Notes under the pieces: model-generated
The model's input: only the letters and a program-made list of their open reading frames with translations
The model's database searches: none
What the model was told of the DNA's origin: nothing
In this document: piece by piece, positions 1 to 64,000 of the stretch
Numbering within the stretch: the stretch's first letter is position 1
Layout of the letters: every line of letters begins with the position of its first letter
NCBI GenBank assembly: GCA_022822725.1
Contig: JAJEAN010000007.1
Span: 321,435 to 385,434 of the forward strand
Direction: 5' to 3'
DNA: 64,000 nucleotides
Source of the DNA: Candidatus Latescibacterota bacterium
GTDB lineage: Bacteria > JAAXHH01
Program-made: the position numbers and the translations under genes

Positions 1-990
1 CAGATCATCGACCAGATGGAAGCCGCTCTCGAGGATGCCCGGAGACACGGTTTCCTCGGCGCCAACATCCTGGATACGGGCTTCGACCTCGAGTTGTACG
101 TCCATCCCGGGGCCGGGGCCTACATCTGCGGTGAAGAGACGGGACTAATCGAATCTCTCGAGGGCAACCGGCCCTACCCCCGGCTGAAACCGCCGTATTT
201 TCCCGCCGCCATCGGCCTCTGGGGCCAGCCCACAATCGTCAACAACGTGGAGACCATGGCCCAGATCGCCACCATCGTCGATATGGGCGCGGAAACCTAC
301 AAGGCCATCGGTTCGGAGGAGGATACGACCGGGCCGCGGCTCTTCGGCCTGTGCGGCCACGTGAAGAATCCCGGCATCTACGAGTACGATTCCGGTGTCA
401 CGCTGAGGGAACTGATCTACGATGTGGCCGGCGGCATCCGGGACGGCAACCGGCTCAAAGGGGTCATTCCCGGCGGGATCTCGGCGCCGATCCTGACGCC
501 GGAGGAAATCGATACCCCCATGGGGTTCGGCGCCCTGGGCAAGCTGGGGTCCATGGGCGGAACCGGCGGGATCATCGTGATGGACGAGACCACCAGCATG
601 GTGGACGCCCTGCTCAATGCGTCTTCCTTCGCCGCCCATGAGTCCTGCGGCCAGTGCACGCCCTGCCGCGAAGGGGTGCCCTGGATGAACGACATCCTGC
701 GGCGTATCCGCAACGGCCAGGGCAGGGATGAAGACCTGGACCTGCTGCTCGACATCTGCAAGCAGGTGCACGGCCACACCGTCTGCGTCTTCGGCCAGGC
801 GCCGGGTGTCTGGCCCGTGCGCACCATACTCGTCAAGTACTGGCCCGAGTTCAGGGCCTGCATCGAACGGAAGGAACTGGTCGTGCCGCCCCTGGAGGAA
901 TCCTACCTGCGGCCCGACCAGTACGAACACATTCCCCCCGTACCCGGCAATTTCCGGCTGAAGACCGATGAAGCCGACGCCGCCGGATGA
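1..990 (+). CDS. nuoF: NADH-quinone oxidoreductase subunit F, C-terminal part (5' end outside window)
   Basis: This is the NADH- and FMN-binding subunit of the peripheral arm of complex I. The frame is open from base 1, so the gene starts upstream; about 329 codons are visible. The fragment carries the conserved GEETGLIESLEG stretch near its start, then the VNNVET motif, and near codon 215 the SCGQCTPCREG motif whose cysteines, with a later one in the HTVCVFG stretch, bind the N3 4Fe-4S cluster. The stop is 7 bp before the nuoG ATG, so the genes are co-transcribed. nuoE would be expected just upstream. Confidence 0.96.
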   Translation, partial: QIIDQMEAALEDARRHGFLGANILDTGFDLELYVHPGAGAYICGEETGLIESLEGNRPYPRLKPPYFPAAIGLWGQPTIVNNVETMAQIATIVDMGAETYKAIGSEEDTTGPRLFGLCGHVKNPGIYEYDSGVTLRELIYDVAGGIRDGNRLKGVIPGGISAPILTPEEIDTPMGFGALGKLGSMGGTGGIIVMDETTSMVDALLNASSFAAHESCGQCTPCREGVPWMNDILRRIRNGQGRDEDLDLLLDICKQVHGHTVCVFGQAPGVWPVRTILVKYWPEFRACIERKELVVPPLEESYLRPDQYEHIPPVPGNFRLKTDEADAAG

Positions 991-997
991 GCGAATC

Positions 998-2608
998 ATG
1001 GCAACCATTACCATAGACGACCAGCAGTACACCGTGGAAGAAGGCCGCAACCTGATCGACGCGGCGGCGGACCTGGGCATCGACATCCCCCATTTCTGCT
1101 ATCATCCCGGCCTGGCGCCGGACGGCAACTGCCGGATGTGCCTGACCGAGATGGAGATACGGCCCGGTCAGTTCGGCATCGTCACCTCGTGCACGATACG
1201 GATCAAGGACGGGATGAACTTCCGGTTCAATTCCCCGGCGGTGCTGGACAACCGCAAGGGGGTCATGGAGTTCCTGCTCATCAACCACCCGCTGGACTGT
1301 CCCTGGTGCGACCAGGCCGGTGAGTGCAAGCTGCAGGACCATTCCTTCGACCACGGCCGGGGCCACAGCCGTTTCGTCGAGACCAAGCGCGTCCCGCCGA
1401 AGAAGGACCTGGGGCCGCACATCACGCTCTACACGACGCGCTGCATCCTGTGCCAGCGCTGCACCCGGTTCTGCGACGAGATCACGGGTACGTCGGAACT
1501 TGGCGTCGTCCAGATGGGCAGCAAGTCCGAGATCGCGACCTTCGAAGGCGTCCCCCTGGATAACAAAATGTCGGGGAACGTGGCGGACATCTGTCCCGTG
1601 GGTGCCCTGGTCACCAAGGACTTCCTCTACAAGCCCCGCATCTGGCATTATGAGAAGGTGGACACTTTCTGCCCGGGATGCGCCACGGGGTGCAACACCA
1701 CGCTGGAAGTCCTGCACCAGAAAATCTACCGGACCAAACCCCGGCACAACGAGGACGTGAACGGGTACTGGATGTGCGACGAAGGCCGGTTCTGCTACCA
1801 CGGCTGGCAGGACGCGGACCGGTTGAAAGCGCCGCTGAAGCGGGTGGATGGTGAATTGCGCCAGGTCACGTGGCCCGACGCCATGGATGCGGCCGTCGGC
1901 GGTATCCAGGCCGTCCTGGCGGTCGAAGGAGAAGCCGCCATGGGGGTGGTCGGATCGTCCATGGCGACCAACGAGGAGAACTACCTGCTGCGCAGGCTGG
2001 GTGCGGAGGCCTTCGGGTCGCCGCGGACCGGTCTCGACCGCAAGCCCGATGGTGAAGCGTGGACGTCGAAAAGCGGATTCCACATCGACGCGGACAAGAC
2101 GCCCAACACCCGGGGCGCCCGGGACATGCTCGGCGCCGGCTCGCTGGACGATATCCTGCAGGGCATCGATGACGGCTCTATTCGGGGGCTTTACGTGCTG
2201 GGCGGCGATATCGGCCACACGCTGTCACCGGATGTGGCCGAGGCTTTTGGAAAGCTCGAATTCCTGGTGGTGCACGACGTGCATCGTTCCGACCTCGCCG
2301 AGCTGGCCGACGTGGTCTTCGCCGGGGCGATTCCCTTCGAGAAGCACGGCACCATGACCAATGCGCAGGACCGCGTGCAGCGGTTGAACCCCGCATTTCC
2401 ACCGCCCGGAGGCGCCAGGGAGGACTTCGCGATGCTCCGGTACGTGGCACAGCGCATGGGCGTCGACCTGGGCGGGACGGACCCCGCCGAAGTCCTGGAG
2501 GAAATCGCCGGCCGCGTGGAAGGATACGCGGGACTCACCTACGACCTGGTCGGAGATCAGGGCGTCATGAAGGGCGGCGAAGAACCGTCCGAGGCCGCGG
2601 GAGGTTAG
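998..2608 (+). CDS. nuoG: NADH-quinone oxidoreductase subunit G, condensed form
   Basis: Iron-sulfur subunit of the complex I peripheral arm, 536 residues from ATG 998. The motifs are: a 2Fe-2S site (C34, C45, C48, C65), an N5-type site with a histidine ligand (H97, C101, C104, C110), a 4Fe-4S site (C149, C152, C155, C199), and an N7-type CxxCxxxC-x27-C site (C225, C228, C232, C260). A short molybdopterin-oxidoreductase-like region follows to the C-terminus. Classical NuoG proteins have about 670-900 residues; the loss here is in the molybdopterin-like part, while all cluster ligands remain. An in-frame ATG at 968 lies inside nuoF; 998 fits the family N-terminus. nuoH begins 5 bp downstream. 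Confidence 0.94.
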   Translation: MATITIDDQQYTVEEGRNLIDAAADLGIDIPHFCYHPGLAPDGNCRMCLTEMEIRPGQFGIVTSCTIRIKDGMNFRFNSPAVLDNRKGVMEFLLINHPLDCPWCDQAGECKLQDHSFDHGRGHSRFVETKRVPPKKDLGPHITLYTTRCILCQRCTRFCDEITGTSELGVVQMGSKSEIATFEGVPLDNKMSGNVADICPVGALVTKDFLYKPRIWHYEKVDTFCPGCATGCNTTLEVLHQKIYRTKPRHNEDVNGYWMCDEGRFCYHGWQDADRLKAPLKRVDGELRQVTWPDAMDAAVGGIQAVLAVEGEAAMGVVGSSMATNEENYLLRRLGAEAFGSPRTGLDRKPDGEAWTSKSGFHIDADKTPNTRGARDMLGAGSLDDILQGIDDGSIRGLYVLGGDIGHTLSPDVAEAFGKLEFLVVHDVHRSDLAELADVVFAGAIPFEKHGTMTNAQDRVQRLNPAFPPPGGAREDFAMLRYVAQRMGVDLGGTDPAEVLEEIAGRVEGYAGLTYDLVGDQGVMKGGEEPSEAAGG

Positions 2609-2612
2609 TGGA

Positions 2613-3671
2613 TTGGTCCTGGACCCCATGATCCTGGATGGCGCCATCGCCCTGGTCAAAATCGGCATCCTGCTGGGGGTCGTGTTCACGACCGTCGCCT
2701 ACCTCACCTTCATGGAACGCCGGGTGAGCGCCCTGATCCAGGACCGGATCGGTCCCAACCGCGTCGGTCCCATGGGCCTGCTGCAGCCGCTGGCCGACGG
2801 CATCAAGTTCATGTGGAAGGAAGAGTTCATCCCGGCGAGCGCCGACCGGAAGCTCTTCGCCATCGCCCCGGCCCTCATCCTCGTCCCGGCCCTGTTGATT
2901 TTCGCCGTGATTCCCGTGGGCGGCGAAGTGACCATCCCCTCTTTCACCCTGTTCGGCCTGCAGATCCAGGAAACCACGACCACGCTGCAGATCATCGATC
3001 TGAATGTCGGCATCCTGTATGTACTGGGCATGACCTCCGTCGCCGTTTACGGGATCGCCCTGGGTGGATGGAGCGCCAACAACAAGTTCACCCTGCTGGG
3101 AGGCATCCGGTCGTCGGCGCAGATGATCAGCTACGAACTCTCGCTGGGCCTGTCCATCGTCGGCATCCTCATGCTCACGGGGTCGCTGCAGATGAGCCAG
3201 ATCGTCGACGCGCAGGACGGGTTCCTCGACTGGTTCATCTTCCGCCAGCCGCTGGCCTTCCTGATCTTCGTCATCGCGGCCTTCGCGGAGAACAACCGGC
3301 TGCCTTTCGACCTGGTCGAGTGCGAGCAGGAACTCGTCGGCGGCTTCCATACGGAATACAGCAGCATGCGTTTCTCCATGTTCATGATCGCGGAGTACGC
3401 CAGCATGATCGCAGCCTCCGCCCTGATGGCGACCCTCTTCTTCGGCGGGTGGCACATGCCCTTCGAGGACCAGGTCGGACCGGGACTGGTAACGCTGTAC
3501 CAGGTGGCCGGTTTCCTGCTCAAGACGGGATTCTTCCTCTTCGTCTATATCTGGGTGAGGTGGTCGCTGCCCCGGTTCAGGTACGACCAGTTGATGGCGA
3601 TCGGTTGGAAGGTGCTGCTGCCGCTGGCCCTGTTGAACGTCGTAATCACCGGAATCTGGATGCTGGTCTGA
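2613..3671 (+). CDS. nuoH: NADH-quinone oxidoreductase subunit H
   Basis: Membrane subunit that lines the quinone chamber where the peripheral and membrane arms of complex I meet; 352 residues with about eight or nine hydrophobic helices. The family motifs MERR, QDRIGPNRVGP near residue 45 and ENNRLPFDL followed by EQELVGGFHTEYS are present. The start chosen is TTG 2613, because GGGAGG at 2599-2604 sits 8 bp before it. The first in-frame ATG (2628) is 23 bp from that site. The gene is tightly packed between nuoG and nuoI. Confidence 0.95.
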   Translation: MVLDPMILDGAIALVKIGILLGVVFTTVAYLTFMERRVSALIQDRIGPNRVGPMGLLQPLADGIKFMWKEEFIPASADRKLFAIAPALILVPALLIFAVIPVGGEVTIPSFTLFGLQIQETTTTLQIIDLNVGILYVLGMTSVAVYGIALGGWSANNKFTLLGGIRSSAQMISYELSLGLSIVGILMLTGSLQMSQIVDAQDGFLDWFIFRQPLAFLIFVIAAFAENNRLPFDLVECEQELVGGFHTEYSSMRFSMFMIAEYASMIAASALMATLFFGGWHMPFEDQVGPGLVTLYQVAGFLLKTGFFLFVYIWVRWSLPRFRYDQLMAIGWKVLLPLALLNVVITGIWMLV

Positions 3672-3687
3672 TAGGGGAGTGTGATCC

Positions 3688-4257
3688 ATGGCAATCATCG
3701 TAGAAGCGCGCAAGATGACCCTGACGGAGCGGCTGTACCTTCCCGCGGTGATCAAGGGCATGCTCCTGACCCTCGCGCATCTCTTCAAGAAGAAGGTCAC
3801 CATGCAGTACCCGGAGGTGCAGAAGATACTGCCGCCCGGATACCGCGGCGCCCACCGGCTCAACAAGGACGAGCAGGACCGGGTCAAGTGCGTGGCCTGC
3901 GAGATGTGCGCCGTGGCCTGTCCCGCCGACTGCATCACCATCGAAGGCATGGAAACGGAATGGAACGACCGGGAGAAGATCCCCCGCACGTTCCAGATCG
4001 ACATGCTTAGGTGTATTTTCTGCGGCATGTGCGTGGAAGCCTGTCCCGAAGACGCCATCGACATGACGGACGACATCGAACTCGTGGCCACGTCGCGGGA
4101 AGAGATGATCTGGGACCGGGAACGCCTGCTGAAGAACTACGATGAAACCAGAGATCAGGAGGGCACGCTGGGCCAGGTCCTTCGAAAGAGCCGGGAGGCC
4201 TTTACGCGCCCCCGGGGAGATCAGCTACCCGACCCGGGCGGACCGGGCGGTCATTGA
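3688..4257 (+). CDS. nuoI: NADH-quinone oxidoreductase subunit I (two 4Fe-4S ferredoxin)
   Basis: Carries clusters N6a and N6b between NuoB and the rest of the peripheral arm. In its 189 residues two CxxCxxCxxxC motifs are visible: C68, C71, C74, C78 and C109, C112, C115, C119. An amphipathic N-terminal segment precedes them. The last ten residues (DQLPDPGGPGGH) are encoded by a GC-rich repeat that runs on through the TGA stop into the spacer before nuoJ, so this tail is probably not conserved protein. Confidence 0.95.
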   Translation: MAIIVEARKMTLTERLYLPAVIKGMLLTLAHLFKKKVTMQYPEVQKILPPGYRGAHRLNKDEQDRVKCVACEMCAVACPADCITIEGMETEWNDREKIPRTFQIDMLRCIFCGMCVEACPEDAIDMTDDIELVATSREEMIWDRERLLKNYDETRDQEGTLGQVLRKSREAFTRPRGDQLPDPGGPGGH

Positions 4258-4302
4258 ACGGCCAGGCGGACCAGCCGGACCGGGCGGTCACTGGGAGGCC
4301 GG
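4231..4302 (+). repeat. GC-rich direct repeat across the nuoI stop codon
   Basis: The 14-mer GGACCGGGCGGTCA occurs at 4240-4253 and again at 4277-4290, within a tract built from GGACCGGGC-like units. The tract runs through the nuoI TGA (4255-4257) and fills most of the 66-bp nuoI-nuoJ spacer. It belongs to the wider family of period-9 tracts in this window. Confidence 0.75.
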
Positions 4303-4323
4303 GAGTCGCCCAAACGAGATTTC

Positions 4324-4839
4324 ATGGAACTCTACTTCTTTCTGTTTTTTGCCATAGTAGCCGTCGCGAGCAGCGTGGCCATGATCCTGCAGCGCAACCC
4401 GATCTACTGCGTGCTGCTGCTCATCATGGTCATGATATCCATCGCCGGCCTGTACCTGATGCTGGACGCCGAGTTCGTCGCGATCATCCAGATCGTCGTG
4501 TATGCCGGCGCCATCATGGTGCTCTTCCTCTTCGTCATCATGCTGCTGAATCTGAGCCGAGAGGAGGGCGGGACGTTCCGGATCCAGAAACCGCTGGCCG
4601 TCGTCCTGGCCGCGCTGCTGTTCCTGCCCCTGGCGGCCATGGTCATGTCCTATGCGGGAGGCGGAACGACCACGCCGGTTGATGGCGGCGAAGCCGGATT
4701 CGGCGAAGTGGAACAGATCGGAACGTTGTTGTTCACGAAATACCTGCTGCCCGTGGAGATCGCGGCCGTACTTTTGCTGATCGCCATCGTGGGCGCCGTG
4801 GTGCTTACGCGCAAGGGCACCGTTGCCGTGGACGGATGA
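4324..4839 (+). CDS. nuoJ: NADH-quinone oxidoreductase subunit J
   Basis: Small antiporter-linking membrane subunit of complex I; 171 residues with five predicted hydrophobic helices. The conserved third-helix region (QIVVYAGAIMVLFLFVIML) is present near residues 57-75. The start ATG 4324 follows the repeat-filled spacer after nuoI, and no strong Shine-Dalgarno sequence is visible. nuoK begins 30 bp after the stop. Confidence 0.95.
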   Translation: MELYFFLFFAIVAVASSVAMILQRNPIYCVLLLIMVMISIAGLYLMLDAEFVAIIQIVVYAGAIMVLFLFVIMLLNLSREEGGTFRIQKPLAVVLAALLFLPLAAMVMSYAGGGTTTPVDGGEAGFGEVEQIGTLLFTKYLLPVEIAAVLLLIAIVGAVVLTRKGTVAVDG

Positions 4840-4869
4840 GGCGCTGACCGTACCTGAATCGACGAACCC

Positions 4870-5172
4870 ATGATCCCTGTCTCCTATTACCTGGTCCTGA
4901 GTGCCGTGCTCTTCCTGGTCGGCGCGACCGGCGTGCTGGTACGGCGGAACGCCATCATCGTCCTGATGGGCATCGAGTTGATGCTCAATGGGGCCAATCT
5001 TTCCTTCGTGGCCTTCGCCCGGCAGTTCGGCATGGCGGACGGCCACATCTACGTATTCCTGGTGATTACCGTGGCGGCAGCCGAGGTGGCCATCGGCCTG
5101 GCCCTGGTGATCCTGCTGTTCCGCAACCGCGGGACGGTCAACATCGACGAGGTCCGGTCCCTGCGCTGGTAG
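4870..5172 (+). CDS. nuoK: NADH-quinone oxidoreductase subunit K
   Basis: Three-helix MrpC-like subunit of the complex I membrane arm, 100 residues, the usual length. Both conserved membrane glutamates are present: one in GIELMLN near residue 38 and one in the AAAEVAIGLA segment near residue 73. It sits between nuoJ and nuoL in the standard order. Confidence 0.96.
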   Translation: MIPVSYYLVLSAVLFLVGATGVLVRRNAIIVLMGIELMLNGANLSFVAFARQFGMADGHIYVFLVITVAAAEVAIGLALVILLFRNRGTVNIDEVRSLRW

Positions 5173-5209
5173 CGGCTCGACCGGCCGGCCCGGACCCTGT
5201 GTGAACAAC

Positions 5210-7135
5210 ATGACCGAATCCTTCAGTTACGTCTGGCTGATCCCCTTCCTGCCCCTGCTGGGCGCCTTCATCAATGTATTCTGCAACCGGAACCCCAGGG
5301 TGTCCGGGATGATCGCCTGCGTCACGGTCGCGGCGTCCTTCCTGCTCGTGCTTGCCGTCTTCTTCCAGCTCATCGGGCTGCCGGAGGAGGATCGCAGCGT
5401 CGACGTGGTGGTCTATTCGTGGATTACGGCAGGCACTTTCGCGGTGGACGTGGCCTTCCTGATCGATCCGCTTTCGACGGTCATGATGCTGGTGGTTACG
5501 GGCGTCGGACTGTTGATCCACGTCTATTCCATCGGCTACATGGGCAAGGACACCTGCTGCGTCCGGTACTTTTCCTATCTGAACCTGTTCATGTTCGCCA
5601 TGCTCATTCTCGTGATGGGCAACAACTTCCTGCTGATGTTCGTCGGCTGGGAAGGGGTCGGGCTCTGTTCCTACCTCCTGATCGGGTTCTGGTGCGAAAG
5701 GCAGTCCGCGGCAAATGCCGGCATGAAGGCCTTTGTCGTGAACCGCATCGGCGATTTCGCCTTCATCCTGGGCCTGCTCCTGATCTTCCTGTACGCCGGC
5801 TCACTCACCTACGCCGAAGTGTTCGCGGCGGACCCGGCGGTGCTCGCCCCGGTCATCACGGCCGTCACCCTGCTGCTCTTCATCGGGGCTATGGGCAAGT
5901 CCGCCCAGGTGCCCCTGCACGTCTGGCTGCCGGACGCCATGGAAGGCCCCACGCCCGTCAGCGCGCTGATCCACGCGGCCACCATGGTGACCGCGGGTGT
6001 GTACATGGTCGCCCGCTGCCACGCGCTCTTCGCGCAGTCCGCCACGGCCATGACCGTCGTGGCCGTCGTCGGCGCGGTCACGGCCCTCTTCGCCGCGTAC
6101 ATCGCCCTGACCCAGTACGATATCAAGCGCGTCCTGGCCTATTCCACCGTGAGCCAGCTGGGGTACATGTTCCTGGCCTGCGGCGTCGGCTATTTCACCG
6201 CGGGGATCTTCCACCTGGTCACCCACGCGTTCTTCAAGGCCCTGCTGTTCATGGGCGCGGGCAGCGTAATACACGCGCTGGAACACGCCCTTGAGAAGGG
6301 CAGGGACCCCCAGGACCTCCGCAACATGGGCGGACTCCGCGATCTCATGCCGGTGACCTACAAGTCCATGCTGCTGGCGACCCTGGCCATTGCCGGGATC
6401 GCCCCGTTCGCGGGTTTCTTCAGCAAGGACCTGATCCTGCTGGGCGCCTTCGTAAACGCCCCCGTGCTTTGGCTGGTCGGCCTGTTGACCGGGGCGATGA
6501 CCGCCTTTTACATGTTCCGGCTGCTGTTCATGACCTTCGGCGGCGAGACCCGGCTGAACCGGGACGAAACCGAAAAGGTACGTGAATCGTCCCGCGTCAT
6601 GACCATACCCCTGGTCCTGCTGGCCGTGCTCTCCACCGTGGGCGGGTTCATCGGCATCCCCCACGTGTTCGCGGAAGGCATGGACCGGTTCGGCGGATTC
6701 CTCGCGCCGGTGTTCTCCGGGCTGCCGGAGGCGCAGGTCCCGTCCGCGAGCGTCGAACTGGTGCTGATGGTCCTGGCCCTGCTGATGGCCGCGGCCGGCA
6801 TATGGGGCGCTTACACCGTGTACATCCGCGGCAACACGGTGTTCGACCGCCTGGTGCCGCGGGCGCTGTATACGCTTTCGCTGGAAAAGTTATATGTGGA
6901 TGAAATCTACGACGCGGTCATCGTGGGCCCGGTGCGGAAGATCGCCCGGGGCTGCTGGCGTATCCTGGATTCCGCGATCATCGACGGAGGGCTGACCCTG
7001 GCCGCGCTCACGGTACGCAGCATGGGGAACGCGATCCGGTATACGCAAACGGGGGTCGTTCAGAACTATGCGCTGATCATGGTCATCGGCGCGCTCGTGG
7101 TGTTCGCCTACATCACCGGTTTCCTGGGACCGTAA
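5210..7135 (+). CDS. nuoL: NADH-quinone oxidoreductase subunit L
   Basis: Distal antiporter-like proton-pumping subunit of complex I, 641 residues from ATG 5210. GTG 5201 is an alternative start; neither has a clear Shine-Dalgarno sequence. The conserved GKSAQVPLHVWLPDAMEGPTPVSALIH stretch is intact, as are the DIKRVLAYSTVSQLGYM segment and a C-terminal extension of the kind that forms the lateral helix. The stop codon lies inside a 13-bp tandem duplication. The intact PDA-M-EGPTPVS loop is a useful contrast to NuoM downstream. Confidence 0.95.
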   Translation: MTESFSYVWLIPFLPLLGAFINVFCNRNPRVSGMIACVTVAASFLLVLAVFFQLIGLPEEDRSVDVVVYSWITAGTFAVDVAFLIDPLSTVMMLVVTGVGLLIHVYSIGYMGKDTCCVRYFSYLNLFMFAMLILVMGNNFLLMFVGWEGVGLCSYLLIGFWCERQSAANAGMKAFVVNRIGDFAFILGLLLIFLYAGSLTYAEVFAADPAVLAPVITAVTLLLFIGAMGKSAQVPLHVWLPDAMEGPTPVSALIHAATMVTAGVYMVARCHALFAQSATAMTVVAVVGAVTALFAAYIALTQYDIKRVLAYSTVSQLGYMFLACGVGYFTAGIFHLVTHAFFKALLFMGAGSVIHALEHALEKGRDPQDLRNMGGLRDLMPVTYKSMLLATLAIAGIAPFAGFFSKDLILLGAFVNAPVLWLVGLLTGAMTAFYMFRLLFMTFGGETRLNRDETEKVRESSRVMTIPLVLLAVLSTVGGFIGIPHVFAEGMDRFGGFLAPVFSGLPEAQVPSASVELVLMVLALLMAAAGIWGAYTVYIRGNTVFDRLVPRALYTLSLEKLYVDEIYDAVIVGPVRKIARGCWRILDSAIIDGGLTLAALTVRSMGNAIRYTQTGVVQNYALIMVIGALVVFAYITGFLGP

Positions 7136-7151
7136 CCCGGGACCGTAACCC
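7126..7151 (+). repeat. 13-bp tandem duplication over the nuoL stop
   Basis: GGGACCGTAACCC is present twice in direct contact (7126-7138 and 7139-7151). The nuoL TAA (7133-7135) is inside the first copy, so the second copy is untranslated. Confidence 0.8.
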
Positions 7152-7174
7152 CAAAGGAACTGAAGGTACCGTAC

Positions 7175-8752
7175 ATGACGGAACTGCCTTACCTGTCCCT
7201 CATCATCTGGCTGCCGGTCCTGGGCGCCGTCCTGCTCCTCATCGTCAAAGGGGACACGGCCGCCCGGTGGGTGGGATTCGGCGTTTCGGCCCTGGTGCTC
7301 GTCCTCTTCGCAGTCTGCTTCGGCGCCTTCGAGGCACACCTGGGCGAACCGCAGTTCGTGGAGCGCATGCCCTGGATCGAATCGCTGGGCGTGTCCTATC
7401 ACGTCGGCGCGGACGGCATCAGCATCCTCCTTGCCGGGATCACCGCGCTCATGTGGCCCCTGGCCCTGCTCGGTACCTGGACGATCGTAAGCGAGCGGGT
7501 CCGGGCCTACCAGGTTTTCATGCTGCTGATGGAAACCACCCTGATGGGCGTGTTCTTCTCTCTCGACCTGTTCCTGTTCTTCCTCTTCTGGGAAGGCATG
7601 CTGATCCCCATGTACTTCCTGATCGGCATCTGGGGATATGAGAACAGCGCCCGGGCGGCCCTGAAGTTCTTCCTGTTCGCCGTGTTCGGCAGTCTGCTGA
7701 TGCTGGCCGCGGTCATCACGCTGGCCTTTCTCTATCACCAGGCCCACGGCGTCCTCACCTTCGAGATGGCGGCGCTTTACCAGCTGTCCATCCCGGCCGA
7801 TGTTCAGTTCTGGCTCGCCCTTGCCTTCATCGCCGCCTTCGCGGTCAAGGTGCCCATGGTGCCCTTCCACACGTGGCTGCCCGATGCCATCGTTCTCGCC
7901 GTGGTGCTCGTCAAGATGGCGGCCTACGGGTTCATTCGCCTGACCCTGCCGCTGTTCCCCGATGCCCTGGTCGAGCTGGCGCCCCTGATGTGCGCCGTGG
8001 CGGCGGCCGGGATCGTCTACGGCGCGCTGATCGCCCTGGCACAGTCGGATATCCGGCGGATGATTGCCTATTCGACGATCAGTCACGCGGGGTTCGTCGT
8101 GCTCGGCGTATTCGCGCTGAACCAGCACGGCATTCAGGGCGCGGTCGTCCACATCGTCAGCCTGGCGCTGTCCACGGGCGGACTGTTCCTGGCCGCCATG
8201 ATGCTCGTCCAGCGCCGGAATACCTGGGACATGGATGCGTACGGCGGACTGTGGCACACGATTCCGGTATTCTCCGCTTTTCTGCTCTTGTTTACCCTGG
8301 CCTCCGTCGGCCTTCCGGGCCTGAGCAGCTTCGTCGGGGAATTTCTCATATTGGTCGGCGTGTTTCAGCAGAACATCCTGATCGCGGCCGTCGCGGCCAC
8401 GGGAGTCATCCTGGCGGCCGTCTACATGCTCAGAATGTACCGAAAGGTGGTTTTTGGCCCACTGACGCGGGAAGAGAACAAGAGGATCCGGGACCTGTCG
8501 TTCCGGGAGACGGCCGTGCTTGCCTGCATGACGCTGTTCATCATCTGGATCGGGGTGTATCCGAATCCGTTCCTGCGGACCATGGAAGCTTCGGTGCAGA
8601 AACTCCTCGTCCAGACCCACCGTCTCGCCGAGACGCCGCCGGCCGGGATGGTCCCCGTTTCCACTGAATCGATTCCGCCGGCAGATCCGGCCGGCCCGGG
8701 CGGACCGTCCGGCCCGGACGCAACCCCTGAAATCAGCCAGGATACACGATGA
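7175..8752 (+). CDS. nuoM: NADH-quinone oxidoreductase subunit M, with a missing conserved loop
   Basis: Antiporter-like proton-pumping subunit of complex I, 525 residues. The family is clear from VPMVPFHTWLPDA (ending at A238), LALAQSDIRRMIAYSTISHAGF and the LPGLSSFVGEF segment. In NuoM proteins PDA is normally followed by H-x-x-APTAGS and then the lysine-bearing helix. Here A238 is followed directly by IVLAVVLVKMAAYGF, so about nine residues (27 bp) are absent in frame. The C-terminal tail (ADPAGPGGPSGPD) comes from a GC-rich repeat at 8685-8720. The TGA overlaps the nuoN ATG (ATGA). Confidence 0.92.
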   Translation: MTELPYLSLIIWLPVLGAVLLLIVKGDTAARWVGFGVSALVLVLFAVCFGAFEAHLGEPQFVERMPWIESLGVSYHVGADGISILLAGITALMWPLALLGTWTIVSERVRAYQVFMLLMETTLMGVFFSLDLFLFFLFWEGMLIPMYFLIGIWGYENSARAALKFFLFAVFGSLLMLAAVITLAFLYHQAHGVLTFEMAALYQLSIPADVQFWLALAFIAAFAVKVPMVPFHTWLPDAIVLAVVLVKMAAYGFIRLTLPLFPDALVELAPLMCAVAAAGIVYGALIALAQSDIRRMIAYSTISHAGFVVLGVFALNQHGIQGAVVHIVSLALSTGGLFLAAMMLVQRRNTWDMDAYGGLWHTIPVFSAFLLLFTLASVGLPGLSSFVGEFLILVGVFQQNILIAAVAATGVILAAVYMLRMYRKVVFGPLTREENKRIRDLSFRETAVLACMTLFIIWIGVYPNPFLRTMEASVQKLLVQTHRLAETPPAGMVPVSTESIPPADPAGPGGPSGPDATPEISQDTR

Positions 8753-10215
8753 ATTCGGCCCTGCCCGCCATAAACATCTACGCCGTGATGCCGCAGATCG
8801 TACTCGTGTCCGCCGCGACCGTGGTCCTGATCGTTGGCCTTTTCGAACGGTTTCGCAAGGGGATCCCATACCTTTCCCTGCTGCTCCTCGCGGTATCCGG
8901 CGTCGTTGCCGTGAACCAGCTGGGCCGGGGACCCGTCGCCTTCTCGGACGTTTCTCCCATGATGGTGATGGACGACTTCAGCCTGGTGGCCACCCTGGTG
9001 TTCATCGCCGGTGCCGTGTTGACCGTACTGATCTCCATCTCCTATGCCGAAGCCCGTTCCATCGACCGCGGGGAGTACTATGCGCTGCTCATCTTCGCCG
9101 TGTCCGGCATGAGCATGATGGCGGCGAGCACCGACCTCTTCACCTTTTTCCTGGGACTTGAAGTACTCTCCATATCGCTTTACGTACTGATCGGCTTCGA
9201 ACAGCGGGACGCCGGCTCTAACGAGGGCGCCCTGAAGTATTTCCTGCTGGGCGCTTTCGCCAGCGGTTTCATTCTCTACGGCATGGCCCTGCTCTACGGC
9301 GCGAGCGGCAGCACGGAGTACGACGTCATCGCGCGGACGTTGGGCGGGGAACGCAGCGACGCCGTGAATCTCCTGCTGCTCGGTGGATTGGGCCTGCTCC
9401 TGGTCGGGATCGGTTTCAAGATCTCCATGGTCCCGTTCCACGCCTGGACGCCGGACGTGTACCAGGGCGCGCCGACACCCGTCGCGGCCTTTCTGTCCAC
9501 CGGTTCCAAGGCGGCCGCTTTTGTGGTATTGATCCGGCTGCTCGTTTCGGTATTCCCCGGCCTTCAGATGGAGTGGATCCCGCTGATCTCGGTGCTGGCG
9601 ATCCTCACGATCGCCGTCGGAAACGTCGTGGCCCTGGTTCAGACGAACCTGAAAAGGCTGCTGGCCTACTCGAGCATCGCTCATGCCGGCTACATGCTGC
9701 TGCCCCTCATGGCGGGCAGCCAGGACGGCAGCGCGAGCATCGTCTTCTACCTGATCGTATACACGGCGATGAACATGGGCGCCTTCGGGGTGCTGGCCGT
9801 GCTCTCCGCCCGCGGGATGCCCTGCGCGACGATGGACGACCTGGCCGGCCTGGGCAGCCGCCGTCCCCTCCTCGCCGCGATCTTGGCCGTGGTCCTGTTT
9901 TCCCTGGCCGGCATTCCGCCCACGGCCGGGTTCATGGCCAAATTCTACCTCTTCAGCGCGCTGGTGTACGGAGGATACGTGGAACTGGCCTTGATCGGCC
10001 TGCTTTTCAGCGGCGTGTCGTTGTACTACTATCTGCGCGTCGTGGTATGGATGTACATGCGGCCCGCGGCCGAAGCGCCGGCCGAAGCGGCCGGCCGCCT
10101 GTCCTTCAGCGGCATGACCGCGCTCTGCCTCTCCGCCCTGGCCATCCTGGCCGTGGGCGTTTTCCCCTCCGAACTGCTTCAACTGGCCGAGCAGGCGGTC
10201 ATGACGCTGCCGTAA
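8749..10215 (+). CDS. nuoN: NADH-quinone oxidoreductase subunit N
   Basis: Third antiporter-like subunit of complex I, 488 residues with about fourteen hydrophobic helices. The conserved VPFHAWTPDVYQGAPTPVAAFLS loop is complete, and LLAYSSIAHAGYML and IPPTAGFMAKF follow. Its start overlaps the nuoM stop (ATGA), suggesting translational coupling. It is the last gene of the nuo operon; no hairpin-plus-T terminator is visible after it, but a promoter-like sequence follows at 10266. Confidence 0.95.
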   Translation: MNSALPAINIYAVMPQIVLVSAATVVLIVGLFERFRKGIPYLSLLLLAVSGVVAVNQLGRGPVAFSDVSPMMVMDDFSLVATLVFIAGAVLTVLISISYAEARSIDRGEYYALLIFAVSGMSMMAASTDLFTFFLGLEVLSISLYVLIGFEQRDAGSNEGALKYFLLGAFASGFILYGMALLYGASGSTEYDVIARTLGGERSDAVNLLLLGGLGLLLVGIGFKISMVPFHAWTPDVYQGAPTPVAAFLSTGSKAAAFVVLIRLLVSVFPGLQMEWIPLISVLAILTIAVGNVVALVQTNLKRLLAYSSIAHAGYMLLPLMAGSQDGSASIVFYLIVYTAMNMGAFGVLAVLSARGMPCATMDDLAGLGSRRPLLAAILAVVLFSLAGIPPTAGFMAKFYLFSALVYGGYVELALIGLLFSGVSLYYYLRVVVWMYMRPAAEAPAEAAGRLSFSGMTALCLSALAILAVGVFPSELLQLAEQAVMTLP

Positions 10216-10265
10216 TCCTGGCCGTTCCACCGCTTACGCGCAAGGGCCGGGTACAGCGAATTGGG

Positions 10266-10296
10266 TTGACTTCCGGACGGTTTCACGCCATATATT
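10266..10296 (+). promoter_or_regulatory. Putative sigma-70-type promoter for the prenyl synthase
   Basis: TTGACT (10266-10271) and TATATT (10291-10296) with a 19-bp spacer, slightly long. They lie in the nuoN-prenyl synthase gap and could drive the downstream glycan locus. Confidence 0.45.
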
Positions 10297-10425
10297 CAGG
10301 TATTTCAGCGGGCGCCACAGCCAGCCAACCGGAGAGCATTCATAGACTTCCGAACCATCAGCGCGCCGGTCCAGGGTCATCTCGACCAGTTTGAGCGGAA
10401 GATCAGCGAGATTTCCCAATCCGAC

Positions 10426-11313
10426 GTGGAGGTCATCAATCAGATCTGGGCCCACCTGGTTCGCACCAAGGGCAAACGGCTGAGACCCGCGCTGGTATTC
10501 CTTTCGGCCTCGGCATACGGTACGCCGTGCCGGGAAACCATGCTGGCGGCGTTCATCATCGAGCTCTGCCATACCGCAACGCTGATTCACGACGACGTAG
10601 TGGACCGCGCGACCACGCGCCGCGGTTTGCCCACGCTGAATTCCAAATGGGACAACCACGTCTCCGTGCTGATGGGCGACAACGTGATCGCCAGGGTGCT
10701 GACGCTGATCGCGAAACTCGACTGTTCGCGGATCACGGCGAAGATCGCGGCATGCGTGGAACGGCTCACCGAAGGCGAGTTGCACCAGGCCATTCGCCGG
10801 TTCAACATCCGGACGACGGAGGCGGAGTACTACCGCATCATCAGCAACAAGACATCCTCGCTCATCGCGTGCGGCTGCGATTCCGGCGCATACCTTTCGA
10901 GCCGTTCGGTCGAGACGGCCTGCCGGTTCGGCGATTTCGGCGAGAAACTCGGCATGGCATTCCAGATTACCGATGACATACTGAATTTCACGGGGAACGA
11001 AGACGTCATAGGAAAACCGAGGGGAAACGACTTCCGCGAAGGGACGGTCACCCTGCCGCTGATTCATGCCCTCCGGAACGCTTCCGACGACGGTAACCGG
11101 CGCGTGGAGCAATTGCTGAAGGAGGAATGGAGCGACCGGGTCTGCGACGAGATCGTCGAGTTCGTCCACGTCCACGACGGCATCCGTTACGCGAAGGGCA
11201 AAGCGCTGGCCTACGCGGAGGAGGCCAAGTGGATCCTTCGCAACGAGCCGGACACCCAGGCGAAACGCGCGCTCCTGAACATGGTCGATTACGCCATTGA
11301 ACGGGATCGATGA
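10426..11313 (+). CDS. Polyprenyl diphosphate synthase (start unclear)
   Basis: Trans-prenyltransferase that condenses isopentenyl diphosphate onto an allylic primer, making a quinone side chain or a lipid carrier precursor. Numbered from GTG 10426, KGKRLRP is at residues 15-21, the first Asp-rich motif DDVVD at 56-60, and the second is DDILN at 183-187 with Asn in place of the last Asp. GTG 10426 is the first canonical in-frame start. The family's conserved N-terminal helix is clearly encoded upstream: ISAPVQGHLDQFERKISEI, from about 10357. The only candidate start there with a Shine-Dalgarno sequence (GGAGAG 10331-10336) is ATA 10342, which would give a normal length of 323 residues. Product chain length cannot be told. 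Confidence 0.85.
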   Translation: MEVINQIWAHLVRTKGKRLRPALVFLSASAYGTPCRETMLAAFIIELCHTATLIHDDVVDRATTRRGLPTLNSKWDNHVSVLMGDNVIARVLTLIAKLDCSRITAKIAACVERLTEGELHQAIRRFNIRTTEAEYYRIISNKTSSLIACGCDSGAYLSSRSVETACRFGDFGEKLGMAFQITDDILNFTGNEDVIGKPRGNDFREGTVTLPLIHALRNASDDGNRRVEQLLKEEWSDRVCDEIVEFVHVHDGIRYAKGKALAYAEEAKWILRNEPDTQAKRALLNMVDYAIERDR

Positions 11314-11320
11314 TTCCGGT

Positions 11321-12196
11321 ATGGATACGATATCCGTAATCGTCATTACCTTTAACGAAGAACCGCACATCGATAGCTGTCTGCGGAGCGTTTCCTGGGT
11401 GGACGAAATCGTGGTGGTGGACTGCGGAAGCACCGATCGTACGGTTGAGATCTGTAGCGGTCACGACAAGGTCCGGTTGTATCACGAAGACCGGCACGGC
11501 AGCGGGCAGCAGAAACAGCAGGCGCTGGACCGGGCGGTCTCCGAATGGGTGTTGAACCTGGACGCGGACGAGCGGCTCAGCGAACCGCTTCAGTCGGAGA
11601 TCCGGAACCTGCTCGATGCATCCGCGCCCTGCGACGGCTATCATATTCGAAGGGAGAACTACTTCCTCGCCCGCCACATCCGACATGCGGCAGGCTGGGG
11701 AGACGACCGGCCGCTCCGGCTGTTCCGGCGGAGCAAGACGAAGGTCACACGTACCCAGGTCCACGAGACCTTTGTCGTCGAGGGGCCCACAGGCCGCCTC
11801 GACGCGCCGATGGTACACGACGCCTATACCAGCCTGTACCAGTATATCGAGAAGCTGAACGAGTACACGTCGATCGAGGTGAGGAACCGCCTGAAGGCAC
11901 GGCCGGACCGGAAGATAACCTGGGCGCACATCGCCCTCGCTCCCCTGGGCGCGTTCTGGAAGTTGTACGTGATGAAAAGAGGATATCTCGATGGGATGCA
12001 AGGACTTCTACTTTGCCTGCTCTCATCGGTATCGGTTATGTCCGGGTACGCGAAGACCTGGGAATACGCGATGTACAGAAAGCGGGGCGGCCGGATGTTC
12101 CCGCCCATACGAACCGAGGAAGTACGGACCCGGCAGCCGGGCTACAACCGGTTGATCCGGGGTGGCGACGATGAATTCAACTGGAAGGACGACTGA
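11321..12196 (+). CDS. Family 2 glycosyltransferase, LPS-core (WaaE/KdtX) type
   Basis: Likely transfers a hexose to the growing lipid-linked core oligosaccharide on the cytoplasmic face. The 291-residue protein starts with the GT-A nucleotide-binding strand SVIVITFNEE, has VDCGSTDRT near residues 34-41 and the metal-binding LDADE motif at 80-84. It ends with a hydrophobic, membrane-associating segment around LGAFWKLYVMKRGYLDG. Two similar proteins lie at 20391 and 21202. ATG 11321 was chosen over TTG 11297, which overlaps the synthase gene. The sugar and acceptor are unknown. Confidence 0.85.
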   Translation: MDTISVIVITFNEEPHIDSCLRSVSWVDEIVVVDCGSTDRTVEICSGHDKVRLYHEDRHGSGQQKQQALDRAVSEWVLNLDADERLSEPLQSEIRNLLDASAPCDGYHIRRENYFLARHIRHAAGWGDDRPLRLFRRSKTKVTRTQVHETFVVEGPTGRLDAPMVHDAYTSLYQYIEKLNEYTSIEVRNRLKARPDRKITWAHIALAPLGAFWKLYVMKRGYLDGMQGLLLCLLSSVSVMSGYAKTWEYAMYRKRGGRMFPPIRTEEVRTRQPGYNRLIRGGDDEFNWKDD

Positions 12197-12202
12197 CACC
12201 TC

Positions 12203-13189
12203 ATGGGCCTGAAAGACTCCCTTTACAAGACGGCGTCCCGGTACGAGCCGCTTCAGCGGATCCTGCGTGATTCCATTGTAGCGCGGAAGCTGCGGTTTCC
12301 GGAAGTAATCAGTATCGAAGGGTCCAGTTACTGCAACGCCGACTGCATCATGTGCCCGCGGGAGCTGCTGAGCCGCAAGAAGGGCAACATGTCCATGGAC
12401 CTGTACCGAAAGATCATCGACGAATGTGCCGAGAACGCCCGGTACATCCGGCTCATTCAACCCTTCATGTTCGGGGAGTCCTTCATCAACAAAAAGCTCG
12501 TCGACATGATCGCGTATACGAAGGGTAAACTGCCCCGGGTGCCGGTCAGCGTGAGCACCAACGGTTCACTGATCACACCGCAGAAGGCGCGGGAACTCAT
12601 CGACTGCGGGCTGGACAAGATCAACATCGATATCGACGGGGCGACGGCGGAGACCTTCGAGGCGGTGCGCGTAGGGCTCGACTATGAACAGGTGGTAGAG
12701 AACGCGCGGTACCTGATGGAACTGAAACGGTCCGTCCGCAGCAAGACGCCGGAAATCACGGTGACCATCATCAACATGGCCGAGACCCAGCATGAGATCG
12801 ATGCGTTCAGGAACCTCTGGACGCCCATCGCCGATCACGTGGTGGTGCAGAGCTACACCACCTGGACGGGGAGCGTGGAAGACAAGAACGTGGGCGACCA
12901 GGCCGAGGCGTCGGCCGCCGGCGGTTTCACCTTCCCCTGCAAGCATCCCTGGGAGGAATTCGTCATCGCGAACGACGGCCGGGTGTCCATCTGCTGTCTT
13001 GATTTCGACTTCAAGGTAGAGGTGGGCGACGTCTCCAGGCAGTCGATCAGGGAAGTCTGGAACGGCGCCCCGATCCAGGAAATCCGCCAGAAGATGATCG
13101 AGAACCGGTACGACGAACTCGAGATCTGCAGCCAGTGCAACAACTACATCTTTCAGACGGAATGCGCCTGGCACCAGGTGTGGAAGTGA
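12203..13189 (+). CDS. Radical SAM protein with SPASM-like C-terminus
   Basis: The 328-residue protein has the radical SAM CxxxCxxC motif at C44, C48 and C51 (YCNADCIMCP), which binds the 4Fe-4S cluster that cleaves S-adenosylmethionine. The C-terminal third is cysteine-rich (FPCKHPWEEF, ICCLDFD, CSQCNNY), as in SPASM auxiliary-cluster domains. Such proteins modify peptides or sugars and related small molecules. It lies 6 bp after one glycosyltransferase and 73 bp before another, so a role in surface-glycan building is plausible, but the substrate is unknown. Confidence 0.82.
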   Translation: MGLKDSLYKTASRYEPLQRILRDSIVARKLRFPEVISIEGSSYCNADCIMCPRELLSRKKGNMSMDLYRKIIDECAENARYIRLIQPFMFGESFINKKLVDMIAYTKGKLPRVPVSVSTNGSLITPQKARELIDCGLDKINIDIDGATAETFEAVRVGLDYEQVVENARYLMELKRSVRSKTPEITVTIINMAETQHEIDAFRNLWTPIADHVVVQSYTTWTGSVEDKNVGDQAEASAAGGFTFPCKHPWEEFVIANDGRVSICCLDFDFKVEVGDVSRQSIREVWNGAPIQEIRQKMIENRYDELEICSQCNNYIFQTECAWHQVWK

Positions 13190-13262
13190 TGCCGGGGTAC
13201 CTGCCCGGCAAACCGTAGTCGTCCCCGATCCGATCCCGCACGCCATCGTTTAAAGGATTGCC

Positions 13263-14408
13263 ATGGCCGGCATGGCGCCCGCGCGCATCCTGCAGGTATG
13301 TTCCTCCCTGGCCTGGGGCGGCACGGAGATGCACGTTCCGATCCTGGCGGGAAAACTCCGGGATCGTGGTCACGACGTGCGCCTGGTGCTTCACCCCGAT
13401 GGTTCGATGGCCGACGAGGCCCGTGAACGCGGTTTCGCGGTGGAAACCGTCCCGATCGGCGGCTACGTGAACCCCCTTTCGACCTGCGCGCTGCGGCGTT
13501 GCATCCGCCGCTTCCGGCCCCGCGTCCTCCACCTCCACCTGTCCCGCGATCTCTGGCAGACCGTGCCCGCCGCACGGCTGGCGGGGTTCGAGGGACCGCT
13601 CCTGCTCACCAAGCACGTCGGTTCCTACGTAACGAAGAAGGATCCGCTGCACCGCTGGCTGTACCGGCGCGTTTCCCGCGTCATCACGGTATCGGAGACG
13701 CTGAACAGGAACGTGCGGGAGACCTGTCCTGTTCCGCCGGACCGCGTGGTGACGGTGCATCCGGCCCTGGACCTGGAACGGTTCGATCCGGCCCGTTACG
13801 ACCGGGAGCGCACGAGAAGATCGATCGGGATCGCCTCCGAAGCCCTTTTGGTCGGGACCGTGGGCCGTGTTTCGCCGGGGAAGGGTTTCGAGGAGTTCCT
13901 GCAGGCCGCCCGGTTGCTTCGGGACCGCCATCGGGAGATGTCCCTGCGGTTCGTCGTGGTGGGCGAGGCCAGCTTCGGCGAGGAAGCGTACCACGAAGGC
14001 ATCGTTCGCCTGGCACGGGAACTCGGCCTCGGCGAATCTGTGCTCTTCACGGGTTTCAGGCGGGATATTCCCGCCTTGCTGAACGCCATGGACGTTTTTA
14101 TATTTCCTTCCAGAGCAGAGGGTTTCGGCGCGACGGTCATCGAGGCGATGGCCATGGGCGTGGCCTGTGTATCGACCCGGTCGGACGGCACGCTGGACAC
14201 CGTGGAGGATGGCGAAACGGGCCTGGTCTTCCAGGGAGGCGACGCGGCGGACCTCGCTCGCTCGGTCGAAACGCTGCTGAAGGACGAGACGCTCCGCGCG
14301 CGCATCGCTGAGACCGGCCGCGTACGGGCCCGGGAACGCTTCGATCTGGACGCCATGACCGACCGGGTGGAAGCGCTCTACGCCGCCTCAATGGCCCCTC
14401 CCGCCTGA
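13263..14408 (+). CDS. Family 4 glycosyltransferase
   Basis: GT-B fold, retaining glycosyltransferase of 381 residues. The N-terminal acceptor domain opens with ILQVCSSLAWGGTEMHV. The C-terminal nucleotide-sugar domain contains GRVSPGKGFEEFLQA and the typical E-x7-E region in SRAEGFGATVIEAMAMG. ATG 13263 follows an AAAGGA ribosome site. It lies 20 bp before the MsbA-like exporter and is probably part of the same operon. Confidence 0.88.
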   Translation: MAGMAPARILQVCSSLAWGGTEMHVPILAGKLRDRGHDVRLVLHPDGSMADEARERGFAVETVPIGGYVNPLSTCALRRCIRRFRPRVLHLHLSRDLWQTVPAARLAGFEGPLLLTKHVGSYVTKKDPLHRWLYRRVSRVITVSETLNRNVRETCPVPPDRVVTVHPALDLERFDPARYDRERTRRSIGIASEALLVGTVGRVSPGKGFEEFLQAARLLRDRHREMSLRFVVVGEASFGEEAYHEGIVRLARELGLGESVLFTGFRRDIPALLNAMDVFIFPSRAEGFGATVIEAMAMGVACVSTRSDGTLDTVEDGETGLVFQGGDAADLARSVETLLKDETLRARIAETGRVRARERFDLDAMTDRVEALYAASMAPPA

Positions 14409-14428
14409 CCCCCTTATTCGGCCCCCCC

Positions 14429-16381
14429 ATGAATTTGTATCTTCGAGTTCTTTCATACGTAAAACCCTACTGGTACTTCATGGCCGGCGCCGTGGTGTGC
14501 ATGGCCTGTTTCGCGCTGACCAGCAGCGCCACGGTATGGGTGGCCCTGCCCTTTCTGCAGACCCTCTTCGGCCAGGAAACCGTGCAGACGGATCAGGGCG
14601 GGCAGCCCGGGCAGTACGGACAGGCGGTTCAGCCCGGGCAGGGCGGGCAGACCGGGCAGCCGGGGACGCCCGGGCAGCTCGACATAGCCCAGGATTCGGC
14701 GAACCGGCTGGAGCAGCGCACCGGGATGGCGGGCCTGCGCGAGACCTTGAAGGAACGCACCAACGACCTGATCCGGCGTCCGACCAAGCAGGCGACCCTC
14801 GAGCGCCTTTGCCTGATCATCCTGTTCATCCTTCTGCTCAAGAACATCAGCGGTTACCTTCAGGCCTACCTGATGGCCTACGCCGAGAACGGGGTCATCA
14901 AAGACCTCAGAAACAACCTGTATATCCATCTGCACCGACTTTCCCTTTCTTATTTCCACCGGGAACGCACGGGGGAGCTCATCTCCCGCGTTTCCTACGA
15001 CGTCATGAAAATCAACGGGACCATATCGGCCGCCTTCGGCACACTCGTAAAGGAGCCCATGCTGGTCGTGGTCTTCCTCGCGATCCTCCTGATCCTCAGC
15101 TGGCAGTTGACCCTGGTCTCCCTGGTCCTGCTGCCTTTGAGCATCCTCGTCATAACGACGGTGGGCAGGCGCCTTCGCCGGAGCAGCACGGCCTCCCAGG
15201 AGGCCATGGCCGACCTGACCTCGACGCTCCAGGAGACCGTGGCCGGCGTGCGGGTGGTCAAGGCCTTCAACATGGAGTCCTTCGAAATCGGCAAGTTCAA
15301 GCGGCAGACGCAACACTACTTCCGTACACTGCTCCGCCTGACCCACATGCACAACCTGGCCAGCCCCATCACGGAGATTCTGGGCAGCGTCGTGGGCCTG
15401 GCGATCCTCTGGTACGGCGGGCGGCAGGTGCTGGAAGGCGGCCTGCTGGCGCCCGAGGACTTCCTGACCTTCTTCCTGGCCCTCTTTTCCATGATGAAAC
15501 CGGTCAAGGAACTCGGCCAGGTGCACAACCGGATCCAGGAAGGGATCGCGGCCGCCGACCGCGTGTTTTCCGTGCTGGACACGGCCCCGGAGATCACGGA
15601 CGCTCCGGGGGCGGTCCCGCTGCCCGACCTGCGCCGGGAGATCCGGCTCGATCGCGTAACCTTCCGGTACGATACGGCCTCCGATCCCGCCCTGGAAGAG
15701 ATCGACCTGGTGGTTCGGTCCGGCGAGACCGTGGCGCTCGTGGGACCCAGCGGCGGCGGCAAGTCCACCCTGGTGGATCTCGTCGCCCGGTTCTACGACC
15801 CGACCGGGGGGCGCATCGAAATCGACGGGAAAGACCTGCGTTCAGTCACTGTGGCCTCCCTCCGGGAGAAGATGGGCATCGTTACCCAGGACGTGATCCT
15901 CTTCAACGACACGGTCCGCAACAACATCGCCTACGGCGTGACGGACATGCCCCTGGACCGGATCCGGCCCGCCGCGGCCGCCGCGAACGCGGATGCCTTC
16001 ATCGAACAGTTGCCCGATGGGTACGATACGTTCCTAGGGGAGCGGGGCGTGCGGCTTTCCGGTGGGCAGCGCCAGCGCATCGCCATCGCCCGGGCCATCC
16101 TGAAGGATCCCCAGATCCTCATTTTCGACGAGGCCACCTCCAGCCTGGACACCGAGTCCGAACAGCTGGTCCAGGAGGCCATCGACCGGCTGATGAAGGG
16201 GAGGACGGCCCTGGTCATCGCCCATCGCCTGTCTACGGTGCAGAAGGCGGACCGGGTGGTCGTGGTCGACCGCGGCCGTATCGTCCAGTCCGGCGTCCAC
16301 GGGTCGCTGGTCCAGGAAAACGGCCTGTACCGGAAGCTCTACAACCTGCAGTTCCGGGACCAGGAACCCGTCGCGGAATAA
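14429..16381 (+). CDS. msbA: MsbA-like lipid A / lipid-linked glycan ABC exporter
   Basis: Half-transporter of 650 residues: six membrane helices in the N-terminal half, then an ATP-binding domain with Walker A GPSGGGKST (439-447), signature LSGGQRQRIAIARA and Walker B ILIFDEATSSLD. MsbA-type proteins flip lipid A-core across the inner membrane, which fits the surrounding core glycosyltransferase genes. The loop between the first two helices (about residues 55-83) holds a low-complexity tract of PGQ-like units encoded by a GC-rich DNA repeat. That loop should be periplasmic. Export of another lipid-linked glycan is possible. Confidence 0.88.
   Translation: MNLYLRVLSYVKPYWYFMAGAVVCMACFALTSSATVWVALPFLQTLFGQETVQTDQGGQPGQYGQAVQPGQGGQTGQPGTPGQLDIAQDSANRLEQRTGMAGLRETLKERTNDLIRRPTKQATLERLCLIILFILLLKNISGYLQAYLMAYAENGVIKDLRNNLYIHLHRLSLSYFHRERTGELISRVSYDVMKINGTISAAFGTLVKEPMLVVVFLAILLILSWQLTLVSLVLLPLSILVITTVGRRLRRSSTASQEAMADLTSTLQETVAGVRVVKAFNMESFEIGKFKRQTQHYFRTLLRLTHMHNLASPITEILGSVVGLAILWYGGRQVLEGGLLAPEDFLTFFLALFSMMKPVKELGQVHNRIQEGIAAADRVFSVLDTAPEITDAPGAVPLPDLRREIRLDRVTFRYDTASDPALEEIDLVVRSGETVALVGPSGGGKSTLVDLVARFYDPTGGRIEIDGKDLRSVTVASLREKMGIVTQDVILFNDTVRNNIAYGVTDMPLDRIRPAAAAANADAFIEQLPDGYDTFLGERGVRLSGGQRQRIAIARAILKDPQILIFDEATSSLDTESEQLVQEAIDRLMKGRTALVIAHRLSTVQKADRVVVVDRGRIVQSGVHGSLVQENGLYRKLYNLQFRDQEPVAE
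14591..14677 (+). repeat. Period-9 GC-rich repeat inside the exporter gene
   Basis: Tract of degenerate 9-bp units of the form GGGCAGNCC, read as Pro-Gly-Gln or Gly-Gln-X. It lies between the codons for the first and second membrane helices of the MsbA-like protein. Confidence 0.75.
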
Positions 16382-16391
16382 GGGACGGCCG

Positions 16392-17537
16392 ATGATGTGG
16401 TATTCGATCGAGAAATGGCTTAAGACCCGTGTCCTCAAATGGCTGGCCGCCCATCCCCTGGGCAATCGCCGCGCGCCGCCCGGTGCGCTCGATCCGGATC
16501 GCATCCGTCGGATCCTGATCATCCGCAAGCACGATCAGTTCGGTGATTTCCTGCTGACCACCCCGGCGATCCGCGCGTTGCGGGCGCGGTTTCCCGCCGC
16601 GCACCTCTCCCTGGTGGTCCGCGCCTACCTGCACCCCGTGGCGCTCAACAATCCTGACGTGGACGAGGTCCTGCTTTTCCACGAATCCGGTTTCCGCTGG
16701 CGGCCCCGGGACATCCGGTCCTTCGTCGATCTCATGCGCGACCCTGTCGACCTCGCCGTCGTGTTCAACACGGTCTCCCACTCCTTTTCCAGCGACCTCA
16801 TCGCCTGGCTTTCGGGCGCCCCCGTGGTCATGGGACCCGCGGCGCCCACCTTCGACCACCTCGATCACAATCCCTTCTACACCATCAACGTACCGGTGAA
16901 CCCCGAACCCAGGCACCAGATCCAGCGGAACCTGGACGTGGTGCGGCACGTGGGCGCCGATACGGACGACCTGTCCTACCGTTACGCCATGACCGAGGAG
17001 GAACGCGCGGCCGGCCGAGAGGTGATCGACGGCCTGGCCGGGGATCCCGGGAAGCCCGGCGGTCCCGTGGTCGCCGTCCACTTCGGTACCGGGGACGCGA
17101 GGAAGCGGTACCCCGTGGAGCAGCTGGCCCGCGTCTGCGATGGGTTGGTTGCCCAACGCTCCGTCCGCATCCTGGTCATCCCCGCGCCGGGAGAAGAGGC
17201 GCTGCTGCGTGCGCTGCGCGAAGCGGCATCGGGTCCGCTTCACGGCGCACCGCCCCTTTCGCTACGGGCGGCCGCGGGTGTGATCCACGCCGCGGACCTG
17301 CTCGTATGCAATGACACCGGGGTCCTCCACCTGGCCGCCGCCGTGGATACGCCCACCTTGTCCTTCCACGCCACCAGTGATCCGGCCTGGTGGAAGCCAC
17401 CCGGCGGAAGGCACCGTGCTTTCTACGCGGCGAGTCAACGGATCGAGGAGATCCCGCCGGACCGCGTGTGCCGTGAAATAATCGCCATGCTCGATGATTC
17501 CGGCCGCGGCGAAACCGGCGAGATCATCCGGGTCTGA
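16392..17537 (+). CDS. Heptosyltransferase-family (GT9) glycosyltransferase
   Basis: GT-B fold protein of 381 residues. It contains IRRILIIRKHDQFGDFLLTTPAIRAL, the typical start of the ADP-heptose:LPS heptosyltransferase fold, and near the C-terminus CNDTGVLHLAAAVDTPTLSFHA, matching the family's sugar-nucleotide site. A Gly/Pro-rich linker (GDPGKPGGP, encoded near 17037-17070) joins the two lobes and resembles the local GC-rich repeats. The first 35 residues are an extra basic, amphipathic segment. It starts 10 bp after the exporter gene. Confidence 0.87.
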   Translation: MMWYSIEKWLKTRVLKWLAAHPLGNRRAPPGALDPDRIRRILIIRKHDQFGDFLLTTPAIRALRARFPAAHLSLVVRAYLHPVALNNPDVDEVLLFHESGFRWRPRDIRSFVDLMRDPVDLAVVFNTVSHSFSSDLIAWLSGAPVVMGPAAPTFDHLDHNPFYTINVPVNPEPRHQIQRNLDVVRHVGADTDDLSYRYAMTEEERAAGREVIDGLAGDPGKPGGPVVAVHFGTGDARKRYPVEQLARVCDGLVAQRSVRILVIPAPGEEALLRALREAASGPLHGAPPLSLRAAAGVIHAADLLVCNDTGVLHLAAAVDTPTLSFHATSDPAWWKPPGGRHRAFYAASQRIEEIPPDRVCREIIAMLDDSGRGETGEIIRV

Positions 17538-17563
17538 GCCCGGTACGGGGCGGCCTAATTCAC

Positions 17564-17592
17564 TTGACACAAGCCCTGCCGGCCCATACCAT
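17564..17592 (+). promoter_or_regulatory. Putative promoter upstream of the methyltransferase gene
   Basis: TTGACA (17564-17569), 17-bp spacer, TACCAT (17587-17592; 4 of 6 consensus). It lies in the 101-bp gap after the GT9 gene. Confidence 0.5.
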
Positions 17593-17638
17593 GTTGCCCG
17601 CTCAGGCGAACGCCTCCATGGCACGGGAACGGGTGAAC

Positions 17639-18139
17639 ATGGCGACCAAACTCGATCTGGGTTGCGGACCTTTCGGGAAGCTGGAAGGGTCCGTCGGCCT
17701 GGATATCAACGATGCGGCGCACGTGGACGTCGTGCACAGCCTGGACGAATACCCCTATCCGTTCGACGACGAGCAGTTCGATCATGTCGAGATGTCGCAT
17801 ATCCTGGAGCATATCCTCCACCCGGCCCGGGCCATGGACGAAGTGTACCGCATCGCGCGGCCCGGGGCGACGATCCGCATCGTCACGCCCCACTACACGT
17901 CGCAGTTGTCCTATGGCGACCTGACGCACTATCATCACTTCGGCTACGTGACGATCACCCAGATGTGCCGGGACGGGCGGTTCCGGATGGACGAATGCAG
18001 GCTGATCTTCAGCGACGTCTACCGGGTGCTGGGCATCAGCCTGCTCGCCAACTGGTTTCCCCGCAGATGGGAGAAATACCTCGCCTTCATCTTCCCCGGC
18101 ATGTACGTGGAGGCGAAGCTGACCGTAGTCAAGTCCTGA
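17639..18139 (+). CDS. SAM-dependent methyltransferase, class I
   Basis: Compact 166-residue protein that begins almost at motif I (KLDLGCGPFG, residues 4-13), followed by SVGLDIN with the acidic residue that holds the SAM ribose, then FDDEQFDHVEMSHILEHI and a YRIARPGATIRIVTPH strand. Similar small proteins occur in surface-polysaccharide clusters, but the acceptor cannot be predicted. ATG 17639 suits the family N-terminus; ATG 17618 is an in-frame alternative. A promoter-like TTGACA-17-TACCAT precedes it. Confidence 0.78.
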   Translation: MATKLDLGCGPFGKLEGSVGLDINDAAHVDVVHSLDEYPYPFDDEQFDHVEMSHILEHILHPARAMDEVYRIARPGATIRIVTPHYTSQLSYGDLTHYHHFGYVTITQMCRDGRFRMDECRLIFSDVYRVLGISLLANWFPRRWEKYLAFIFPGMYVEAKLTVVKS

Positions 18140-18167
18140 ACGCAACGGGATGAACCGGAGGATTGAA

Positions 18168-18509
18168 ATGTCCGCCTCATCGGATGCCGCCGGCAGAAGA
18201 GCCGCCTCATCGGATGCCGCCGGCGGAAGAGCCGCCGCGGCGCTGCGTCGCTACTGGCGGGCCAACATACGCATCATGGCCGTGTTGCTCGGGCTGTGGG
18301 CCCTGGCCGGACTGGGGGCCGGCATCCTGTTCGCGGACTCGCTCAACGCGTACCGCATATCCGGCACCGGCTTCCCCCTGGGATTCTGGTTCGCCCACCA
18401 GGGCAGCATCATGGTGTTCGTGTTGCTCATACTGGCCTACTGCCTGTACATGAACCGCCTGGACAACCGGCACCGCCGGGAACTCGAAACCACCATGCAG
18501 GAAGGGTAG
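18168..18509 (+). CDS. Small subunit of a Na+/solute symporter (DUF4212)
   Basis: Two-helix membrane protein of 113 residues matching the small subunit found next to VC_2705-type sodium:solute symporters. Helices lie near residues 34-56 (MAVLLGLWALAGLGAGILF) and 75-95 (MVFVLLILAYCLYM). The GF-PLGFWFAHQGS stretch between them is characteristic. ATG 18168 is 6 bp after GGAGG (18157-18161), preferred over ATG 18150. The first 23 residues are a duplicated SSDAAG-R/G-RAA peptide encoded by two 30-bp repeats. The large subunit begins 9 bp downstream. Confidence 0.85.
   Translation: MSASSDAAGRRAASSDAAGGRAAAALRRYWRANIRIMAVLLGLWALAGLGAGILFADSLNAYRISGTGFPLGFWFAHQGSIMVFVLLILAYCLYMNRLDNRHRRELETTMQEG
18174..18233 (+). 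repeat. 30-bp tandem duplication at the 5' end of the DUF4212 gene
   Basis: Two adjacent 30-bp copies (18174-18203 and 18204-18233) differ at one base. They start GCCTCATCGGATGCCGCC and keep the reading frame, doubling a ten-residue peptide. Confidence 0.9.
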
Positions 18510-18518
18510 GCGCGGCCG

Positions 18519-20372
18519 ATGTCGGTACAGGCCTGGACCTATTTCTTCGTGGCCGTCTCTTTCGGCCTCTACCTCTTTATCGCGTGGCGTACCCGGGTCC
18601 GGGACACCCGGGGCTTCTACGTCGCCGGACGGGGCGTGCCCGCGGCGGCCAACGGCATGGCCACGGCCGCCGACTGGATGAGCGCGGCGTCCTTCATTTC
18701 CATGGCCGGGCTGATTTCCACGATGGGATACGCCGGCGGCGTCTATCTCATGGGCTGGACGGGCGGTTACGTGCTGCTGGCCCTGCTGCTCGCGCCTTAC
18801 CTCCGGAAATTCGGCCACTATACCGTGCCGGACTTCGTGGGAGACCGTTTCGCGTCGGACCTCGCGCGCGTGGTGGCCGTCTCGTGCGCCATATTCATCA
18901 GCTTTACCTACGTGGCGGGGCAGATGCGCGGCGTGGGCGTCGTCTTCAGCCGGTTCCTCGAAGTGGACATCCATATCGGCGTCATTATCGGGATGGCCAT
19001 TGTCTTCATCTACGCCACGCTCGGGGGGATGAAGGGCATCACGTGGACCCAGGTCGCCCAGTACTGGGTGCTCATCACCGCCTTTCTCATCCCCGCCATC
19101 GCCATCAGCATCAAGCTCACGGGAAGTCCCCTGCCGCAGGCGGGGCTCGGTACCACCCTGGAGCCTTCCATCGCGGGGCAGTCGGGCGTATACCTGCTGG
19201 AGAAGCTCAACCAGATACAGGCCGACCTGGGATTCAGCAGTTATACGGCCACCTTCGTGGGTGGCTGGGACAAGGTCAATGTGTTCTGCGTGGCCCTCGC
19301 ACTCATGGTGGGCACGGCGGGCCTCCCCCACGTTCTCGTCCGGTTCTATACCGTCAAATCGGTCCGGGCGGCGCGATGGAGCGCTTTCTGGGCGCTGCTG
19401 TTCATCTCCCTGCTCTACCTGACCGCGCCGGCGACCGCGGCTTTCGCGCGGTACTACATGATCGACAGCCTGAACGGGAAGACCGCGCAGGAACTGCCCT
19501 CGTGGTTCGAAAACTGGGAGATGACAGGCCTGATCCTCTGGATGGACGACGGGGACGGCGTCATGCGTTATTCGGCCGGTGACGACAACGAGATCTTCCG
19601 CGGCGGTTCCCTGTCGCAGGCTGAACTGTCCGATGTACGGGTCGGCCACCAGGCCTGGCTCGATTCGGACGGCGCCGACGGCGCGGACGGGCGCACGGCC
19701 CTCCGGGCCCGGGGGCTTTCCGGTCCGGACCGCGACATCATCGTGCTCGCGACGCCGGAAATGGCCGAACTGGCCAGCTGGATCATCGCGCTCGTCGCGG
19801 CCGGCGGACTGGCGGCGGCCCTGTCCACGGCCAGCGGGTTGCTGCTCGTCATCTCTTCCAGCGTTTCCCACGACCTGTACTACCGCGTACTGCGCCCGAA
19901 CGCGACCGAGAGCCAGCGCCTTTCCGTAGGCCGGAGCGTGATCGGCGTTGCCGTGGTCGTGGCCGGCGTATTCGGCATCTACCCGCCAGGCTTCGTCAGC
20001 CAGGTGGTGGCATTCGCCTTCGGCCTCGCGGCCGCGAGCTTCTTCCCCGCCATCGTGCTGGGCATTTTCAGCAAGCGCGTGGGGACGATACCCGCCGTAT
20101 GCGGTATCCTGGCCGGCATCGGCTTCACGGGTTTCTACATCATCGCGTGCGTGTTCTTCGACATGGAAACCTGGACCTTCGGACTGTTCGCCAACGGCAT
20201 CAATCCTCAGGGGATCGGGTCGATCGGCATGTTGATCAACTTCACCGTGACCCTGGCGCTCACGCCGCTTTTCCCCAGGCCCGGCAAGGATATCGAGCAC
20301 ATGGTCGACTCGGTCAGGGAACCGGAAGACGCGGGCCCCGCGGTGATGATCGAGACGGCCCCGGAACATTGA
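18519..20372 (+). CDS. Sodium:solute symporter, VC_2705 subfamily
   Basis: Solute:Na+ symporter of 617 residues with about thirteen hydrophobic helices, partner of the DUF4212 protein just upstream. The SSS-family region is seen in RDTRGFYVAGRGVPAAANG, ATAADWMSAASFISMAG and the later GGLAAALSTASGLLLVISSSVSHDLYY stretch. A polar insertion of about 80 residues (roughly 335-415) containing DGADGADGR interrupts the helices, as is usual for this subfamily. The transported solute, often thought to be a carboxylate such as acetate, cannot be settled from sequence. Confidence 0.88.
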   Translation: MSVQAWTYFFVAVSFGLYLFIAWRTRVRDTRGFYVAGRGVPAAANGMATAADWMSAASFISMAGLISTMGYAGGVYLMGWTGGYVLLALLLAPYLRKFGHYTVPDFVGDRFASDLARVVAVSCAIFISFTYVAGQMRGVGVVFSRFLEVDIHIGVIIGMAIVFIYATLGGMKGITWTQVAQYWVLITAFLIPAIAISIKLTGSPLPQAGLGTTLEPSIAGQSGVYLLEKLNQIQADLGFSSYTATFVGGWDKVNVFCVALALMVGTAGLPHVLVRFYTVKSVRAARWSAFWALLFISLLYLTAPATAAFARYYMIDSLNGKTAQELPSWFENWEMTGLILWMDDGDGVMRYSAGDDNEIFRGGSLSQAELSDVRVGHQAWLDSDGADGADGRTALRARGLSGPDRDIIVLATPEMAELASWIIALVAAGGLAAALSTASGLLLVISSSVSHDLYYRVLRPNATESQRLSVGRSVIGVAVVVAGVFGIYPPGFVSQVVAFAFGLAAASFFPAIVLGIFSKRVGTIPAVCGILAGIGFTGFYIIACVFFDMETWTFGLFANGINPQGIGSIGMLINFTVTLALTPLFPRPGKDIEHMVDSVREPEDAGPAVMIETAPEH

Positions 20373-20390
20373 TCCGCGGGAGCCGACGCC

Positions 20391-21176
20391 ATGTCCCTCT
20401 CCGTCATCGTCATCGCCCGGAACGAAGCCCCGCGGATCGAAGCCTGCCTGCAGAGCGCGCGGTTCGCCGACGAGATCGTGCTCGTGGACTCGGGGAGTAC
20501 CGACGATACCGTTGCCATTGCGCGGAAATACGCCGACCGCGTCATCGAATCGGAATGGCTGGGTTACGGGCCGACCAAGCAGCTGGCCCTGGAGCACGCC
20601 ACGGGCGACTGGGTGCTCTGGCTGGATGCCGACGAGCGCGTCCCGCCGGACCTGCGGGATGAAATCATCGCCCTCGCGGCCAGGGGGGACCGCGCCGGTT
20701 ACCGGATCGCCCGGAAGACGTACTTCCTGGGGCACTGGATCCGGCATTGCGGCTGGTACCCCGACTACGTGCTGCGCCTCTTCCGTCGCGGGGCGGAACC
20801 CCGGTTCACGGACGACGAGGTCCACGAGGGGCTGCACATCCGGGGAACGGTCGGCGATCTGAAGCACCCCATGATCCACGATACCGATCCCACCCTCCAC
20901 CACTATCTGGCCAAGTTCAACAGCTTTACCAGTCTCGGCGCCCGCCAGCTCTACCGGTCGGGCCGGCGTTTCCGTTTGACAGATCTGGTTTTCCGGCCGA
21001 TTTTTACCCTGTTCAAAATGTACGTATGGCATAGAGGTTTCCTGGACGGCCTGCCGGGTTTCATCCTGTGCGGCCTTTCCGCGTGTTACGTTTTCACCAA
21101 GTACGCCAAGCTCTGGCACCTTCACCACCGGGGCTCCGCCGACGCCGAATCGGGCGCGGGGGGCCGAACGTCCTGA
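20391..21176 (+). CDS. Family 2 glycosyltransferase, LPS-core (WaaE/KdtX) type
   Basis: Paralogue of the proteins at 11321 and 21202; 261 residues. N-terminal SVIVIARNEAPRIEACL, VDSGSTDDT, and LDADERV near residue 81. The HWIRHCGWYPDYVLRLFRR stretch is typical of the group, and a hydrophobic segment (FTLFKMYVWHRGFLDGLPGF) near the C-terminus probably binds the membrane. It probably adds a sugar to the lipid-linked core. It lies 18 bp after the symporter gene and 25 bp before the next glycosyltransferase. Confidence 0.85.
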   Translation: MSLSVIVIARNEAPRIEACLQSARFADEIVLVDSGSTDDTVAIARKYADRVIESEWLGYGPTKQLALEHATGDWVLWLDADERVPPDLRDEIIALAARGDRAGYRIARKTYFLGHWIRHCGWYPDYVLRLFRRGAEPRFTDDEVHEGLHIRGTVGDLKHPMIHDTDPTLHHYLAKFNSFTSLGARQLYRSGRRFRLTDLVFRPIFTLFKMYVWHRGFLDGLPGFILCGLSACYVFTKYAKLWHLHHRGSADAESGAGGRTS

Positions 21177-21201
21177 AACCGCGCATCCACCGGCGTCTCC
21201 C

Positions 21202-21990
21202 ATGCAATCGCTGTCCGTCGTCGTGATCACGTATAATGAAGAGCGCAAGCTCCGGCGCTGCCTGGACCCGGTCTCCTGGGCCGATGAGACTATCGTGGTG
21301 GACAGCGGCAGCACCGACGGCACGGTGACAATCGCGGAATCCTGCGGGGGGCGCGTGTTCCAGCGGCCGTGGTCCGGATTCGCCGACCAGCGGAACTTCG
21401 GCATGGAACAGGCCCGGGGGGACTGGATCCTCTTTCTCGACGCAGATGAATACGTCACGGAAGGGCTGGAAGCGCGGATCCGCGACCTGCTTCGGACCGG
21501 CGGAGATTTCGACGCGTACAAGATCCACCGCCAGGAACACTTTCTCCGGTTTCCCATCCGGCACGGAACGCTTAACCCGAGCTACCAGCCCCGTCTCCTC
21601 AAGAACGGCAAGGGGTACTGGACCGGAGGCGCGCACGCCCACATCGAGGTAAACGGTGAAGGCGAACTGGGCCTGATCCACGAAGACCTCTACCACGATT
21701 CCCACAACACGCTTTCCGATTTCATTGCCCGGATCAACCGGTACACCACGGTGGACGCGGGGGAGCGGATCCTGGCGGGACAGCGCGTGGGGCGGCTGCG
21801 CCTGGTGTTTTCGCCCCTCGGCATGGCCTGGAAGTGCTACATCGTCAAAAGAGGTTACCGGGACGGTTTCCCCGGTCTCCTCTTCAGCCTGTGCATGGGG
21901 ATCTATTCGTTCCTTCGGCTGGTAAAGGTCTGGCAGGGCGAGACCGGGGCGGAGGAGCGCAAGGAAGGTCTGGCGCGGCCCTCCGCGTGA
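21202..21990 (+). CDS. Family 2 glycosyltransferase, LPS-core (WaaE/KdtX) type
   Basis: The third member of the WaaE-like group, 262 residues. SVVVITYNEERKLRRCL opens the GT-A domain, VDSGSTDGT follows, and LDADEYV lies near residue 82. The PIRHGTLNPSYQPRLLKNGKG region and the C-terminal membrane-associating segment (MAWKCYIVKRGYRDGFPG) match its paralogues. ATG 21202 begins the conserved strand directly. The sugar is unknown. Confidence 0.85.
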   Translation: MQSLSVVVITYNEERKLRRCLDPVSWADETIVVDSGSTDGTVTIAESCGGRVFQRPWSGFADQRNFGMEQARGDWILFLDADEYVTEGLEARIRDLLRTGGDFDAYKIHRQEHFLRFPIRHGTLNPSYQPRLLKNGKGYWTGGAHAHIEVNGEGELGLIHEDLYHDSHNTLSDFIARINRYTTVDAGERILAGQRVGRLRLVFSPLGMAWKCYIVKRGYRDGFPGLLFSLCMGIYSFLRLVKVWQGETGAEERKEGLARPSA

Positions 21991-22010
21991 CGGCCGGTTC
22001 GGACGGAACC

Positions 22011-22967
22011 ATGGCACAGCGCGTACGACGATGCAGTATCGTGATCCCAACGTGGAACGCGGGTTATCTGGTCGAACGGTGCCTGCGCGCACTGAAAGAC
22101 CACGGGGAAGCGGACCGGGCGGAGATCGTGGTCGTGGACGACGGCAGCACGGCCGACACGGCCGAAAGGACGTGGGCGACCTGTCCGGACGCGGTACTGG
22201 TCAGGCACGACGGGAACAGGGGGTTCGCCGCGGCCTGCAACACGGGAGTGTCGCGGGCTTCGCACGAGGTCGTGGTCCTGCTCAACAACGACGTCGTCGC
22301 CGCCGCGCCTTTCCTGGATCCCCTCCTTTCCCATTTCCGTGACGAGCGGGTTTTCGCCGTAAATCCCCGGGTCTACCAGGCCGGGGACGGGCGTCCCGGC
22401 GGCGGACTGGTGCGGGGCGCCATGCACTGCGGACTGCTCCGGCTGAGGTGGGCGGAACGTGAGTTCCTGCGAGAGGGCCGTGCGCTCACCCTCTACGCCA
22501 ACGGGGCCGCCATGGCGGTATCCCGGTCCAGGTACCTGGCCCTGGGCGGTTTCGATACGTTGTACGCCCCGTTCTACTCGGAAGACCTGGACCTGTCCTA
22601 CCGCGCGTACCAGCGGGGGTGGACCGTGGTCTACGAACCGGAAAGCCGGCTCATCCACGAACACGGCGCGACGATCGGCGCGCGGCACGACAGGGCCTTC
22701 ATCGACCGCGTCAGCACGAGAAACCGGATTCTCTTCGTGTGGCGCAACGTGCGGGACCGCAGGTACCTGGTGTCGCACGCCATTTGGATGCTGGCCCGTT
22801 CCCTGGGCGCGGCGCTGAAGGGCGACCTGACCTTCACGCGTGCACTGGTGGATGCGGCGCGCCGCGCGGATGCGGTGAGGAAGCGGCGGCGGTCCGACCC
22901 GGATCCCGTCGTGTCCGACCGCGAGATCCTGGGGTCGACGGCCGGGTGGGCGGATTGCGAAAGGTGA
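22011..22967 (+). CDS. Family 2 glycosyltransferase, rhamnosyltransferase-like
   Basis: A GT2 enzyme of a different subgroup from its neighbours, 318 residues. It has CSIVIPTWNAGYLVERCLRAL, VVDDGSTADT, NRGFAAACNTGVSRA and VLLNNDV, resembling WbbL-type rhamnosyl- or mannosyltransferases. FYSEDLDLSYRAYQRGW holds the catalytic-region ED motif. ATG 22011 is used; GTG 21987 overlaps the previous stop and would add eight residues. It is probably involved in the outer part of the glycan. Confidence 0.82.
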   Translation: MAQRVRRCSIVIPTWNAGYLVERCLRALKDHGEADRAEIVVVDDGSTADTAERTWATCPDAVLVRHDGNRGFAAACNTGVSRASHEVVVLLNNDVVAAAPFLDPLLSHFRDERVFAVNPRVYQAGDGRPGGGLVRGAMHCGLLRLRWAEREFLREGRALTLYANGAAMAVSRSRYLALGGFDTLYAPFYSEDLDLSYRAYQRGWTVVYEPESRLIHEHGATIGARHDRAFIDRVSTRNRILFVWRNVRDRRYLVSHAIWMLARSLGAALKGDLTFTRALVDAARRADAVRKRRRSDPDPVVSDREILGSTAGWADCER

Positions 22968-22984
22968 GCGTGGGCGCCAAAAGG

Positions 22985-23016
22985 GCCGGATCGCCCGCGC
23001 CGGATCGCCCGCGCCG
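22985..23016 (+). repeat. 14-bp tandem repeat before a GT9 gene
   Basis: GCCGGATCGCCCGC at 22985-22998 and 22999-23012, then a partial third copy. It fills part of the 68-bp spacer between two glycosyltransferase genes. Confidence 0.75.
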
Positions 23017-23035
23017 AAAAAACACCGGAGGTCCA

Positions 23036-24094
23036 ATGGACGCCCCGGACGTAAAGCGGATACTCCTGTCCCGTTTGCGCTTCATTGGCGACGTGGTGCT
23101 TACCACGCCGGTGATCAGGGCGTTGAAGCGGCACTACGCGGAAGCGGAAATCTACTACCTTGCGGAGGAGGGACCCGCTTCGGTCCTCCTTTGCAACCCC
23201 TGCCTGGATGAGGTGATCGTGCTGCCGGACGAACTCCTGCCGGGCCGGTCCGTGCTGACCCGCTTCGGGGCGCAGCTGCGCTTCCTCCGTGCCCTGCGCA
23301 AGCGCCGGTTCGACCTGGTGATCGATCTCTTCGGCAACCCGCGCAGCGCGTTGCTGACCCTGGCCACGGGCGCCCGGTACCGGGTCGGTTACGACGTGAG
23401 GGGAAGGGGGGCGGCGTACAATGTCAAGATCAGGCGGTCGGCTTCTCTTCGGGTTGTGGACGCCTACCTGGATGCGGTCCGCACGATCGGCGTTCCCGTG
23501 GATGACGACCGTACGGAGGTCCACTACTCCGACGAAGACGCGGTGTGGGCCGATTCCTGGCTCGCGGAGCGGGGCGTGGCCGGTGACCGCCGGATCGCCG
23601 CGCTGAACCCCGGCGCAAGCTGGCCGGCAAAGACGTGGAGCGCGGTTCACTTCGCCGAACTGGCCCGTCGGATGACCGAAGCGCTGGGCCTCCGGGTAGT
23701 GCTGATCGCGGGACCGGGGCAGCGGGAGGCCATGGCCCGGTTGGCCGGCATGGCGGCCCACGCCTGTCCCGTCGTGGAAACCGGTTCGCTGACCCGGTTG
23801 GCCGCGTTGATCCGGCGGTGCGACCTGTTCGTGTCCAATGACTGCGGGCCGATGCATATCGCCGCGGCCGTGGGTACGCCCACGATCGGCCTATTCGGTC
23901 CGAGCAGCCCGCGGATCTGGTTTCCCTATTCGAAGGCCGATGGGCACGTTGCCCTGGAAGCCGGTGCGGACGACTGCTGCGGTCGTGATTTCTGCGTCCG
24001 GCCGGTCCCCTGCATCGAATCGATATCGCCGCACCGCGTGCTGGAGGCCGCTGAATCCGTCCTTCGCGGGACCTCCAGCCGTCCGGCGGAGTAG
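23036..24094 (+). CDS. Heptosyltransferase-family (GT9) glycosyltransferase
   Basis: 352-residue GT9 enzyme, probably an ADP-heptose:LPS heptosyltransferase or a relative. The N-terminal lobe begins KRILLSRLRFIGDVVLTTPVIRAL. The C-terminal lobe has NPGASWPAKTW and SNDCGPMHIAAAVGTPTIGLFGPSSP, both strongly family-specific. GGAGG at 23027-23031 lies just before ATG 23036, which decides the start. It is 4 bp from a second GT9 gene and similar to it (both contain IDLFGNPRSALLT), suggesting a tandem duplication. Confidence 0.9.
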   Translation: MDAPDVKRILLSRLRFIGDVVLTTPVIRALKRHYAEAEIYYLAEEGPASVLLCNPCLDEVIVLPDELLPGRSVLTRFGAQLRFLRALRKRRFDLVIDLFGNPRSALLTLATGARYRVGYDVRGRGAAYNVKIRRSASLRVVDAYLDAVRTIGVPVDDDRTEVHYSDEDAVWADSWLAERGVAGDRRIAALNPGASWPAKTWSAVHFAELARRMTEALGLRVVLIAGPGQREAMARLAGMAAHACPVVETGSLTRLAALIRRCDLFVSNDCGPMHIAAAVGTPTIGLFGPSSPRIWFPYSKADGHVALEAGADDCCGRDFCVRPVPCIESISPHRVLEAAESVLRGTSSRPAE

Positions 24095-24098
24095 GCCT

Positions 24099-25148
24099 AT
24101 GCCCGAAGATCCCAGGCGCATACTCATCGTCAAACTGCGGGCGACCGGGGACGTCGTCCTGGCGACGCCCGTCATCGAGAACCTGAAGCGGCGCTTTCCA
24201 CGGGCCCGCCTCGCCTTCCTGACGGAGGAGGCGTCCGCGGACGTCCTGCGGTGGAACCCTATGCTGGACGAGCTCATCGTGCTGCCCCTCCGCCGCTGGG
24301 GAAGCCTGGGTATCCTCGGTTCCTGGCGCGAACAGGCGCGGTTCTACCGCAACCTGCGCCGCAAACGCTTCGATCTCGCGATCGACCTCTTCGGCAACCC
24401 GCGCAGCGCCCTGTTGACCCGGCTGACCGGGGCGCCGCACCGGGTCGGTTACGCATTCCGGGTCCGCCGCCTCGCCTACACCACCGTGGTCACGCCCCCG
24501 GACCGGCCACAGCACGAGGTCCTGTTCCACCTGGAAGCCCTGGAGGCGCTGGACATTCCGGCGGCCGCCGACCGGCCGCACGTCGCCATTCCCGGGACGG
24601 CCGAAGAAAAGGCGGACCGGTGGCTGCGTGAGCACGCCCCGGACGCGCGTGCGGTGATCGGGCTGAACCCGGGCGGCGGCTGGGCCATCAAGCGCTGGCC
24701 GCCCGAATATTTCGGCCGCCTGGCTGACGCCCTGATCGACGGATACGGCGTGGACGTCCTGATCCTGTGGGGTCCGGGCGAGGAAGAGATCGTCGCGCAA
24801 GTAACCGGCGCCATGCGCAACCGGCCCCACGTGCTCCCGGCGGCGACCCTCGCTGAACTCGGCGCCTTCCTCAAACGCTGCGGCCTGCTGGTCAGCAACG
24901 ACAGCGCGCCGATGCACATGGCCGCGACGCTGAACGTCCCCACCGTCGGAATTTTCGGTCCGACCGACCCCCGCGCCCAGGGGCCCTGGGGTGATGGGCA
25001 CGGCGTGGTGCGGAAGGAAAGCGTCGACTGTCTCGGCTGCAACCGGACCAAGTGCCCGATCGGCAACATCTGCATGACGACGCTGGAACCCGGTGAGCTG
25101 CTGGAGCGGGTACGCGCGTATATTCCGGTCGGCATAGTCGGAACTTGA
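24099..25148 (+). CDS. Heptosyltransferase-family (GT9) glycosyltransferase
   Basis: 349-residue paralogue of the gene just upstream. It shows RRILIVKLRATGDVVLATPVIENL at the start, NPGGGWAIKRWPPEYF in the middle and SNDSAPMHMAATLNVPTVGIFGPTDP in the C-terminal lobe. Three cysteines (CLGCNRTKC) near the C-terminus are common in this family. It is the last gene of the glycan locus; its stop overlaps the -35 element of the rng promoter. Confidence 0.9.
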   Translation: MPEDPRRILIVKLRATGDVVLATPVIENLKRRFPRARLAFLTEEASADVLRWNPMLDELIVLPLRRWGSLGILGSWREQARFYRNLRRKRFDLAIDLFGNPRSALLTRLTGAPHRVGYAFRVRRLAYTTVVTPPDRPQHEVLFHLEALEALDIPAAADRPHVAIPGTAEEKADRWLREHAPDARAVIGLNPGGGWAIKRWPPEYFGRLADALIDGYGVDVLILWGPGEEEIVAQVTGAMRNRPHVLPAATLAELGAFLKRCGLLVSNDSAPMHMAATLNVPTVGIFGPTDPRAQGPWGDGHGVVRKESVDCLGCNRTKCPIGNICMTTLEPGELLERVRAYIPVGIVGT

Positions 25149-25173
25149 CACCACGCCATCCGAATGTTATATT
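25145..25173 (+). promoter_or_regulatory. Strong sigma-70-type promoter for rng-rplU-rpmA
   Basis: TTGACA (25145-25150), 17-bp spacer, TATATT (25168-25173). It overlaps the stop codon of the preceding GT9 gene and is about 60 bp before the rng start. Confidence 0.75.
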
Positions 25174-25233
25174 TTACTGCTTTGGAACAATTACGTTAAC
25201 CGGGGATTACGGAACCAGACAGAAGGTAGTTAT

Positions 25234-26766
25234 TTGCGGAAAGACATCATAGTTGAGACGGCTACGCACGAAACGCGCATCGCGATGCTCGAGGACAACC
25301 ACCTCGTAGAGCTGCTGGTCGAACGACCGGAACACGAGCGCGTAGTCGGGAACATCTGCAAGGGCGTGGTGACGGCGGTCATTCCGAGCATTCAGGCGGC
25401 CTTTGTGGATATCGGCATGGACAAGGCGGCCTTCCTGCAGGCGTCGGACGTAACCAGCGGGGCCGACTGGATCGATTTCGATGACGACGAGAACCAGGAC
25501 TCCGGATCCGGAAGGGGCAGGGACCGGGAGTACCAGATCCAGGAGATGGTCAAGGAAGGCCAGGAAATCGTCGTCCAGATCACGAAGGAGTCCATCGGCA
25601 CCAAGGGACCGCGGGTCACCTCCCAGATATCCCTGCCGGGCAGGTTTCTCGTGCTGGTGCCCCATGCCAATTACGTCGGCGTTTCCCGGCGAATCGACGA
25701 CTGGAGCGAAAAGCGCCGGTTGAGGGACCTGGCCAGGAAGCTGAAAGCCGACGACTTCGGGGTCATCGTGCGGACCGCCGCCCTCGGCAAAACGGATGCC
25801 GAGTTGAAGAACGACCTCAAGCAGCTGACCAGGATATGGCGGAACATCGAGAAGCAAGTCGGGAAGACGCCGGCGCCCGCCATGATCCACAAGGACGTCG
25901 AAATGACGTCCGGGATGATACGCGACCTGTTCACGCCCGACATCGACAGCGTGATCATCGACTCGAAGGCGGTTTACAAGGAGATCCTGGCCTATCTCAA
26001 GGGCGTGGCCCCCCAGCTTCGCGAGCGCGTCCACATGTACGACGGGACGGCGCCGGTGTTCGACGCCTACGGTATCGAGAACGAGATCGGCAAGGCGCTG
26101 CACCGGAAGGTATGGCTGAAGAACGGCGGCTACATCCTCATCGAACCCACCGAAGCGCTGGTGACGATCGACGTGAATTCGGGACGGTACGCGGGATCCA
26201 GGGGGCACGAGGAAACCGTGTTCCAGACCAACCTGGAAGCCTGCGCGGAGGTGGCGCGGCAGCTCCGGCTCAGGGATATCGGGGGCATCATCGTCATCGA
26301 TTTAATTGACATGGAAGACCGCGGGAATCGGCGCCAGGTGCACCAGGAAATGGAGAAGGCCATGTCGCGCGACCGCGCGCGGACACGCATGTCCAAGGAG
26401 ATCAGCGAATTCGGACTGATCGAGATGACCCGGCAGCGGATCCGCCCGAGCCTGCTGTTCACCTTCAGCGAGGCGTGCCCGGTGTGCGACGGGACCGGAC
26501 GCATCATGTCGCGCATCACCATGGTCACCCAGATCGGCCGGTGGCTGAAACGGGCCAAGCCCGGCCTGAGAGAACGAAAGCTCAAGCTCAAGGTGCATCC
26601 CACCGTGGCGTTGAGCCTGCATGAGAACGGCCGGGAGAAACTGGTGAACCTTCAGGACGAATACAAGATAAAGCTTCAGGTCGAGGAAGACCCGTTCCTG
26701 CACGTGGAGGAATTCCGCGTGTTCTCGGGCAAACGGGACCTGGACGTGACCGACGAGTTCAAGTGA
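25234..26766 (+). CDS. rng: Ribonuclease E/G family endoribonuclease
   Basis: Single-strand-specific endoribonuclease for rRNA maturation and mRNA decay; 510 residues, the RNase G length without the RNase E scaffold tail. The N-terminus fits the family (RKDIIVETATHETRIAMLE). An S1 RNA-binding domain lies at about residues 35-125. The catalytic aspartates lie in VTIDVNSGR and IVIDLIDME. CPVCDGTGR near residue 412 is the zinc-link motif that joins two subunits. The start is TTG 25234, 7 bp after AAGG (25223-25226). Confidence 0.95.
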   Translation: MRKDIIVETATHETRIAMLEDNHLVELLVERPEHERVVGNICKGVVTAVIPSIQAAFVDIGMDKAAFLQASDVTSGADWIDFDDDENQDSGSGRGRDREYQIQEMVKEGQEIVVQITKESIGTKGPRVTSQISLPGRFLVLVPHANYVGVSRRIDDWSEKRRLRDLARKLKADDFGVIVRTAALGKTDAELKNDLKQLTRIWRNIEKQVGKTPAPAMIHKDVEMTSGMIRDLFTPDIDSVIIDSKAVYKEILAYLKGVAPQLRERVHMYDGTAPVFDAYGIENEIGKALHRKVWLKNGGYILIEPTEALVTIDVNSGRYAGSRGHEETVFQTNLEACAEVARQLRLRDIGGIIVIDLIDMEDRGNRRQVHQEMEKAMSRDRARTRMSKEISEFGLIEMTRQRIRPSLLFTFSEACPVCDGTGRIMSRITMVTQIGRWLKRAKPGLRERKLKLKVHPTVALSLHENGREKLVNLQDEYKIKLQVEEDPFLHVEEFRVFSGKRDLDVTDEFK

Positions 26767-26794
26767 CCGGACTAAAGCACAAGGAGCGAGATAG

Positions 26795-27121
26795 ATGTAC
26801 GCTGTGATCAGATCGGGCGATCAGCAGTTCAGTGTGAACGAGGGAGATACGATCCAGGTCGAGAAGATCGCCGCCGAAGTGGGCGACGAGATCACCATCG
26901 ACCAGGTGCTTCTCCTGGGCGGCGGAGAGACGCTGGTCGGCACGCCGACGGTGGCCGGGGCCACCGTGACCGCCAGGGTTACCGAGCAGGGGCGCCATCC
27001 CAAGATCGTGGTGTTCAAGATGAAACGCCGGAAGAACTACCGCCGGAAGAGAGGGCACAGGCAGCCGTATACCGCGCTCGAGATCACCGGCATCAACTAC
27101 GACCCAAGCGCATCCAACTGA
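26795..27121 (+). CDS. rplU: 50S ribosomal protein bL21
   Basis: 108-residue ribosomal protein. [18 protein letters not shown] and the basic C-terminal [16 protein letters not shown] segment are typical and bind 23S rRNA. AAGGAG lies 8-9 bp before ATG 26795. It forms an operon with rng and rpmA. Confidence 0.98.
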
Positions 27122-27140
27122 TCGGAAAGGACTGAACCAG

Positions 27141-27395
27141 ATGGCCCACAAGAAAGGTGTAGGAAGTTCTCGCAACGGAAGAGACAGCAACCCCAAGTTT
27201 CTCGGCGTCAAGACCGGCGACGGCATGCGCGTCCGGGCCGGCAATATCATCGTCCGGCAGCGGGGAACGCGGATTCTGCCCGGTGACAACGTAGGACGTG
27301 GCAACGACGACACCCTCTTCGCCTTGACGGACGGCATCGTCCAGTTCCGCCGGTACGGGAAGAAGCGCACGCAGGTCCATATCGCCGACGGGTGA
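27141..27395 (+). CDS. rpmA: 50S ribosomal protein bL27
   Basis: 84-residue ribosomal protein whose N-terminal tail reaches the peptidyl-transferase centre. It starts [17 protein letters not shown] and includes [11 protein letters not shown]. It lacks the Firmicutes-type cleaved N-terminal extension. The next gene begins 4 bp after the stop. Confidence 0.98.
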
Positions 27396-27399
27396 TCCC

Positions 27400-29619
27400 A
27401 TGGCGATCGACGACGACGCCGTCGTTCGGAAGGCGAAAGCCGGGATCTCCCGTTTCCTCGAGGAACAGTTTCGCCGCGGGCTGATCGACGAAGGGCTCTA
27501 CGAACAGGCCCGGCTGAACGTGCTTCCGAATCTGCGCCGCTGGTTGACCGACCCGCACATCGGCCGGTTGTCCCCGCGACTCGGCGACGGACTGAGAAGC
27601 GCCGTCGAAGCGGCCAGGTGGCCTGAACTGGTCGAAGCCTACGTGGACGAGATCAAGTTCGGCACGGCGGGCATACGCGGCAAAGCCGCCATGTCGGACG
27701 AAGAACTGCTGATCCTCTCCAGGGACGGCATGGACGCCCCCATCCTCAAGGGGCCGAATACCCTCAACAACATCGTTCTCCTGCTGAAGTCCACGGGCGT
27801 GGCGAAGTACGCGACCGCCCATGGACTCCGGTCCATCGTCATCGGCTACGACAGCCGGGTGGCGGGCCAGGATTTCGCCCGGCTGGTATCCGGGGTGTTC
27901 CTCGCGGAGGGGTTGAAAGTCTACCTCTTCGACGAAGCCTGCCCGTACCCGGAAATGACCTTCGCCATACCGACGCTGGGCGCCGATATGGGCATACTGA
28001 TCTCGGCGAGCCATAACGACCGAAGATACAATGGCTACAAGCTCTCCGCCGGGACGGGATCGCAGTTTTCTCCTCGGGAACGAGCGGTAATCTACAACGA
28101 TTACATCCGGAAGACGACCCCGGACCAGGTGGCCCTCCTCGACTTCGCAGACGCCGGAGTCGATCCGGATCACCCCGAAGACCCTCGCCGTGACGGCAAC
28201 AGGCTCGTGTTCCTTGGCGGCGCCGAGCCACTGCCCGGATTCGACTATCTCGGCCGTCCCCTCGTCGATATCCACCGGATGTTCCAGGACCAGATCCGGG
28301 GATTCATTTCCGACGCCGCGTTGATGAAGTCGTGGGCGCCCTCCATCGGGATCGGGTACTGCGCGTTTCACGGGGCCGGACGCAAGGCCGTGCCCCGGTT
28401 GTTGCGTGATTTCGGATTCACCCGGGTGGACCGGGTAACCCGCCACCGGCTGAATGAACTCAACGGCCTCTTCCCCGCCTTTCAGGAACATCCGGAACAA
28501 CAACCGGACCCGGGCGATCCCACGGCGTCCGAGATCGCCGTAGACGCGTACGTCGAAGAGCACGGCGCGGATGCCCTGGAGGCGCTCGACCTCTTGATCG
28601 GGACCGACCCGGACGCCGACCGGGCGGGGTTCGTGGTCAAGGTCCCCCCGGCCTTCCGGAAGTACCATGAAAACCGGTCTCACGTGCTGCTGTCGGCCGA
28701 CGACGCATGGTCTCTGCTGCTCTGGTACCGCCTGTCGCGGGAAACCGGGAACGCGCGGGCCTTACATCCGCGGCCGGAAGAGTCGTTCATCGTACTTTCC
28801 CACATCACGACCGACGCGCTGGTCCGTCTCGCCTTGAAACACGGTGTCGGCGTCGTAAAGACCTGGGTCGGGTTCGGCCTGATCGCCAACGCGGTCGAAC
28901 GGGTGTGGGCTGGCGATGGCCTGTCGGACCCCCGGTACGGGGATACCATCTTTGAGACCGTGGGTATGGAGGATATGCCCCGGCGCTACAACGCAGGCTG
29001 CCTGGAACAGAGCAACGGATTCAGTATCCTGGGAGGCCCGCCCGCCACGGCCGCGGCCATGGGAAGCAACGGCCACGTGCGCGACAAGGACGGGGTCTTC
29101 GCCGCGATCCTGCTCGCCGAAGTGGCGGCCTATGCCGCGTCCCTCGGGACGACGGTCTACGAATTGCTCGACGAGCGGATCTACCTGGATCCCGATATCG
29201 GGTACTTCGCCACCGACGTCGTTCCGGTGCCGCGCTGGGGGGAATTCAAGGGACTGGAAGGGCTGACGAAGAAGATAGGCATCCTGAGACGATGCGCGGC
29301 GCTGGGACAACGCGTCCGGGACGGCGAATCCCTTTCGCTGGACGGTCTCCCGGTGCGATCATCGGAGACCTACGTGGCGGGCAAGTACGCGGACGCGCAT
29401 CAGTGGCCGGGCTTTCCCGACGAGGGCATCCGGTTCTATTTCGACAAGGAGAGGCTCAACTACCTGACCGTGCGGCCATCGGGTACGTCGCAGTGCCTCA
29501 GGTTTCACATCCAGTTGAAAGCGGAGAACCTGACGCGAAGCGGTCTGGCGCAACAGAAGCATGAGACCAGGATGCGTGCCCGCAGGATCATCCACGCGAT
29601 GCGCGACCTGATCATGTAG
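27400..29619 (+). CDS. Alpha-D-phosphohexomutase (phosphoglucomutase/phosphomannomutase), long form
   Basis: Interconverts hexose 1- and 6-phosphates through a phosphoserine. In its 739 residues the motifs are: FGTAGIRG at 87-94, the active-site serine loop SASHND near 202-207, the metal loop GTDPDADR near 401-408 and the phosphate-binding RPSGTSQ near 692. Bacterial enzymes usually have 450-600 residues, so this form is unusually long; extra segments lie before the first motif and between the serine and metal loops. It begins 4 bp after rpmA. Whether glucose, mannose or glucosamine phosphate is preferred cannot be told. Confidence 0.85.
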   Translation: MAIDDDAVVRKAKAGISRFLEEQFRRGLIDEGLYEQARLNVLPNLRRWLTDPHIGRLSPRLGDGLRSAVEAARWPELVEAYVDEIKFGTAGIRGKAAMSDEELLILSRDGMDAPILKGPNTLNNIVLLLKSTGVAKYATAHGLRSIVIGYDSRVAGQDFARLVSGVFLAEGLKVYLFDEACPYPEMTFAIPTLGADMGILISASHNDRRYNGYKLSAGTGSQFSPRERAVIYNDYIRKTTPDQVALLDFADAGVDPDHPEDPRRDGNRLVFLGGAEPLPGFDYLGRPLVDIHRMFQDQIRGFISDAALMKSWAPSIGIGYCAFHGAGRKAVPRLLRDFGFTRVDRVTRHRLNELNGLFPAFQEHPEQQPDPGDPTASEIAVDAYVEEHGADALEALDLLIGTDPDADRAGFVVKVPPAFRKYHENRSHVLLSADDAWSLLLWYRLSRETGNARALHPRPEESFIVLSHITTDALVRLALKHGVGVVKTWVGFGLIANAVERVWAGDGLSDPRYGDTIFETVGMEDMPRRYNAGCLEQSNGFSILGGPPATAAAMGSNGHVRDKDGVFAAILLAEVAAYAASLGTTVYELLDERIYLDPDIGYFATDVVPVPRWGEFKGLEGLTKKIGILRRCAALGQRVRDGESLSLDGLPVRSSETYVAGKYADAHQWPGFPDEGIRFYFDKERLNYLTVRPSGTSQCLRFHIQLKAENLTRSGLAQQKHETRMRARRIIHAMRDLIM

Positions 29620-29646
29620 CGTGCATCACCCGGTTTCCTGTATTTC

Positions 29647-31467
29647 CTAAATGGCGAAGAAATCCCTCAGGTTGTTCTCGATGTCCGCGTCTTCGCGCAG
29701 CCTCGTAAGCCACTCCTGGTACAGTTGATTCTGCTTCTGTATCAGCAACTGCTGTTTCAGGTTTCCCTTCACCATCTCGTAGGTCGTTTCATCGACCGGT
29801 TCCCTGGACACCAGCTGAATGAGGTAATAGCCCCGTTCCCCTTCGACCACTTCACTGAGCGCGCCGGCCTCCGACAGCTGGAAGGCCCCTTTGATGAAAT
29901 TCAGGTCCTGCCCGATCCGGGGGATGAATGCCTGTTGCCGCGTGATGGGATCCGTGGTGGCGACCTGTTCGGCCATTTCACCGCTCAACGCGTCCAGATT
30001 GCCGCCGGCCAGGCTCGTTCTGACCTGTTCGCCGTGCAACCGGGCCTGGTCCATTTTGCGGTCCCTCACGAGAATCGACCGGATGCGCAGTTCCACTTCT
30101 TCGAGGGGCAGGACGCCCGCCTGTATTTCGCCTTCGTTTGCCAGGACGTAGTACCCGCTGGCGTTCTCCAGCACTTCTCCGATATCGCCGGGTTCCGAGG
30201 CGAAAGCAAAGGACGACGCGCCGACCAGGTACCCGATGCCCGGGATGAACCCGTCGGGCCGGTCGGTGAAATAGCCGGTGGACTCGACCTGGAGCGAATC
30301 CGGCATGGTGCCGGCAGCCTCCTCGAGGCTGCTTTCGACGGCCCGGGCCTGAAGCTGTCTTGCCTGGTCGAGCAGCGCGGTCAGCGTCTGCTGGCCGGTT
30401 ATGGTCCTCAGGAGAATGTGGCGCGCGCGGACCTGTTCCTCGCCATCCCTGATCGCTGCCTCCTCCACCCGGATGATGTGCCAGCCGTACTCCGTCTTCA
30501 CGGGTTCCGTGATGGAACCGGGCGGCGTCTGGAAAGCGGCCGTTTCGAATTCCGGGACCATGGCGTTGCGGCCGAAGAAACCCAGGTCTCCCCCTTCGGA
30601 GGCATTGGAGGTGTCCTCGGAAAAGTCCCTGGCCAGGGTTTCGAAATCAGCGCCTTCGACGAGCCGGTCGTAAAGCTCGTTGATCTGTCGTTCGACGCGC
30701 TGGGAATCGGCCACGCTCGGTTGCTTCGGAATCAAAACGTAGGACAGTGAGACCCGGTCTTCCTCCAGGAACGTGTCGGGATTCGCCGAATAGTACGCGG
30801 CGACGTCCTCATCGGTGATCGATTCCGGTTCCACGACCTGGTCTTCAGGATCGAACAGTAGATACCTGGCCGTCAGCCGCTCGTTCTGGTTCACGAAGGC
30901 CCGCCGGACTTCCAGGTCCGTCACGCGGGCGGCCGATACAACGCGGTTGACGAGCTTTTGCCGGGGAAGCAGCATGCGGTACTGGTCTTCGAGAAACGCC
31001 CAGCCTTCGACCGCCGGATCGTTCAGCGCCTGGAGGTACTTGGTCTGGTCGAATTCACCGTCGGTCTGGAACATTTCCTGCTGCCTGATGTAATCCGGCG
31101 GATTCGTGCGGATCGCCTCCAGTATCTCGGCGTCGGTTACGCTGATGCCCTGCCGTCCGATGGCCTGTTCGAGCAAAGTGAGGTTAACCCGCCGGTCCCA
31201 TACCTCATTGATGATTTCGCGGCGCCTGAATTCGTCCACGGCTCCACCCTGCTGCTGGCGGTCGATTTCCTGCTGGCGTTCCACTTCGAACCGCATTTCC
31301 TCGTAGGAGACCGATTCGCCGTTGATCGAACCCACGGCATTCTGCCCGCCCGGTCCCCTGCCGGTCATGTCTGCGCCCCATTCCAGGCCGATCAGCCCCA
31401 CGAACGCGAAGACCAGGATAATCATCACGACGTGGGTTCGTTCTCTCAGTAGTTTCATCAGGGCCAT
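29647..31467 (-). CDS. ppiD: PpiD-like membrane-anchored peptidyl-prolyl isomerase
   Basis: Periplasmic folding helper of 606 residues tied to the inner membrane by one N-terminal helix (about residues 13-30). A SurA-N-like chaperone region follows, and one parvulin domain at about residues 240-345 contains EGADFETLARDFSED, GGDLGFFGRNAMVPEFE and YGWHIIRVEE. The long C-terminal part repeats chaperone-like helices. This order is that of PpiD. It is the only complete minus-strand gene in the window, convergent with the mutase (27 bp apart) and divergent from rpmE. AAGGAG lies 9-10 bp before its ATG. Confidence 0.85.
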   Translation of the reverse strand: MALMKLLRERTHVVMIILVFAFVGLIGLEWGADMTGRGPGGQNAVGSINGESVSYEEMRFEVERQQEIDRQQQGGAVDEFRRREIINEVWDRRVNLTLLEQAIGRQGISVTDAEILEAIRTNPPDYIRQQEMFQTDGEFDQTKYLQALNDPAVEGWAFLEDQYRMLLPRQKLVNRVVSAARVTDLEVRRAFVNQNERLTARYLLFDPEDQVVEPESITDEDVAAYYSANPDTFLEEDRVSLSYVLIPKQPSVADSQRVERQINELYDRLVEGADFETLARDFSEDTSNASEGGDLGFFGRNAMVPEFETAAFQTPPGSITEPVKTEYGWHIIRVEEAAIRDGEEQVRARHILLRTITGQQTLTALLDQARQLQARAVESSLEEAAGTMPDSLQVESTGYFTDRPDGFIPGIGYLVGASSFAFASEPGDIGEVLENASGYYVLANEGEIQAGVLPLEEVELRIRSILVRDRKMDQARLHGEQVRTSLAGGNLDALSGEMAEQVATTDPITRQQAFIPRIGQDLNFIKGAFQLSEAGALSEVVEGERGYYLIQLVSREPVDETTYEMVKGNLKQQLLIQKQNQLYQEWLTRLREDADIENNLRDFFAI

Positions 31468-31551
31468 CTTGCCAGTGCTCCTTGCGGACTTGCGGCGGCC
31501 GGGACGGCCAGGCCGACTGCATGATTCCGGACGATGAAGAAAAGAGATACA

Positions 31552-31580
31552 AATATAAGGAACCGGCCCGTCGCCGGCAA
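31552..31580 (-). promoter_or_regulatory. Putative promoter for the PpiD-like gene
   Basis: On the minus strand, TTGCCG (31580-31575), 17-bp spacer, TATATT (31557-31552), about 85 bp before the start codon. Confidence 0.5.
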
Positions 31581-31621
31581 CTCATTTGTCCTGGGCCGGG
31601 CCGGCAGCGGGCAAAAGATGC

Positions 31622-31650
31622 TTGACAGTACTCGCCGCTTCACCTATTAT
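31622..31650 (+). promoter_or_regulatory. Strong sigma-70-type promoter for rpmE-prfA-prmC-proC
   Basis: TTGACA (31622-31627), 17-bp spacer, TATTAT (31645-31650; 5 of 6 consensus). It lies back to back with the PpiD promoter in the 256-bp divergent gap. Confidence 0.75.
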
Positions 31651-31723
31651 TTCCTGGGCGCTTTGATCGACAAGCGGCCCGGCCGTGTTGTTTACATTGC
31701 GATGACCTCAAGGAGTATGCCCG

Positions 31724-31927
31724 ATGAAAAGCGGTATTCACCCGGAATACAAAGAAATCACGGTATCCTGCGCCTGTGGAAATACGTTCCAGACACGCTC
31801 GACGATCGACATAATCCACGTGGAGATCTGTTCGGCGTGCCATCCCTTCTATACCGGGAAGCAGAAGATGGTCGACAGTGCGGGCCGCGTGGAACGCTTC
31901 AACAGGAAGTACGGAATAAACGGGTAA
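31724..31927 (+). CDS. rpmE: 50S ribosomal protein bL31, zinc-binding form
   Basis: 67-residue ribosomal protein of the zinc-binding (C+) type: C16 and C18 (CAC) and C36 and C39 (CSAC) are all present. [12 protein letters not shown] is the family signature. AAGGAG (31710-31715) is 8 bp before the ATG. It leads a translation-related operon with prfA and prmC. Confidence 0.96.
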
Positions 31928-32021
31928 TCCGCGGCCGAAGCCGCCCGTCCCTTCCAGGCGCGATGACCAGGCTTGACCCGACCTTCGGTTGCGCCGCTCC
32001 CCTTTCCTATTCCATGCCTTC

Positions 32022-33104
<1,083 letters not shown>

Positions 33105-33126
33105 CGCAGGCCACCGGAAGTGATGC

Positions 33127-34086
33127 ATGAACGAATGGGAATGTCCCGCCGCGTCGACCGTGCTCCAGGCGGTTGAGTGGGCAGTGCGGAAGCTGGACGG
33201 CCGGCCGGATCAATGCGGCCCGGAAGGTCGGAACATCCCGGCAGGCGATGGCGGTCCGCCGGACCAATGCAGCCGTGTCGAATCGGAACTGCTGCTGGGC
33301 GAGGTATGCGCGTCGAGCCGGCTCGAGCTGTATCTGGACCATGACCGGCGGCTCGATACGCTGGAATCTTCGCGGTTTTCGGCGCTGGTCGGCCGTAGGT
33401 TGCGCGGGGAGCCGGTCCAGTATCTCACGGGACGTACGGAATTCTACGGACGCGCTTTCGAGGTTTCGCCCGCCGTGCTGATCCCGCGGCCCGAGACCGA
33501 AGGGCTTGTCGACCACGTTCGCCCCTACCTGGATGGTAAAGCGCGGTTGGATGCTCCCGTGCGTTTCGCGGACATCGGGACGGGATCGGGCGTCCTGGCG
33601 GTCACGCTCGCCCTGGAATGCCCATACGCGCAGGGATGCGCTACGGATGTTTCCGATGAGGCCCTGGGGGTCGCGCGCGGTAATGCCGGCCGCCTGCTTA
33701 GGGACCGTCTCAGCCGGATCGTCTTCATGCAGGGTTCGCTGCTGGCGCCTCTCGATGCGCACGCGCCGCACGGCCTGGACCTGATCGTGTCCAACCCGCC
33801 CTACGTCACTTCCCGGGAAATGGACGGCCTGCCGGAGGAGGTACACGGCTACGAACCCCGGCTGGCGCTTCACGGCGGCGAAGACGGCCTGGTATGCCAT
33901 CGCGCGCTTGTCGAACAGGCCCCGGAGTACCTGAATGAAGGCGGAATGATCGCCCTGGAGATCGGCGCGGGACAGTCCGCCGCGGTGACGCGCTTGATGA
34001 CGGACCGCCGCGCATATGGAAACGTGGAGATCGTGAAGGATTACAACGGCCTGGACCGCATCGTGTCCGCCATTTACGTCGGATAG
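33127..34086 (+). CDS. prmC: Release factor glutamine methyltransferase
   Basis: Methylates the GGQ glutamine of release factors. In its 319 residues the SAM site is FADIGTGSGVLAVTLALE and the glutamine-binding NPPYV motif is present near residue 222. PRPETEGLVD is also conserved. An extra Gly/Pro-rich stretch (about residues 24-50, GRPDQCGPEG and GGPPDQCS) separates the first two N-terminal helices and makes the protein longer than the usual 280-290. It looks like another repeat-derived linker. Confidence 0.93.
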   Translation: MNEWECPAASTVLQAVEWAVRKLDGRPDQCGPEGRNIPAGDGGPPDQCSRVESELLLGEVCASSRLELYLDHDRRLDTLESSRFSALVGRRLRGEPVQYLTGRTEFYGRAFEVSPAVLIPRPETEGLVDHVRPYLDGKARLDAPVRFADIGTGSGVLAVTLALECPYAQGCATDVSDEALGVARGNAGRLLRDRLSRIVFMQGSLLAPLDAHAPHGLDLIVSNPPYVTSREMDGLPEEVHGYEPRLALHGGEDGLVCHRALVEQAPEYLNEGGMIALEIGAGQSAAVTRLMTDRRAYGNVEIVKDYNGLDRIVSAIYVG

Positions 34087-34115
34087 GTGCGGCATCACCG
34101 ACCGGAAGGTGCAAC

Positions 34116-34934
34116 ATGCTCAATGACCACCGCCTCATGATACTCGGAACAGGAAACATGGGATCCTGCCTGCTCGGCGGCATTCGCAGAGCGAACCTCG
34201 TTCCCCCGGACCAGATCGTGATCACCGGCCTGAGGTCCGACCCGCTGCAGGAACTGGCGGATCAGTGGAAAGTACGGTGGACCACCGACAACCGGGAAGC
34301 GGTTCGTGAATCGGATATCGTCATGATCTGTCTCAAGCCGCAGGCCATCGAGCGCGTGGTGGAAGAGGTACGCGACTGCCTGCGCCCCGACCAACTGCTG
34401 ATCACGATCGCGGCGGGGGTGACGACTTCCGGGATCACCGAAATGTTACGGACCGAGAACCCCGTCGTCCGCGTGATGCCGAACATCGCCTCGCTGGTGG
34501 ACGAAGGGGCCGCCGCCATTTCACCGGGCCGGTACGCCGGCGAAGCGCACAAGCAGATGGCCGCCCGGATCTTCCAGGCCGTGGGACGGGTCGTGTTCGT
34601 GAACGAGCATCTCTTGGACGCCGTAACCGGACTCAGCGGCAGCGGCCCCGCCTACATATACATGGTCATCGAAGCGCTGTCCGACGGCGGCGTGAAAATG
34701 GGCCTGCCCAGGGACGTCGCCCTGGACCTCGCGGCCCAGACCGTACTCGGCGCCGCGCGGCTGATCCAGGATACCGGCAAGCATCCCGCGGTGTTGCGCG
34801 ACCAGGTCCTGACGCCTGGCGGCACCACCATCGCGGCGGTTCACGACCTGGAAATCCGGGGACTGCGCAGCATGCTGATCAGTGCGGTCGAAACCGCCAC
34901 CCAGCGATCGCGGGAACTCCGGGACGGCAAGTAA
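34116..34934 (+). CDS. proC: Pyrroline-5-carboxylate reductase
   Basis: Last step of proline synthesis, NAD(P)H-dependent; 272 residues. The Rossmann start is LMILGTGNMGSCLLGGI, and the C-terminal LSGSGPAYIYMVIEALSDGGVKMGLPR and TPGGTTIAAVHDLE signatures are complete. It ends the rpmE operon. A run of ten T residues (34948-34957) follows the stop but no stem precedes it, so it is not a convincing terminator. Confidence 0.96.
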   Translation: MLNDHRLMILGTGNMGSCLLGGIRRANLVPPDQIVITGLRSDPLQELADQWKVRWTTDNREAVRESDIVMICLKPQAIERVVEEVRDCLRPDQLLITIAAGVTTSGITEMLRTENPVVRVMPNIASLVDEGAAAISPGRYAGEAHKQMAARIFQAVGRVVFVNEHLLDAVTGLSGSGPAYIYMVIEALSDGGVKMGLPRDVALDLAAQTVLGAARLIQDTGKHPAVLRDQVLTPGGTTIAAVHDLEIRGLRSMLISAVETATQRSRELRDGK

Positions 34935-35179
34935 ACCCCACCTTTACTTTTTTTTTTCGAAGTACGTGACCGCGAAACTGACGCAGCGGCCGCAAGAAAT
35001 GGCCCCGCGAAGGCCGTTCCGCGTTTACGGCACCATATTGTGTTATTGCCAGGACATTTCGTGGTATATGGTGTCAACGTATGATGTGTATCAACGTTTA
35101 TATAGTCTTTTAGGCACTTGGAGTTACGAGGTTTTCCTTATCCATAGGTAAAGAAAACCGATGTAAGTCCATTTTTTTT

Positions 35180-35208
35180 TTGACAATATGGGGGGCACAA
35201 TGTAGTAT
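35180..35208 (+). promoter_or_regulatory. mraZ (dcw cluster) promoter
   Basis: TTGACA (35180-35185), 17-bp spacer, TAGTAT (35203-35208). The T-run just upstream of the -35 could act like an UP element. The -10 ends two bases before the first MraZ box. Confidence 0.65.
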
Positions 35209-35210
35209 AG

Positions 35211-35234
35211 TGGGTAGAAGTGGGACGAAGTGGG
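35211..35234 (+). promoter_or_regulatory. MraZ operator: three TGGG boxes
   Basis: TGGG repeats start at 35211, 35221 and 35231, exactly 10 bp apart (TGGGT, TGGGA, TGGGT). This is the known layout of MraZ binding sites, one box per helical turn. They sit over the expected transcription start, so MraZ binding should repress its own operon. Confidence 0.8.
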
Positions 35235-35331
35235 TCACCAAACACCCTAATTGCCAAACACTTGTATAGTATTCTTGAATGATCACCTCACGTTAGGGTG
35301 CTTACTCCTTTGTATTACAAGGAGATGACGG

Positions 35332-35772
35332 ATGGTCAACTTCCTGGGATCATACACGCACACCGTGGATCACAAAGGGCGGGTGAATGTCCCTGTGAAG
35401 TTCCGCAAGCACATCCGGACCGACGAGGACGACACGCTGATCATCACGCGGGGGCTCGACGGGTGCCTTTTCGTATATCCGATCGACGAGTGGGAACAGA
35501 TCGACACCCGATTGCGAGAACTGCCTGTCACGAAACAGAATACGCGGATCTTCATCAGGATGCTCTCGTCGGAGGCCGTGGCGGTTTCCATGGACAAGCA
35601 GGGGCGCATCGCGCTTCCCCGGCAACTGATCGAACGCGCGGGCATCGAAACCGAAGTGCTGATCGTCGGTACGCTCGATCACTTTGAAGTCTGGAGTCCC
35701 AGGGAATACAACAGAGTGATGGACGATTCGGGACACACCTACGAAGAGCTCGCGGAATCCCTTTTCGTCTGA
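35332..35772 (+). CDS. mraZ: Transcriptional regulator MraZ
   Basis: DNA-binding regulator of the division and cell-wall cluster; 146 residues made of two SpoVT-AbrB-like halves. The conserved motif appears as DHKGRVNVPVKFRK in the first half and DKQGRIALPRQL in the second. AAGGAG (35319-35324) is 7 bp before ATG 35332. Three TGGG boxes in its own promoter support autoregulation. Confidence 0.95.
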   Translation: MVNFLGSYTHTVDHKGRVNVPVKFRKHIRTDEDDTLIITRGLDGCLFVYPIDEWEQIDTRLRELPVTKQNTRIFIRMLSSEAVAVSMDKQGRIALPRQLIERAGIETEVLIVGTLDHFEVWSPREYNRVMDDSGHTYEELAESLFV

Positions 35773-35811
35773 TCATTCCCACCCAAGGGCGAATGCAGCA
35801 GCGGAATAGAC

Positions 35812-36774
35812 ATGGGTCTGGCAGATTCGTACATCCATGTTCCCGTTCTTGCCGGGGTAATAGCCGATATGATCGTGTGGAACAGGTCGGGCACATACGT
35901 GGACGGAACCATAGGAGGAGGCGGTCACGCGCGCGCCATCATGGACAGGCTGGATGAATCCGGTCGGCTGATCGGGCTGGACAAGGATGAGGAAGCGGTA
36001 CGCGTGTCCAGGACCAGGCTGACGGGCGGCGAAACGCCTCGCGTGGAAGTTATGCATCGTGACTTTACGGATCTGAAGTCCGTGCTGGAAGCGGAACACA
36101 TCCCACGGGTGGACGGACTGTTTCTGGACCTGGGCGTGTCATCGTACCAGATCGATACACCCGGCCGCGGTTTCTCGTTCCAGTCCGAAGGTCCGCTCGA
36201 TATGCGCATGGACCGGGCCGGGGCGCTGACGGCAGCGGATATCGTCAACGGCGGATCCCGGGACGAAATCGAACGGATCATCGGGGAATACGGCGAGGAA
36301 CGGCAGGCCCGCAGCGTCGCGAACGCGATCGTCAGGAACCGCGCGAAGTACCCGCTGGATTCCACCACCGGGCTCGCCGAAACGGTCAGGTCGGCGGTCC
36401 ACCGCAGATGGGCGGTCAAGTCCTGCGCCCGGGTGTTCCAGGCACTGCGCATCGCCGTCAACCAGGAGCTGGACAGATTAAGAACGGCGCTGGACAACCT
36501 GTTGCCGCTGCTGCGCGGCCGGGGTCGTTTCGGCGTCATATCCTATCATTCGTTAGAGGACCGTATGGTCAAGCGGACGTTCGAAACCTGGGCTTCGGAT
36601 TGCATCTGCCCGCCGGGTCTTCCAAAGTGCGTGTGCCAGCACGAGCGCGTCGCCGTGCTGCACACCAGACGGGCCGTCGTGGCTTCACGGGAAGAGGTCG
36701 CGGCAAACCCGCGGGCCCGAAGCGCCAGGTTTCGTATGATCGAACGCTTGCCCGACAAACTGGAAGCACGCTGA
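35812..36774 (+). CDS. rsmH: 16S rRNA (cytosine-1402-N4)-methyltransferase
   Basis: Methylates C1402 of 16S rRNA in the P site; 320 residues. HVPVLAGVIADMI at the start, the SAM-binding VDGTIGGGGHARAIM, DLGVSSYQIDTPGRGFSF and SYHSLEDRMVK are all family signatures. It holds its usual place between mraZ and ftsL. Confidence 0.96.
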   Translation: MGLADSYIHVPVLAGVIADMIVWNRSGTYVDGTIGGGGHARAIMDRLDESGRLIGLDKDEEAVRVSRTRLTGGETPRVEVMHRDFTDLKSVLEAEHIPRVDGLFLDLGVSSYQIDTPGRGFSFQSEGPLDMRMDRAGALTAADIVNGGSRDEIERIIGEYGEERQARSVANAIVRNRAKYPLDSTTGLAETVRSAVHRRWAVKSCARVFQALRIAVNQELDRLRTALDNLLPLLRGRGRFGVISYHSLEDRMVKRTFETWASDCICPPGLPKCVCQHERVAVLHTRRAVVASREEVAANPRARSARFRMIERLPDKLEAR

Positions 36775-36809
36775 AATCCGTACCATCCATTTCGACCGGA
36801 GAGGCCGAC

Positions 36810-37232
36810 ATGAAATCCGCTTTCAGAATCCGAAGCGACCATCCGTACATGGGACAGTTGTTCAGCTGGATCGGTATGATCGCGCTCGTCACGTCGTTGA
36901 GCATGTTCTACATCTGGCATCAAGTGGAAACCAGGACGCTGAAGGTGGAGATCCTTCAACTGGAGCAACAGAAGGAAGCGATGGTGAAGAAAAGCGCTTA
37001 CCTGCACGTGCGGATCGTTCGGCTCGAGGAACAACTCCGGAACGAAACCGTGGCCATGCAACGTTTCGAACTGGAACACGCGGCGGTCGGACAGGTCGTG
37101 GTCATGGACGCGGTGGACACGGCCGCGGCACTGGCCGGCACCGAGCCCGATGTGAGGGCGATCGCGGGCAGACCGACGGACGACGAATTGATCCTCGCCT
37201 CGTTCCGAACGGCTCGAGTGGATACCCGATGA
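36810..37232 (+). CDS. ftsL: Cell division protein FtsL
   Basis: Small bitopic septum protein, 140 residues. A short cytoplasmic N-terminus is followed by a helix at about residues 17-37 and a heptad-rich segment (about 38-80, EILQLEQQKEAMVKK and RLEEQLRNE) likely to form a coiled coil with FtsB-type partners. Sequence identity in this family is low; the call rests on size, layout and position between rsmH and ftsI. GGAGAGG lies before ATG 36810. Confidence 0.8.
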   Translation: MKSAFRIRSDHPYMGQLFSWIGMIALVTSLSMFYIWHQVETRTLKVEILQLEQQKEAMVKKSAYLHVRIVRLEEQLRNETVAMQRFELEHAAVGQVVVMDAVDTAAALAGTEPDVRAIAGRPTDDELILASFRTARVDTR

Positions 37233-37244
37233 GGTTTGACCGAT

Positions 37245-39338
37245 ATGGTCGCGAAATCCTGTATGCGCAGACTGACCCTCCTCTTCGCGGTCGGTATGTT
37301 GCTGTGCGCGGGGCTCGGATTCCGAATCGCACTGATACAGATTCGCGACGGCGAGACCTACAGGCAGCGGGCACGTGACCAGCAGCACCGGGTCGTCACC
37401 ATCGACCCCCGCCGGGGCCGTATCTTCGATCGTAACCATAACACGCTGGCCCTGAGCGTCGAGTTCGACTCTTTCGGCATCCAGGATCTCGACAGAAACC
37501 GGCTGGATTCTGCCGACGTCGGCAACCTTGCCGTTCAACTCTCCCAGATCACCGGCGAAGATCCCCGGCACATCGTGGACCGGATTACCGGATCCACCGA
37601 CTTCCGGTACCTGGTACGCTGGGTGACGCCGGAGACCAGCGAACGGATCAGGGGGCTGTCCGCCTACCCCCGTTTCGAACCCTATATCCGCACGGAGAAG
37701 GAAGCCAGGCGGGTCTATCCCTACCGGACCGCGGCCGGCCAGGTGCTGGGATTCAGCGTTGACGGCGCCGGCCAGGCCGGATTCGAAATGGAACATAACG
37801 GGCTGCTGTCCGGTATAGAAGGATACAACGTAGTCCAGATCGATGCGCAACGGCGAGCCTATTCCTGGCTGGAAGATTTGCAGAAGTCGGCGGAGAACGG
37901 CGCGGACGTCGTCCTGACGATCGACATAGCGGCCCAGGTCGCCGCCGAAGGGGTGCTTGAAGAGGCGATAGCGTGGCACGATGCGCTTGGCGGCATGGTC
38001 ATCGTGATGGACCCGGGGAACGGCGACATACTGGCCATGGCCAGTTCGCCGGATTTCGATCCCAATACACCGGGCCGATTCCAGTTCGAAGCCCAGAAAA
38101 TCAGGCCCGTGGTAGACACCTATGAACCCGGTTCGACGTTTAAAATCGTCGCCGCGACCGCAGCCCTGGAGACCGGCGCGTTCTCGCTGGAGGACCGGAT
38201 CGATACGAGCGGTGGGCGCATCGTCCTGGGAAGCCAGACTATTTCGGACCACGAGGTCTTCGATGAACTGACCGTGCGGGAAGTCATCGAGCATTCCAGT
38301 AACGTGGGTACGGTCAAGATCGCCCTGGAACTCGGCGAAGAGACGTTCTACGAATACACCCGGTCATTCGGCTTCGGCATGAAGACGGGTGTTGACCTCC
38401 CGGGCGAGGTCAACGGGATCCTGCACAAACCGGCCAGTTGGTCCCGGTCGACGTTGCCCACCATGTCCATAGGCTACGGAGTTTCCGTGACCGGCGTGCA
38501 ACTGGCGTCCGCCTATTGCGCCGTGGCCAACGGGGGGCTGCTCCTGCGACCCCGGATCATCAAGTCCATCTTGCGAAACGACGGTTCAGTGGAGTCCGTG
38601 CCGAAGTCCGTCGTACGCAGGGTGATGGATCGGCAGACCGCCGAAACACTGATGGGCGTGTTTACCGGGGTGGTGGAGCGGGGCACGGGGACGAATGCCA
38701 GGGTACCCGGGTTCAAGGTCGCCGGGAAGACCGGCACGGCCTGGAAGGCGCGTGAGGACGGCCGGGGATACACCCGGAACTACCGGTCGTCGTTCGTCGG
38801 CATGTTTCCCGCCTCGGATCCCGAAATCGTCGTACTGGTCATGATCGACGAACCGAAGAGACGCGGTTTCTACGGCGGATCGGTGGCCGCGCCCGTCTTC
38901 AACAAGATCGTTCGCCGCCTCGTCCATCTGCCGGACGGCCCGGTGGAGTCCGTACCCGAATCCGACGACGGCCTGCCACTGCACCTGGCATCCATCGAGC
39001 CGAATACCGCTTCGGACCGTGCGTTTGGATTTTCCGACCGGTCAGACCCGGACTTCGACGGTCCGCTGCCGCGAGACCCGTTGACGCGGGACCCGCTTCC
39101 GCTCGACGGCCGCTGGGAAATCGAGCGTCCCAATACCCTCTCCGTGGCGGAACGGGCCCGGGTAGAACTGCCGTCCGTAATCGGCATGAGCGTACGAGAG
39201 GCCGTCAGGACCCTGGCCGAAATGGGCATCGAGGCGACCATAGTCGGCACGGGTTACGTCCGGCGCCAGATTCCGGCACCGGGCCACCGGCTCATTCCCG
39301 GTGATCGATGCGTCATCGAATGCGGTCCATACAACTAG
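37245..39338 (+). CDS. ftsI: Septal peptidoglycan transpeptidase (PBP3/FtsI) with PASTA domain
   Basis: Cross-links septal peptidoglycan; 697 residues. One N-terminal membrane helix (about 10-28), a dimerisation domain, then the penicillin-binding domain with STFK near residue 296, SSN near 350 and KTGTAWK near 495. One PASTA domain ends the protein (LPSVIGMSVREAVRTLAEMG onward). An acidic, repeat-like linker (RDPLTRDPLPLDG) joins the two. ATG 37245 was chosen; TTG 37236 is too close to the GAGG ribosome site. Confidence 0.94.
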   Translation: MVAKSCMRRLTLLFAVGMLLCAGLGFRIALIQIRDGETYRQRARDQQHRVVTIDPRRGRIFDRNHNTLALSVEFDSFGIQDLDRNRLDSADVGNLAVQLSQITGEDPRHIVDRITGSTDFRYLVRWVTPETSERIRGLSAYPRFEPYIRTEKEARRVYPYRTAAGQVLGFSVDGAGQAGFEMEHNGLLSGIEGYNVVQIDAQRRAYSWLEDLQKSAENGADVVLTIDIAAQVAAEGVLEEAIAWHDALGGMVIVMDPGNGDILAMASSPDFDPNTPGRFQFEAQKIRPVVDTYEPGSTFKIVAATAALETGAFSLEDRIDTSGGRIVLGSQTISDHEVFDELTVREVIEHSSNVGTVKIALELGEETFYEYTRSFGFGMKTGVDLPGEVNGILHKPASWSRSTLPTMSIGYGVSVTGVQLASAYCAVANGGLLLRPRIIKSILRNDGSVESVPKSVVRRVMDRQTAETLMGVFTGVVERGTGTNARVPGFKVAGKTGTAWKAREDGRGYTRNYRSSFVGMFPASDPEIVVLVMIDEPKRRGFYGGSVAAPVFNKIVRRLVHLPDGPVESVPESDDGLPLHLASIEPNTASDRAFGFSDRSDPDFDGPLPRDPLTRDPLPLDGRWEIERPNTLSVAERARVELPSVIGMSVREAVRTLAEMGIEATIVGTGYVRRQIPAPGHRLIPGDRCVIECGPYN

Positions 39339-39387
39339 CCGTCCCATCGCTCGCTTCGTGCGGACGACTGCACTGAGGATCAAGGCC

Positions 39388-40941
39388 TTGCTAAAGCTTT
39401 CCGGTTTACTGGACGCGCTGCCCCGATCAGCGGTGATCCACCTGCCGGGTCGAGCGAACCGGGCCGACCGGGCCGACCGGGCCGACCGGGCCGGCCAGAC
39501 CGGCCGAGTCGACCAGGCCAATCCTGCCGACCAGAAGATCGGCGGCATCGTCCACGATTCGAGGTCCGTGAAGCCCGGTGACATTTTCGTCGCGCTGCGC
39601 GAGCCATCGGGCCGCGACGGCCACAGGTACGTCGGCGACGCGGTGGCGCGGGGCGCTTCGGTGGTTGTCCAGGAAAACGAAGAACGCCTCGAACACGCGA
39701 CCGCGGTGATCGTTCCGGACACTTCACTGGCGTACGGTCTGATGGCCGCCGCGTATTACGGCCGGCCGGCAGACGACCTCGGCCTGATCGGCATCACAGG
39801 GACCAACGGCAAAACGACAGTGGCGTTGCTCGTCGAGGCCATCCTCAGGGAGTTCGGCCGGACCGTGGGCGGAATCGGCACGCTGGGCAGCCGGTACATG
39901 GGCGAGATGCTCGATTGGAAGCTGAGCCATACCACGCCCTATCCGATGGAGCTGCACCGCACCTTGAGGAAGATCCGGGACCAGGGAGGCGAATGCGTCG
40001 TCATGGAAGTATCTTCGCACAGCCTGGCCTGGCAGCGACTGTCCGGACTGCGTTTCACCACGGGCGTCTTTACCAATCTCTCCCGGGAACACCTGGACGA
40101 CCACAAGACCTTCGACGATTACCGGATAGCCAAGACGCTGCTTTTCTCCGAACTGCTCGACGAGGAGGGCGCAGCCGTCCTCAACATGGATGATCCGGCC
40201 TTCGTCCATTTCAGGAACGCCTCGCGCGCGCGCGTCCGTTCCTATGGCCTGGACAAGAGAGCGGAGGTCCACAGGGCGGGTCCGATCGGATACCACGCGG
40301 ACCGGACCACCCTTGCGGTGCAGGTTCGATCCGATCCGCCGTTCAACGTGACGCTGCCGCTCCTGGGCCGGTTCAACGCGTACAACGCCCTGGCGGCGAT
40401 CACCGTGGGGCTGGAGTTCGGAATCGACGGCGCGCTGATGAACCGGGCCGTATCCGGGATAAGGGTCCCCGGCCGGCTGGAGCGCGTCGACGCCGGACAG
40501 CCATTCAACGTGCTCGTGGATTTCGCCCATACGCCCGATGCGCTCGGCGCGGTGCTGTCGGCCTGCCGCGAATGGACGCGGGGGAACCTGACCGTCGTGT
40601 TCGGTTGCGGCGGAGACCGGGACCCGGGCAAGCGGCCCCTCATGGGCAGGGCGGCGTCCACCCATGCCGACGTCGTCATCGTGACGACCGACAACCCCAG
40701 AACGGAACCGCCCGACCGGATCATACGGGATATTGAGCCGGGTCTGCTGCCCCACGTCCGCTCCCACATCGTCCAGGACCGTGGCGAGGCGATCCGGAAG
40801 GCCCTGCGCGAAGCGGGCGAAGGCGACACCGTGCTGATTGCAGGAAGGGGAGATACGATCTTCCAGGTCGTGGGCGATGCGCAGATCGAGTTCGACGACC
40901 GGATCAAGGCCCGTGAGTGTCTCGAGGCGCACTATGGATAA
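39388..40941 (+). CDS. murE: UDP-MurNAc-tripeptide synthetase (mDAP-adding, MurE)
   Basis: Adds the third stem-peptide residue in the cytoplasm; about 517 residues from TTG 39388. GTG 39301 inside ftsI is an alternative start. GITGTNGKTT near 136-145 is the ATP loop, MEVSSHSLAW and FGCGGDRDPGKRP follow, and DNPR near 435-438 is the meso-diaminopimelate signature. The next expected motif, GKGHE, reads GRGDT near 487, so the usual substrate-binding glutamate is missing. Residues 22-48 are a RAD-repeat insertion from a 9-bp DNA repeat. Confidence 0.9.
   Translation: MLKLSGLLDALPRSAVIHLPGRANRADRADRADRAGQTGRVDQANPADQKIGGIVHDSRSVKPGDIFVALREPSGRDGHRYVGDAVARGASVVVQENEERLEHATAVIVPDTSLAYGLMAAAYYGRPADDLGLIGITGTNGKTTVALLVEAILREFGRTVGGIGTLGSRYMGEMLDWKLSHTTPYPMELHRTLRKIRDQGGECVVMEVSSHSLAWQRLSGLRFTTGVFTNLSREHLDDHKTFDDYRIAKTLLFSELLDEEGAAVLNMDDPAFVHFRNASRARVRSYGLDKRAEVHRAGPIGYHADRTTLAVQVRSDPPFNVTLPLLGRFNAYNALAAITVGLEFGIDGALMNRAVSGIRVPGRLERVDAGQPFNVLVDFAHTPDALGAVLSACREWTRGNLTVVFGCGGDRDPGKRPLMGRAASTHADVVIVTTDNPRTEPPDRIIRDIEPGLLPHVRSHIVQDRGEAIRKALREAGEGDTVLIAGRGDTIFQVVGDAQIEFDDRIKARECLEAHYG
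39457..39492 (+). repeat. 9-bp tandem repeat near the murE 5' end
   Basis: Four tandem GACCGGGCC units (the first has A for its first G) encode the RAD-RAD-RAD peptide. Degenerate copies continue to about 39535. Confidence 0.88.
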
Positions 40942-42355
40942 TCACAATGGGGCCGGGGAGCCCACGCTGATGGAAATCGCCGGAATCATGGGCGGCAGAC
41001 TGCACGTTCAGTCCCCGGCGCTTCGCCGCAGCCGGATCACGGGCGTCTGTTCGGATACCCGGCGGATCGAGGAAGGCAATCTCTTCGTCGCGATTACGGG
41101 CGAGCGTTTCGACGGTCACGACTTCGTACCCGAGGCCGTGCGCGCCGGTGCGTGCGCCTCCCTCGTTACGGACGACTGGCACGCGCACCGTCCGGTCCGG
41201 GAAGCCCCGGAGGCCGCGCGGATCGTCGTGCCCGAAGTACTTCCCGCGCTGCAGGCATTCGCGGGCTGGCACCGGAGGCGGTTCGACCTGCCCGTCGTAG
41301 CGGTTACGGGTTCCAGCGGGAAGACCACCACGAAGAACATGATCGCTTCCGTGCTGGGTGAACGCTTCCGGGTCTTCAGGACACCGGGGAACCTGAACAG
41401 CCAGCTGGGTGTCTCCGAAGCCCTGTTTTCCCTGCGGGGAGACCACGGCGCGGCAGTACTCGAGCTGGGCATGAACCGCGCCGGCGAACTGGACCGGCTG
41501 TCCCGAATGACCCGTCCCTGCATCGGCGTGATTACCAATGTGGGCCCCGCGCACATCGAGTTCTTCGAGTCCATCGAAGGCATCGCACTGGCCAAAGGCG
41601 AGATCCTGGACCATCTGCCCGAAGGCGGGAGCGCAGTGCTGAACGCCGACGACCCCCTCGTCATGAAGCAGGCCGGCCGCAGCCTGGCGCGGGTGGTCAC
41701 CTACGGCCGCGGCACGGGCGCCGACGTCAGGCTGGCAAGCGTCAGGACCGAACTGTCGGGATCGGATTTCACATTGTCGGACGGGGTCTCCTTTCGAATA
41801 AACCTGATGGGGGAGCACCAGGTCATGAACGCCGCGGCCGCCGTGGCAGTGGGCAGGCTCCTGGGCATCGACGATCAGGGCATCGCCCATGCGCTGCGGA
41901 ACGTCGAGCCCACGCCCATGCGCATGGAGTACAGGAAGGCGGGCGCCGTCCACCTGATCAACGACGCGTACAACGCCAATCCGTCATCCATGAAGGCGGC
42001 CCTGGACGCACTGGCGACGGCCGGCGGCCGTAAACTGGTCGTCCTCGGCGACATGCTGGAACTGGGTGCCCTGGGCAGGCCCGCGCACCGGGAGATCGGA
42101 AGGCGCGCCGCGGAAGTGGCGGAGCGGATCATCACGGTGGGCGAACTGGCCCGTGAAATCGCCGCGGCCGCCGTGGACGGCGGCATCCCGGCTTCCCGCG
42201 TCGTGTCGTGCAGTTGCAACGACGAGGCCGCCGCCGCGGTAATGGCGGAAGTCGAAGACGGCGACGTGGTACTCGTGAAGGGATCGCGCGGCATGCGCAT
42301 GGAATCCGTCGTGGAATACCTGGAAAAGTCCCTCGGCAAGGGCCAAATGGAGTAA
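40934..42355 (+). CDS. murF: UDP-MurNAc-tripeptide--D-Ala-D-Ala ligase
   Basis: Adds D-Ala-D-Ala to the UDP-MurNAc tripeptide; 473 residues. N-terminal CSDTRRIEEGNLFVAI domain, ATP loop VTGSSGKTTTKNM near residues 124-134, LELGMNRAGELDRLS and NDAYNANPSSMKAAL are typical. ATG 40934 overlaps the murE stop by 8 bp, which suggests translational coupling. It is followed directly by ftsW, not by mraY. Confidence 0.95.
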   Translation: MDNHNGAGEPTLMEIAGIMGGRLHVQSPALRRSRITGVCSDTRRIEEGNLFVAITGERFDGHDFVPEAVRAGACASLVTDDWHAHRPVREAPEAARIVVPEVLPALQAFAGWHRRRFDLPVVAVTGSSGKTTTKNMIASVLGERFRVFRTPGNLNSQLGVSEALFSLRGDHGAAVLELGMNRAGELDRLSRMTRPCIGVITNVGPAHIEFFESIEGIALAKGEILDHLPEGGSAVLNADDPLVMKQAGRSLARVVTYGRGTGADVRLASVRTELSGSDFTLSDGVSFRINLMGEHQVMNAAAAVAVGRLLGIDDQGIAHALRNVEPTPMRMEYRKAGAVHLINDAYNANPSSMKAALDALATAGGRKLVVLGDMLELGALGRPAHREIGRRAAEVAERIITVGELAREIAAAAVDGGIPASRVVSCSCNDEAAAAVMAEVEDGDVVLVKGSRGMRMESVVEYLEKSLGKGQME

Positions 42356-42359
42356 GCCC

Positions 42360-43502
42360 GTGTTGCATCAACGGATCGATCTTCCACTGCTGGTCTCGTC
42401 CCTGCTCCTGCTTTGCGTGGGGTCGGTCATGGTATACAGCGCGAGTTCAGCCGTTGCCGCGGAGATGTTCTCCGGCGACAGTGGTTTCTTCGTGAAACGA
42501 TACCTGGTGCGGTTGATCCTCGGGATCGTCATCCTGGTCCTCTTCGCAAGCCTGAATTACCAGAAATTGCAGAAGTGGTCCCCGATCCTGATCGTCATGG
42601 GCCTGGTGTTCCTGGCGCTCGTGTTCGTTCCCGGTATCGGGATGACCATCCGCGGAGCGACGCGCACGGTGAGCCTGTTCTCCATGACGATCCAGCCCGC
42701 CGAAGGAGTCAAGATCGCCCTGGTGATCTTCCTGGCCTACTGGCTGGCCAGGCGGCATCAGGTCATGGACCGGTTTTTCACCGGTTTTCTGCCCGTATCG
42801 GCAGTGATCGCAGCCACCTGCCTGCTGATCGGCCTGCAGCCGGACTACGGCACCGCGATCGTGCTTGCCGCGACCGCTTTCTCGGTGCTCTACGTCGGCC
42901 GCGCCCGGTTGCTGCACCTGGCGAGTGCCGTGGGGATCATGGTCCCGGTACTCTTCTACAAGCTATACTCGTCCGCCCATAGCCGGGAACGGCTCATGAC
43001 CTACTTCGAACGGTTTTTCGGCAATTCCGCCGATCAGGCCCAGAATCTCCAGGGCGCGGACTACCAGTTGCAACAGGCACTGATCGGCCTGGGTACGGGC
43101 GGCGTGTTCGGGAACGGACTGGGGCAAAGCCGGCAGAAGTTCCTTTTTCTCCCCGATCCTCATACGGATTTCGTGTTCGCGGTGATCGGCGAGGAATTCG
43201 GGTTTCTGGGGTCGCTGGCGGTCCTGGGCCTCTTCGCAGTCTTCGCGTGGAGAGGGGTCCGTATCGCCCGCATGGCGCCGGACGCCTTCGGGTTTTTCCT
43301 GGCATCGGGGCTGACCATGCTCATCACGCTGCACGTGCTGGTGAACATCGGGGTGGTGACGGGCTTGCTGCCCACCACGGGCCTGCCGCTGCCCTTTCTG
43401 AGCTACGGAGGGTCCTGGCTGCTCTTCTGCATGATGAGTATCGGGATCCTGCTGAACATATCCAGAATGACCTATCGACGCCAGAGACTGCAGTATGACT
43501 GA
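42360..43502 (+). CDS. ftsW: Septal peptidoglycan glycosyltransferase FtsW (SEDS)
   Basis: Polymerises lipid II at the septum together with FtsI; 380 residues with about ten hydrophobic helices. Family marks are VMVYSASSAVA at the start, LQPDYGTAIVLA, FLPDPHTDFVFAVIGEEFGF and GLPLPFLSYGGS. The GTG start at 42360 is 4 bp after the murF stop and follows a GGAG site. mraY and murD, normally before it, are missing. Confidence 0.94.
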   Translation: MLHQRIDLPLLVSSLLLLCVGSVMVYSASSAVAAEMFSGDSGFFVKRYLVRLILGIVILVLFASLNYQKLQKWSPILIVMGLVFLALVFVPGIGMTIRGATRTVSLFSMTIQPAEGVKIALVIFLAYWLARRHQVMDRFFTGFLPVSAVIAATCLLIGLQPDYGTAIVLAATAFSVLYVGRARLLHLASAVGIMVPVLFYKLYSSAHSRERLMTYFERFFGNSADQAQNLQGADYQLQQALIGLGTGGVFGNGLGQSRQKFLFLPDPHTDFVFAVIGEEFGFLGSLAVLGLFAVFAWRGVRIARMAPDAFGFFLASGLTMLITLHVLVNIGVVTGLLPTTGLPLPFLSYGGSWLLFCMMSIGILLNISRMTYRRQRLQYD

Positions 43503-45075
43503 TCAGACCGATGAGACCGCCCGGACCACACAAACCGGACAGCCGGCACAAACCGGACAGCCGGGACAAACCGGCCAGGCGGCACAAACCGGACAGCCGG
43601 CACAGACCGGACAACCCGGTCAGCCGGGACAACCCGGACAGGCCGGAGGGACCGGCCGACATGGACGGCATGGACCGGCAATGGTCTGCCGCCACGCGCA
43701 TTTCATCGGCATAGGCGGAATCGGCATGAGCGCACTGGCCGAACTGATGCTCGGATATGGATGCAAAGTCAGCGGATCGGACCTGCGGAGCACGCAGTTG
43801 ACCGACCGTCTGCGGGGTCTCGGCGCGTCCGTCTTCCAGGGCCACGACCCGGCCAACGCGGAAGGCGCGGACCTGGTCGTGTACTCCTCCGCCATTCCCG
43901 GGGACAATCCCGAACTCGCGGCGGCCCGCAGGCTGGACCGGCGTACCGTCAGCCGCGCCGAACTGCTCGGTACGCTGGTGCGCGTGACACAGGGCATCGC
44001 CGTGGCGGGCACCCACGGTAAGACCTCCACGTCGGCCATGATCGTCAAGGTACTGGCCGCCGCGGGTCTGGACCCGACGGCCGTCATCGGCGGCATCATG
44101 ACGGAAAACGGATCCAACGTCCGCCGTGGAAACGGTCCCTGGATGGTCGTGGAAGCCGATGAATACGATCGATCGTTTCATGCGTTGACCCCGGCCGCGG
44201 CCGTGATCACCTCGGTGGACGCCGACCACATGGAATACTACGGTTCGCAGGAAGCCATAGATGAAGCCTTCACCGTCTTCGCCCATCTCGTGCCCGGGGA
44301 CAGGCCCCTGATCGTGTGCGCGGACGACCCGGGTATCCTGAGGATCCGGTCCGGCCTGCGGCGCCGCCTGGTGACCTACGGGCTTTCGGCGCACGCCTCC
44401 ATCCGGGCTGACCAGGTAGCATCGAAGGGGTGGAGCATATCCGCCGAGGTGTACGTGCGGGACGTTCCGGCCGGCCGGCTGGTGTTGCCTCAGCCGGGCG
44501 AGTGCAACCTCACCAACGCCCTGGCCGCCATTGCCGTGGCCGACTATCTCGAGCTGCCCGTCGAGCGGACGTTGGCGGCGCTGGCGGAATACCGGGGACT
44601 GAGCCGGCGATTCGAAGTGCTGGGCAGCGTCGGCGGCGTCTCGGTAGTGGATGATTACGCCCACCATCCCGCTGAGATTGAGGCCGCACTGCGCGCCGTG
44701 TCGAATACGGGCGTTCGGCGTATGTTCGTGGTGTTCCAGCCGCACCTTTACAGCCGGACGCGGGATTTGCGCCGCGAATTCGGACGCGTCCTCGGGCGGT
44801 TTCCGGCATACCGGACGATCGTCACGGACGTATACCCGTCCAGGGAGACTACCCGTGACGGGGTGACGGGCGAGATGATCGTCCAGGACTCGAGCGCATT
44901 CGGCGGAAATGTCGCGTATGTCCCGGACAAGGACCGGGTAGCGGCCACGCTGGTGGACGATCTCGAGCCTGGAGACATGGTGCTGACACTCGGCGCGGGG
45001 GATATCGGTGCGGTGGGAAGCCAGGTTTGCGAACTTTTGCGGAAACGCGGGGACCGGTCTCATGGGAATCGCTGA
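43495..45075 (+). CDS. murC: UDP-N-acetylmuramate--L-alanine ligase with repeat-encoded N-terminal extension
   Basis: Adds the first stem-peptide residue; 526 residues as drawn. The family body begins at CRHAHFIGIGGIGMSALAEL; the ATP loop GTHGKTSTSAM is near residues 172-182, VVEADEYDRSFH and VVDDYAHHPAEI follow. In front lie about 62 residues of TGQPGQ/TGQPAQ repeats from an 18-bp DNA repeat. ATG 43495 overlaps the ftsW stop, so coupled translation would include the extension. ATG 43681 would give a normal-length enzyme. murG is absent before it. Confidence 0.93.
   Translation: MTDQTDETARTTQTGQPAQTGQPGQTGQAAQTGQPAQTGQPGQPGQPGQAGGTGRHGRHGPAMVCRHAHFIGIGGIGMSALAELMLGYGCKVSGSDLRSTQLTDRLRGLGASVFQGHDPANAEGADLVVYSSAIPGDNPELAAARRLDRRTVSRAELLGTLVRVTQGIAVAGTHGKTSTSAMIVKVLAAAGLDPTAVIGGIMTENGSNVRRGNGPWMVVEADEYDRSFHALTPAAAVITSVDADHMEYYGSQEAIDEAFTVFAHLVPGDRPLIVCADDPGILRIRSGLRRRLVTYGLSAHASIRADQVASKGWSISAEVYVRDVPAGRLVLPQPGECNLTNALAAIAVADYLELPVERTLAALAEYRGLSRRFEVLGSVGGVSVVDDYAHHPAEIEAALRAVSNTGVRRMFVVFQPHLYSRTRDLRREFGRVLGRFPAYRTIVTDVYPSRETTRDGVTGEMIVQDSSAFGGNVAYVPDKDRVAATLVDDLEPGDMVLTLGAGDIGAVGSQVCELLRKRGDRSHGNR
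43501..43668 (+). repeat. 18-bp/9-bp repeat tract at the murC 5' end
   Basis: Degenerate repeats of the 18-bp unit CAAACCGGACAGCCGGCA and its 9-bp half, about eight full units. They encode Thr-Gly-Gln-Pro-Gly/Ala-Gln repeats before the MurC domain. Confidence 0.88.
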
Positions 45076-45988
45076 CCTCTTCAGCGGGTTGGTGGCCGGC
45101 GAGCGGCTGCGCCTGAACGAGGGCCTCGACCGGCACACCACCTACCGGGTCGGGGGACCGGCCGACGTCATGTGTTTGCCGGAAACCCGGTCGGAACTGC
45201 TGGAAGTCGTCACCGCGGCCAGGGTGCACGAGGTCCCCTGGCTCGTGCTGGGGAACGGGAGCAACATCCTTTTTGCCGATGACGGTTTCAGGGGGCTGGT
45301 CATCAAGATACGCGGATCGACCCCGGCGGATGGGACGCTTTGGCATCTGAAGCAGGAAGGTGAACGCCTCCGGGCGGGCGCCGGCGTGAGCCTGCCCCGG
45401 CTCGCATGGTCGGCGGCGGCCACGGGACTGGGCGGACTGGAATTCTGCACCGGGATCCCCGGCGTGGTCGGCGGGTCCATCCGGGGCAACGCGGGTGCCC
45501 ACGGGAGCGATCTGGGCGGCGTGCTGGAGTCGATAGAGTTGATACAGCCTTCCGGCGACATCGAAACGATCCCGGCAGGCGAGGCGGGGTTCTCCTACCG
45601 GGAGAGCCGGATCGATCCGGGCGGCATCGTGACCGGGGCCGTATTCAGGCTGACGCCGGACGAACCGGAAAACGTATATGAACGCATACGGGACTTTACC
45701 GATTACCGCAAGCGCACGCAGCCGTCCGCGGACCAGAGCGCCGGATGCATGTTCAGGAACCCGGAGGGCGGCCAGGCGGGGAGACTGATCGACAAGGCCG
45801 GTTGCAAGGGACTGCAGGTCGGAGGCGCGAGGGTGTCCGACGTCCACGGAAATTTCGTCATCAACCAGGGCGGCGCGACGGCCTCGGACGCGTTACGGCT
45901 GATCGACATGGTGCGCGAGCGGGTCTTCGAACGGACCGGCACAGCGCTCGAACTCGAGGTGCGCGTGATGAAATCGGGGGTCGTATGA
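45062..45988 (+). CDS. murB: UDP-N-acetylenolpyruvoylglucosamine reductase
   Basis: FAD- and NADPH-dependent step that makes UDP-MurNAc; 308 residues, the shorter type II form. VGGPADVMCLPE, LGNGSNILFADDGFRG, TGIPGVVGGSIRGNAG and SYRESRI are present. The catalytic-serine region reads SAGCMFRNP, with Cys where E. coli has Ser, a change known in some type II enzymes. ATG 45062 overlaps the end of murC by 14 bp. Confidence 0.95.
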   Translation: MGIADLFSGLVAGERLRLNEGLDRHTTYRVGGPADVMCLPETRSELLEVVTAARVHEVPWLVLGNGSNILFADDGFRGLVIKIRGSTPADGTLWHLKQEGERLRAGAGVSLPRLAWSAAATGLGGLEFCTGIPGVVGGSIRGNAGAHGSDLGGVLESIELIQPSGDIETIPAGEAGFSYRESRIDPGGIVTGAVFRLTPDEPENVYERIRDFTDYRKRTQPSADQSAGCMFRNPEGGQAGRLIDKAGCKGLQVGGARVSDVHGNFVINQGGATASDALRLIDMVRERVFERTGTALELEVRVMKSGVV

Positions 45989-46827
45989 AGCTGAACAGGA
46001 CACATTTCGCGGTCCGGCTGATGCATGGATTCGCGGCCGTACTGCTCGTCTCCGTCGTGGCGGCCGGACTGGCCATGGGCGGCATGGAACTGTCCAGGTG
46101 GGCCAGTACTTCGCCGGCGTTCAGTCTGGACACCATCGACGTCTCGGGGAACATCGCCGTCGGCAAAGAGGAGATCATCACGGTTTCCGGCCTCGAGCGG
46201 GGACGGAACATCTGGTCGGCCGACCTCGAAGAGACCGAAAGGCGCCTTATGCTGGACCGGCGGTTCGAACGGGTCGCGTTGTCCAGGAGACCGCCCGGTA
46301 CCGTCGTCGTCCGGGTACAGGAACGGGAACCGATCGCTTTCGTGCAGCTGGACCGGCTTTACGGCGTCTCGGAACGCGGCGAGCTGATCCCCCTGACGAC
46401 CGCAAACGGACTGCCGGATCTTCCCGTGATCACCGTCGACGCTACAAGCTACCGGCATGCGCCGGACGCCGCCGAGTCGCGCGAACGCAGTTTCGAAACG
46501 CTGAGAGACGCCATGCGGGGCAGTCCGGAGATAGCCCGCGCGCTCTACCTGATGAGGGTGCTCAGAACGATGTCTCCGGGGATGTATGACGAGTTGTCCG
46601 AGATTCACGTGTCCAGTCCCGATGACCCGATCGCCTACATGGTCGAAGGCGGACTGGCCATACGGTTCGGGACGGGCAACTATCCGAGGAAGATCGAGAT
46701 GTTGAGACGGACGGTGGAAGAGCTGGAAGCCAATGCCATCCGTACCCGCCTGATCGATCTGCGGTTCAAAGACCAGGTGATCGTCCGGCCGATCGTTTCC
46801 AACCGGCCCGGGGGCGGGAGATCGTAG
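45985..46827 (+). CDS. ftsQ: Cell division protein FtsQ
   Basis: Bitopic septum assembly protein, 280 residues. One membrane helix (about residues 12-32), then a POTRA domain opening with FSLDTIDVSGNIAVGKEEI and the FtsQ region with RRPPGTVVVRVQEREPIAF and GELIPL. The start overlaps the murB stop (ATGA). Its place between murB and ftsA is standard. Confidence 0.9.
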   Translation: MKLNRTHFAVRLMHGFAAVLLVSVVAAGLAMGGMELSRWASTSPAFSLDTIDVSGNIAVGKEEIITVSGLERGRNIWSADLEETERRLMLDRRFERVALSRRPPGTVVVRVQEREPIAFVQLDRLYGVSERGELIPLTTANGLPDLPVITVDATSYRHAPDAAESRERSFETLRDAMRGSPEIARALYLMRVLRTMSPGMYDELSEIHVSSPDDPIAYMVEGGLAIRFGTGNYPRKIEMLRRTVEELEANAIRTRLIDLRFKDQVIVRPIVSNRPGGGRS

Positions 46828-46845
46828 TGGCAAAAGGAGTTGAAC

Positions 46846-48066
46846 ATGGCTCGTGAACATATCGCCGCGCTCGATCTGGGCACCACCAGAACGGTCGTGC
46901 TGATCGGCGAGATCGCAGAAGACGGCCTACGCATCCTGGGCAAGGGCGCGAGCGGGTCCCGGGGCCTCAGGCGGGGCGTCGTGGTCAACATGGACGAGGC
47001 CGCCCGTTCGGTCGGGGAGGCGCTCCGGGCCGCGGAGGAAGACGCGGGCGTAAAGGTAAACGAGGTATTCGTCGGGTTTTCCGGCGAGCACATCGAAAGC
47101 GTCAACAGCAGCGGCGCCGTGGCCATCGCGTCCGACGTCGTCCGGGGCGTGACGCGGGAAGACGTTGTCCGTGCCCGCGAAGCGGCGACAGCACTCAAGA
47201 TCCTCTCGGACCGCCAGGTCATCCACGTACTCGCACAGGACCACATCGTGGACGACCAGTGCGGGATCCTCGACCCTTGCGGCATGTCGGGCGTCCGGCT
47301 CGAAGTGCGCGTGCACATCGTAACCGGCGCGGTTACCCCGCTGCGGAACCTGCGCAACTGCATTACGCAGTCCGGCATGCAGGTCCGGGAACTCGTCCTG
47401 GATACGATCGCCACGGGCGAGTCGGCACTCACGTCCGACGAAAAGGATCTGGGCGTCGTGCTGCTCGACCTGGGCGGAGGCACGACGAACGTCGCGCTGT
47501 ACCACCACGGGAGCATACGGCATTCGGCGGTCATACCGGCCGGGGGCAACAACCTCACGAACGACATCGCGATCGGTCTCCGCACACCGCATGAGGAAGC
47601 TGAAAGGATCAAGTGCGGCTACGCGAGCGCGGTCTATGTCCGGCCGGAAAGGGACAACACCATCGAGGTACCCGGGGTCGGCGGCCGCGAGACCCGGCAG
47701 GTGACGCGGGAGGAACTGGCCTTCGTGGTAGGACCTCGGATCAAGGAGCTGCTGTTCCTCGCGCGGGAGGAAATCCGCGGCAGTGGATTCGAACACCTGG
47801 TCGGCACAGGCATCGTCATCACGGGCGGCGGTGCGCTGATGCCGGGCATCGCGAAACTGGCGGAGCAGGTCTTCGGCATGTCCGCGAAAATCGGCGGGCC
47901 GCAGGAGGTCTCCGGACTGGAAAGTGACGACTGCGCGCCTACGTACGCCACCAGCGTCGGCCTGTTGCGCTACGCCATGTACAACCTATCGGAAAAGGAG
48001 TGGCACCATGGTAAGGAAGGAGGATTGCTGGACCGTGTGATCAGCCGGATCGCGGCCCTGATGTAG
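46846..48066 (+). CDS. ftsA: Cell division protein FtsA
   Basis: Actin-like protein that anchors FtsZ to the membrane; 406 residues. AALDLGTTRTVVLIGE (phosphate 1), LDLGGGTTNVALY (phosphate 2) and GIVITGGGALMPGI (adenosine) motifs are seen. The last residues (GLLDRVISRIAALM) form the amphipathic membrane-targeting helix. AAAGGAG (46833-46839) is 6 bp before ATG 46846, which decides this start over TTG 46840. Confidence 0.95.
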   Translation: MAREHIAALDLGTTRTVVLIGEIAEDGLRILGKGASGSRGLRRGVVVNMDEAARSVGEALRAAEEDAGVKVNEVFVGFSGEHIESVNSSGAVAIASDVVRGVTREDVVRAREAATALKILSDRQVIHVLAQDHIVDDQCGILDPCGMSGVRLEVRVHIVTGAVTPLRNLRNCITQSGMQVRELVLDTIATGESALTSDEKDLGVVLLDLGGGTTNVALYHHGSIRHSAVIPAGGNNLTNDIAIGLRTPHEEAERIKCGYASAVYVRPERDNTIEVPGVGGRETRQVTREELAFVVGPRIKELLFLAREEIRGSGFEHLVGTGIVITGGGALMPGIAKLAEQVFGMSAKIGGPQEVSGLESDDCAPTYATSVGLLRYAMYNLSEKEWHHGKEGGLLDRVISRIAALM

Positions 48067-48076
48067 CACCTATCGC

Positions 48077-48088
48077 GCACAATTGTGC
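48077..48088. other. 12-bp perfect palindrome between ftsA and ftsZ
   Basis: GCACAATTGTGC lies in the 78-bp ftsA-ftsZ gap, 57 bp before the ftsZ ATG. It could be a binding site for a dimeric regulator. No such regulator is identified. Confidence 0.4.
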
Positions 48089-48144
48089 AAGAATCGAGCA
48101 AAACCGGCAGATTGCTGCCTCAAACCCACAGAAGGAGGCTGTAA

Positions 48145-49317
48145 ATGTCTACTTTCGACTTCGATGCGGAACCAGGACTGTTCGCGCGCATGAAGATCAT
48201 CGGCGTGGGCGGCGCCGGAAAGAACGCCGTCAACCACATGGTTGAAATCGGTGTCCCGGGCGTAGATTTCCTGGTCGCCAACACGGATGCGCAGGACCTG
48301 GCGGGTTCCAATGTCAAGTACAAGATACAATTGGGACACGAAATCACCCGGGGTCTCGGCGCCGGCGCGAATCCGGACGTAGGGCGCAAGGCCGCGGAGG
48401 AAAGCCGGGACGTGATCGCGGAACACCTGACCGATATCGACATGGTCTTCATCACCGCGGGCATGGGCGGCGGCACGGGTACCGGCGCCGCGCCGGTTAT
48501 CGCGCAGATCGCCAAGGAACTGGATGTCCTGGCCGTCGGCGTCGTGACCAAGCCCTTTGCCTTCGAGGGACCCAAGCGTGCGGCGAACGCCGAAACCGGG
48601 CTTTCCGCGTTGAAAGAGCACGTGGATACGGTCGTCATCATTCCCAACCAGAAACTGAAGGAAGCCGTGAGCCGCAACACATCCTTCAAAGACGCGCTCA
48701 AGGTGGCCGACGAGGTCTTGCTGCAGGCCACGCGCGGCATTTCGGACCTGGTCACCCTGCCCGGGCTGATAAATGTCGATTTCGCCGATATCCGGACGAC
48801 CATGGAAAACAAGGGCGAAGCCCTCATGGGCACCGGCGAGTCCGAGGGAGACATGCGCGCGCTGGAAGCGGCCGAACGGGCCATGAAGCACCCGCTGCTC
48901 GCGGACATGGACATAGACGGGGCCAAGGACATCCTGCTGAATATTTCGGGCGGGCAGGATATGACCCTGTTCGAAGTGGAAGAAGTGATGAACACGGTGC
49001 AGGCGGCCGCGGGACACACCAACATCATCATGGGTACGGTCCTCGACGAGAGCCTGGAGGGCAGTATCCGGGTGACGTTGATCGCCACCGGTCTGGACCA
49101 GGCGATGTCCTCGCCGGACGAAATGCTGACTCGGAACATCCTGAAGTTCCAGCCCGACCGTCCTGACGAGATCGAAACACCGGCCTTCCAACGGGTCAAG
49201 CGTAACGGTTTCGAGACCGAGGAAGTGACCGTGGGCGACCCGTCCGACGACGCGGTCGACAACAACGGGCTGGACGTGCCGACCTACATGCGCCGCCGCA
49301 GGGCATTCGGTTCGTAG
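48145..49317 (+). CDS. ftsZ: Cell division GTPase FtsZ
   Basis: Tubulin-like ring protein, 390 residues. GVGGAGKNAVNHM near the start, the tubulin signature GGGTGTGAAPV near residues 111-121 and NADEV-type helix region are normal. The C-terminal end DVPTYMRRRRAFGS is the conserved peptide that binds FtsA. AAGGAGG lies 6-7 bp before ATG 48145. It closes the dcw cluster. Confidence 0.98.
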   Translation: MSTFDFDAEPGLFARMKIIGVGGAGKNAVNHMVEIGVPGVDFLVANTDAQDLAGSNVKYKIQLGHEITRGLGAGANPDVGRKAAEESRDVIAEHLTDIDMVFITAGMGGGTGTGAAPVIAQIAKELDVLAVGVVTKPFAFEGPKRAANAETGLSALKEHVDTVVIIPNQKLKEAVSRNTSFKDALKVADEVLLQATRGISDLVTLPGLINVDFADIRTTMENKGEALMGTGESEGDMRALEAAERAMKHPLLADMDIDGAKDILLNISGGQDMTLFEVEEVMNTVQAAAGHTNIIMGTVLDESLEGSIRVTLIATGLDQAMSSPDEMLTRNILKFQPDRPDEIETPAFQRVKRNGFETEEVTVGDPSDDAVDNNGLDVPTYMRRRRAFGS

Positions 49318-49320
49318 TAT

Positions 49321-49355
49321 CCGGGATCATCCCACGCCCGAACGGGTGATCCGGG
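49321..49355 (+). terminator. Hairpin after ftsZ, possible terminator
   Basis: GGATCA (49324-49329) pairs with TGATCC (49347-49352), with an inner CCC/GGG pair; outer bases are partly paired. No T-run follows, so an intrinsic terminator is doubtful. Confidence 0.3.
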
Positions 49356-49380
49356 CACAGGTCATACCGGCCAAATTCGA

Positions 49381-49409
49381 TTGACAGGCCAACGGCGGGA
49401 CGGTATTTT
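49381..49409 (+). promoter_or_regulatory. Sigma-70-type promoter for valS
   Basis: TTGACA (49381-49386), 17-bp spacer, TATTTT (49404-49409). It leaves an untranslated leader of about 140 bases before valS. Confidence 0.7.
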
Positions 49410-49444
49410 GAGGCTGGCGTTTTCGCGGTGCTGGTTTCTATATA

Positions 49445-49460
49445 CCATCCCGTCGGATGG
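49445..49460 (+). other. Hairpin in the valS leader
   Basis: CCATCC-CGTC-GGATGG, a perfect 6-bp stem with a 4-base loop, followed by the direct repeat CCGGTCT-CCGGTCT. The leader shows no T-box or other riboswitch consensus that I recognise. Confidence 0.4.
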
Positions 49461-49555
49461 CGTAGTCTTACCTGTCCGGTCTCCGGTCTGATTACGGTCA
49501 TTCCATACCCTGTTCTATTCTGCAAATTCCGGTACGTCAGGGAGAAACATCCGAT

Positions 49556-52225
49556 ATGGCCGAGGGATTGCCCCCTCAGTACGACCCCGGAACCGTTGAA
49601 CGGAAGTGGTACGCTTTCTGGGAGGAGAACCAGTTCTTCCACGCCGATCCGGCTTCCGGCAAGCCCCCCTATTCCATCGTCATTCCCCCACCCAACATCA
49701 CCGGCATACTCCACCTCGGCCACGTACTGAACAACACGATCCAGGACGTGCTCATCCGGTTCAAGCGCATGCAGGGTTTCGAGACCCTCTGGATGCCGGG
49801 AACCGATCACGCCGGTATCGCCACCCACGTGGTCGTGGAACGGATGCTCGCGAAACAGGGCATCGACCGGGAGGAAATCGGCCGCGAGCGATTCGTGGAA
49901 GAGGTGTGGAAGTGGCGCGAGCAGTATGGCGGCACAATCGTCCGCCAGTTGAAGGAACTGGGCTGTTCCTGTGACTGGCGGCGCGAGCGTTTCACCATGG
50001 ACGAGGGACTTTCCAGGGCGGTGATCACGGTATTCATCGCGCTTTTCGAAAAGAAGATGATCTACCGGGGCAATCGCATCATCAACTGGTGCCCCCGCTG
50101 CGATACGGCCCTGTCCAACGAAGAGGCCGTGCCCCGGGACGAGCAGGGATCGCTGTGGCGGATCCGGTATCCCCTGGCAGACGGCACGGGAGGGATCAGC
50201 ATCGCCACGACGAGACCGGAGACCATGCTCGGCGACGTGGCGGTTGCCGTCCACCCGGAAGACGAGCGTCACGCGCACCTGGTCGGCAAGCAGGTCGTCC
50301 TGCCGCTGACGGACCGGACCATCCCGGTCATCGCGGACGCGGAACTGGTTGACCGGGCATTCGGCACGGGCGCCGTCAAGGTGACGCCGGCCCATGATTT
50401 CAACGATTTCATCCTCGGCAACAAGCACGATCTGCCCCGGATCGTGATCATGGACGAGCATGGCGCGATGAACGAGGCCGCCGGTCCCGCCTACCGGGGA
50501 TTGGACCGGTTCGACTGCCGCCGCAAGATCGTGAAGGACCTCGAAGAGCTCGGCCTCCTCGAAGGGATCGAAACGCATCTCCACGCCGTCCGCCACTGCC
50601 AGCGTTGCGATTCGGTCCTTGAGCCCCGGCTTTCCCGCCAGTGGTTCCTGAAGACCCGGCCGCTTGCCCGGCGTCTCCTGCGCGCCCTGGATGAGGACCG
50701 GTTGCCGGGCTTTACGCCGGAGCACTGGGAGAAGACGTACCGCCACTGGCTCGAAAACATCGAGGACTGGTGTCTGTCCCGCCAGCTGTGGTGGGGGCAC
50801 CGCATTCCGGTGTGGTACTGTGCGTCCTGCGGATGCGCGCACGCGGGCACCGAAGCGCCCGGGCGGTGCAGCCGTTGCGGCCACGGCGTACTGCACCAGG
50901 ACGAAGACGTGCTCGATACCTGGTTTTCTTCGGCCCTGTGGCCCTTTTCGACCATGGGCTGGCCGGAACGCACGGCTGAGCTCGGGACTTTCTATCCCAC
51001 CTCCACGCTGGTCACCGGCCACGATATCCTGTTCTTCTGGGTCGTGCGCATGATGATGATGGGCTATGAATTCATGGACGACCGGCCCTTCGACGACGTC
51101 TATCTCACGAGCCTGGTACGCGATATCAAGGGTCGCAAGCTGAGCAAATCGCTGGGTAATTCGCCCGATCCCCTGGAAGTCATGGATACCTACGGCGCCG
51201 ACGCGCTGAGGTACGCCATGATGCTGATCGCGCCGCACGGGCAGGACCTGCTGTATTCCAACGAGCAGGTTGAAGTGGGGCGCAATTTCGCGAACAAAAT
51301 GTGGAATGCCGCCCGGTTTGTGCTCATGCATCAGAAGCCGCCGGAGTCCGGTTTCGCGGCCTCCGGGAACCTCTGGGACCGCTGGATCCTGTCCCGGCTG
51401 GACCGGACCGTTGAGCAGGCGACCCGGTCCCTGGAACAGTATGCCTTCCACGAGACGGCGCTGTTGCTTTACGACTTCTTCTGGCACGACTACTGCGACT
51501 GGTATCTCGAAGCGATCAAGCAACGGCTTTACGACGAGACGGACGTCGCATCAGCGGATCACGCGCGGCGCACGGCGCTGCTTGTGCTCGAACAGACGCT
51601 CCGCCTGTTTCATCCGTTCATGCCCTTCATCACCGAGGAAATCTGGCAGCAGCTGAGACCCTACCTCGATGATCGTGACGCGGAACCGGCGGGCATCGTC
51701 GTCGCACCCTGGCCCGATTCGCGTCCGGACCGGGTTCGCGCGGATGCCGAAAGGGACATTCGTTACGTCCAGGAACTGGTCGGGGCCATCCGGGGCATAC
51801 GCGCCGACTTCAGAATCCATCCTACCCAGGAGATGGCGGTGCTCTGCCGGGTCGCGGACCCCCGCCTGATCGAAGTACTCTCCGGTCAGGCACAGGCCGT
51901 CCAGTCGCTCGCCCGATGCACGCTGGCCTTCGTCGACGGCGACGAGACCCGCCCCGCCGGCAGCGCATCCGGCGTGTTGCGGGACATGGAATTCTACATA
52001 CCACTCAGCGGACTGATCGACCTGGAGATCGAAACGGAACGCCTTTCCAGGGAACGTGCCCGGGTCGAGCAGGAGCTGGAAAAAGTCCGCAAGCGCCTGG
52101 CGAACGGCCAGTTCGTACAAAAAGCGCCCGCGGAAGTCGTCGAGAAAGAAAAAGACAAGCAGAACAACTACGAGGACATGATCGGCCGGTTGAATCGGAA
52201 TCTCGAAATGATTTGTGCAGGATGA
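49556..52225 (+). CDS. valS: Valyl-tRNA synthetase
   Basis: Class I synthetase of 889 residues. The HIGH motif is HLGH in PPPNITGILHLGHVL near residue 53, the KMSKS motif is KLSKS near 528, and the editing domain has TTRPETMLGD and TPAHDFND. A coiled-coil tail (ERLSRERARVEQELEKV) ends it, as usual for ValRS. It has its own promoter, and its TGA overlaps the next gene's ATG. Confidence 0.97.
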   Translation: MAEGLPPQYDPGTVERKWYAFWEENQFFHADPASGKPPYSIVIPPPNITGILHLGHVLNNTIQDVLIRFKRMQGFETLWMPGTDHAGIATHVVVERMLAKQGIDREEIGRERFVEEVWKWREQYGGTIVRQLKELGCSCDWRRERFTMDEGLSRAVITVFIALFEKKMIYRGNRIINWCPRCDTALSNEEAVPRDEQGSLWRIRYPLADGTGGISIATTRPETMLGDVAVAVHPEDERHAHLVGKQVVLPLTDRTIPVIADAELVDRAFGTGAVKVTPAHDFNDFILGNKHDLPRIVIMDEHGAMNEAAGPAYRGLDRFDCRRKIVKDLEELGLLEGIETHLHAVRHCQRCDSVLEPRLSRQWFLKTRPLARRLLRALDEDRLPGFTPEHWEKTYRHWLENIEDWCLSRQLWWGHRIPVWYCASCGCAHAGTEAPGRCSRCGHGVLHQDEDVLDTWFSSALWPFSTMGWPERTAELGTFYPTSTLVTGHDILFFWVVRMMMMGYEFMDDRPFDDVYLTSLVRDIKGRKLSKSLGNSPDPLEVMDTYGADALRYAMMLIAPHGQDLLYSNEQVEVGRNFANKMWNAARFVLMHQKPPESGFAASGNLWDRWILSRLDRTVEQATRSLEQYAFHETALLLYDFFWHDYCDWYLEAIKQRLYDETDVASADHARRTALLVLEQTLRLFHPFMPFITEEIWQQLRPYLDDRDAEPAGIVVAPWPDSRPDRVRADAERDIRYVQELVGAIRGIRADFRIHPTQEMAVLCRVADPRLIEVLSGQAQAVQSLARCTLAFVDGDETRPAGSASGVLRDMEFYIPLSGLIDLEIETERLSRERARVEQELEKVRKRLANGQFVQKAPAEVVEKEKDKQNNYEDMIGRLNRNLEMICAG

Positions 52226-53076
52226 GCGTCGAGTGCTATATTGATCTGCACGCCCACAGCGACTGCTCCGACGGCGTCGATACCCCGGAAGAACTCGTGT
52301 CGAAGGCCCGCGCGGCGGGCCTGTGCGCTCTGGCGATTACGGACCACGACGCCGTCGACGGCGTGGAACGGGCCCGTAGCGAGTCGGCCAGCGAGTCGGC
52401 CCGTAGCGAGTCGGCCCGGGACCTGGAGATCGTACCCGGTGTGGAACTCAGTGCACGGGAAGGCGATTCCGACGTGCACATCCTGGGTTACTTCTTCGAC
52501 CCCGGCAACAGGTCGTTGCTTTCCTATCTGGAAACCTTCAGGTCGCAGCGGTTGCACCGGGCGAAGGGCATAGTCCGGAAGTTGAACGACCTGGGCGTAC
52601 CGCTCGAACTGGAATCGGTACTCGCCCATGCGCAGGGTGGAAAGACCAGCGTCGGCCGACCGCATATCGCCCGGGCGCTGGTGGAGAGCAATCAGGCCGA
52701 CTCGATCCAGGACGCCTTTACACGGTACCTGGGGAATCACGCACCCGCGTACATGCCCAAGGTGTTTTTCGCCGTCGAGGATGCGATTCAGGTGATCCAC
52801 GAAGCCGGCGGCGCGGCCGTGCTGGCCCATCCGGGGTCCCTCAGGCGGGACGAATTGATTCCCGGTTTCGTAAAATCGGGTCTGGACGGCCTGGAGGTCA
52901 TCCATCCGGACCACTCCGGGACGGCCCGCCGGTACTACGGGCAACTGGCCGCGAAGTACGGACTGGCTGCAACCGGCGGATCGGATTATCACGGACCACG
53001 GCCCGACCGATGCGGCCTTGGCGGCATGAAGGTACCTCTGCATCATCTGACCGATCTGAAACGGAAACTTGCTTGA
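52222..53076 (+). CDS. PHP-domain phosphoesterase (RNase AM / nucleoside 3',5'-bisphosphate phosphatase type)
   Basis: Metal-dependent PHP hydrolase, 284 residues. Metal ligands appear in DLHAHSDCSDG, ITDHDAVDG, VPGVELS, the VHILGY strand, AHPGS and GGSDYHG. The layout matches YciV/TrpH proteins, which degrade nucleoside bisphosphates or trim RNA 5' ends; the exact substrate is inferred. A repeated SESAR peptide (about residues 50-65) comes from a 12-15-bp DNA repeat. ATG 52222 overlaps the valS stop (ATGA), so the two are coupled. Confidence 0.85.
   Translation: MSVECYIDLHAHSDCSDGVDTPEELVSKARAAGLCALAITDHDAVDGVERARSESASESARSESARDLEIVPGVELSAREGDSDVHILGYFFDPGNRSLLSYLETFRSQRLHRAKGIVRKLNDLGVPLELESVLAHAQGGKTSVGRPHIARALVESNQADSIQDAFTRYLGNHAPAYMPKVFFAVEDAIQVIHEAGGAAVLAHPGSLRRDELIPGFVKSGLDGLEVIHPDHSGTARRYYGQLAAKYGLAATGGSDYHGPRPDRCGLGGMKVPLHHLTDLKRKLA
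52375..52419 (+). repeat. Short tandem repeat in the PHP gene
   Basis: Three copies of AGCGAGTCGGCC, two of them preceded by CGT, encode Ser-Glu-Ser-Ala(-Arg) repeats in a surface loop of the PHP protein. Confidence 0.8.
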
Positions 53077-53140
53077 TCTGATATGAAGTCGAATGGCGCG
53101 CGGTCGTTCGGTATTTCTGCAGGACTCAAGGAGACGAAAA

Positions 53141-54175
53141 ATGCGTTTTACCCTGCCGGATTTCTTTTCCAATGATATCGGCATCGATCTGGGTACGGCC
53201 AATACGCTCGTTTACGTGCGCGGCAGAGGTATCGTCATCAACGAACCTTCCGTCGTGGCGGTCAATACGAAGACCGGCAAAGTCGTTGCCGTTGGCGCGG
53301 AGGCCAAGGTCATGCTCGGCAGGGAACCACCCGATCTCAAGGCGCACCGGCCGTTGCGCGACGGCGTGATCGCCGACTTCGAGTATACGGAAGCCATGAT
53401 TCGGTATTTCATCCGCAAGGTGCTCAAGAACTCGTTCTTCATCCGGCCGCGCGTCGTGGCGTGTATCCCATCGGGCGTGACCGACGTCGAGATGAGGGCG
53501 GTCCGGGATTCAGCGGAGCGGGCCGGCGCCAAAGAGGTGATGTTGATTTCCGAACCCATGGCGGCCGCCATCGGCTGTTCCCTGCCCGTGGAAGAACCGG
53601 TGGGGAGCATGATCATCGACATCGGCGGCGGAACCTCGGAGATCGCCGTGATCTCGCTCGGCGGTATCGTGACGGCAAAGTCGGTACGCATCGGCGGCGA
53701 TGAAATGGACGAGGCCATCATCAACCATATGAAGAACGACTGCAACCTTCAAATCGGTTTCAACATGGCCGAACAGATCAAGTGGAAACTCGGTTCGGCC
53801 TATCCCGTGTTCGACAGGGAACTGGAAATGACGGTAAAGGGACTCGACCTGATCGACCGGATTCCACGTTCGGTCGTGGTCGATTCCCTGGCGATCCGCA
53901 GGGTACTTTCGCAACCGCTCGACGGCGTGATCATGGCGGTGAGGCAAACCCTGGAATTGACGCCGGCGGAACTCGCGGCCGATATCATCGACCGCGGGAT
54001 CATCATCAGCGGCGGCGGGTCCCGGCTGCCTGGCCTGGACAGGCAAATCACGAAGGAGACGAAGCTGCCGGTAAGGCTCGACGACGAGCCCATGACCTCG
54101 GTGGTCCGGGGAGCGGGGAAGATCATAGAGAACTTCGCCGCCTACGAGACGATGCTGAGCGTCCTGAAAGACTAG
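53141..54175 (+). CDS. mreB: Rod-shape-determining protein MreB
   Basis: Actin-like filament protein that guides side-wall synthesis; 344 residues. GIDLGTANTLVYV, IDIGGGTSEIAVI and GIIISGGGSRLPG are the actin-fold nucleotide motifs. ATG 53141 follows AAGGAG (53128-53133) by 7 bp. It starts the mreBCD-mrdA-rodA block, so the cell is probably rod-shaped. Confidence 0.97.
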   Translation: MRFTLPDFFSNDIGIDLGTANTLVYVRGRGIVINEPSVVAVNTKTGKVVAVGAEAKVMLGREPPDLKAHRPLRDGVIADFEYTEAMIRYFIRKVLKNSFFIRPRVVACIPSGVTDVEMRAVRDSAERAGAKEVMLISEPMAAAIGCSLPVEEPVGSMIIDIGGGTSEIAVISLGGIVTAKSVRIGGDEMDEAIINHMKNDCNLQIGFNMAEQIKWKLGSAYPVFDRELEMTVKGLDLIDRIPRSVVVDSLAIRRVLSQPLDGVIMAVRQTLELTPAELAADIIDRGIIISGGGSRLPGLDRQITKETKLPVRLDDEPMTSVVRGAGKIIENFAAYETMLSVLKD

Positions 54176-54176
54176 C

Positions 54177-54992
54177 ATGTTCCGGTTCTTCTACATTCTG
54201 TATTACAATCGCCAGTCCACCGCTTTCGTCCTCGCCATGGGCATTTCGATCCTGCTTCTGACGGCAGCCCCGCAGCGGCAGGTCGGAATCACGCGTATCG
54301 TCTGGCTTACGGTACTGACGCCGTTCCAGGAAGCGTTCGCCTTCATACCTTCCTACTTCAATCTCAAATCCGAAAACCAGCTTCTGCGCCAGAAACTCGT
54401 CCAGATGCAGCTGCAGGCGGCCGACCTCGCGGAGCGCAGATTCGAAAACGTGCGGCTGCGCGAACTGCTCAGCCTGAAGGAGAAAAACAGGTACACCTAT
54501 GTGCCCGCCGAAGTCATTGGCTGGAACACGGACCAGAGACTGAACACCATCGTCATCGATGTCGGCCGTTCGGAGCAGATCCGGAAATACATGGCCGTTG
54601 TCAGGGAAGACGGCGTCCTCGGAAGAATCATCGAAGTCGGCCTGACGTCGTCCTACGTCCAGCTGCTGACCGACAGGAACAGCCGTATCAGCGGGCTGGT
54701 CCAGCGAAGCCGGGACCAGGGGATCATCCGGTACGTGAATGACGCATTGTACATGCAGTTGCCCCTTCGGGCCGATGTCCGCATAGGCGACCGCGTGGTG
54801 ACGTCCGGCCTGGGGGAGACCTTTCCTTCCGGATTGCCTGTGGGCAGCATCGACAGGATCGGGCTGGACAGCCGGAACCTGTTCAAACAGGTTTCGATTA
54901 CGCCCGCGGTGGATCTGAATCGCCTTGAGGAGGTGTTCGTGATCGCGGGTGAAGACAAGCCTGCCGCGGTAGATTCGCTTCTGGCCCAGTGA
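54177..54992 (+). CDS. mreC: Rod-shape-determining protein MreC
   Basis: Bitopic elongasome scaffold that activates PBP2; 271 residues. One N-terminal helix (about residues 15-32), a coiled coil (about 64-100, SENQLLRQKLVQMQ), then the paired beta domains with GVLGRIIEVG, VQLLTDRNSRISG and GDRVVTSGLGETFPSGLPVG. It starts one base after the mreB stop. Confidence 0.94.
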   Translation: MFRFFYILYYNRQSTAFVLAMGISILLLTAAPQRQVGITRIVWLTVLTPFQEAFAFIPSYFNLKSENQLLRQKLVQMQLQAADLAERRFENVRLRELLSLKEKNRYTYVPAEVIGWNTDQRLNTIVIDVGRSEQIRKYMAVVREDGVLGRIIEVGLTSSYVQLLTDRNSRISGLVQRSRDQGIIRYVNDALYMQLPLRADVRIGDRVVTSGLGETFPSGLPVGSIDRIGLDSRNLFKQVSITPAVDLNRLEEVFVIAGEDKPAAVDSLLAQ

Positions 54993-55032
54993 CTTCGGCA
55001 AATCCAGGCCGGTTACATGACCCGGTTTTCCC

Positions 55033-55533
55033 ATGCGCCTAAAACACGTAATCCTGCTGTTCCTGGCGTTTGTTGTCGACAGCACCTGGGGACACGAGAT
55101 CGCCATTCGGGGAATCCGGCCCGATTTCGTTTTGATCATGCTGATCTACGGCGCGATGGGATCGGGGGCATTCGCGGGGACCGTCCTGGGTTTCAGCGTA
55201 GGGCTGTTGGAGGATTTCAACGGTTCTCCCGAGAATCTGGGACTCAACGCCATGTGCAATACGCTGGTCGCATACGGCGTGGGCGTTGCCGGAAACACGC
55301 TCTACAGGGACAGCCTGTCCACCCTGCTGCTCACGCTGCTGACCGCCAGCATCGTCCATTCCGCCGTTTACTGGTTGGTGTTTACCCGGTTCCAGCCGGC
55401 CGAATCGGTTTACCTGCTGGCTACGGTTTCGTTGCCCACGATACTCTACACGATTACCGTGGCGCTTTTTTTAATCATCGTATTGACCTTTCGACAGGGA
55501 CAGATCGATGTCCGTTGGCTTTTCCCAGAATGA
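55033..55533 (+). CDS. mreD: Rod-shape-determining protein MreD
   Basis: Small multi-helix membrane protein of the elongasome, 166 residues with about five hydrophobic helices. RPDFVLIMLIYGAMG and GFSVGLLEDFNGSPENLGLNA resemble the family core. It overlaps mrdA by 26 bp. The family is poorly conserved, so position supports the call. Confidence 0.88.
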   Translation: MRLKHVILLFLAFVVDSTWGHEIAIRGIRPDFVLIMLIYGAMGSGAFAGTVLGFSVGLLEDFNGSPENLGLNAMCNTLVAYGVGVAGNTLYRDSLSTLLLTLLTASIVHSAVYWLVFTRFQPAESVYLLATVSLPTILYTITVALFLIIVLTFRQGQIDVRWLFPE

Positions 55534-57334
55534 CAGTCCCACCCACAGGGGCCAGCTGTACCTGTTCATCGGAATCGTGACCGCGCTGTTTCTCCTGCTG
55601 GCCGTCCGTCTGTTTTATTTCCAGGTCATTTCGGGCGAGGAGTACCGGGCGCATTCGGAACGGAACCGGATTCGGCCCGTCGTTATCGAAGCGTCCCGTG
55701 GACTGATCATGGACCGGAACGGGGTTGTCCTTGCAGAAAACTGGCCATCCTACACCATCGCCGCCGCACCATTCGAGACCTCAGACGAGACCGTGGACTA
55801 CCTGGGGGAACTCACCGGCCGGGATGCCCGGGCCATCCGAATGCGCCTCCGCGATCCGTCGGTAAACCGGTTCAATCCCATACCGGTACAGCGGAACGTT
55901 TCCTTTGAAATCGCGTGTCGGGTCGAAGAACACCTGCCGGACCTGCCCGGTGTACTCGTTCAGATCACCCCGGGCCGAATGTACGGCACGGGCGAGCTGG
56001 CGAGCCACGTACTCGGTTATGTATCCGAGATCAGCCAGCAGGAACTCGAGGGACTGAGTGAAGCGGGATACAGATCCGGCGACATCATCGGAAAAACGGG
56101 GGTGGAAAAGGCCTTCGAGCATCACCTTCGCGGCCAGAACGGCATGGAATTCATGGAAGTGAACGCCCGCGGCCAGGAACTCGGTCCGATGTCCGGCATG
56201 CCGGCTCTGCTGCCGGAATCGGGAAACAACGTCTATCTGACGCTCGACACCCGGATTCAGGCCGTCGCCGAAGAGGCGATTCCCGATAGCCTGGCCGGCG
56301 CGCTGGTGGCGGTGGATCCCATGACAGGCGCGGTCATCGCGATCGTCAGCAGGCCTGGATTCGACCCGAACCTGTTCACGGAACGGATTCCCCAGGAGAC
56401 GTGGAATTCACTTGCCAACCATCCCCTGAAGCCCCTGCTGGACCGGACCCGGGACGGCCAGTATCCACCGGCTTCCACGATGAAGATCGTAACGGCTTCC
56501 GCCGCGCTGGAGGAGCACCTGGTCACACCGACCACGCTGCTTGCTCCCTGTAATGGAGGTTACCAGTTCGGGAACCGCTGGGCGGGGTGCTGGACCTACG
56601 GTCATGGTTCCATGGCGTTCAGGGATGCCATGGCCCATTCCTGCGATGTATATTTCTACCAGGTGGGACACCTGATGGGACTGGAACGCTGGAGCCGGTA
56701 CGCCCGGGGCTTTGGCCTGGGGACCCCGACCGGTTTCGACGTGGGTGACGAACAGGGCGGCCTGGTTCCGGACACGGACTATTACGATCCGGCGGAAAAC
56801 CGCGTCTGGACGCCCGGGAAAATCCTGAACCTGGCGATCGGACAGGGTGAACTTCTCGTCACGCCGCTGCAGATGGCGATGTTGACCGCCGCGGTGGCGA
56901 ACGGAGGCGTGATTTACCGGCCGTACGTACTCGACCGGGTGGAGTCGGCCGGCGGAGAAACGGTGGAAACCGGCGAACCGACCGCCAGGGACACGCTGCC
57001 CATTTCCCCGTCGACGCTGTACCTGATCCGCGAATCCCTGGTAAACGTGGTCAATGAAGGGACCGGAAGGTCGGCGCGACTGCCCTACACGCAACTGGCG
57101 GGAAAGACGGGCACGGCCGAAAACCCGCACGGCGCCAGTCATTCCTGGTTTGTCGCGTATGCTCCGGCCGAATCACCGCGGATCGCTGTCGCGGCGATCA
57201 TGGAGAACGCGCCTTCCGGCTCTGCCGTGCCGATCGTACGGCGGGTTGTCGACGCCTGGCTTACGCTCGAACCGGTACCTGTTGCCGGATTGATCGACGC
57301 CGGATATATGGAAGGTGCCGCGCCTTCGCCTTAG
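55508..57334 (+). CDS. mrdA: Elongasome transpeptidase PBP2
   Basis: Cross-links side-wall peptidoglycan with RodA; 608 residues. One N-terminal helix (about 17-37), the pedestal region with SRGLIMDRNG, then the transpeptidase motifs STMK near residue 322, SCD (SCDVYFYQ) near 378 and KTGTAE near 535. GTPTGFDVGDEQGG fits PBP2 rather than PBP3. The start lies inside mreD. Confidence 0.95.
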   Translation: MSVGFSQNDSPTHRGQLYLFIGIVTALFLLLAVRLFYFQVISGEEYRAHSERNRIRPVVIEASRGLIMDRNGVVLAENWPSYTIAAAPFETSDETVDYLGELTGRDARAIRMRLRDPSVNRFNPIPVQRNVSFEIACRVEEHLPDLPGVLVQITPGRMYGTGELASHVLGYVSEISQQELEGLSEAGYRSGDIIGKTGVEKAFEHHLRGQNGMEFMEVNARGQELGPMSGMPALLPESGNNVYLTLDTRIQAVAEEAIPDSLAGALVAVDPMTGAVIAIVSRPGFDPNLFTERIPQETWNSLANHPLKPLLDRTRDGQYPPASTMKIVTASAALEEHLVTPTTLLAPCNGGYQFGNRWAGCWTYGHGSMAFRDAMAHSCDVYFYQVGHLMGLERWSRYARGFGLGTPTGFDVGDEQGGLVPDTDYYDPAENRVWTPGKILNLAIGQGELLVTPLQMAMLTAAVANGGVIYRPYVLDRVESAGGETVETGEPTARDTLPISPSTLYLIRESLVNVVNEGTGRSARLPYTQLAGKTGTAENPHGASHSWFVAYAPAESPRIAVAAIMENAPSGSAVPIVRRVVDAWLTLEPVPVAGLIDAGYMEGAAPSP

Positions 57335-57346
57335 CGCCCTGGCGCT
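57333..57346 (+). terminator. Small hairpin after mrdA, weak terminator candidate
   Basis: AGCGC-CCTG-GCGCT followed by CTTCTGT. The stem is only five pairs and the T-run is broken. It sits at the mrdA stop, in the 96-bp gap before rodA. Confidence 0.25.
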
Positions 57347-57430
57347 CTTCTGTCCCGGGAGCACCTCTGAAATACTTTCGAAGCGGTATACGGTGAAACC
57401 TTTGAAATGTCTTGGGCGTTCATACTGTAA

Positions 57431-58648
57431 ATGGAATCACAATTAAGTCGCACACTCGTCATCACCGCCGTCCTGTTGTCCGTGATCGGCATTATCGTGA
57501 TCTACAGCGCCACGCGGGACGAGACCGGCCTGGGCATGTCCCGGTACATGCTGCAGTCCATGTGGTTCGTGGCCGGCATCGGGGTGATGTACATCACGTC
57601 GGTGCTGCCCATACGGTTCCTCCAGGCGATGACCATCCCGGTATTCGTCCTGGTGATGGTCCTGCTGGTCGTCGTCCTGGCCTCCGAAACCGTCAAGGGG
57701 TCCAGCCGGTGGATCAGACTCGGCTTCATCGGCATCCAACCTTCCGAGCTGGCGAAGATCGCCGTCATCATGGCGCTCGCACAGTATCTTTCCCAGGTGC
57801 GAACCAACATACACCGGCCCTCGGTCATGGCTACCTGCGGCGTGATCGCGGCGATGCCCGTTTTCCTCATTCTGTCTCAACCCGACCTGGGCACTTCCAT
57901 CGTCTTCGCGGCGATCTTCTGCGGCGTGCTGCTCTGGGCGGGGTTGAGCGTCCTCGAGCTGTTGCTCATGGTCTCCCCCCTGATCGGCGTCATAATCGGC
58001 GTCGTGAGCGGGTTCGACTGGGTCATCTGGTCCGTATTCATACTGATCGTGGCGGGCATCGTGTACCTGAAGTGGCCGCCGCGTTTCGTCACCATATTCC
58101 TCACCGTCACCCACCTGGCCGTGGGCCTGGGTGCGGAGCCGCTCTGGGATTCGCTGCACGACTACCAGCAACGCCGCGTAGAGACTTTTCTGAATCCCCA
58201 GGTCGATCCGAAGGGCGCGGGATACCAGATCATCCAGTCCAAGATCGCCATCGGATCGGGCGGATTGCTCGGACGCGGGTTCCTGCAGGGGTCTCAGACC
58301 AGTCTTGCGTTCCTTCCCGAGCAGCACACGGATTTCATCTTCTCGGTCATCGCCGAGGAATTCGGTTTTGTCGGCTCGATGGCCGTCCTCATCCTGTGCT
58401 ACGTCTTCATACTCATCGGGATCTATATCGCGATGAACGTCAAAAGCCGTTACCAGAGCCTGCTCGCGGCCGGCTGCGTTTCCGTCTTCACCTTTCACGT
58501 AATCATGAACGTGGGCATGGCCGTCGGTGTGCTGCCGATCGCCGGCGTACCCCTGCCCTTTCTCAGCTACGGCGGCTCCTTTCTGATGACCAGCCTGATC
58601 CTTTGCGGACTGCTGCTCAATGTCTGGCGCCATCGATTTGACTACTGA
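57431..58648 (+). CDS. rodA: Rod-shape peptidoglycan glycosyltransferase RodA (SEDS)
   Basis: Polymerises lipid II for the side wall with PBP2; 405 residues with about ten hydrophobic helices. IIVIYSATRDE, LSQPDLGTSIVFA, FLPEQHTDFIFSVIAEEFGF and GVPLPFLSYGGSFL are family marks; RFLNPQVDP-type region and the mrdA context favour RodA over FtsW. No clear ribosome site precedes ATG 57431. Its stop codon lies in the first unit of an 18-bp tandem repeat. Confidence 0.94.
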   Translation: MESQLSRTLVITAVLLSVIGIIVIYSATRDETGLGMSRYMLQSMWFVAGIGVMYITSVLPIRFLQAMTIPVFVLVMVLLVVVLASETVKGSSRWIRLGFIGIQPSELAKIAVIMALAQYLSQVRTNIHRPSVMATCGVIAAMPVFLILSQPDLGTSIVFAAIFCGVLLWAGLSVLELLLMVSPLIGVIIGVVSGFDWVIWSVFILIVAGIVYLKWPPRFVTIFLTVTHLAVGLGAEPLWDSLHDYQQRRVETFLNPQVDPKGAGYQIIQSKIAIGSGGLLGRGFLQGSQTSLAFLPEQHTDFIFSVIAEEFGFVGSMAVLILCYVFILIGIYIAMNVKSRYQSLLAAGCVSVFTFHVIMNVGMAVGVLPIAGVPLPFLSYGGSFLMTSLILCGLLLNVWRHRFDY

Positions 58649-58741
58649 CTGTTGTCATACGCCTGACTGATGTTATACGCCTGACTGATGTTTCACGTCT
58701 GACTGACGTTTCACGTCTGACTGATGTTTCACGTCTGAATG
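58645..58741 (+). repeat. Five 18-bp tandem repeats between rodA and lgt
   Basis: Units of CTGACTGATGTTTCACGT at 58645, 58663, 58681, 58699 and 58717, then a partial sixth. The two 5' units diverge more than the others. The rodA TGA (58646-58648) is inside unit one. Confidence 0.92.
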
Positions 58742-58770
58742 CCGGCAATCGCCGCGAATGAGGATAGTCC

Positions 58771-59604
58771 ATGCATCCCATCCTTTTTGAGCTCGGTCCG
58801 ATCACCGTACGCACCTATGGCCTGTTGCTGGCCGTTTCATTCATCGCGGGGATACTTCTGGCACTGAGACGATCCAGGGCGCGCGGCCTGAACCAGAACC
58901 AGATGATCAACATGAGCCTGCTCATCATGGTCGCGGGCATTGTGGGCGCCCGGATCATGTACGTCATACCCCACTGGAACGAGTTCAGCGCGAACCCCCT
59001 CGACATCATCAGTCCCTTTCAAAGCTCCGGTTCGATCGGCCTGACCGGCCTGACCATGTATGGCGGGTTCATCGCGGCGGTGCTGGTATCCATCCTGTAC
59101 CTGCGCGCGAAGCGATTGTCTGTCTGGAAGGCCTGCGACGCCTTTGCGCCGAGTATCGCCCTCGGCATCGGCGTGAGCCGCGTCGGCTGTTTCATGAACG
59201 GCTGCTGTTTCGGACTTCCCACCGATTCCTCCCTGGGCGTAGTCTTCCCGGCGTTCAGCGCGGCGGGCTCGTTCTACCCGGACGTAGCCCTGCATCCCTC
59301 CCAGCTCTATAACGCGATACTGGGTTTCGGTCTTTTCGGCCTGTTGATGTGGCTGGACCGCAAGCCGAGATACGACGGGTTCCTCTTCGCCGTGCTGCTG
59401 ATCGCCGAACCCGTCACCCGGTTTTTCGTCGATTCGTTCAGGTACTATGAATCGAGCATGACCCTGGGCATTCTGGGCGGGATGTCCTTTTCGGTAAACC
59501 AGGGGATCAGCATCGCATTGTGCGGCCTGGGACTCCTCCTCCTGGGATGGACCAGAAACCGTGCGCGGCAACGCTCGTCGCGAAGACGGCCCCGTCGCTC
59601 GTGA
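58771..59604 (+). CDS. lgt: Prolipoprotein diacylglyceryl transferase
   Basis: First enzyme of lipoprotein maturation: moves diacylglycerol from phosphatidylglycerol to the lipobox cysteine; 277 residues with about seven helices. The Lgt signature is SRVGCFMNGCCFG near residues 139-151, with LHPSQLYNA after it and the MYGG stretch before. The last 20 residues are strongly basic. It supports a lipoprotein-bearing diderm envelope. Confidence 0.95.
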   Translation: MHPILFELGPITVRTYGLLLAVSFIAGILLALRRSRARGLNQNQMINMSLLIMVAGIVGARIMYVIPHWNEFSANPLDIISPFQSSGSIGLTGLTMYGGFIAAVLVSILYLRAKRLSVWKACDAFAPSIALGIGVSRVGCFMNGCCFGLPTDSSLGVVFPAFSAAGSFYPDVALHPSQLYNAILGFGLFGLLMWLDRKPRYDGFLFAVLLIAEPVTRFFVDSFRYYESSMTLGILGGMSFSVNQGISIALCGLGLLLLGWTRNRARQRSSRRRPRRS

Positions 59605-59896
59605 GGGTTCTGTGCGCGGCAACACGTACTTTGCATAGTCCGGTCTACGTCAGGCAGGTGGTCGCGTCGATGTGAGCAGTACCTTTCCGTTCCTCTTACA
59701 CCTGAAGTTCGAGCATCACCCGGCTTTTTCCGACTGATAGGAGGAAGGGAACCGCCGGACTCCGGGCACGGTTCGGTCGTTCCGGTTAGACGGAAGAGGA
59801 CTGCCGGACTCCGGGCACGGTTCGGTCGTTCCGGAAATTTCAAAGCGTGCCCCCCGCGTGTGTCGATCGTCCATGTCGTAATCCGAGCCGGTCTGA
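59605..59896. other. lgt-comF intergenic region
   Basis: A 292-bp gap with no convincing gene, tRNA or promoter. Its main feature is a pair of direct repeats (see 59754-59834). Open frames that cross it on the minus strand are built largely from the repeat and lack start signals. Confidence 0.6.
59754..59834 (+). repeat. 32-bp direct repeats, 49-bp period
   Basis: An identical 32-mer starting GCCGGACTCCGGGCACGG lies at 59754-59785 and 59803-59834. Flanking bases are partly alike, so the duplicated unit is about 49 bp. Confidence 0.88.
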
Positions 59897-60634
59897 ATGA
59901 TACCTGAGGCCCTGTTAACACATACGTTACGCACGGCCGGCCGTACGGCACTGGACCTGGTTTATCCCCCGTGCTGCGTCCTTTGCAAGGTCAGAATCTT
60001 CGACGAACGCAGTGTCGTTTGCGACGGCTGCGCATCGGGACTTCTTTCGATCGATGCGCCGTACTGCGAACGATGCGGCCATCCGCTGAGTACGCCGGTG
60101 GCCGCGTGTCCGGCCTGTCCGGGCCGCACGTTCTATTTCGACGGCGCGTTTTCCGCGTTCGCATTCAACCGGCCGCTTCAGGATCTCATCCATCTGCTCA
60201 AGTACAGAAACCGCCCCGGCGTTGGACGGTTCCTGGGATCCATGCTGGCAAAAAGGGTTGAACAGGAACCGGGGATACCACATATTACGGGCGTTTTGCC
60301 CGTGCCCCTGCATCCGATCAGAAAGCGGGAAAGGGGCTACAACCAGAGCCTGTGCATCGCCCGGGGCATATCGGACGTTACCGGCATTCCGGTGCTGGAG
60401 AACGTGCTTCGGCGGAAGCAGAACACACCGACGCAGACCTCGCTGAGTCCCGAAGCGCGAATGGCCAACGTCGAGGGCGTATTCGAAGTAGCCCGATCCG
60501 AAGCGGTGCGCGGTACCACGATCTCGCTGGTCGACGACATATTCACAACGGGGGCAACGATCAACAGCTGCGCACGGGCCCTGGTCCAGGCAGGCGCCGG
60601 AAGGGTTTTCGCCCTGACCGTCGCGCGCGCCTGA
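59897..60634 (+). CDS. comF: ComF family phosphoribosyltransferase-like protein
   Basis: 245 residues. The N-terminal zinc-finger-like region has CxxC pairs (CVLC, CDGC, CERC, CPAC). The C-terminal part has the PRPP-binding loop SLVDDIFTTGAT near residues 211-222 and RKRERGYNQS. ComF proteins are linked to DNA uptake in competent bacteria (B. subtilis ComFC, H. influenzae ComF), but are also found where competence is unknown. No other competence gene lies nearby. Confidence 0.9.
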   Translation: MIPEALLTHTLRTAGRTALDLVYPPCCVLCKVRIFDERSVVCDGCASGLLSIDAPYCERCGHPLSTPVAACPACPGRTFYFDGAFSAFAFNRPLQDLIHLLKYRNRPGVGRFLGSMLAKRVEQEPGIPHITGVLPVPLHPIRKRERGYNQSLCIARGISDVTGIPVLENVLRRKQNTPTQTSLSPEARMANVEGVFEVARSEAVRGTTISLVDDIFTTGATINSCARALVQAGAGRVFALTVARA

Positions 60635-60650
60635 GTTCCTTCGAACCACC

Positions 60651-60706
60651 CCTGGCGCCGCGGGCGGCCCGGCGTCTCGGTGGCCTGGCGCCGCGGGCGG
60701 CCCGGC
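60651..60706 (+). repeat. 23-bp direct repeat between comF and pfkA
   Basis: A 23-mer starting CCTGGCGCCGCGGGCGG occurs at 60651-60673 and 60684-60706 in the 111-bp gap. Confidence 0.8.
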
Positions 60707-60745
60707 CCCCTCCGTATCACCTGCACGCGGGAGAGTAGACTTCAA

Positions 60746-61777
60746 ATGCATATCGGTATCCTGACGGGCGGCGGCGACTGCCCGGGTTTGAACGCCGCGA
60801 TCCGGGCCGTAACCAGGCGCTCGATCAAGTCTTACGGCTCGACGGTCCTGGGCATACGCAATGGATGGGCCGGACTGATCAACAACGATACGATGCCACT
60901 CAGCCTGGTCTCCGTATCCGGCATACTGCACCGGGGCGGTACCATCCTGGGCACTTCCAGAACCAACCCGATGAAGGACGAAGGCAACATCGACCGGATC
61001 AAGGAGAACGTCCGGCAACTGGGCCTGGAAGCGGTTGTGGCCATCGGCGGCGAGGACACCCTGGGCGCCGCGGCCGCACTGAACGAATCGGGCATTCCCA
61101 TGGTGGGCCTGCCGAAGACGATTGACAACGACATCGTCGGGACCGACATGACCTTCGGCTTCGACACGGCGGTCACGATCGCCACCGACGCCATCGACCG
61201 TCTCCATACCACCGCGGAGTCCCACCACCGGGTAATGGTCATCGAGGTGATGGGCAGGCATACGGGGTGGATCGCCATCAAGTCGGGTATCGCCGGCGGG
61301 GCGGACTGCATCCTGATCCCGGAGGTCCCCATGGGCCTGGACGAGGTCTGCGCGCTCGTCAAGCAGCGCATCGACCGGGGCAAGACGTTCAGCCTCGTCG
61401 TGGTGGCCGAAGGTTTCACGATGAAGGACACCCCGGGCCAGGTGACCCAGGACGACCAGGTCGATGAATTCGGTCACGTGCGGCTGGGCGGTATCGGAGA
61501 AATCGTCGGCGCCGAAATCGAACGTCGGGCGGGCATTGAAACCAGGGTGACCATCCTGGGGTACATTCAGCGCGGAGGATCGCCCACGCCCTACGACCGC
61601 GTCCTGGCGACGAGGTACGGCGTGACCGCGGCCGACCTGGTGCACGACGGGGATTTCGGCAAGATGGTGGCGTTGAAGGGCTCGAAGATCGAAAACGTGC
61701 CGCTGTCCGAAGTAACCGGCAGGATACGTACGGTCGACATGGAGCTGTATGACATTGCCCAGGTATTCTTCGGCTAG
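60746..61777 (+). CDS. pfkA: 6-phosphofructokinase with pyrophosphate-type active site
   Basis: Phosphorylates fructose 6-phosphate; 343 residues from ATG 60746. TGGGDCPGLN at 7-16 binds the donor, and PKTIDND at 123-129 holds the catalytic Asp. Residue 104 is Asp (GGEDT) and residue 124 is Lys, the pair known to favour pyrophosphate over ATP, as in group III mixed-substrate PFKs; ATP enzymes have Gly at both. The reaction would then be reversible. Direct repeats lie upstream; tpiA follows after 18 bp. Confidence 0.92.
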   Translation: MHIGILTGGGDCPGLNAAIRAVTRRSIKSYGSTVLGIRNGWAGLINNDTMPLSLVSVSGILHRGGTILGTSRTNPMKDEGNIDRIKENVRQLGLEAVVAIGGEDTLGAAAALNESGIPMVGLPKTIDNDIVGTDMTFGFDTAVTIATDAIDRLHTTAESHHRVMVIEVMGRHTGWIAIKSGIAGGADCILIPEVPMGLDEVCALVKQRIDRGKTFSLVVVAEGFTMKDTPGQVTQDDQVDEFGHVRLGGIGEIVGAEIERRAGIETRVTILGYIQRGGSPTPYDRVLATRYGVTAADLVHDGDFGKMVALKGSKIENVPLSEVTGRIRTVDMELYDIAQVFFG

Positions 61778-61795
61778 CATGCCAACGGAGTAACT

Positions 61796-62581
61796 GTGAA
61801 TAGGGCGGCGCGCCGGTTGATCATCACCGGCAATTGGAAAATGCACACCGACCTGGTCGAAGGCGCTACGCTGGTCGCCGAGGTGATCGAGCGCACCGAA
61901 TCGCTCGCCCTGTCCGCGGACCTGGTTCTGTGCCCGCCATACACCCACCTGACCGTGGCGGCCACGCAGCTTTCCGGCCGTTCCATTTCACTGGGCGCCC
62001 AGAACATGCACGACGCCCCGGAAGGCGCGTACACGGGGGAAGTGTCGGCCAGAATGCTGTTGACTTCGGGGTGCAGGTACGTTATATTGGGACACTCCGA
62101 AAGACGGTCGTATTTCGGTGAAACGAACGAGTCCGTCAACGGGAAAGTGAAGTCGTCGATTTCGGCGGGTCTCACTCCGATCCTCTGCGTCGGCGAGACG
62201 CTGGAGGAGCGTGAAGCCGGCCAAACCGAGCAGGTTGTCGGCGAACAGGTTCGAGAAGGTCTGTCCGGTACGGATCCCAAGACGGCCCACGGTCTCGTCC
62301 TGGCTTACGAACCGGTCTGGGCGATCGGGACCGGCAGAATGGCTACCCCCGATCAGGCAGACCAGGTGCACGGTCACCTGAGGCAGGTGATCGCGGAAAT
62401 GTTCGGCGACGACTTCGCCGACGGGATCCGAATTCAGTACGGAGGCAGCGTCAAGCCTGAAAACGCGGGCGCGTTGATGGCCCGGCCGCACATCGACGGT
62501 GCGCTCGTAGGTGGTGCCAGCCTGGACGCCTCCTCTTTCGAGGCCATCGTCCGGGCCGGACTGGGAATCAATGGCGGCTAG
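61796..62581 (+). CDS. tpiA: Triosephosphate isomerase
   Basis: Interconverts dihydroxyacetone phosphate and glyceraldehyde 3-phosphate; 261 residues. The catalytic residues are K15 (GNWKMH), His near 100 (GHSERR) and Glu near 172 (YEPVWAIGTG). YGGSVKPENA binds phosphate. It starts at GTG 61796, 18 bp after pfkA, and so pairs two glycolytic steps. Confidence 0.97.
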   Translation: MNRAARRLIITGNWKMHTDLVEGATLVAEVIERTESLALSADLVLCPPYTHLTVAATQLSGRSISLGAQNMHDAPEGAYTGEVSARMLLTSGCRYVILGHSERRSYFGETNESVNGKVKSSISAGLTPILCVGETLEEREAGQTEQVVGEQVREGLSGTDPKTAHGLVLAYEPVWAIGTGRMATPDQADQVHGHLRQVIAEMFGDDFADGIRIQYGGSVKPENAGALMARPHIDGALVGGASLDASSFEAIVRAGLGINGG

Positions 62582-62625
62582 CGGAACCTGACCGGCCGCC
62601 GGTCGAAAATCGAAGGATACATACC

Positions 62626-62997
62626 GTGTTTACCACCGTGGTTGCAGTACATGTGCTGGTCTGTCTCGTTCTGATCCTGTCCGTCCTGTTGCAATCGGGA
62701 AAGGGCGGCGGCCTGTCCAGCGCTTTCGGCGCGGGCGGCGCGGGCGGCGGCATGGCCGGCCAGATGTTCGGCGGCCGGGGCGCCGCGACTTTCCTGGGCA
62801 AGGTGACCACCGTGCTGGCGACGCTGTACATGCTGATCGTCATCGGCCTGAACCTGTTGCCCGACGATGTGCAGGGCACGCGAAGCCTCATCCAGGAAGA
62901 AGCCCTTAGAAACCAGCAGACGTCCCCCGCCCAGGGATTGCCCGATGCGGAATCGGGCCTTCCCCCCGCGCCCGTGGATCCAGGGTCCACGCCCTGA
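62626..62997 (+). CDS. secG: Preprotein translocase subunit SecG
   Basis: Accessory subunit of the SecYEG channel, 123 residues. Two helices (about residues 2-19 and 53-76) flank the conserved LLQSGKGGGLSSAFG loop and glycine-rich GGAGGGMAGQMFGGRGA. The Gly/Pro-rich C-terminal tail is variable in the family. GTG 62626 is the start; ATG is not available nearby. Confidence 0.93.
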   Translation: MFTTVVAVHVLVCLVLILSVLLQSGKGGGLSSAFGAGGAGGGMAGQMFGGRGAATFLGKVTTVLATLYMLIVIGLNLLPDDVQGTRSLIQEEALRNQQTSPAQGLPDAESGLPPAPVDPGSTP

Positions 62998-63045
62998 TCC
63001 TTCGACCACTGTGAGGCGGTCCAGCCGCCGACCGGTCGTCATGAC

Positions 63046-63129
63046 GCCGAAGTGGTGGAATTGGTAGACACGCTGTCTTGAGGGGGCAGTGGGAGAAATC
63101 CCGTCGCGGTTCGAATCCGCGCTTCGGCA
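63046..63129 (+). tRNA. tRNA-Leu (anticodon GAG)
   Basis: Acceptor arms GCCGAAG (63046-63052) and CTTCGGC (63122-63128) pair fully, with discriminator A at 63129. The anticodon stem is CTGTC/GGCAG with loop TTGAGGG, so the anticodon is GAG (63080-63082). A long variable arm (GGGAGAAATCCC) marks a class II tRNA, and the TTCGAAT T-loop is standard. CCA is not encoded. Confidence 0.96.
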
Positions 63130-63241
63130 TCCTTTCCTTCGTTTCTGTCTTACATCCCCGTCCTCGTGAATCCGGAGGGCGTCCCATGCGTCCGGCTGTT
63201 CCGGGAGCCCGCGGCGAAGATACTCGCGTGATCAGCGTGCT

Positions 63242-64000
63242 TCAACGGCCGGATCCGAAGAGCCAGTCCCAGAATCCCTGGCTTCGACCCTCGACAGCAC
63301 CGTCCTTCACGACATCCTCCGTAACATAAAGCGTCGTCGACAGGTTGAGATGCTTGTCGACGCGTATGGCGTATCCGCCCCGGTCGTTCCGCTCGAGTGC
63401 CTCGGTGCGCAGGTAAGGCTTCCACAGTTCGTTGAACTGCCCGTGCCACAGGAACACGCCGGCCACGTCCTCGACCAGAATGCGTTCGGCCTCCTCGTAA
63501 AGCGCAATACGTCGCGCCGGATCGCCGATCAGGCGGTTGGCCTCCGCCATGATGGATTCGAAGCGCTGGTCGTACCAGGCATGGCGGCCCGTCGAAAGCC
63601 AGATGCCAAGCAGGTTGCTGGGATCCATGTAGTCGTATCCGTAGGGGATCATGGCGAAGGCGATGTTTCCCTCGTACATGGTTTCCATGAACAGTTTGGC
63701 CTCGGTGTTCTGCACGCCGATATCCAGGTTCAGGTGTCGCTTCAACATGGCCTGCACCGCCTGCGGCGCCTGTCCCCCCTGAAGATTGGTTCCCCTGGTC
63801 CACATCACGGTCCGGGGAAATCCCCTGCCGTCCGGATAACCGGCTTCCGCGAGCAGTTGTCGCGCCCGGACCGGGTCGAACCGCTGAACCGGTGCGAGTT
63901 CCCGTGGATTGGCCGCGGGAAGTCCCTCGGGCAGCATGGACACCGAGGGAACGGCGACGCCCTGGAGGGCGGACATGACCAGTGCTTCGGTGTCGATGGC
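63242..64000 (-). CDS. Extracellular solute-binding protein, family 5 (peptide/nickel type), C-terminal part
   Basis: Binding protein of an oligopeptide-type ABC importer, 5' end beyond base 64000. The frame is open to the window edge, and the internal ATG at 63976 is preceded by in-frame AIDTEALV. About 250 residues are visible: a LPEGLPAANP-type hinge, FDPVRARQLLAEAGYPDGRGF and a C-terminal region with EANRLIGDPARRIALYEEAERILVEDVAGVFL, all typical of the SBP_bac_5 fold. It converges on the tRNA; the 112-bp gap between them holds nothing clear. The ligand is unknown. Confidence 0.85.
   Translation of the reverse strand, partial: AIDTEALVMSALQGVAVPSVSMLPEGLPAANPRELAPVQRFDPVRARQLLAEAGYPDGRGFPRTVMWTRGTNLQGGQAPQAVQAMLKRHLNLDIGVQNTEAKLFMETMYEGNIAFAMIPYGYDYMDPSNLLGIWLSTGRHAWYDQRFESIMAEANRLIGDPARRIALYEEAERILVEDVAGVFLWHGQFNELWKPYLRTEALERNDRGGYAIRVDKHLNLSTTLYVTEDVVKDGAVEGRSQGFWDWLFGSGR

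Follow-up and report, generated by a model that had tools for sequence, protein, structure and literature searches.

The NuoM subunit of complex I encoded in the window (the whole stretch of 64,000 nucleotides that was analysed) has lost nine residues from the loop between transmembrane helices TM7b and TM8, including the histidine associated with proton uptake, and the same loss is found throughout an order-level clade of uncultured marine and sponge-associated bacteria. The protein is probably a working, lineage-wide and selected NuoM that would still be assembled and active, in which proton entry from the cytoplasmic side (N-side) would have been remodelled in NuoM specifically. The gene (nuoM, NADH-quinone oxidoreductase subunit M, 525 amino acids; 7175..8752, + strand) was assigned by its matches to TIGR01972 and PF00361 and by operon order, being placed between nuoL and nuoN in a normal nuoF-G-H-I-J-K-L-M-N arrangement (window positions 16-10215). 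The predicted protein scores 526 bits with the TIGR01972 NDH_I_M profile (curated cut-off 263.8), compared with 156 bits for the N-subunit model, and 209 bits with PF00361; the bridging histidines and the TM7b-TM8 loop are conserved features of NuoM, and are not the features that decide membership. The stop codon of nuoM and the start codon of nuoN share four bases (ATGA, 8749-8752), which suggests translational coupling.

The open reading frame of nuoM reads ...AVKVPMVPFHTWLPDA|IVLAVVLVKMAAYG..., with VPFHTWLPDA joined directly to IVLAVVLVKMAAYG. The junction (7886..7891, + strand) falls between A238 (codon 7886-7888) and I239 (codon 7889-7891), which correspond to A247 and V257 of E. coli K-12 NuoM and leave H248-S256 missing; the register of this mapping was checked by the recovery of E144, K234, K265, H322, H348 and E407, each under its published number. 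Alignment of the DNA gives a clean, in-frame gap of exactly 27 columns. The first-pass annotation, which had ended the PDA motif at A238, estimated a loss of about nine residues and proposed a clean in-frame deletion of 27 bp, is confirmed by both alignments. All four of the PDB alignments listed (8qby of Paracoccus, 8e9g of Mycobacterium and two plant Nad4) have a nine-residue insertion at the junction or within a few residues of it. The loop (HxxAPTxxS, with the uptake histidine) is absent from 12 of 12 NuoM proteins of the clade and missing from none of 53 NuoM proteins of other genomes, including that of E. coli, in agreement with its earlier description as near-invariant; the equivalent loops of NuoL (PDAMEGPTPVS) and NuoN (PDVYQGAPTPV) are retained in the same operon, also as first described. 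No clade insertion that could supply the missing residues elsewhere in NuoM was found, nothing convincing was seen at the junction among short direct repeats able to mediate a deletion, and the genome to which the window belongs encodes no second, normal NuoM (only NuoL, NuoM and NuoN match, and there is one NuoD).

Every genome of the genus with NuoM sequence over the junction has the same gap (11 of 11): ten encode full-length proteins, the window's own among them, and in the one partial case (G004) NuoM is in two fragments on different contigs. The nine other full-length proteins of the genus are 90-96% identical to the window NuoM. The same junction is present at 65% protein identity in a genome from another family of the order (G015), on a contig of about 50% GC; none of the 12 clade NuoM in the alignment of related genomes has the 27 bp. 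The first-pass annotation had considered a possible assembly error, but the clade contigs belong to separate assemblies from several projects, some of them 0.6-2.9 Mb in length, and the occurrence of one junction in 11 other genomes, including the divergent family, effectively rules out an error of assembly or sequencing and leaves it a negligible probability; nothing was found in its favour. A whole clade with the gap, which that annotation had named as evidence against its own reading, tells against error and decay and makes the finding itself stronger.

A normal-loop NuoM binned in genus member G009 is on a 4.7-kb contig (G009:C168:1-4694) that encodes NuoM and NuoN only 42% and 41% identical to those of the genus, and was taken as contamination, probably of the bin. 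The contigs of two other members of the order (G012 and G014) end before the loop. NuoM was not detected in G013, a member of the same family, in which Mrp-like antiporter genes are clustered on contig G013:C98. The public labels of near relatives conflict (Gemmatimonadetes versus Candidatus Latescibacterota) though they are placed in one genus or order. A scan of 84,980 GTDB genomes with a degenerate nucleotide pattern encoding H-x-W-L-P-D-A-[IVM]-x-L-A, which tests for that exact junction only, found eight loci, of which seven are labelled Candidatus Latescibacterota or Gemmatimonadetes; the eighth, in Tahibacter, is an unrelated chance match in an RsmB-like methyltransferase gene. No mention of a NuoM variant of this sort was found in the open-licence papers searched.

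The first of the deleted residues is equivalent to H248 of E. coli, H246 of Paracoccus and H218 of Thermus, and mouse ND4 has H220 at the same place in TM7b (PMC13324432, PMC9802314, PMC11496545, PMC10396290). This histidine has been named on the input path in E. coli, Thermus and mouse (PMC13324432, PMC11496545, PMC10396290), and in Paracoccus it lines the N-side channel for proton uptake between TM7b, TM8 and TM10, and the substitution H246F abolished catalysis (PMC9802314); the relevant residues were not found in the text of PMC3046159. The view that the loss lies beside the proton path is supported, and the loss is specific to NuoM. The E. coli path includes H348 as well as H248 (PMC13324432), and the clade has also lost this residue: L330 (8162..8164, + strand), at the position of E. 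coli H348 and Paracoccus H346, is leucine in 12 of 12 clade proteins and histidine in 53 of 53 others. H348 bridges K265 to E407, and its loss should be tolerable because the Paracoccus H346Q variant keeps about 78% activity and 4 H+ per NADH (PMC9802314). One helical turn before L330, the genus has gained a histidine (H326, equivalent to E. coli Q344; 8150..8152, + strand) where the G015 protein has glutamine. At the channel entrance, W351 (8225..8227, + strand) occupies the position of E. coli R369 and Paracoccus R367, the LHON site of human ND4, with tryptophan in 12 of 12 clade proteins and arginine in 52 of 53 others; R367H is harmless in Paracoccus (PMC9802314), but the change from arginine to tryptophan is larger. 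The two histidines altered in the Paracoccus Nqo13 variants H246F and H346Q are the same two that are affected in the clade, with the difference that H246F kills catalysis by itself, whereas the clade is naturally without the residue, has lost the whole loop and has other changes in addition (PMC9802314).

The ionisable residues of the lateral axis are all retained, according to alignment with E. coli and, for K247, the structural model also: E140 (E. coli E144, the TM5 glutamate of the ion pair; 7592..7594), K225 (E. coli K234, the TM7 lysine of the ion pair; 7847..7849), K247 (E. coli K265, the central TM8 lysine; 7913..7915), H304 (E. coli H322, a bridging histidine; 8084..8086) and E389 (E. 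coli E407, the NuoM-specific terminal glutamate of TM12; 8339..8341), all on the + strand. Of the bridging histidine pair, H322 is kept and H348 is lost. The placement of the key lysine after the gap in the first-pass annotation holds for the TM8 lysine, K247, but the TM7 lysine, K225, precedes the gap; both are kept. Also retained are the gating leucine (L235), the TM7 histidine (H232) and tryptophan (W234) and the TM11 phenylalanine (F338). Of 90 columns that reach at least 95% conservation in the comparison with the 53 other NuoM proteins, including that of E. coli, the clade differs at 14, five of them in the gap and the others at T178, L264, A/G267, S319, H348, G360, Y363, H367 and R369. 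A bias of NuoM substitutions towards the N-side half is not significant with the gap left out (Fisher p = 0.29).

The nuoM gene is under strong purifying selection. Within the genus, dN/dS is 0.129 for NuoM, 0.147 for NuoL and 0.121 for NuoN; it is 0.009 for NuoM residues 211-265, and there is no nonsynonymous difference, at a pS of 0.19, in the 25 residues that span the junction (226-250). The junction is the most conserved part of the clade NuoM, and the only loosely constrained part is the tail (residues 481-525; 8615-8749), a proline- and glycine-rich, low-confidence segment of variable length in the genus with dN/dS of 0.42. Decay of NuoM is ruled out by its dN/dS together with the absence of amino acid change at the junction. 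The broader proposal that NuoM is decaying or has become purely structural, so that pumping by this unit is dead, would fit the lethal effect on Paracoccus complex I of mutating the lost residue (PMC9802314), but it is largely refuted by the selection data and improbable: the axis residues are intact, no broken copy exists among the full-length NuoM of the genus, and the ion-pair and terminal residues, whose loss reportedly brings the enzyme as a whole to a halt (PMC9802314), are kept. On the same observations, the earlier suggestion that the change may disable pumping is not supported.

The conserved columns of the complex I subunits (at least 90% conserved in 15-18 outgroup operons) were compared with the clade. 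Differences were found at 29 of 142 such columns in NuoM, seven of which are gap columns and some of which reflect a NuoM subfamily nearer to that of E. coli, as against 3 of 162 in NuoL (5201..7135, + strand; loop and axis normal), 1 of 55 in NuoN (8749..10215, + strand; loop normal), 0 of 15 in NuoK, 4 of 68 in NuoH and 2 of 14 in NuoJ. The ratio of clade-to-outgroup distance to outgroup distance is 1.34 for NuoM, 1.00 for NuoL and 0.84 for NuoN, and the range for NuoM in 30 bootstraps overlaps with neither of the others. Thus, of the pump subunits, NuoM alone evolved fast in the clade. NuoL has a clade-specific insertion of seven residues (HALEKGR) at residue 362 (about 6284-6304, in the TM11-TM12 region) that at least 90% of 18 outgroup NuoL lack, and there are small clade insertions in NuoH (5 amino acids) and NuoN (3 amino acids) also, without known link to the NuoM gap.

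The structure of the window NuoM was predicted with AlphaFold2 from 35 aligned sequences, with the normal-loop NuoM of G039 as a control (mean pLDDT 86.5 and 92.5, respectively). In the PDB, the window model matches NuoM/ND4 chains best, with Paracoccus NuoM first (TM-score 0.88 by query and 0.91 by target). The control model has TM7a at 207-222, TM7b at 233-240 and TM8 at 243-268; the window model has TM7a at 208-223, no TM7b helix of at least four residues, and TM8 at 239-260. Residues 224-238 of the window model are non-helical except for one short turn, and TM8 starts 8 residues before the K247 lysine, compared with 12 in the control; pLDDT is 60-69 over residues 221-240, and the local geometry of the junction is thus unreliable. 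In these predictions, the overall fold of NuoM is kept and the TM7b helix is lost. The clade protein resembles the NuoM/Nqo13/ND4 subunits of E. coli, Paracoccus denitrificans and Thermus in fold, operon place, TIGR01972 and PF00361 matches, residues E144, K234, K265, H322 and E407, and the HTWLPDA motif; it differs from them in the missing H248-S256, in leucine for H348 and tryptophan for R369, and in the TM7b helix absent from the model.

The most probable explanation is that the common ancestor of the order-level clade lost the TM7b-TM8 loop of NuoM with its uptake histidine, and that, on the long stem branch that carries the loss, H348 would have been replaced by leucine and R369 by tryptophan. 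That the gap and these two substitutions share a branch suggests co-adaptation, and the outgroup is too deep to order the deletion and the substitutions in time. With the lateral axis (E144-K234, K265, H322 and E407) retained, the subunit would still be assembled and take part in coupling; we infer that the variant is still functional in a coupled complex I because selection has been maintained and the axis residues have been kept. Protons would reach K265 off the canonical TM7b-histidine route, either through an entry of reduced length and altered hydration or laterally from the adjacent subunits, and it is about equally likely that NuoM takes them in over a shortened path and that it takes in none.

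One plausible, tentatively held form of this explanation is that uptake continues through a shortened and more open entry: with TM7b and the opening turn of TM8 gone, K247 would be nearer to the cytoplasm and the histidine would be unneeded as a stepping stone. The late start of TM8 relative to its lysine and the mostly non-helical segment 224-238 in the model are consistent with such an entry, as are the retention of L235, H232, W234 and F338 and the gain in the genus of H326, a single turn away from where H348 was, but confidence in the model is low at the junction, TM8 (IVLAVVLVK) has no new polar residue, and a bulky tryptophan stands in place of the channel-mouth arginine.

It is also possible, if somewhat doubtful, that NuoM gave up uptake of its own and passes protons only laterally, as NuoN may do, with uptake through NuoL and the E-channel and possibly fewer than four protons per NADH. 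The sequence changes would suit this arrangement, for the clade has lost the residue held crucial for uptake by ND4, as well as H348 and R369, and every lateral-axis residue is present. A published single-unit model has uptake in NuoL and NuoM and exit only in NuoL, and NuoN/Nqo14/ND2, thought to pass protons laterally and probably without N-side input, offers a possible functional parallel (PMC10212512), but NuoN keeps its own APTP loop and the clade protein is clearly NuoM by the profile scores given above. Paracoccus variants retain 4 H+ per NADH whenever the enzyme turns over, so a lower stoichiometry is no easy outcome (PMC9802314). Each genome has two PF02621 genes, of the MqnA/MqnD family of the futalosine route to menaquinone. 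Menaquinone gives less driving force, which would favour lateral supply with fewer protons, but a normal NuoM is common among organisms that use menaquinone, and menaquinone use alone is insufficient as a cause of the change in NuoM.

The mechanism by which complex I takes in its four protons and releases them is disputed, with four separate modules on one side and, on the other, a single unit that conducts along its axis and releases protons through NuoL. Evidence from point mutants is difficult to interpret, because many of the central ones kill the enzyme. In this clade, evolution has removed the uptake histidine and loop of NuoM and kept the lateral axis, under purifying selection across an order, and has thereby provided a natural test of proton uptake for pumping by complex I. 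If the complex I of the clade turns over, the TM7b histidine is not universally required, and the stoichiometry and structure of this enzyme would bear directly on whether NuoM must itself take up protons. Should NuoM prove to receive protons only laterally, they would enter through fewer subunits, the clade would be a natural counterpart of the experiment that sets four separate modules against one unit, and the proton-to-electron ratio of these bacteria may be lower.
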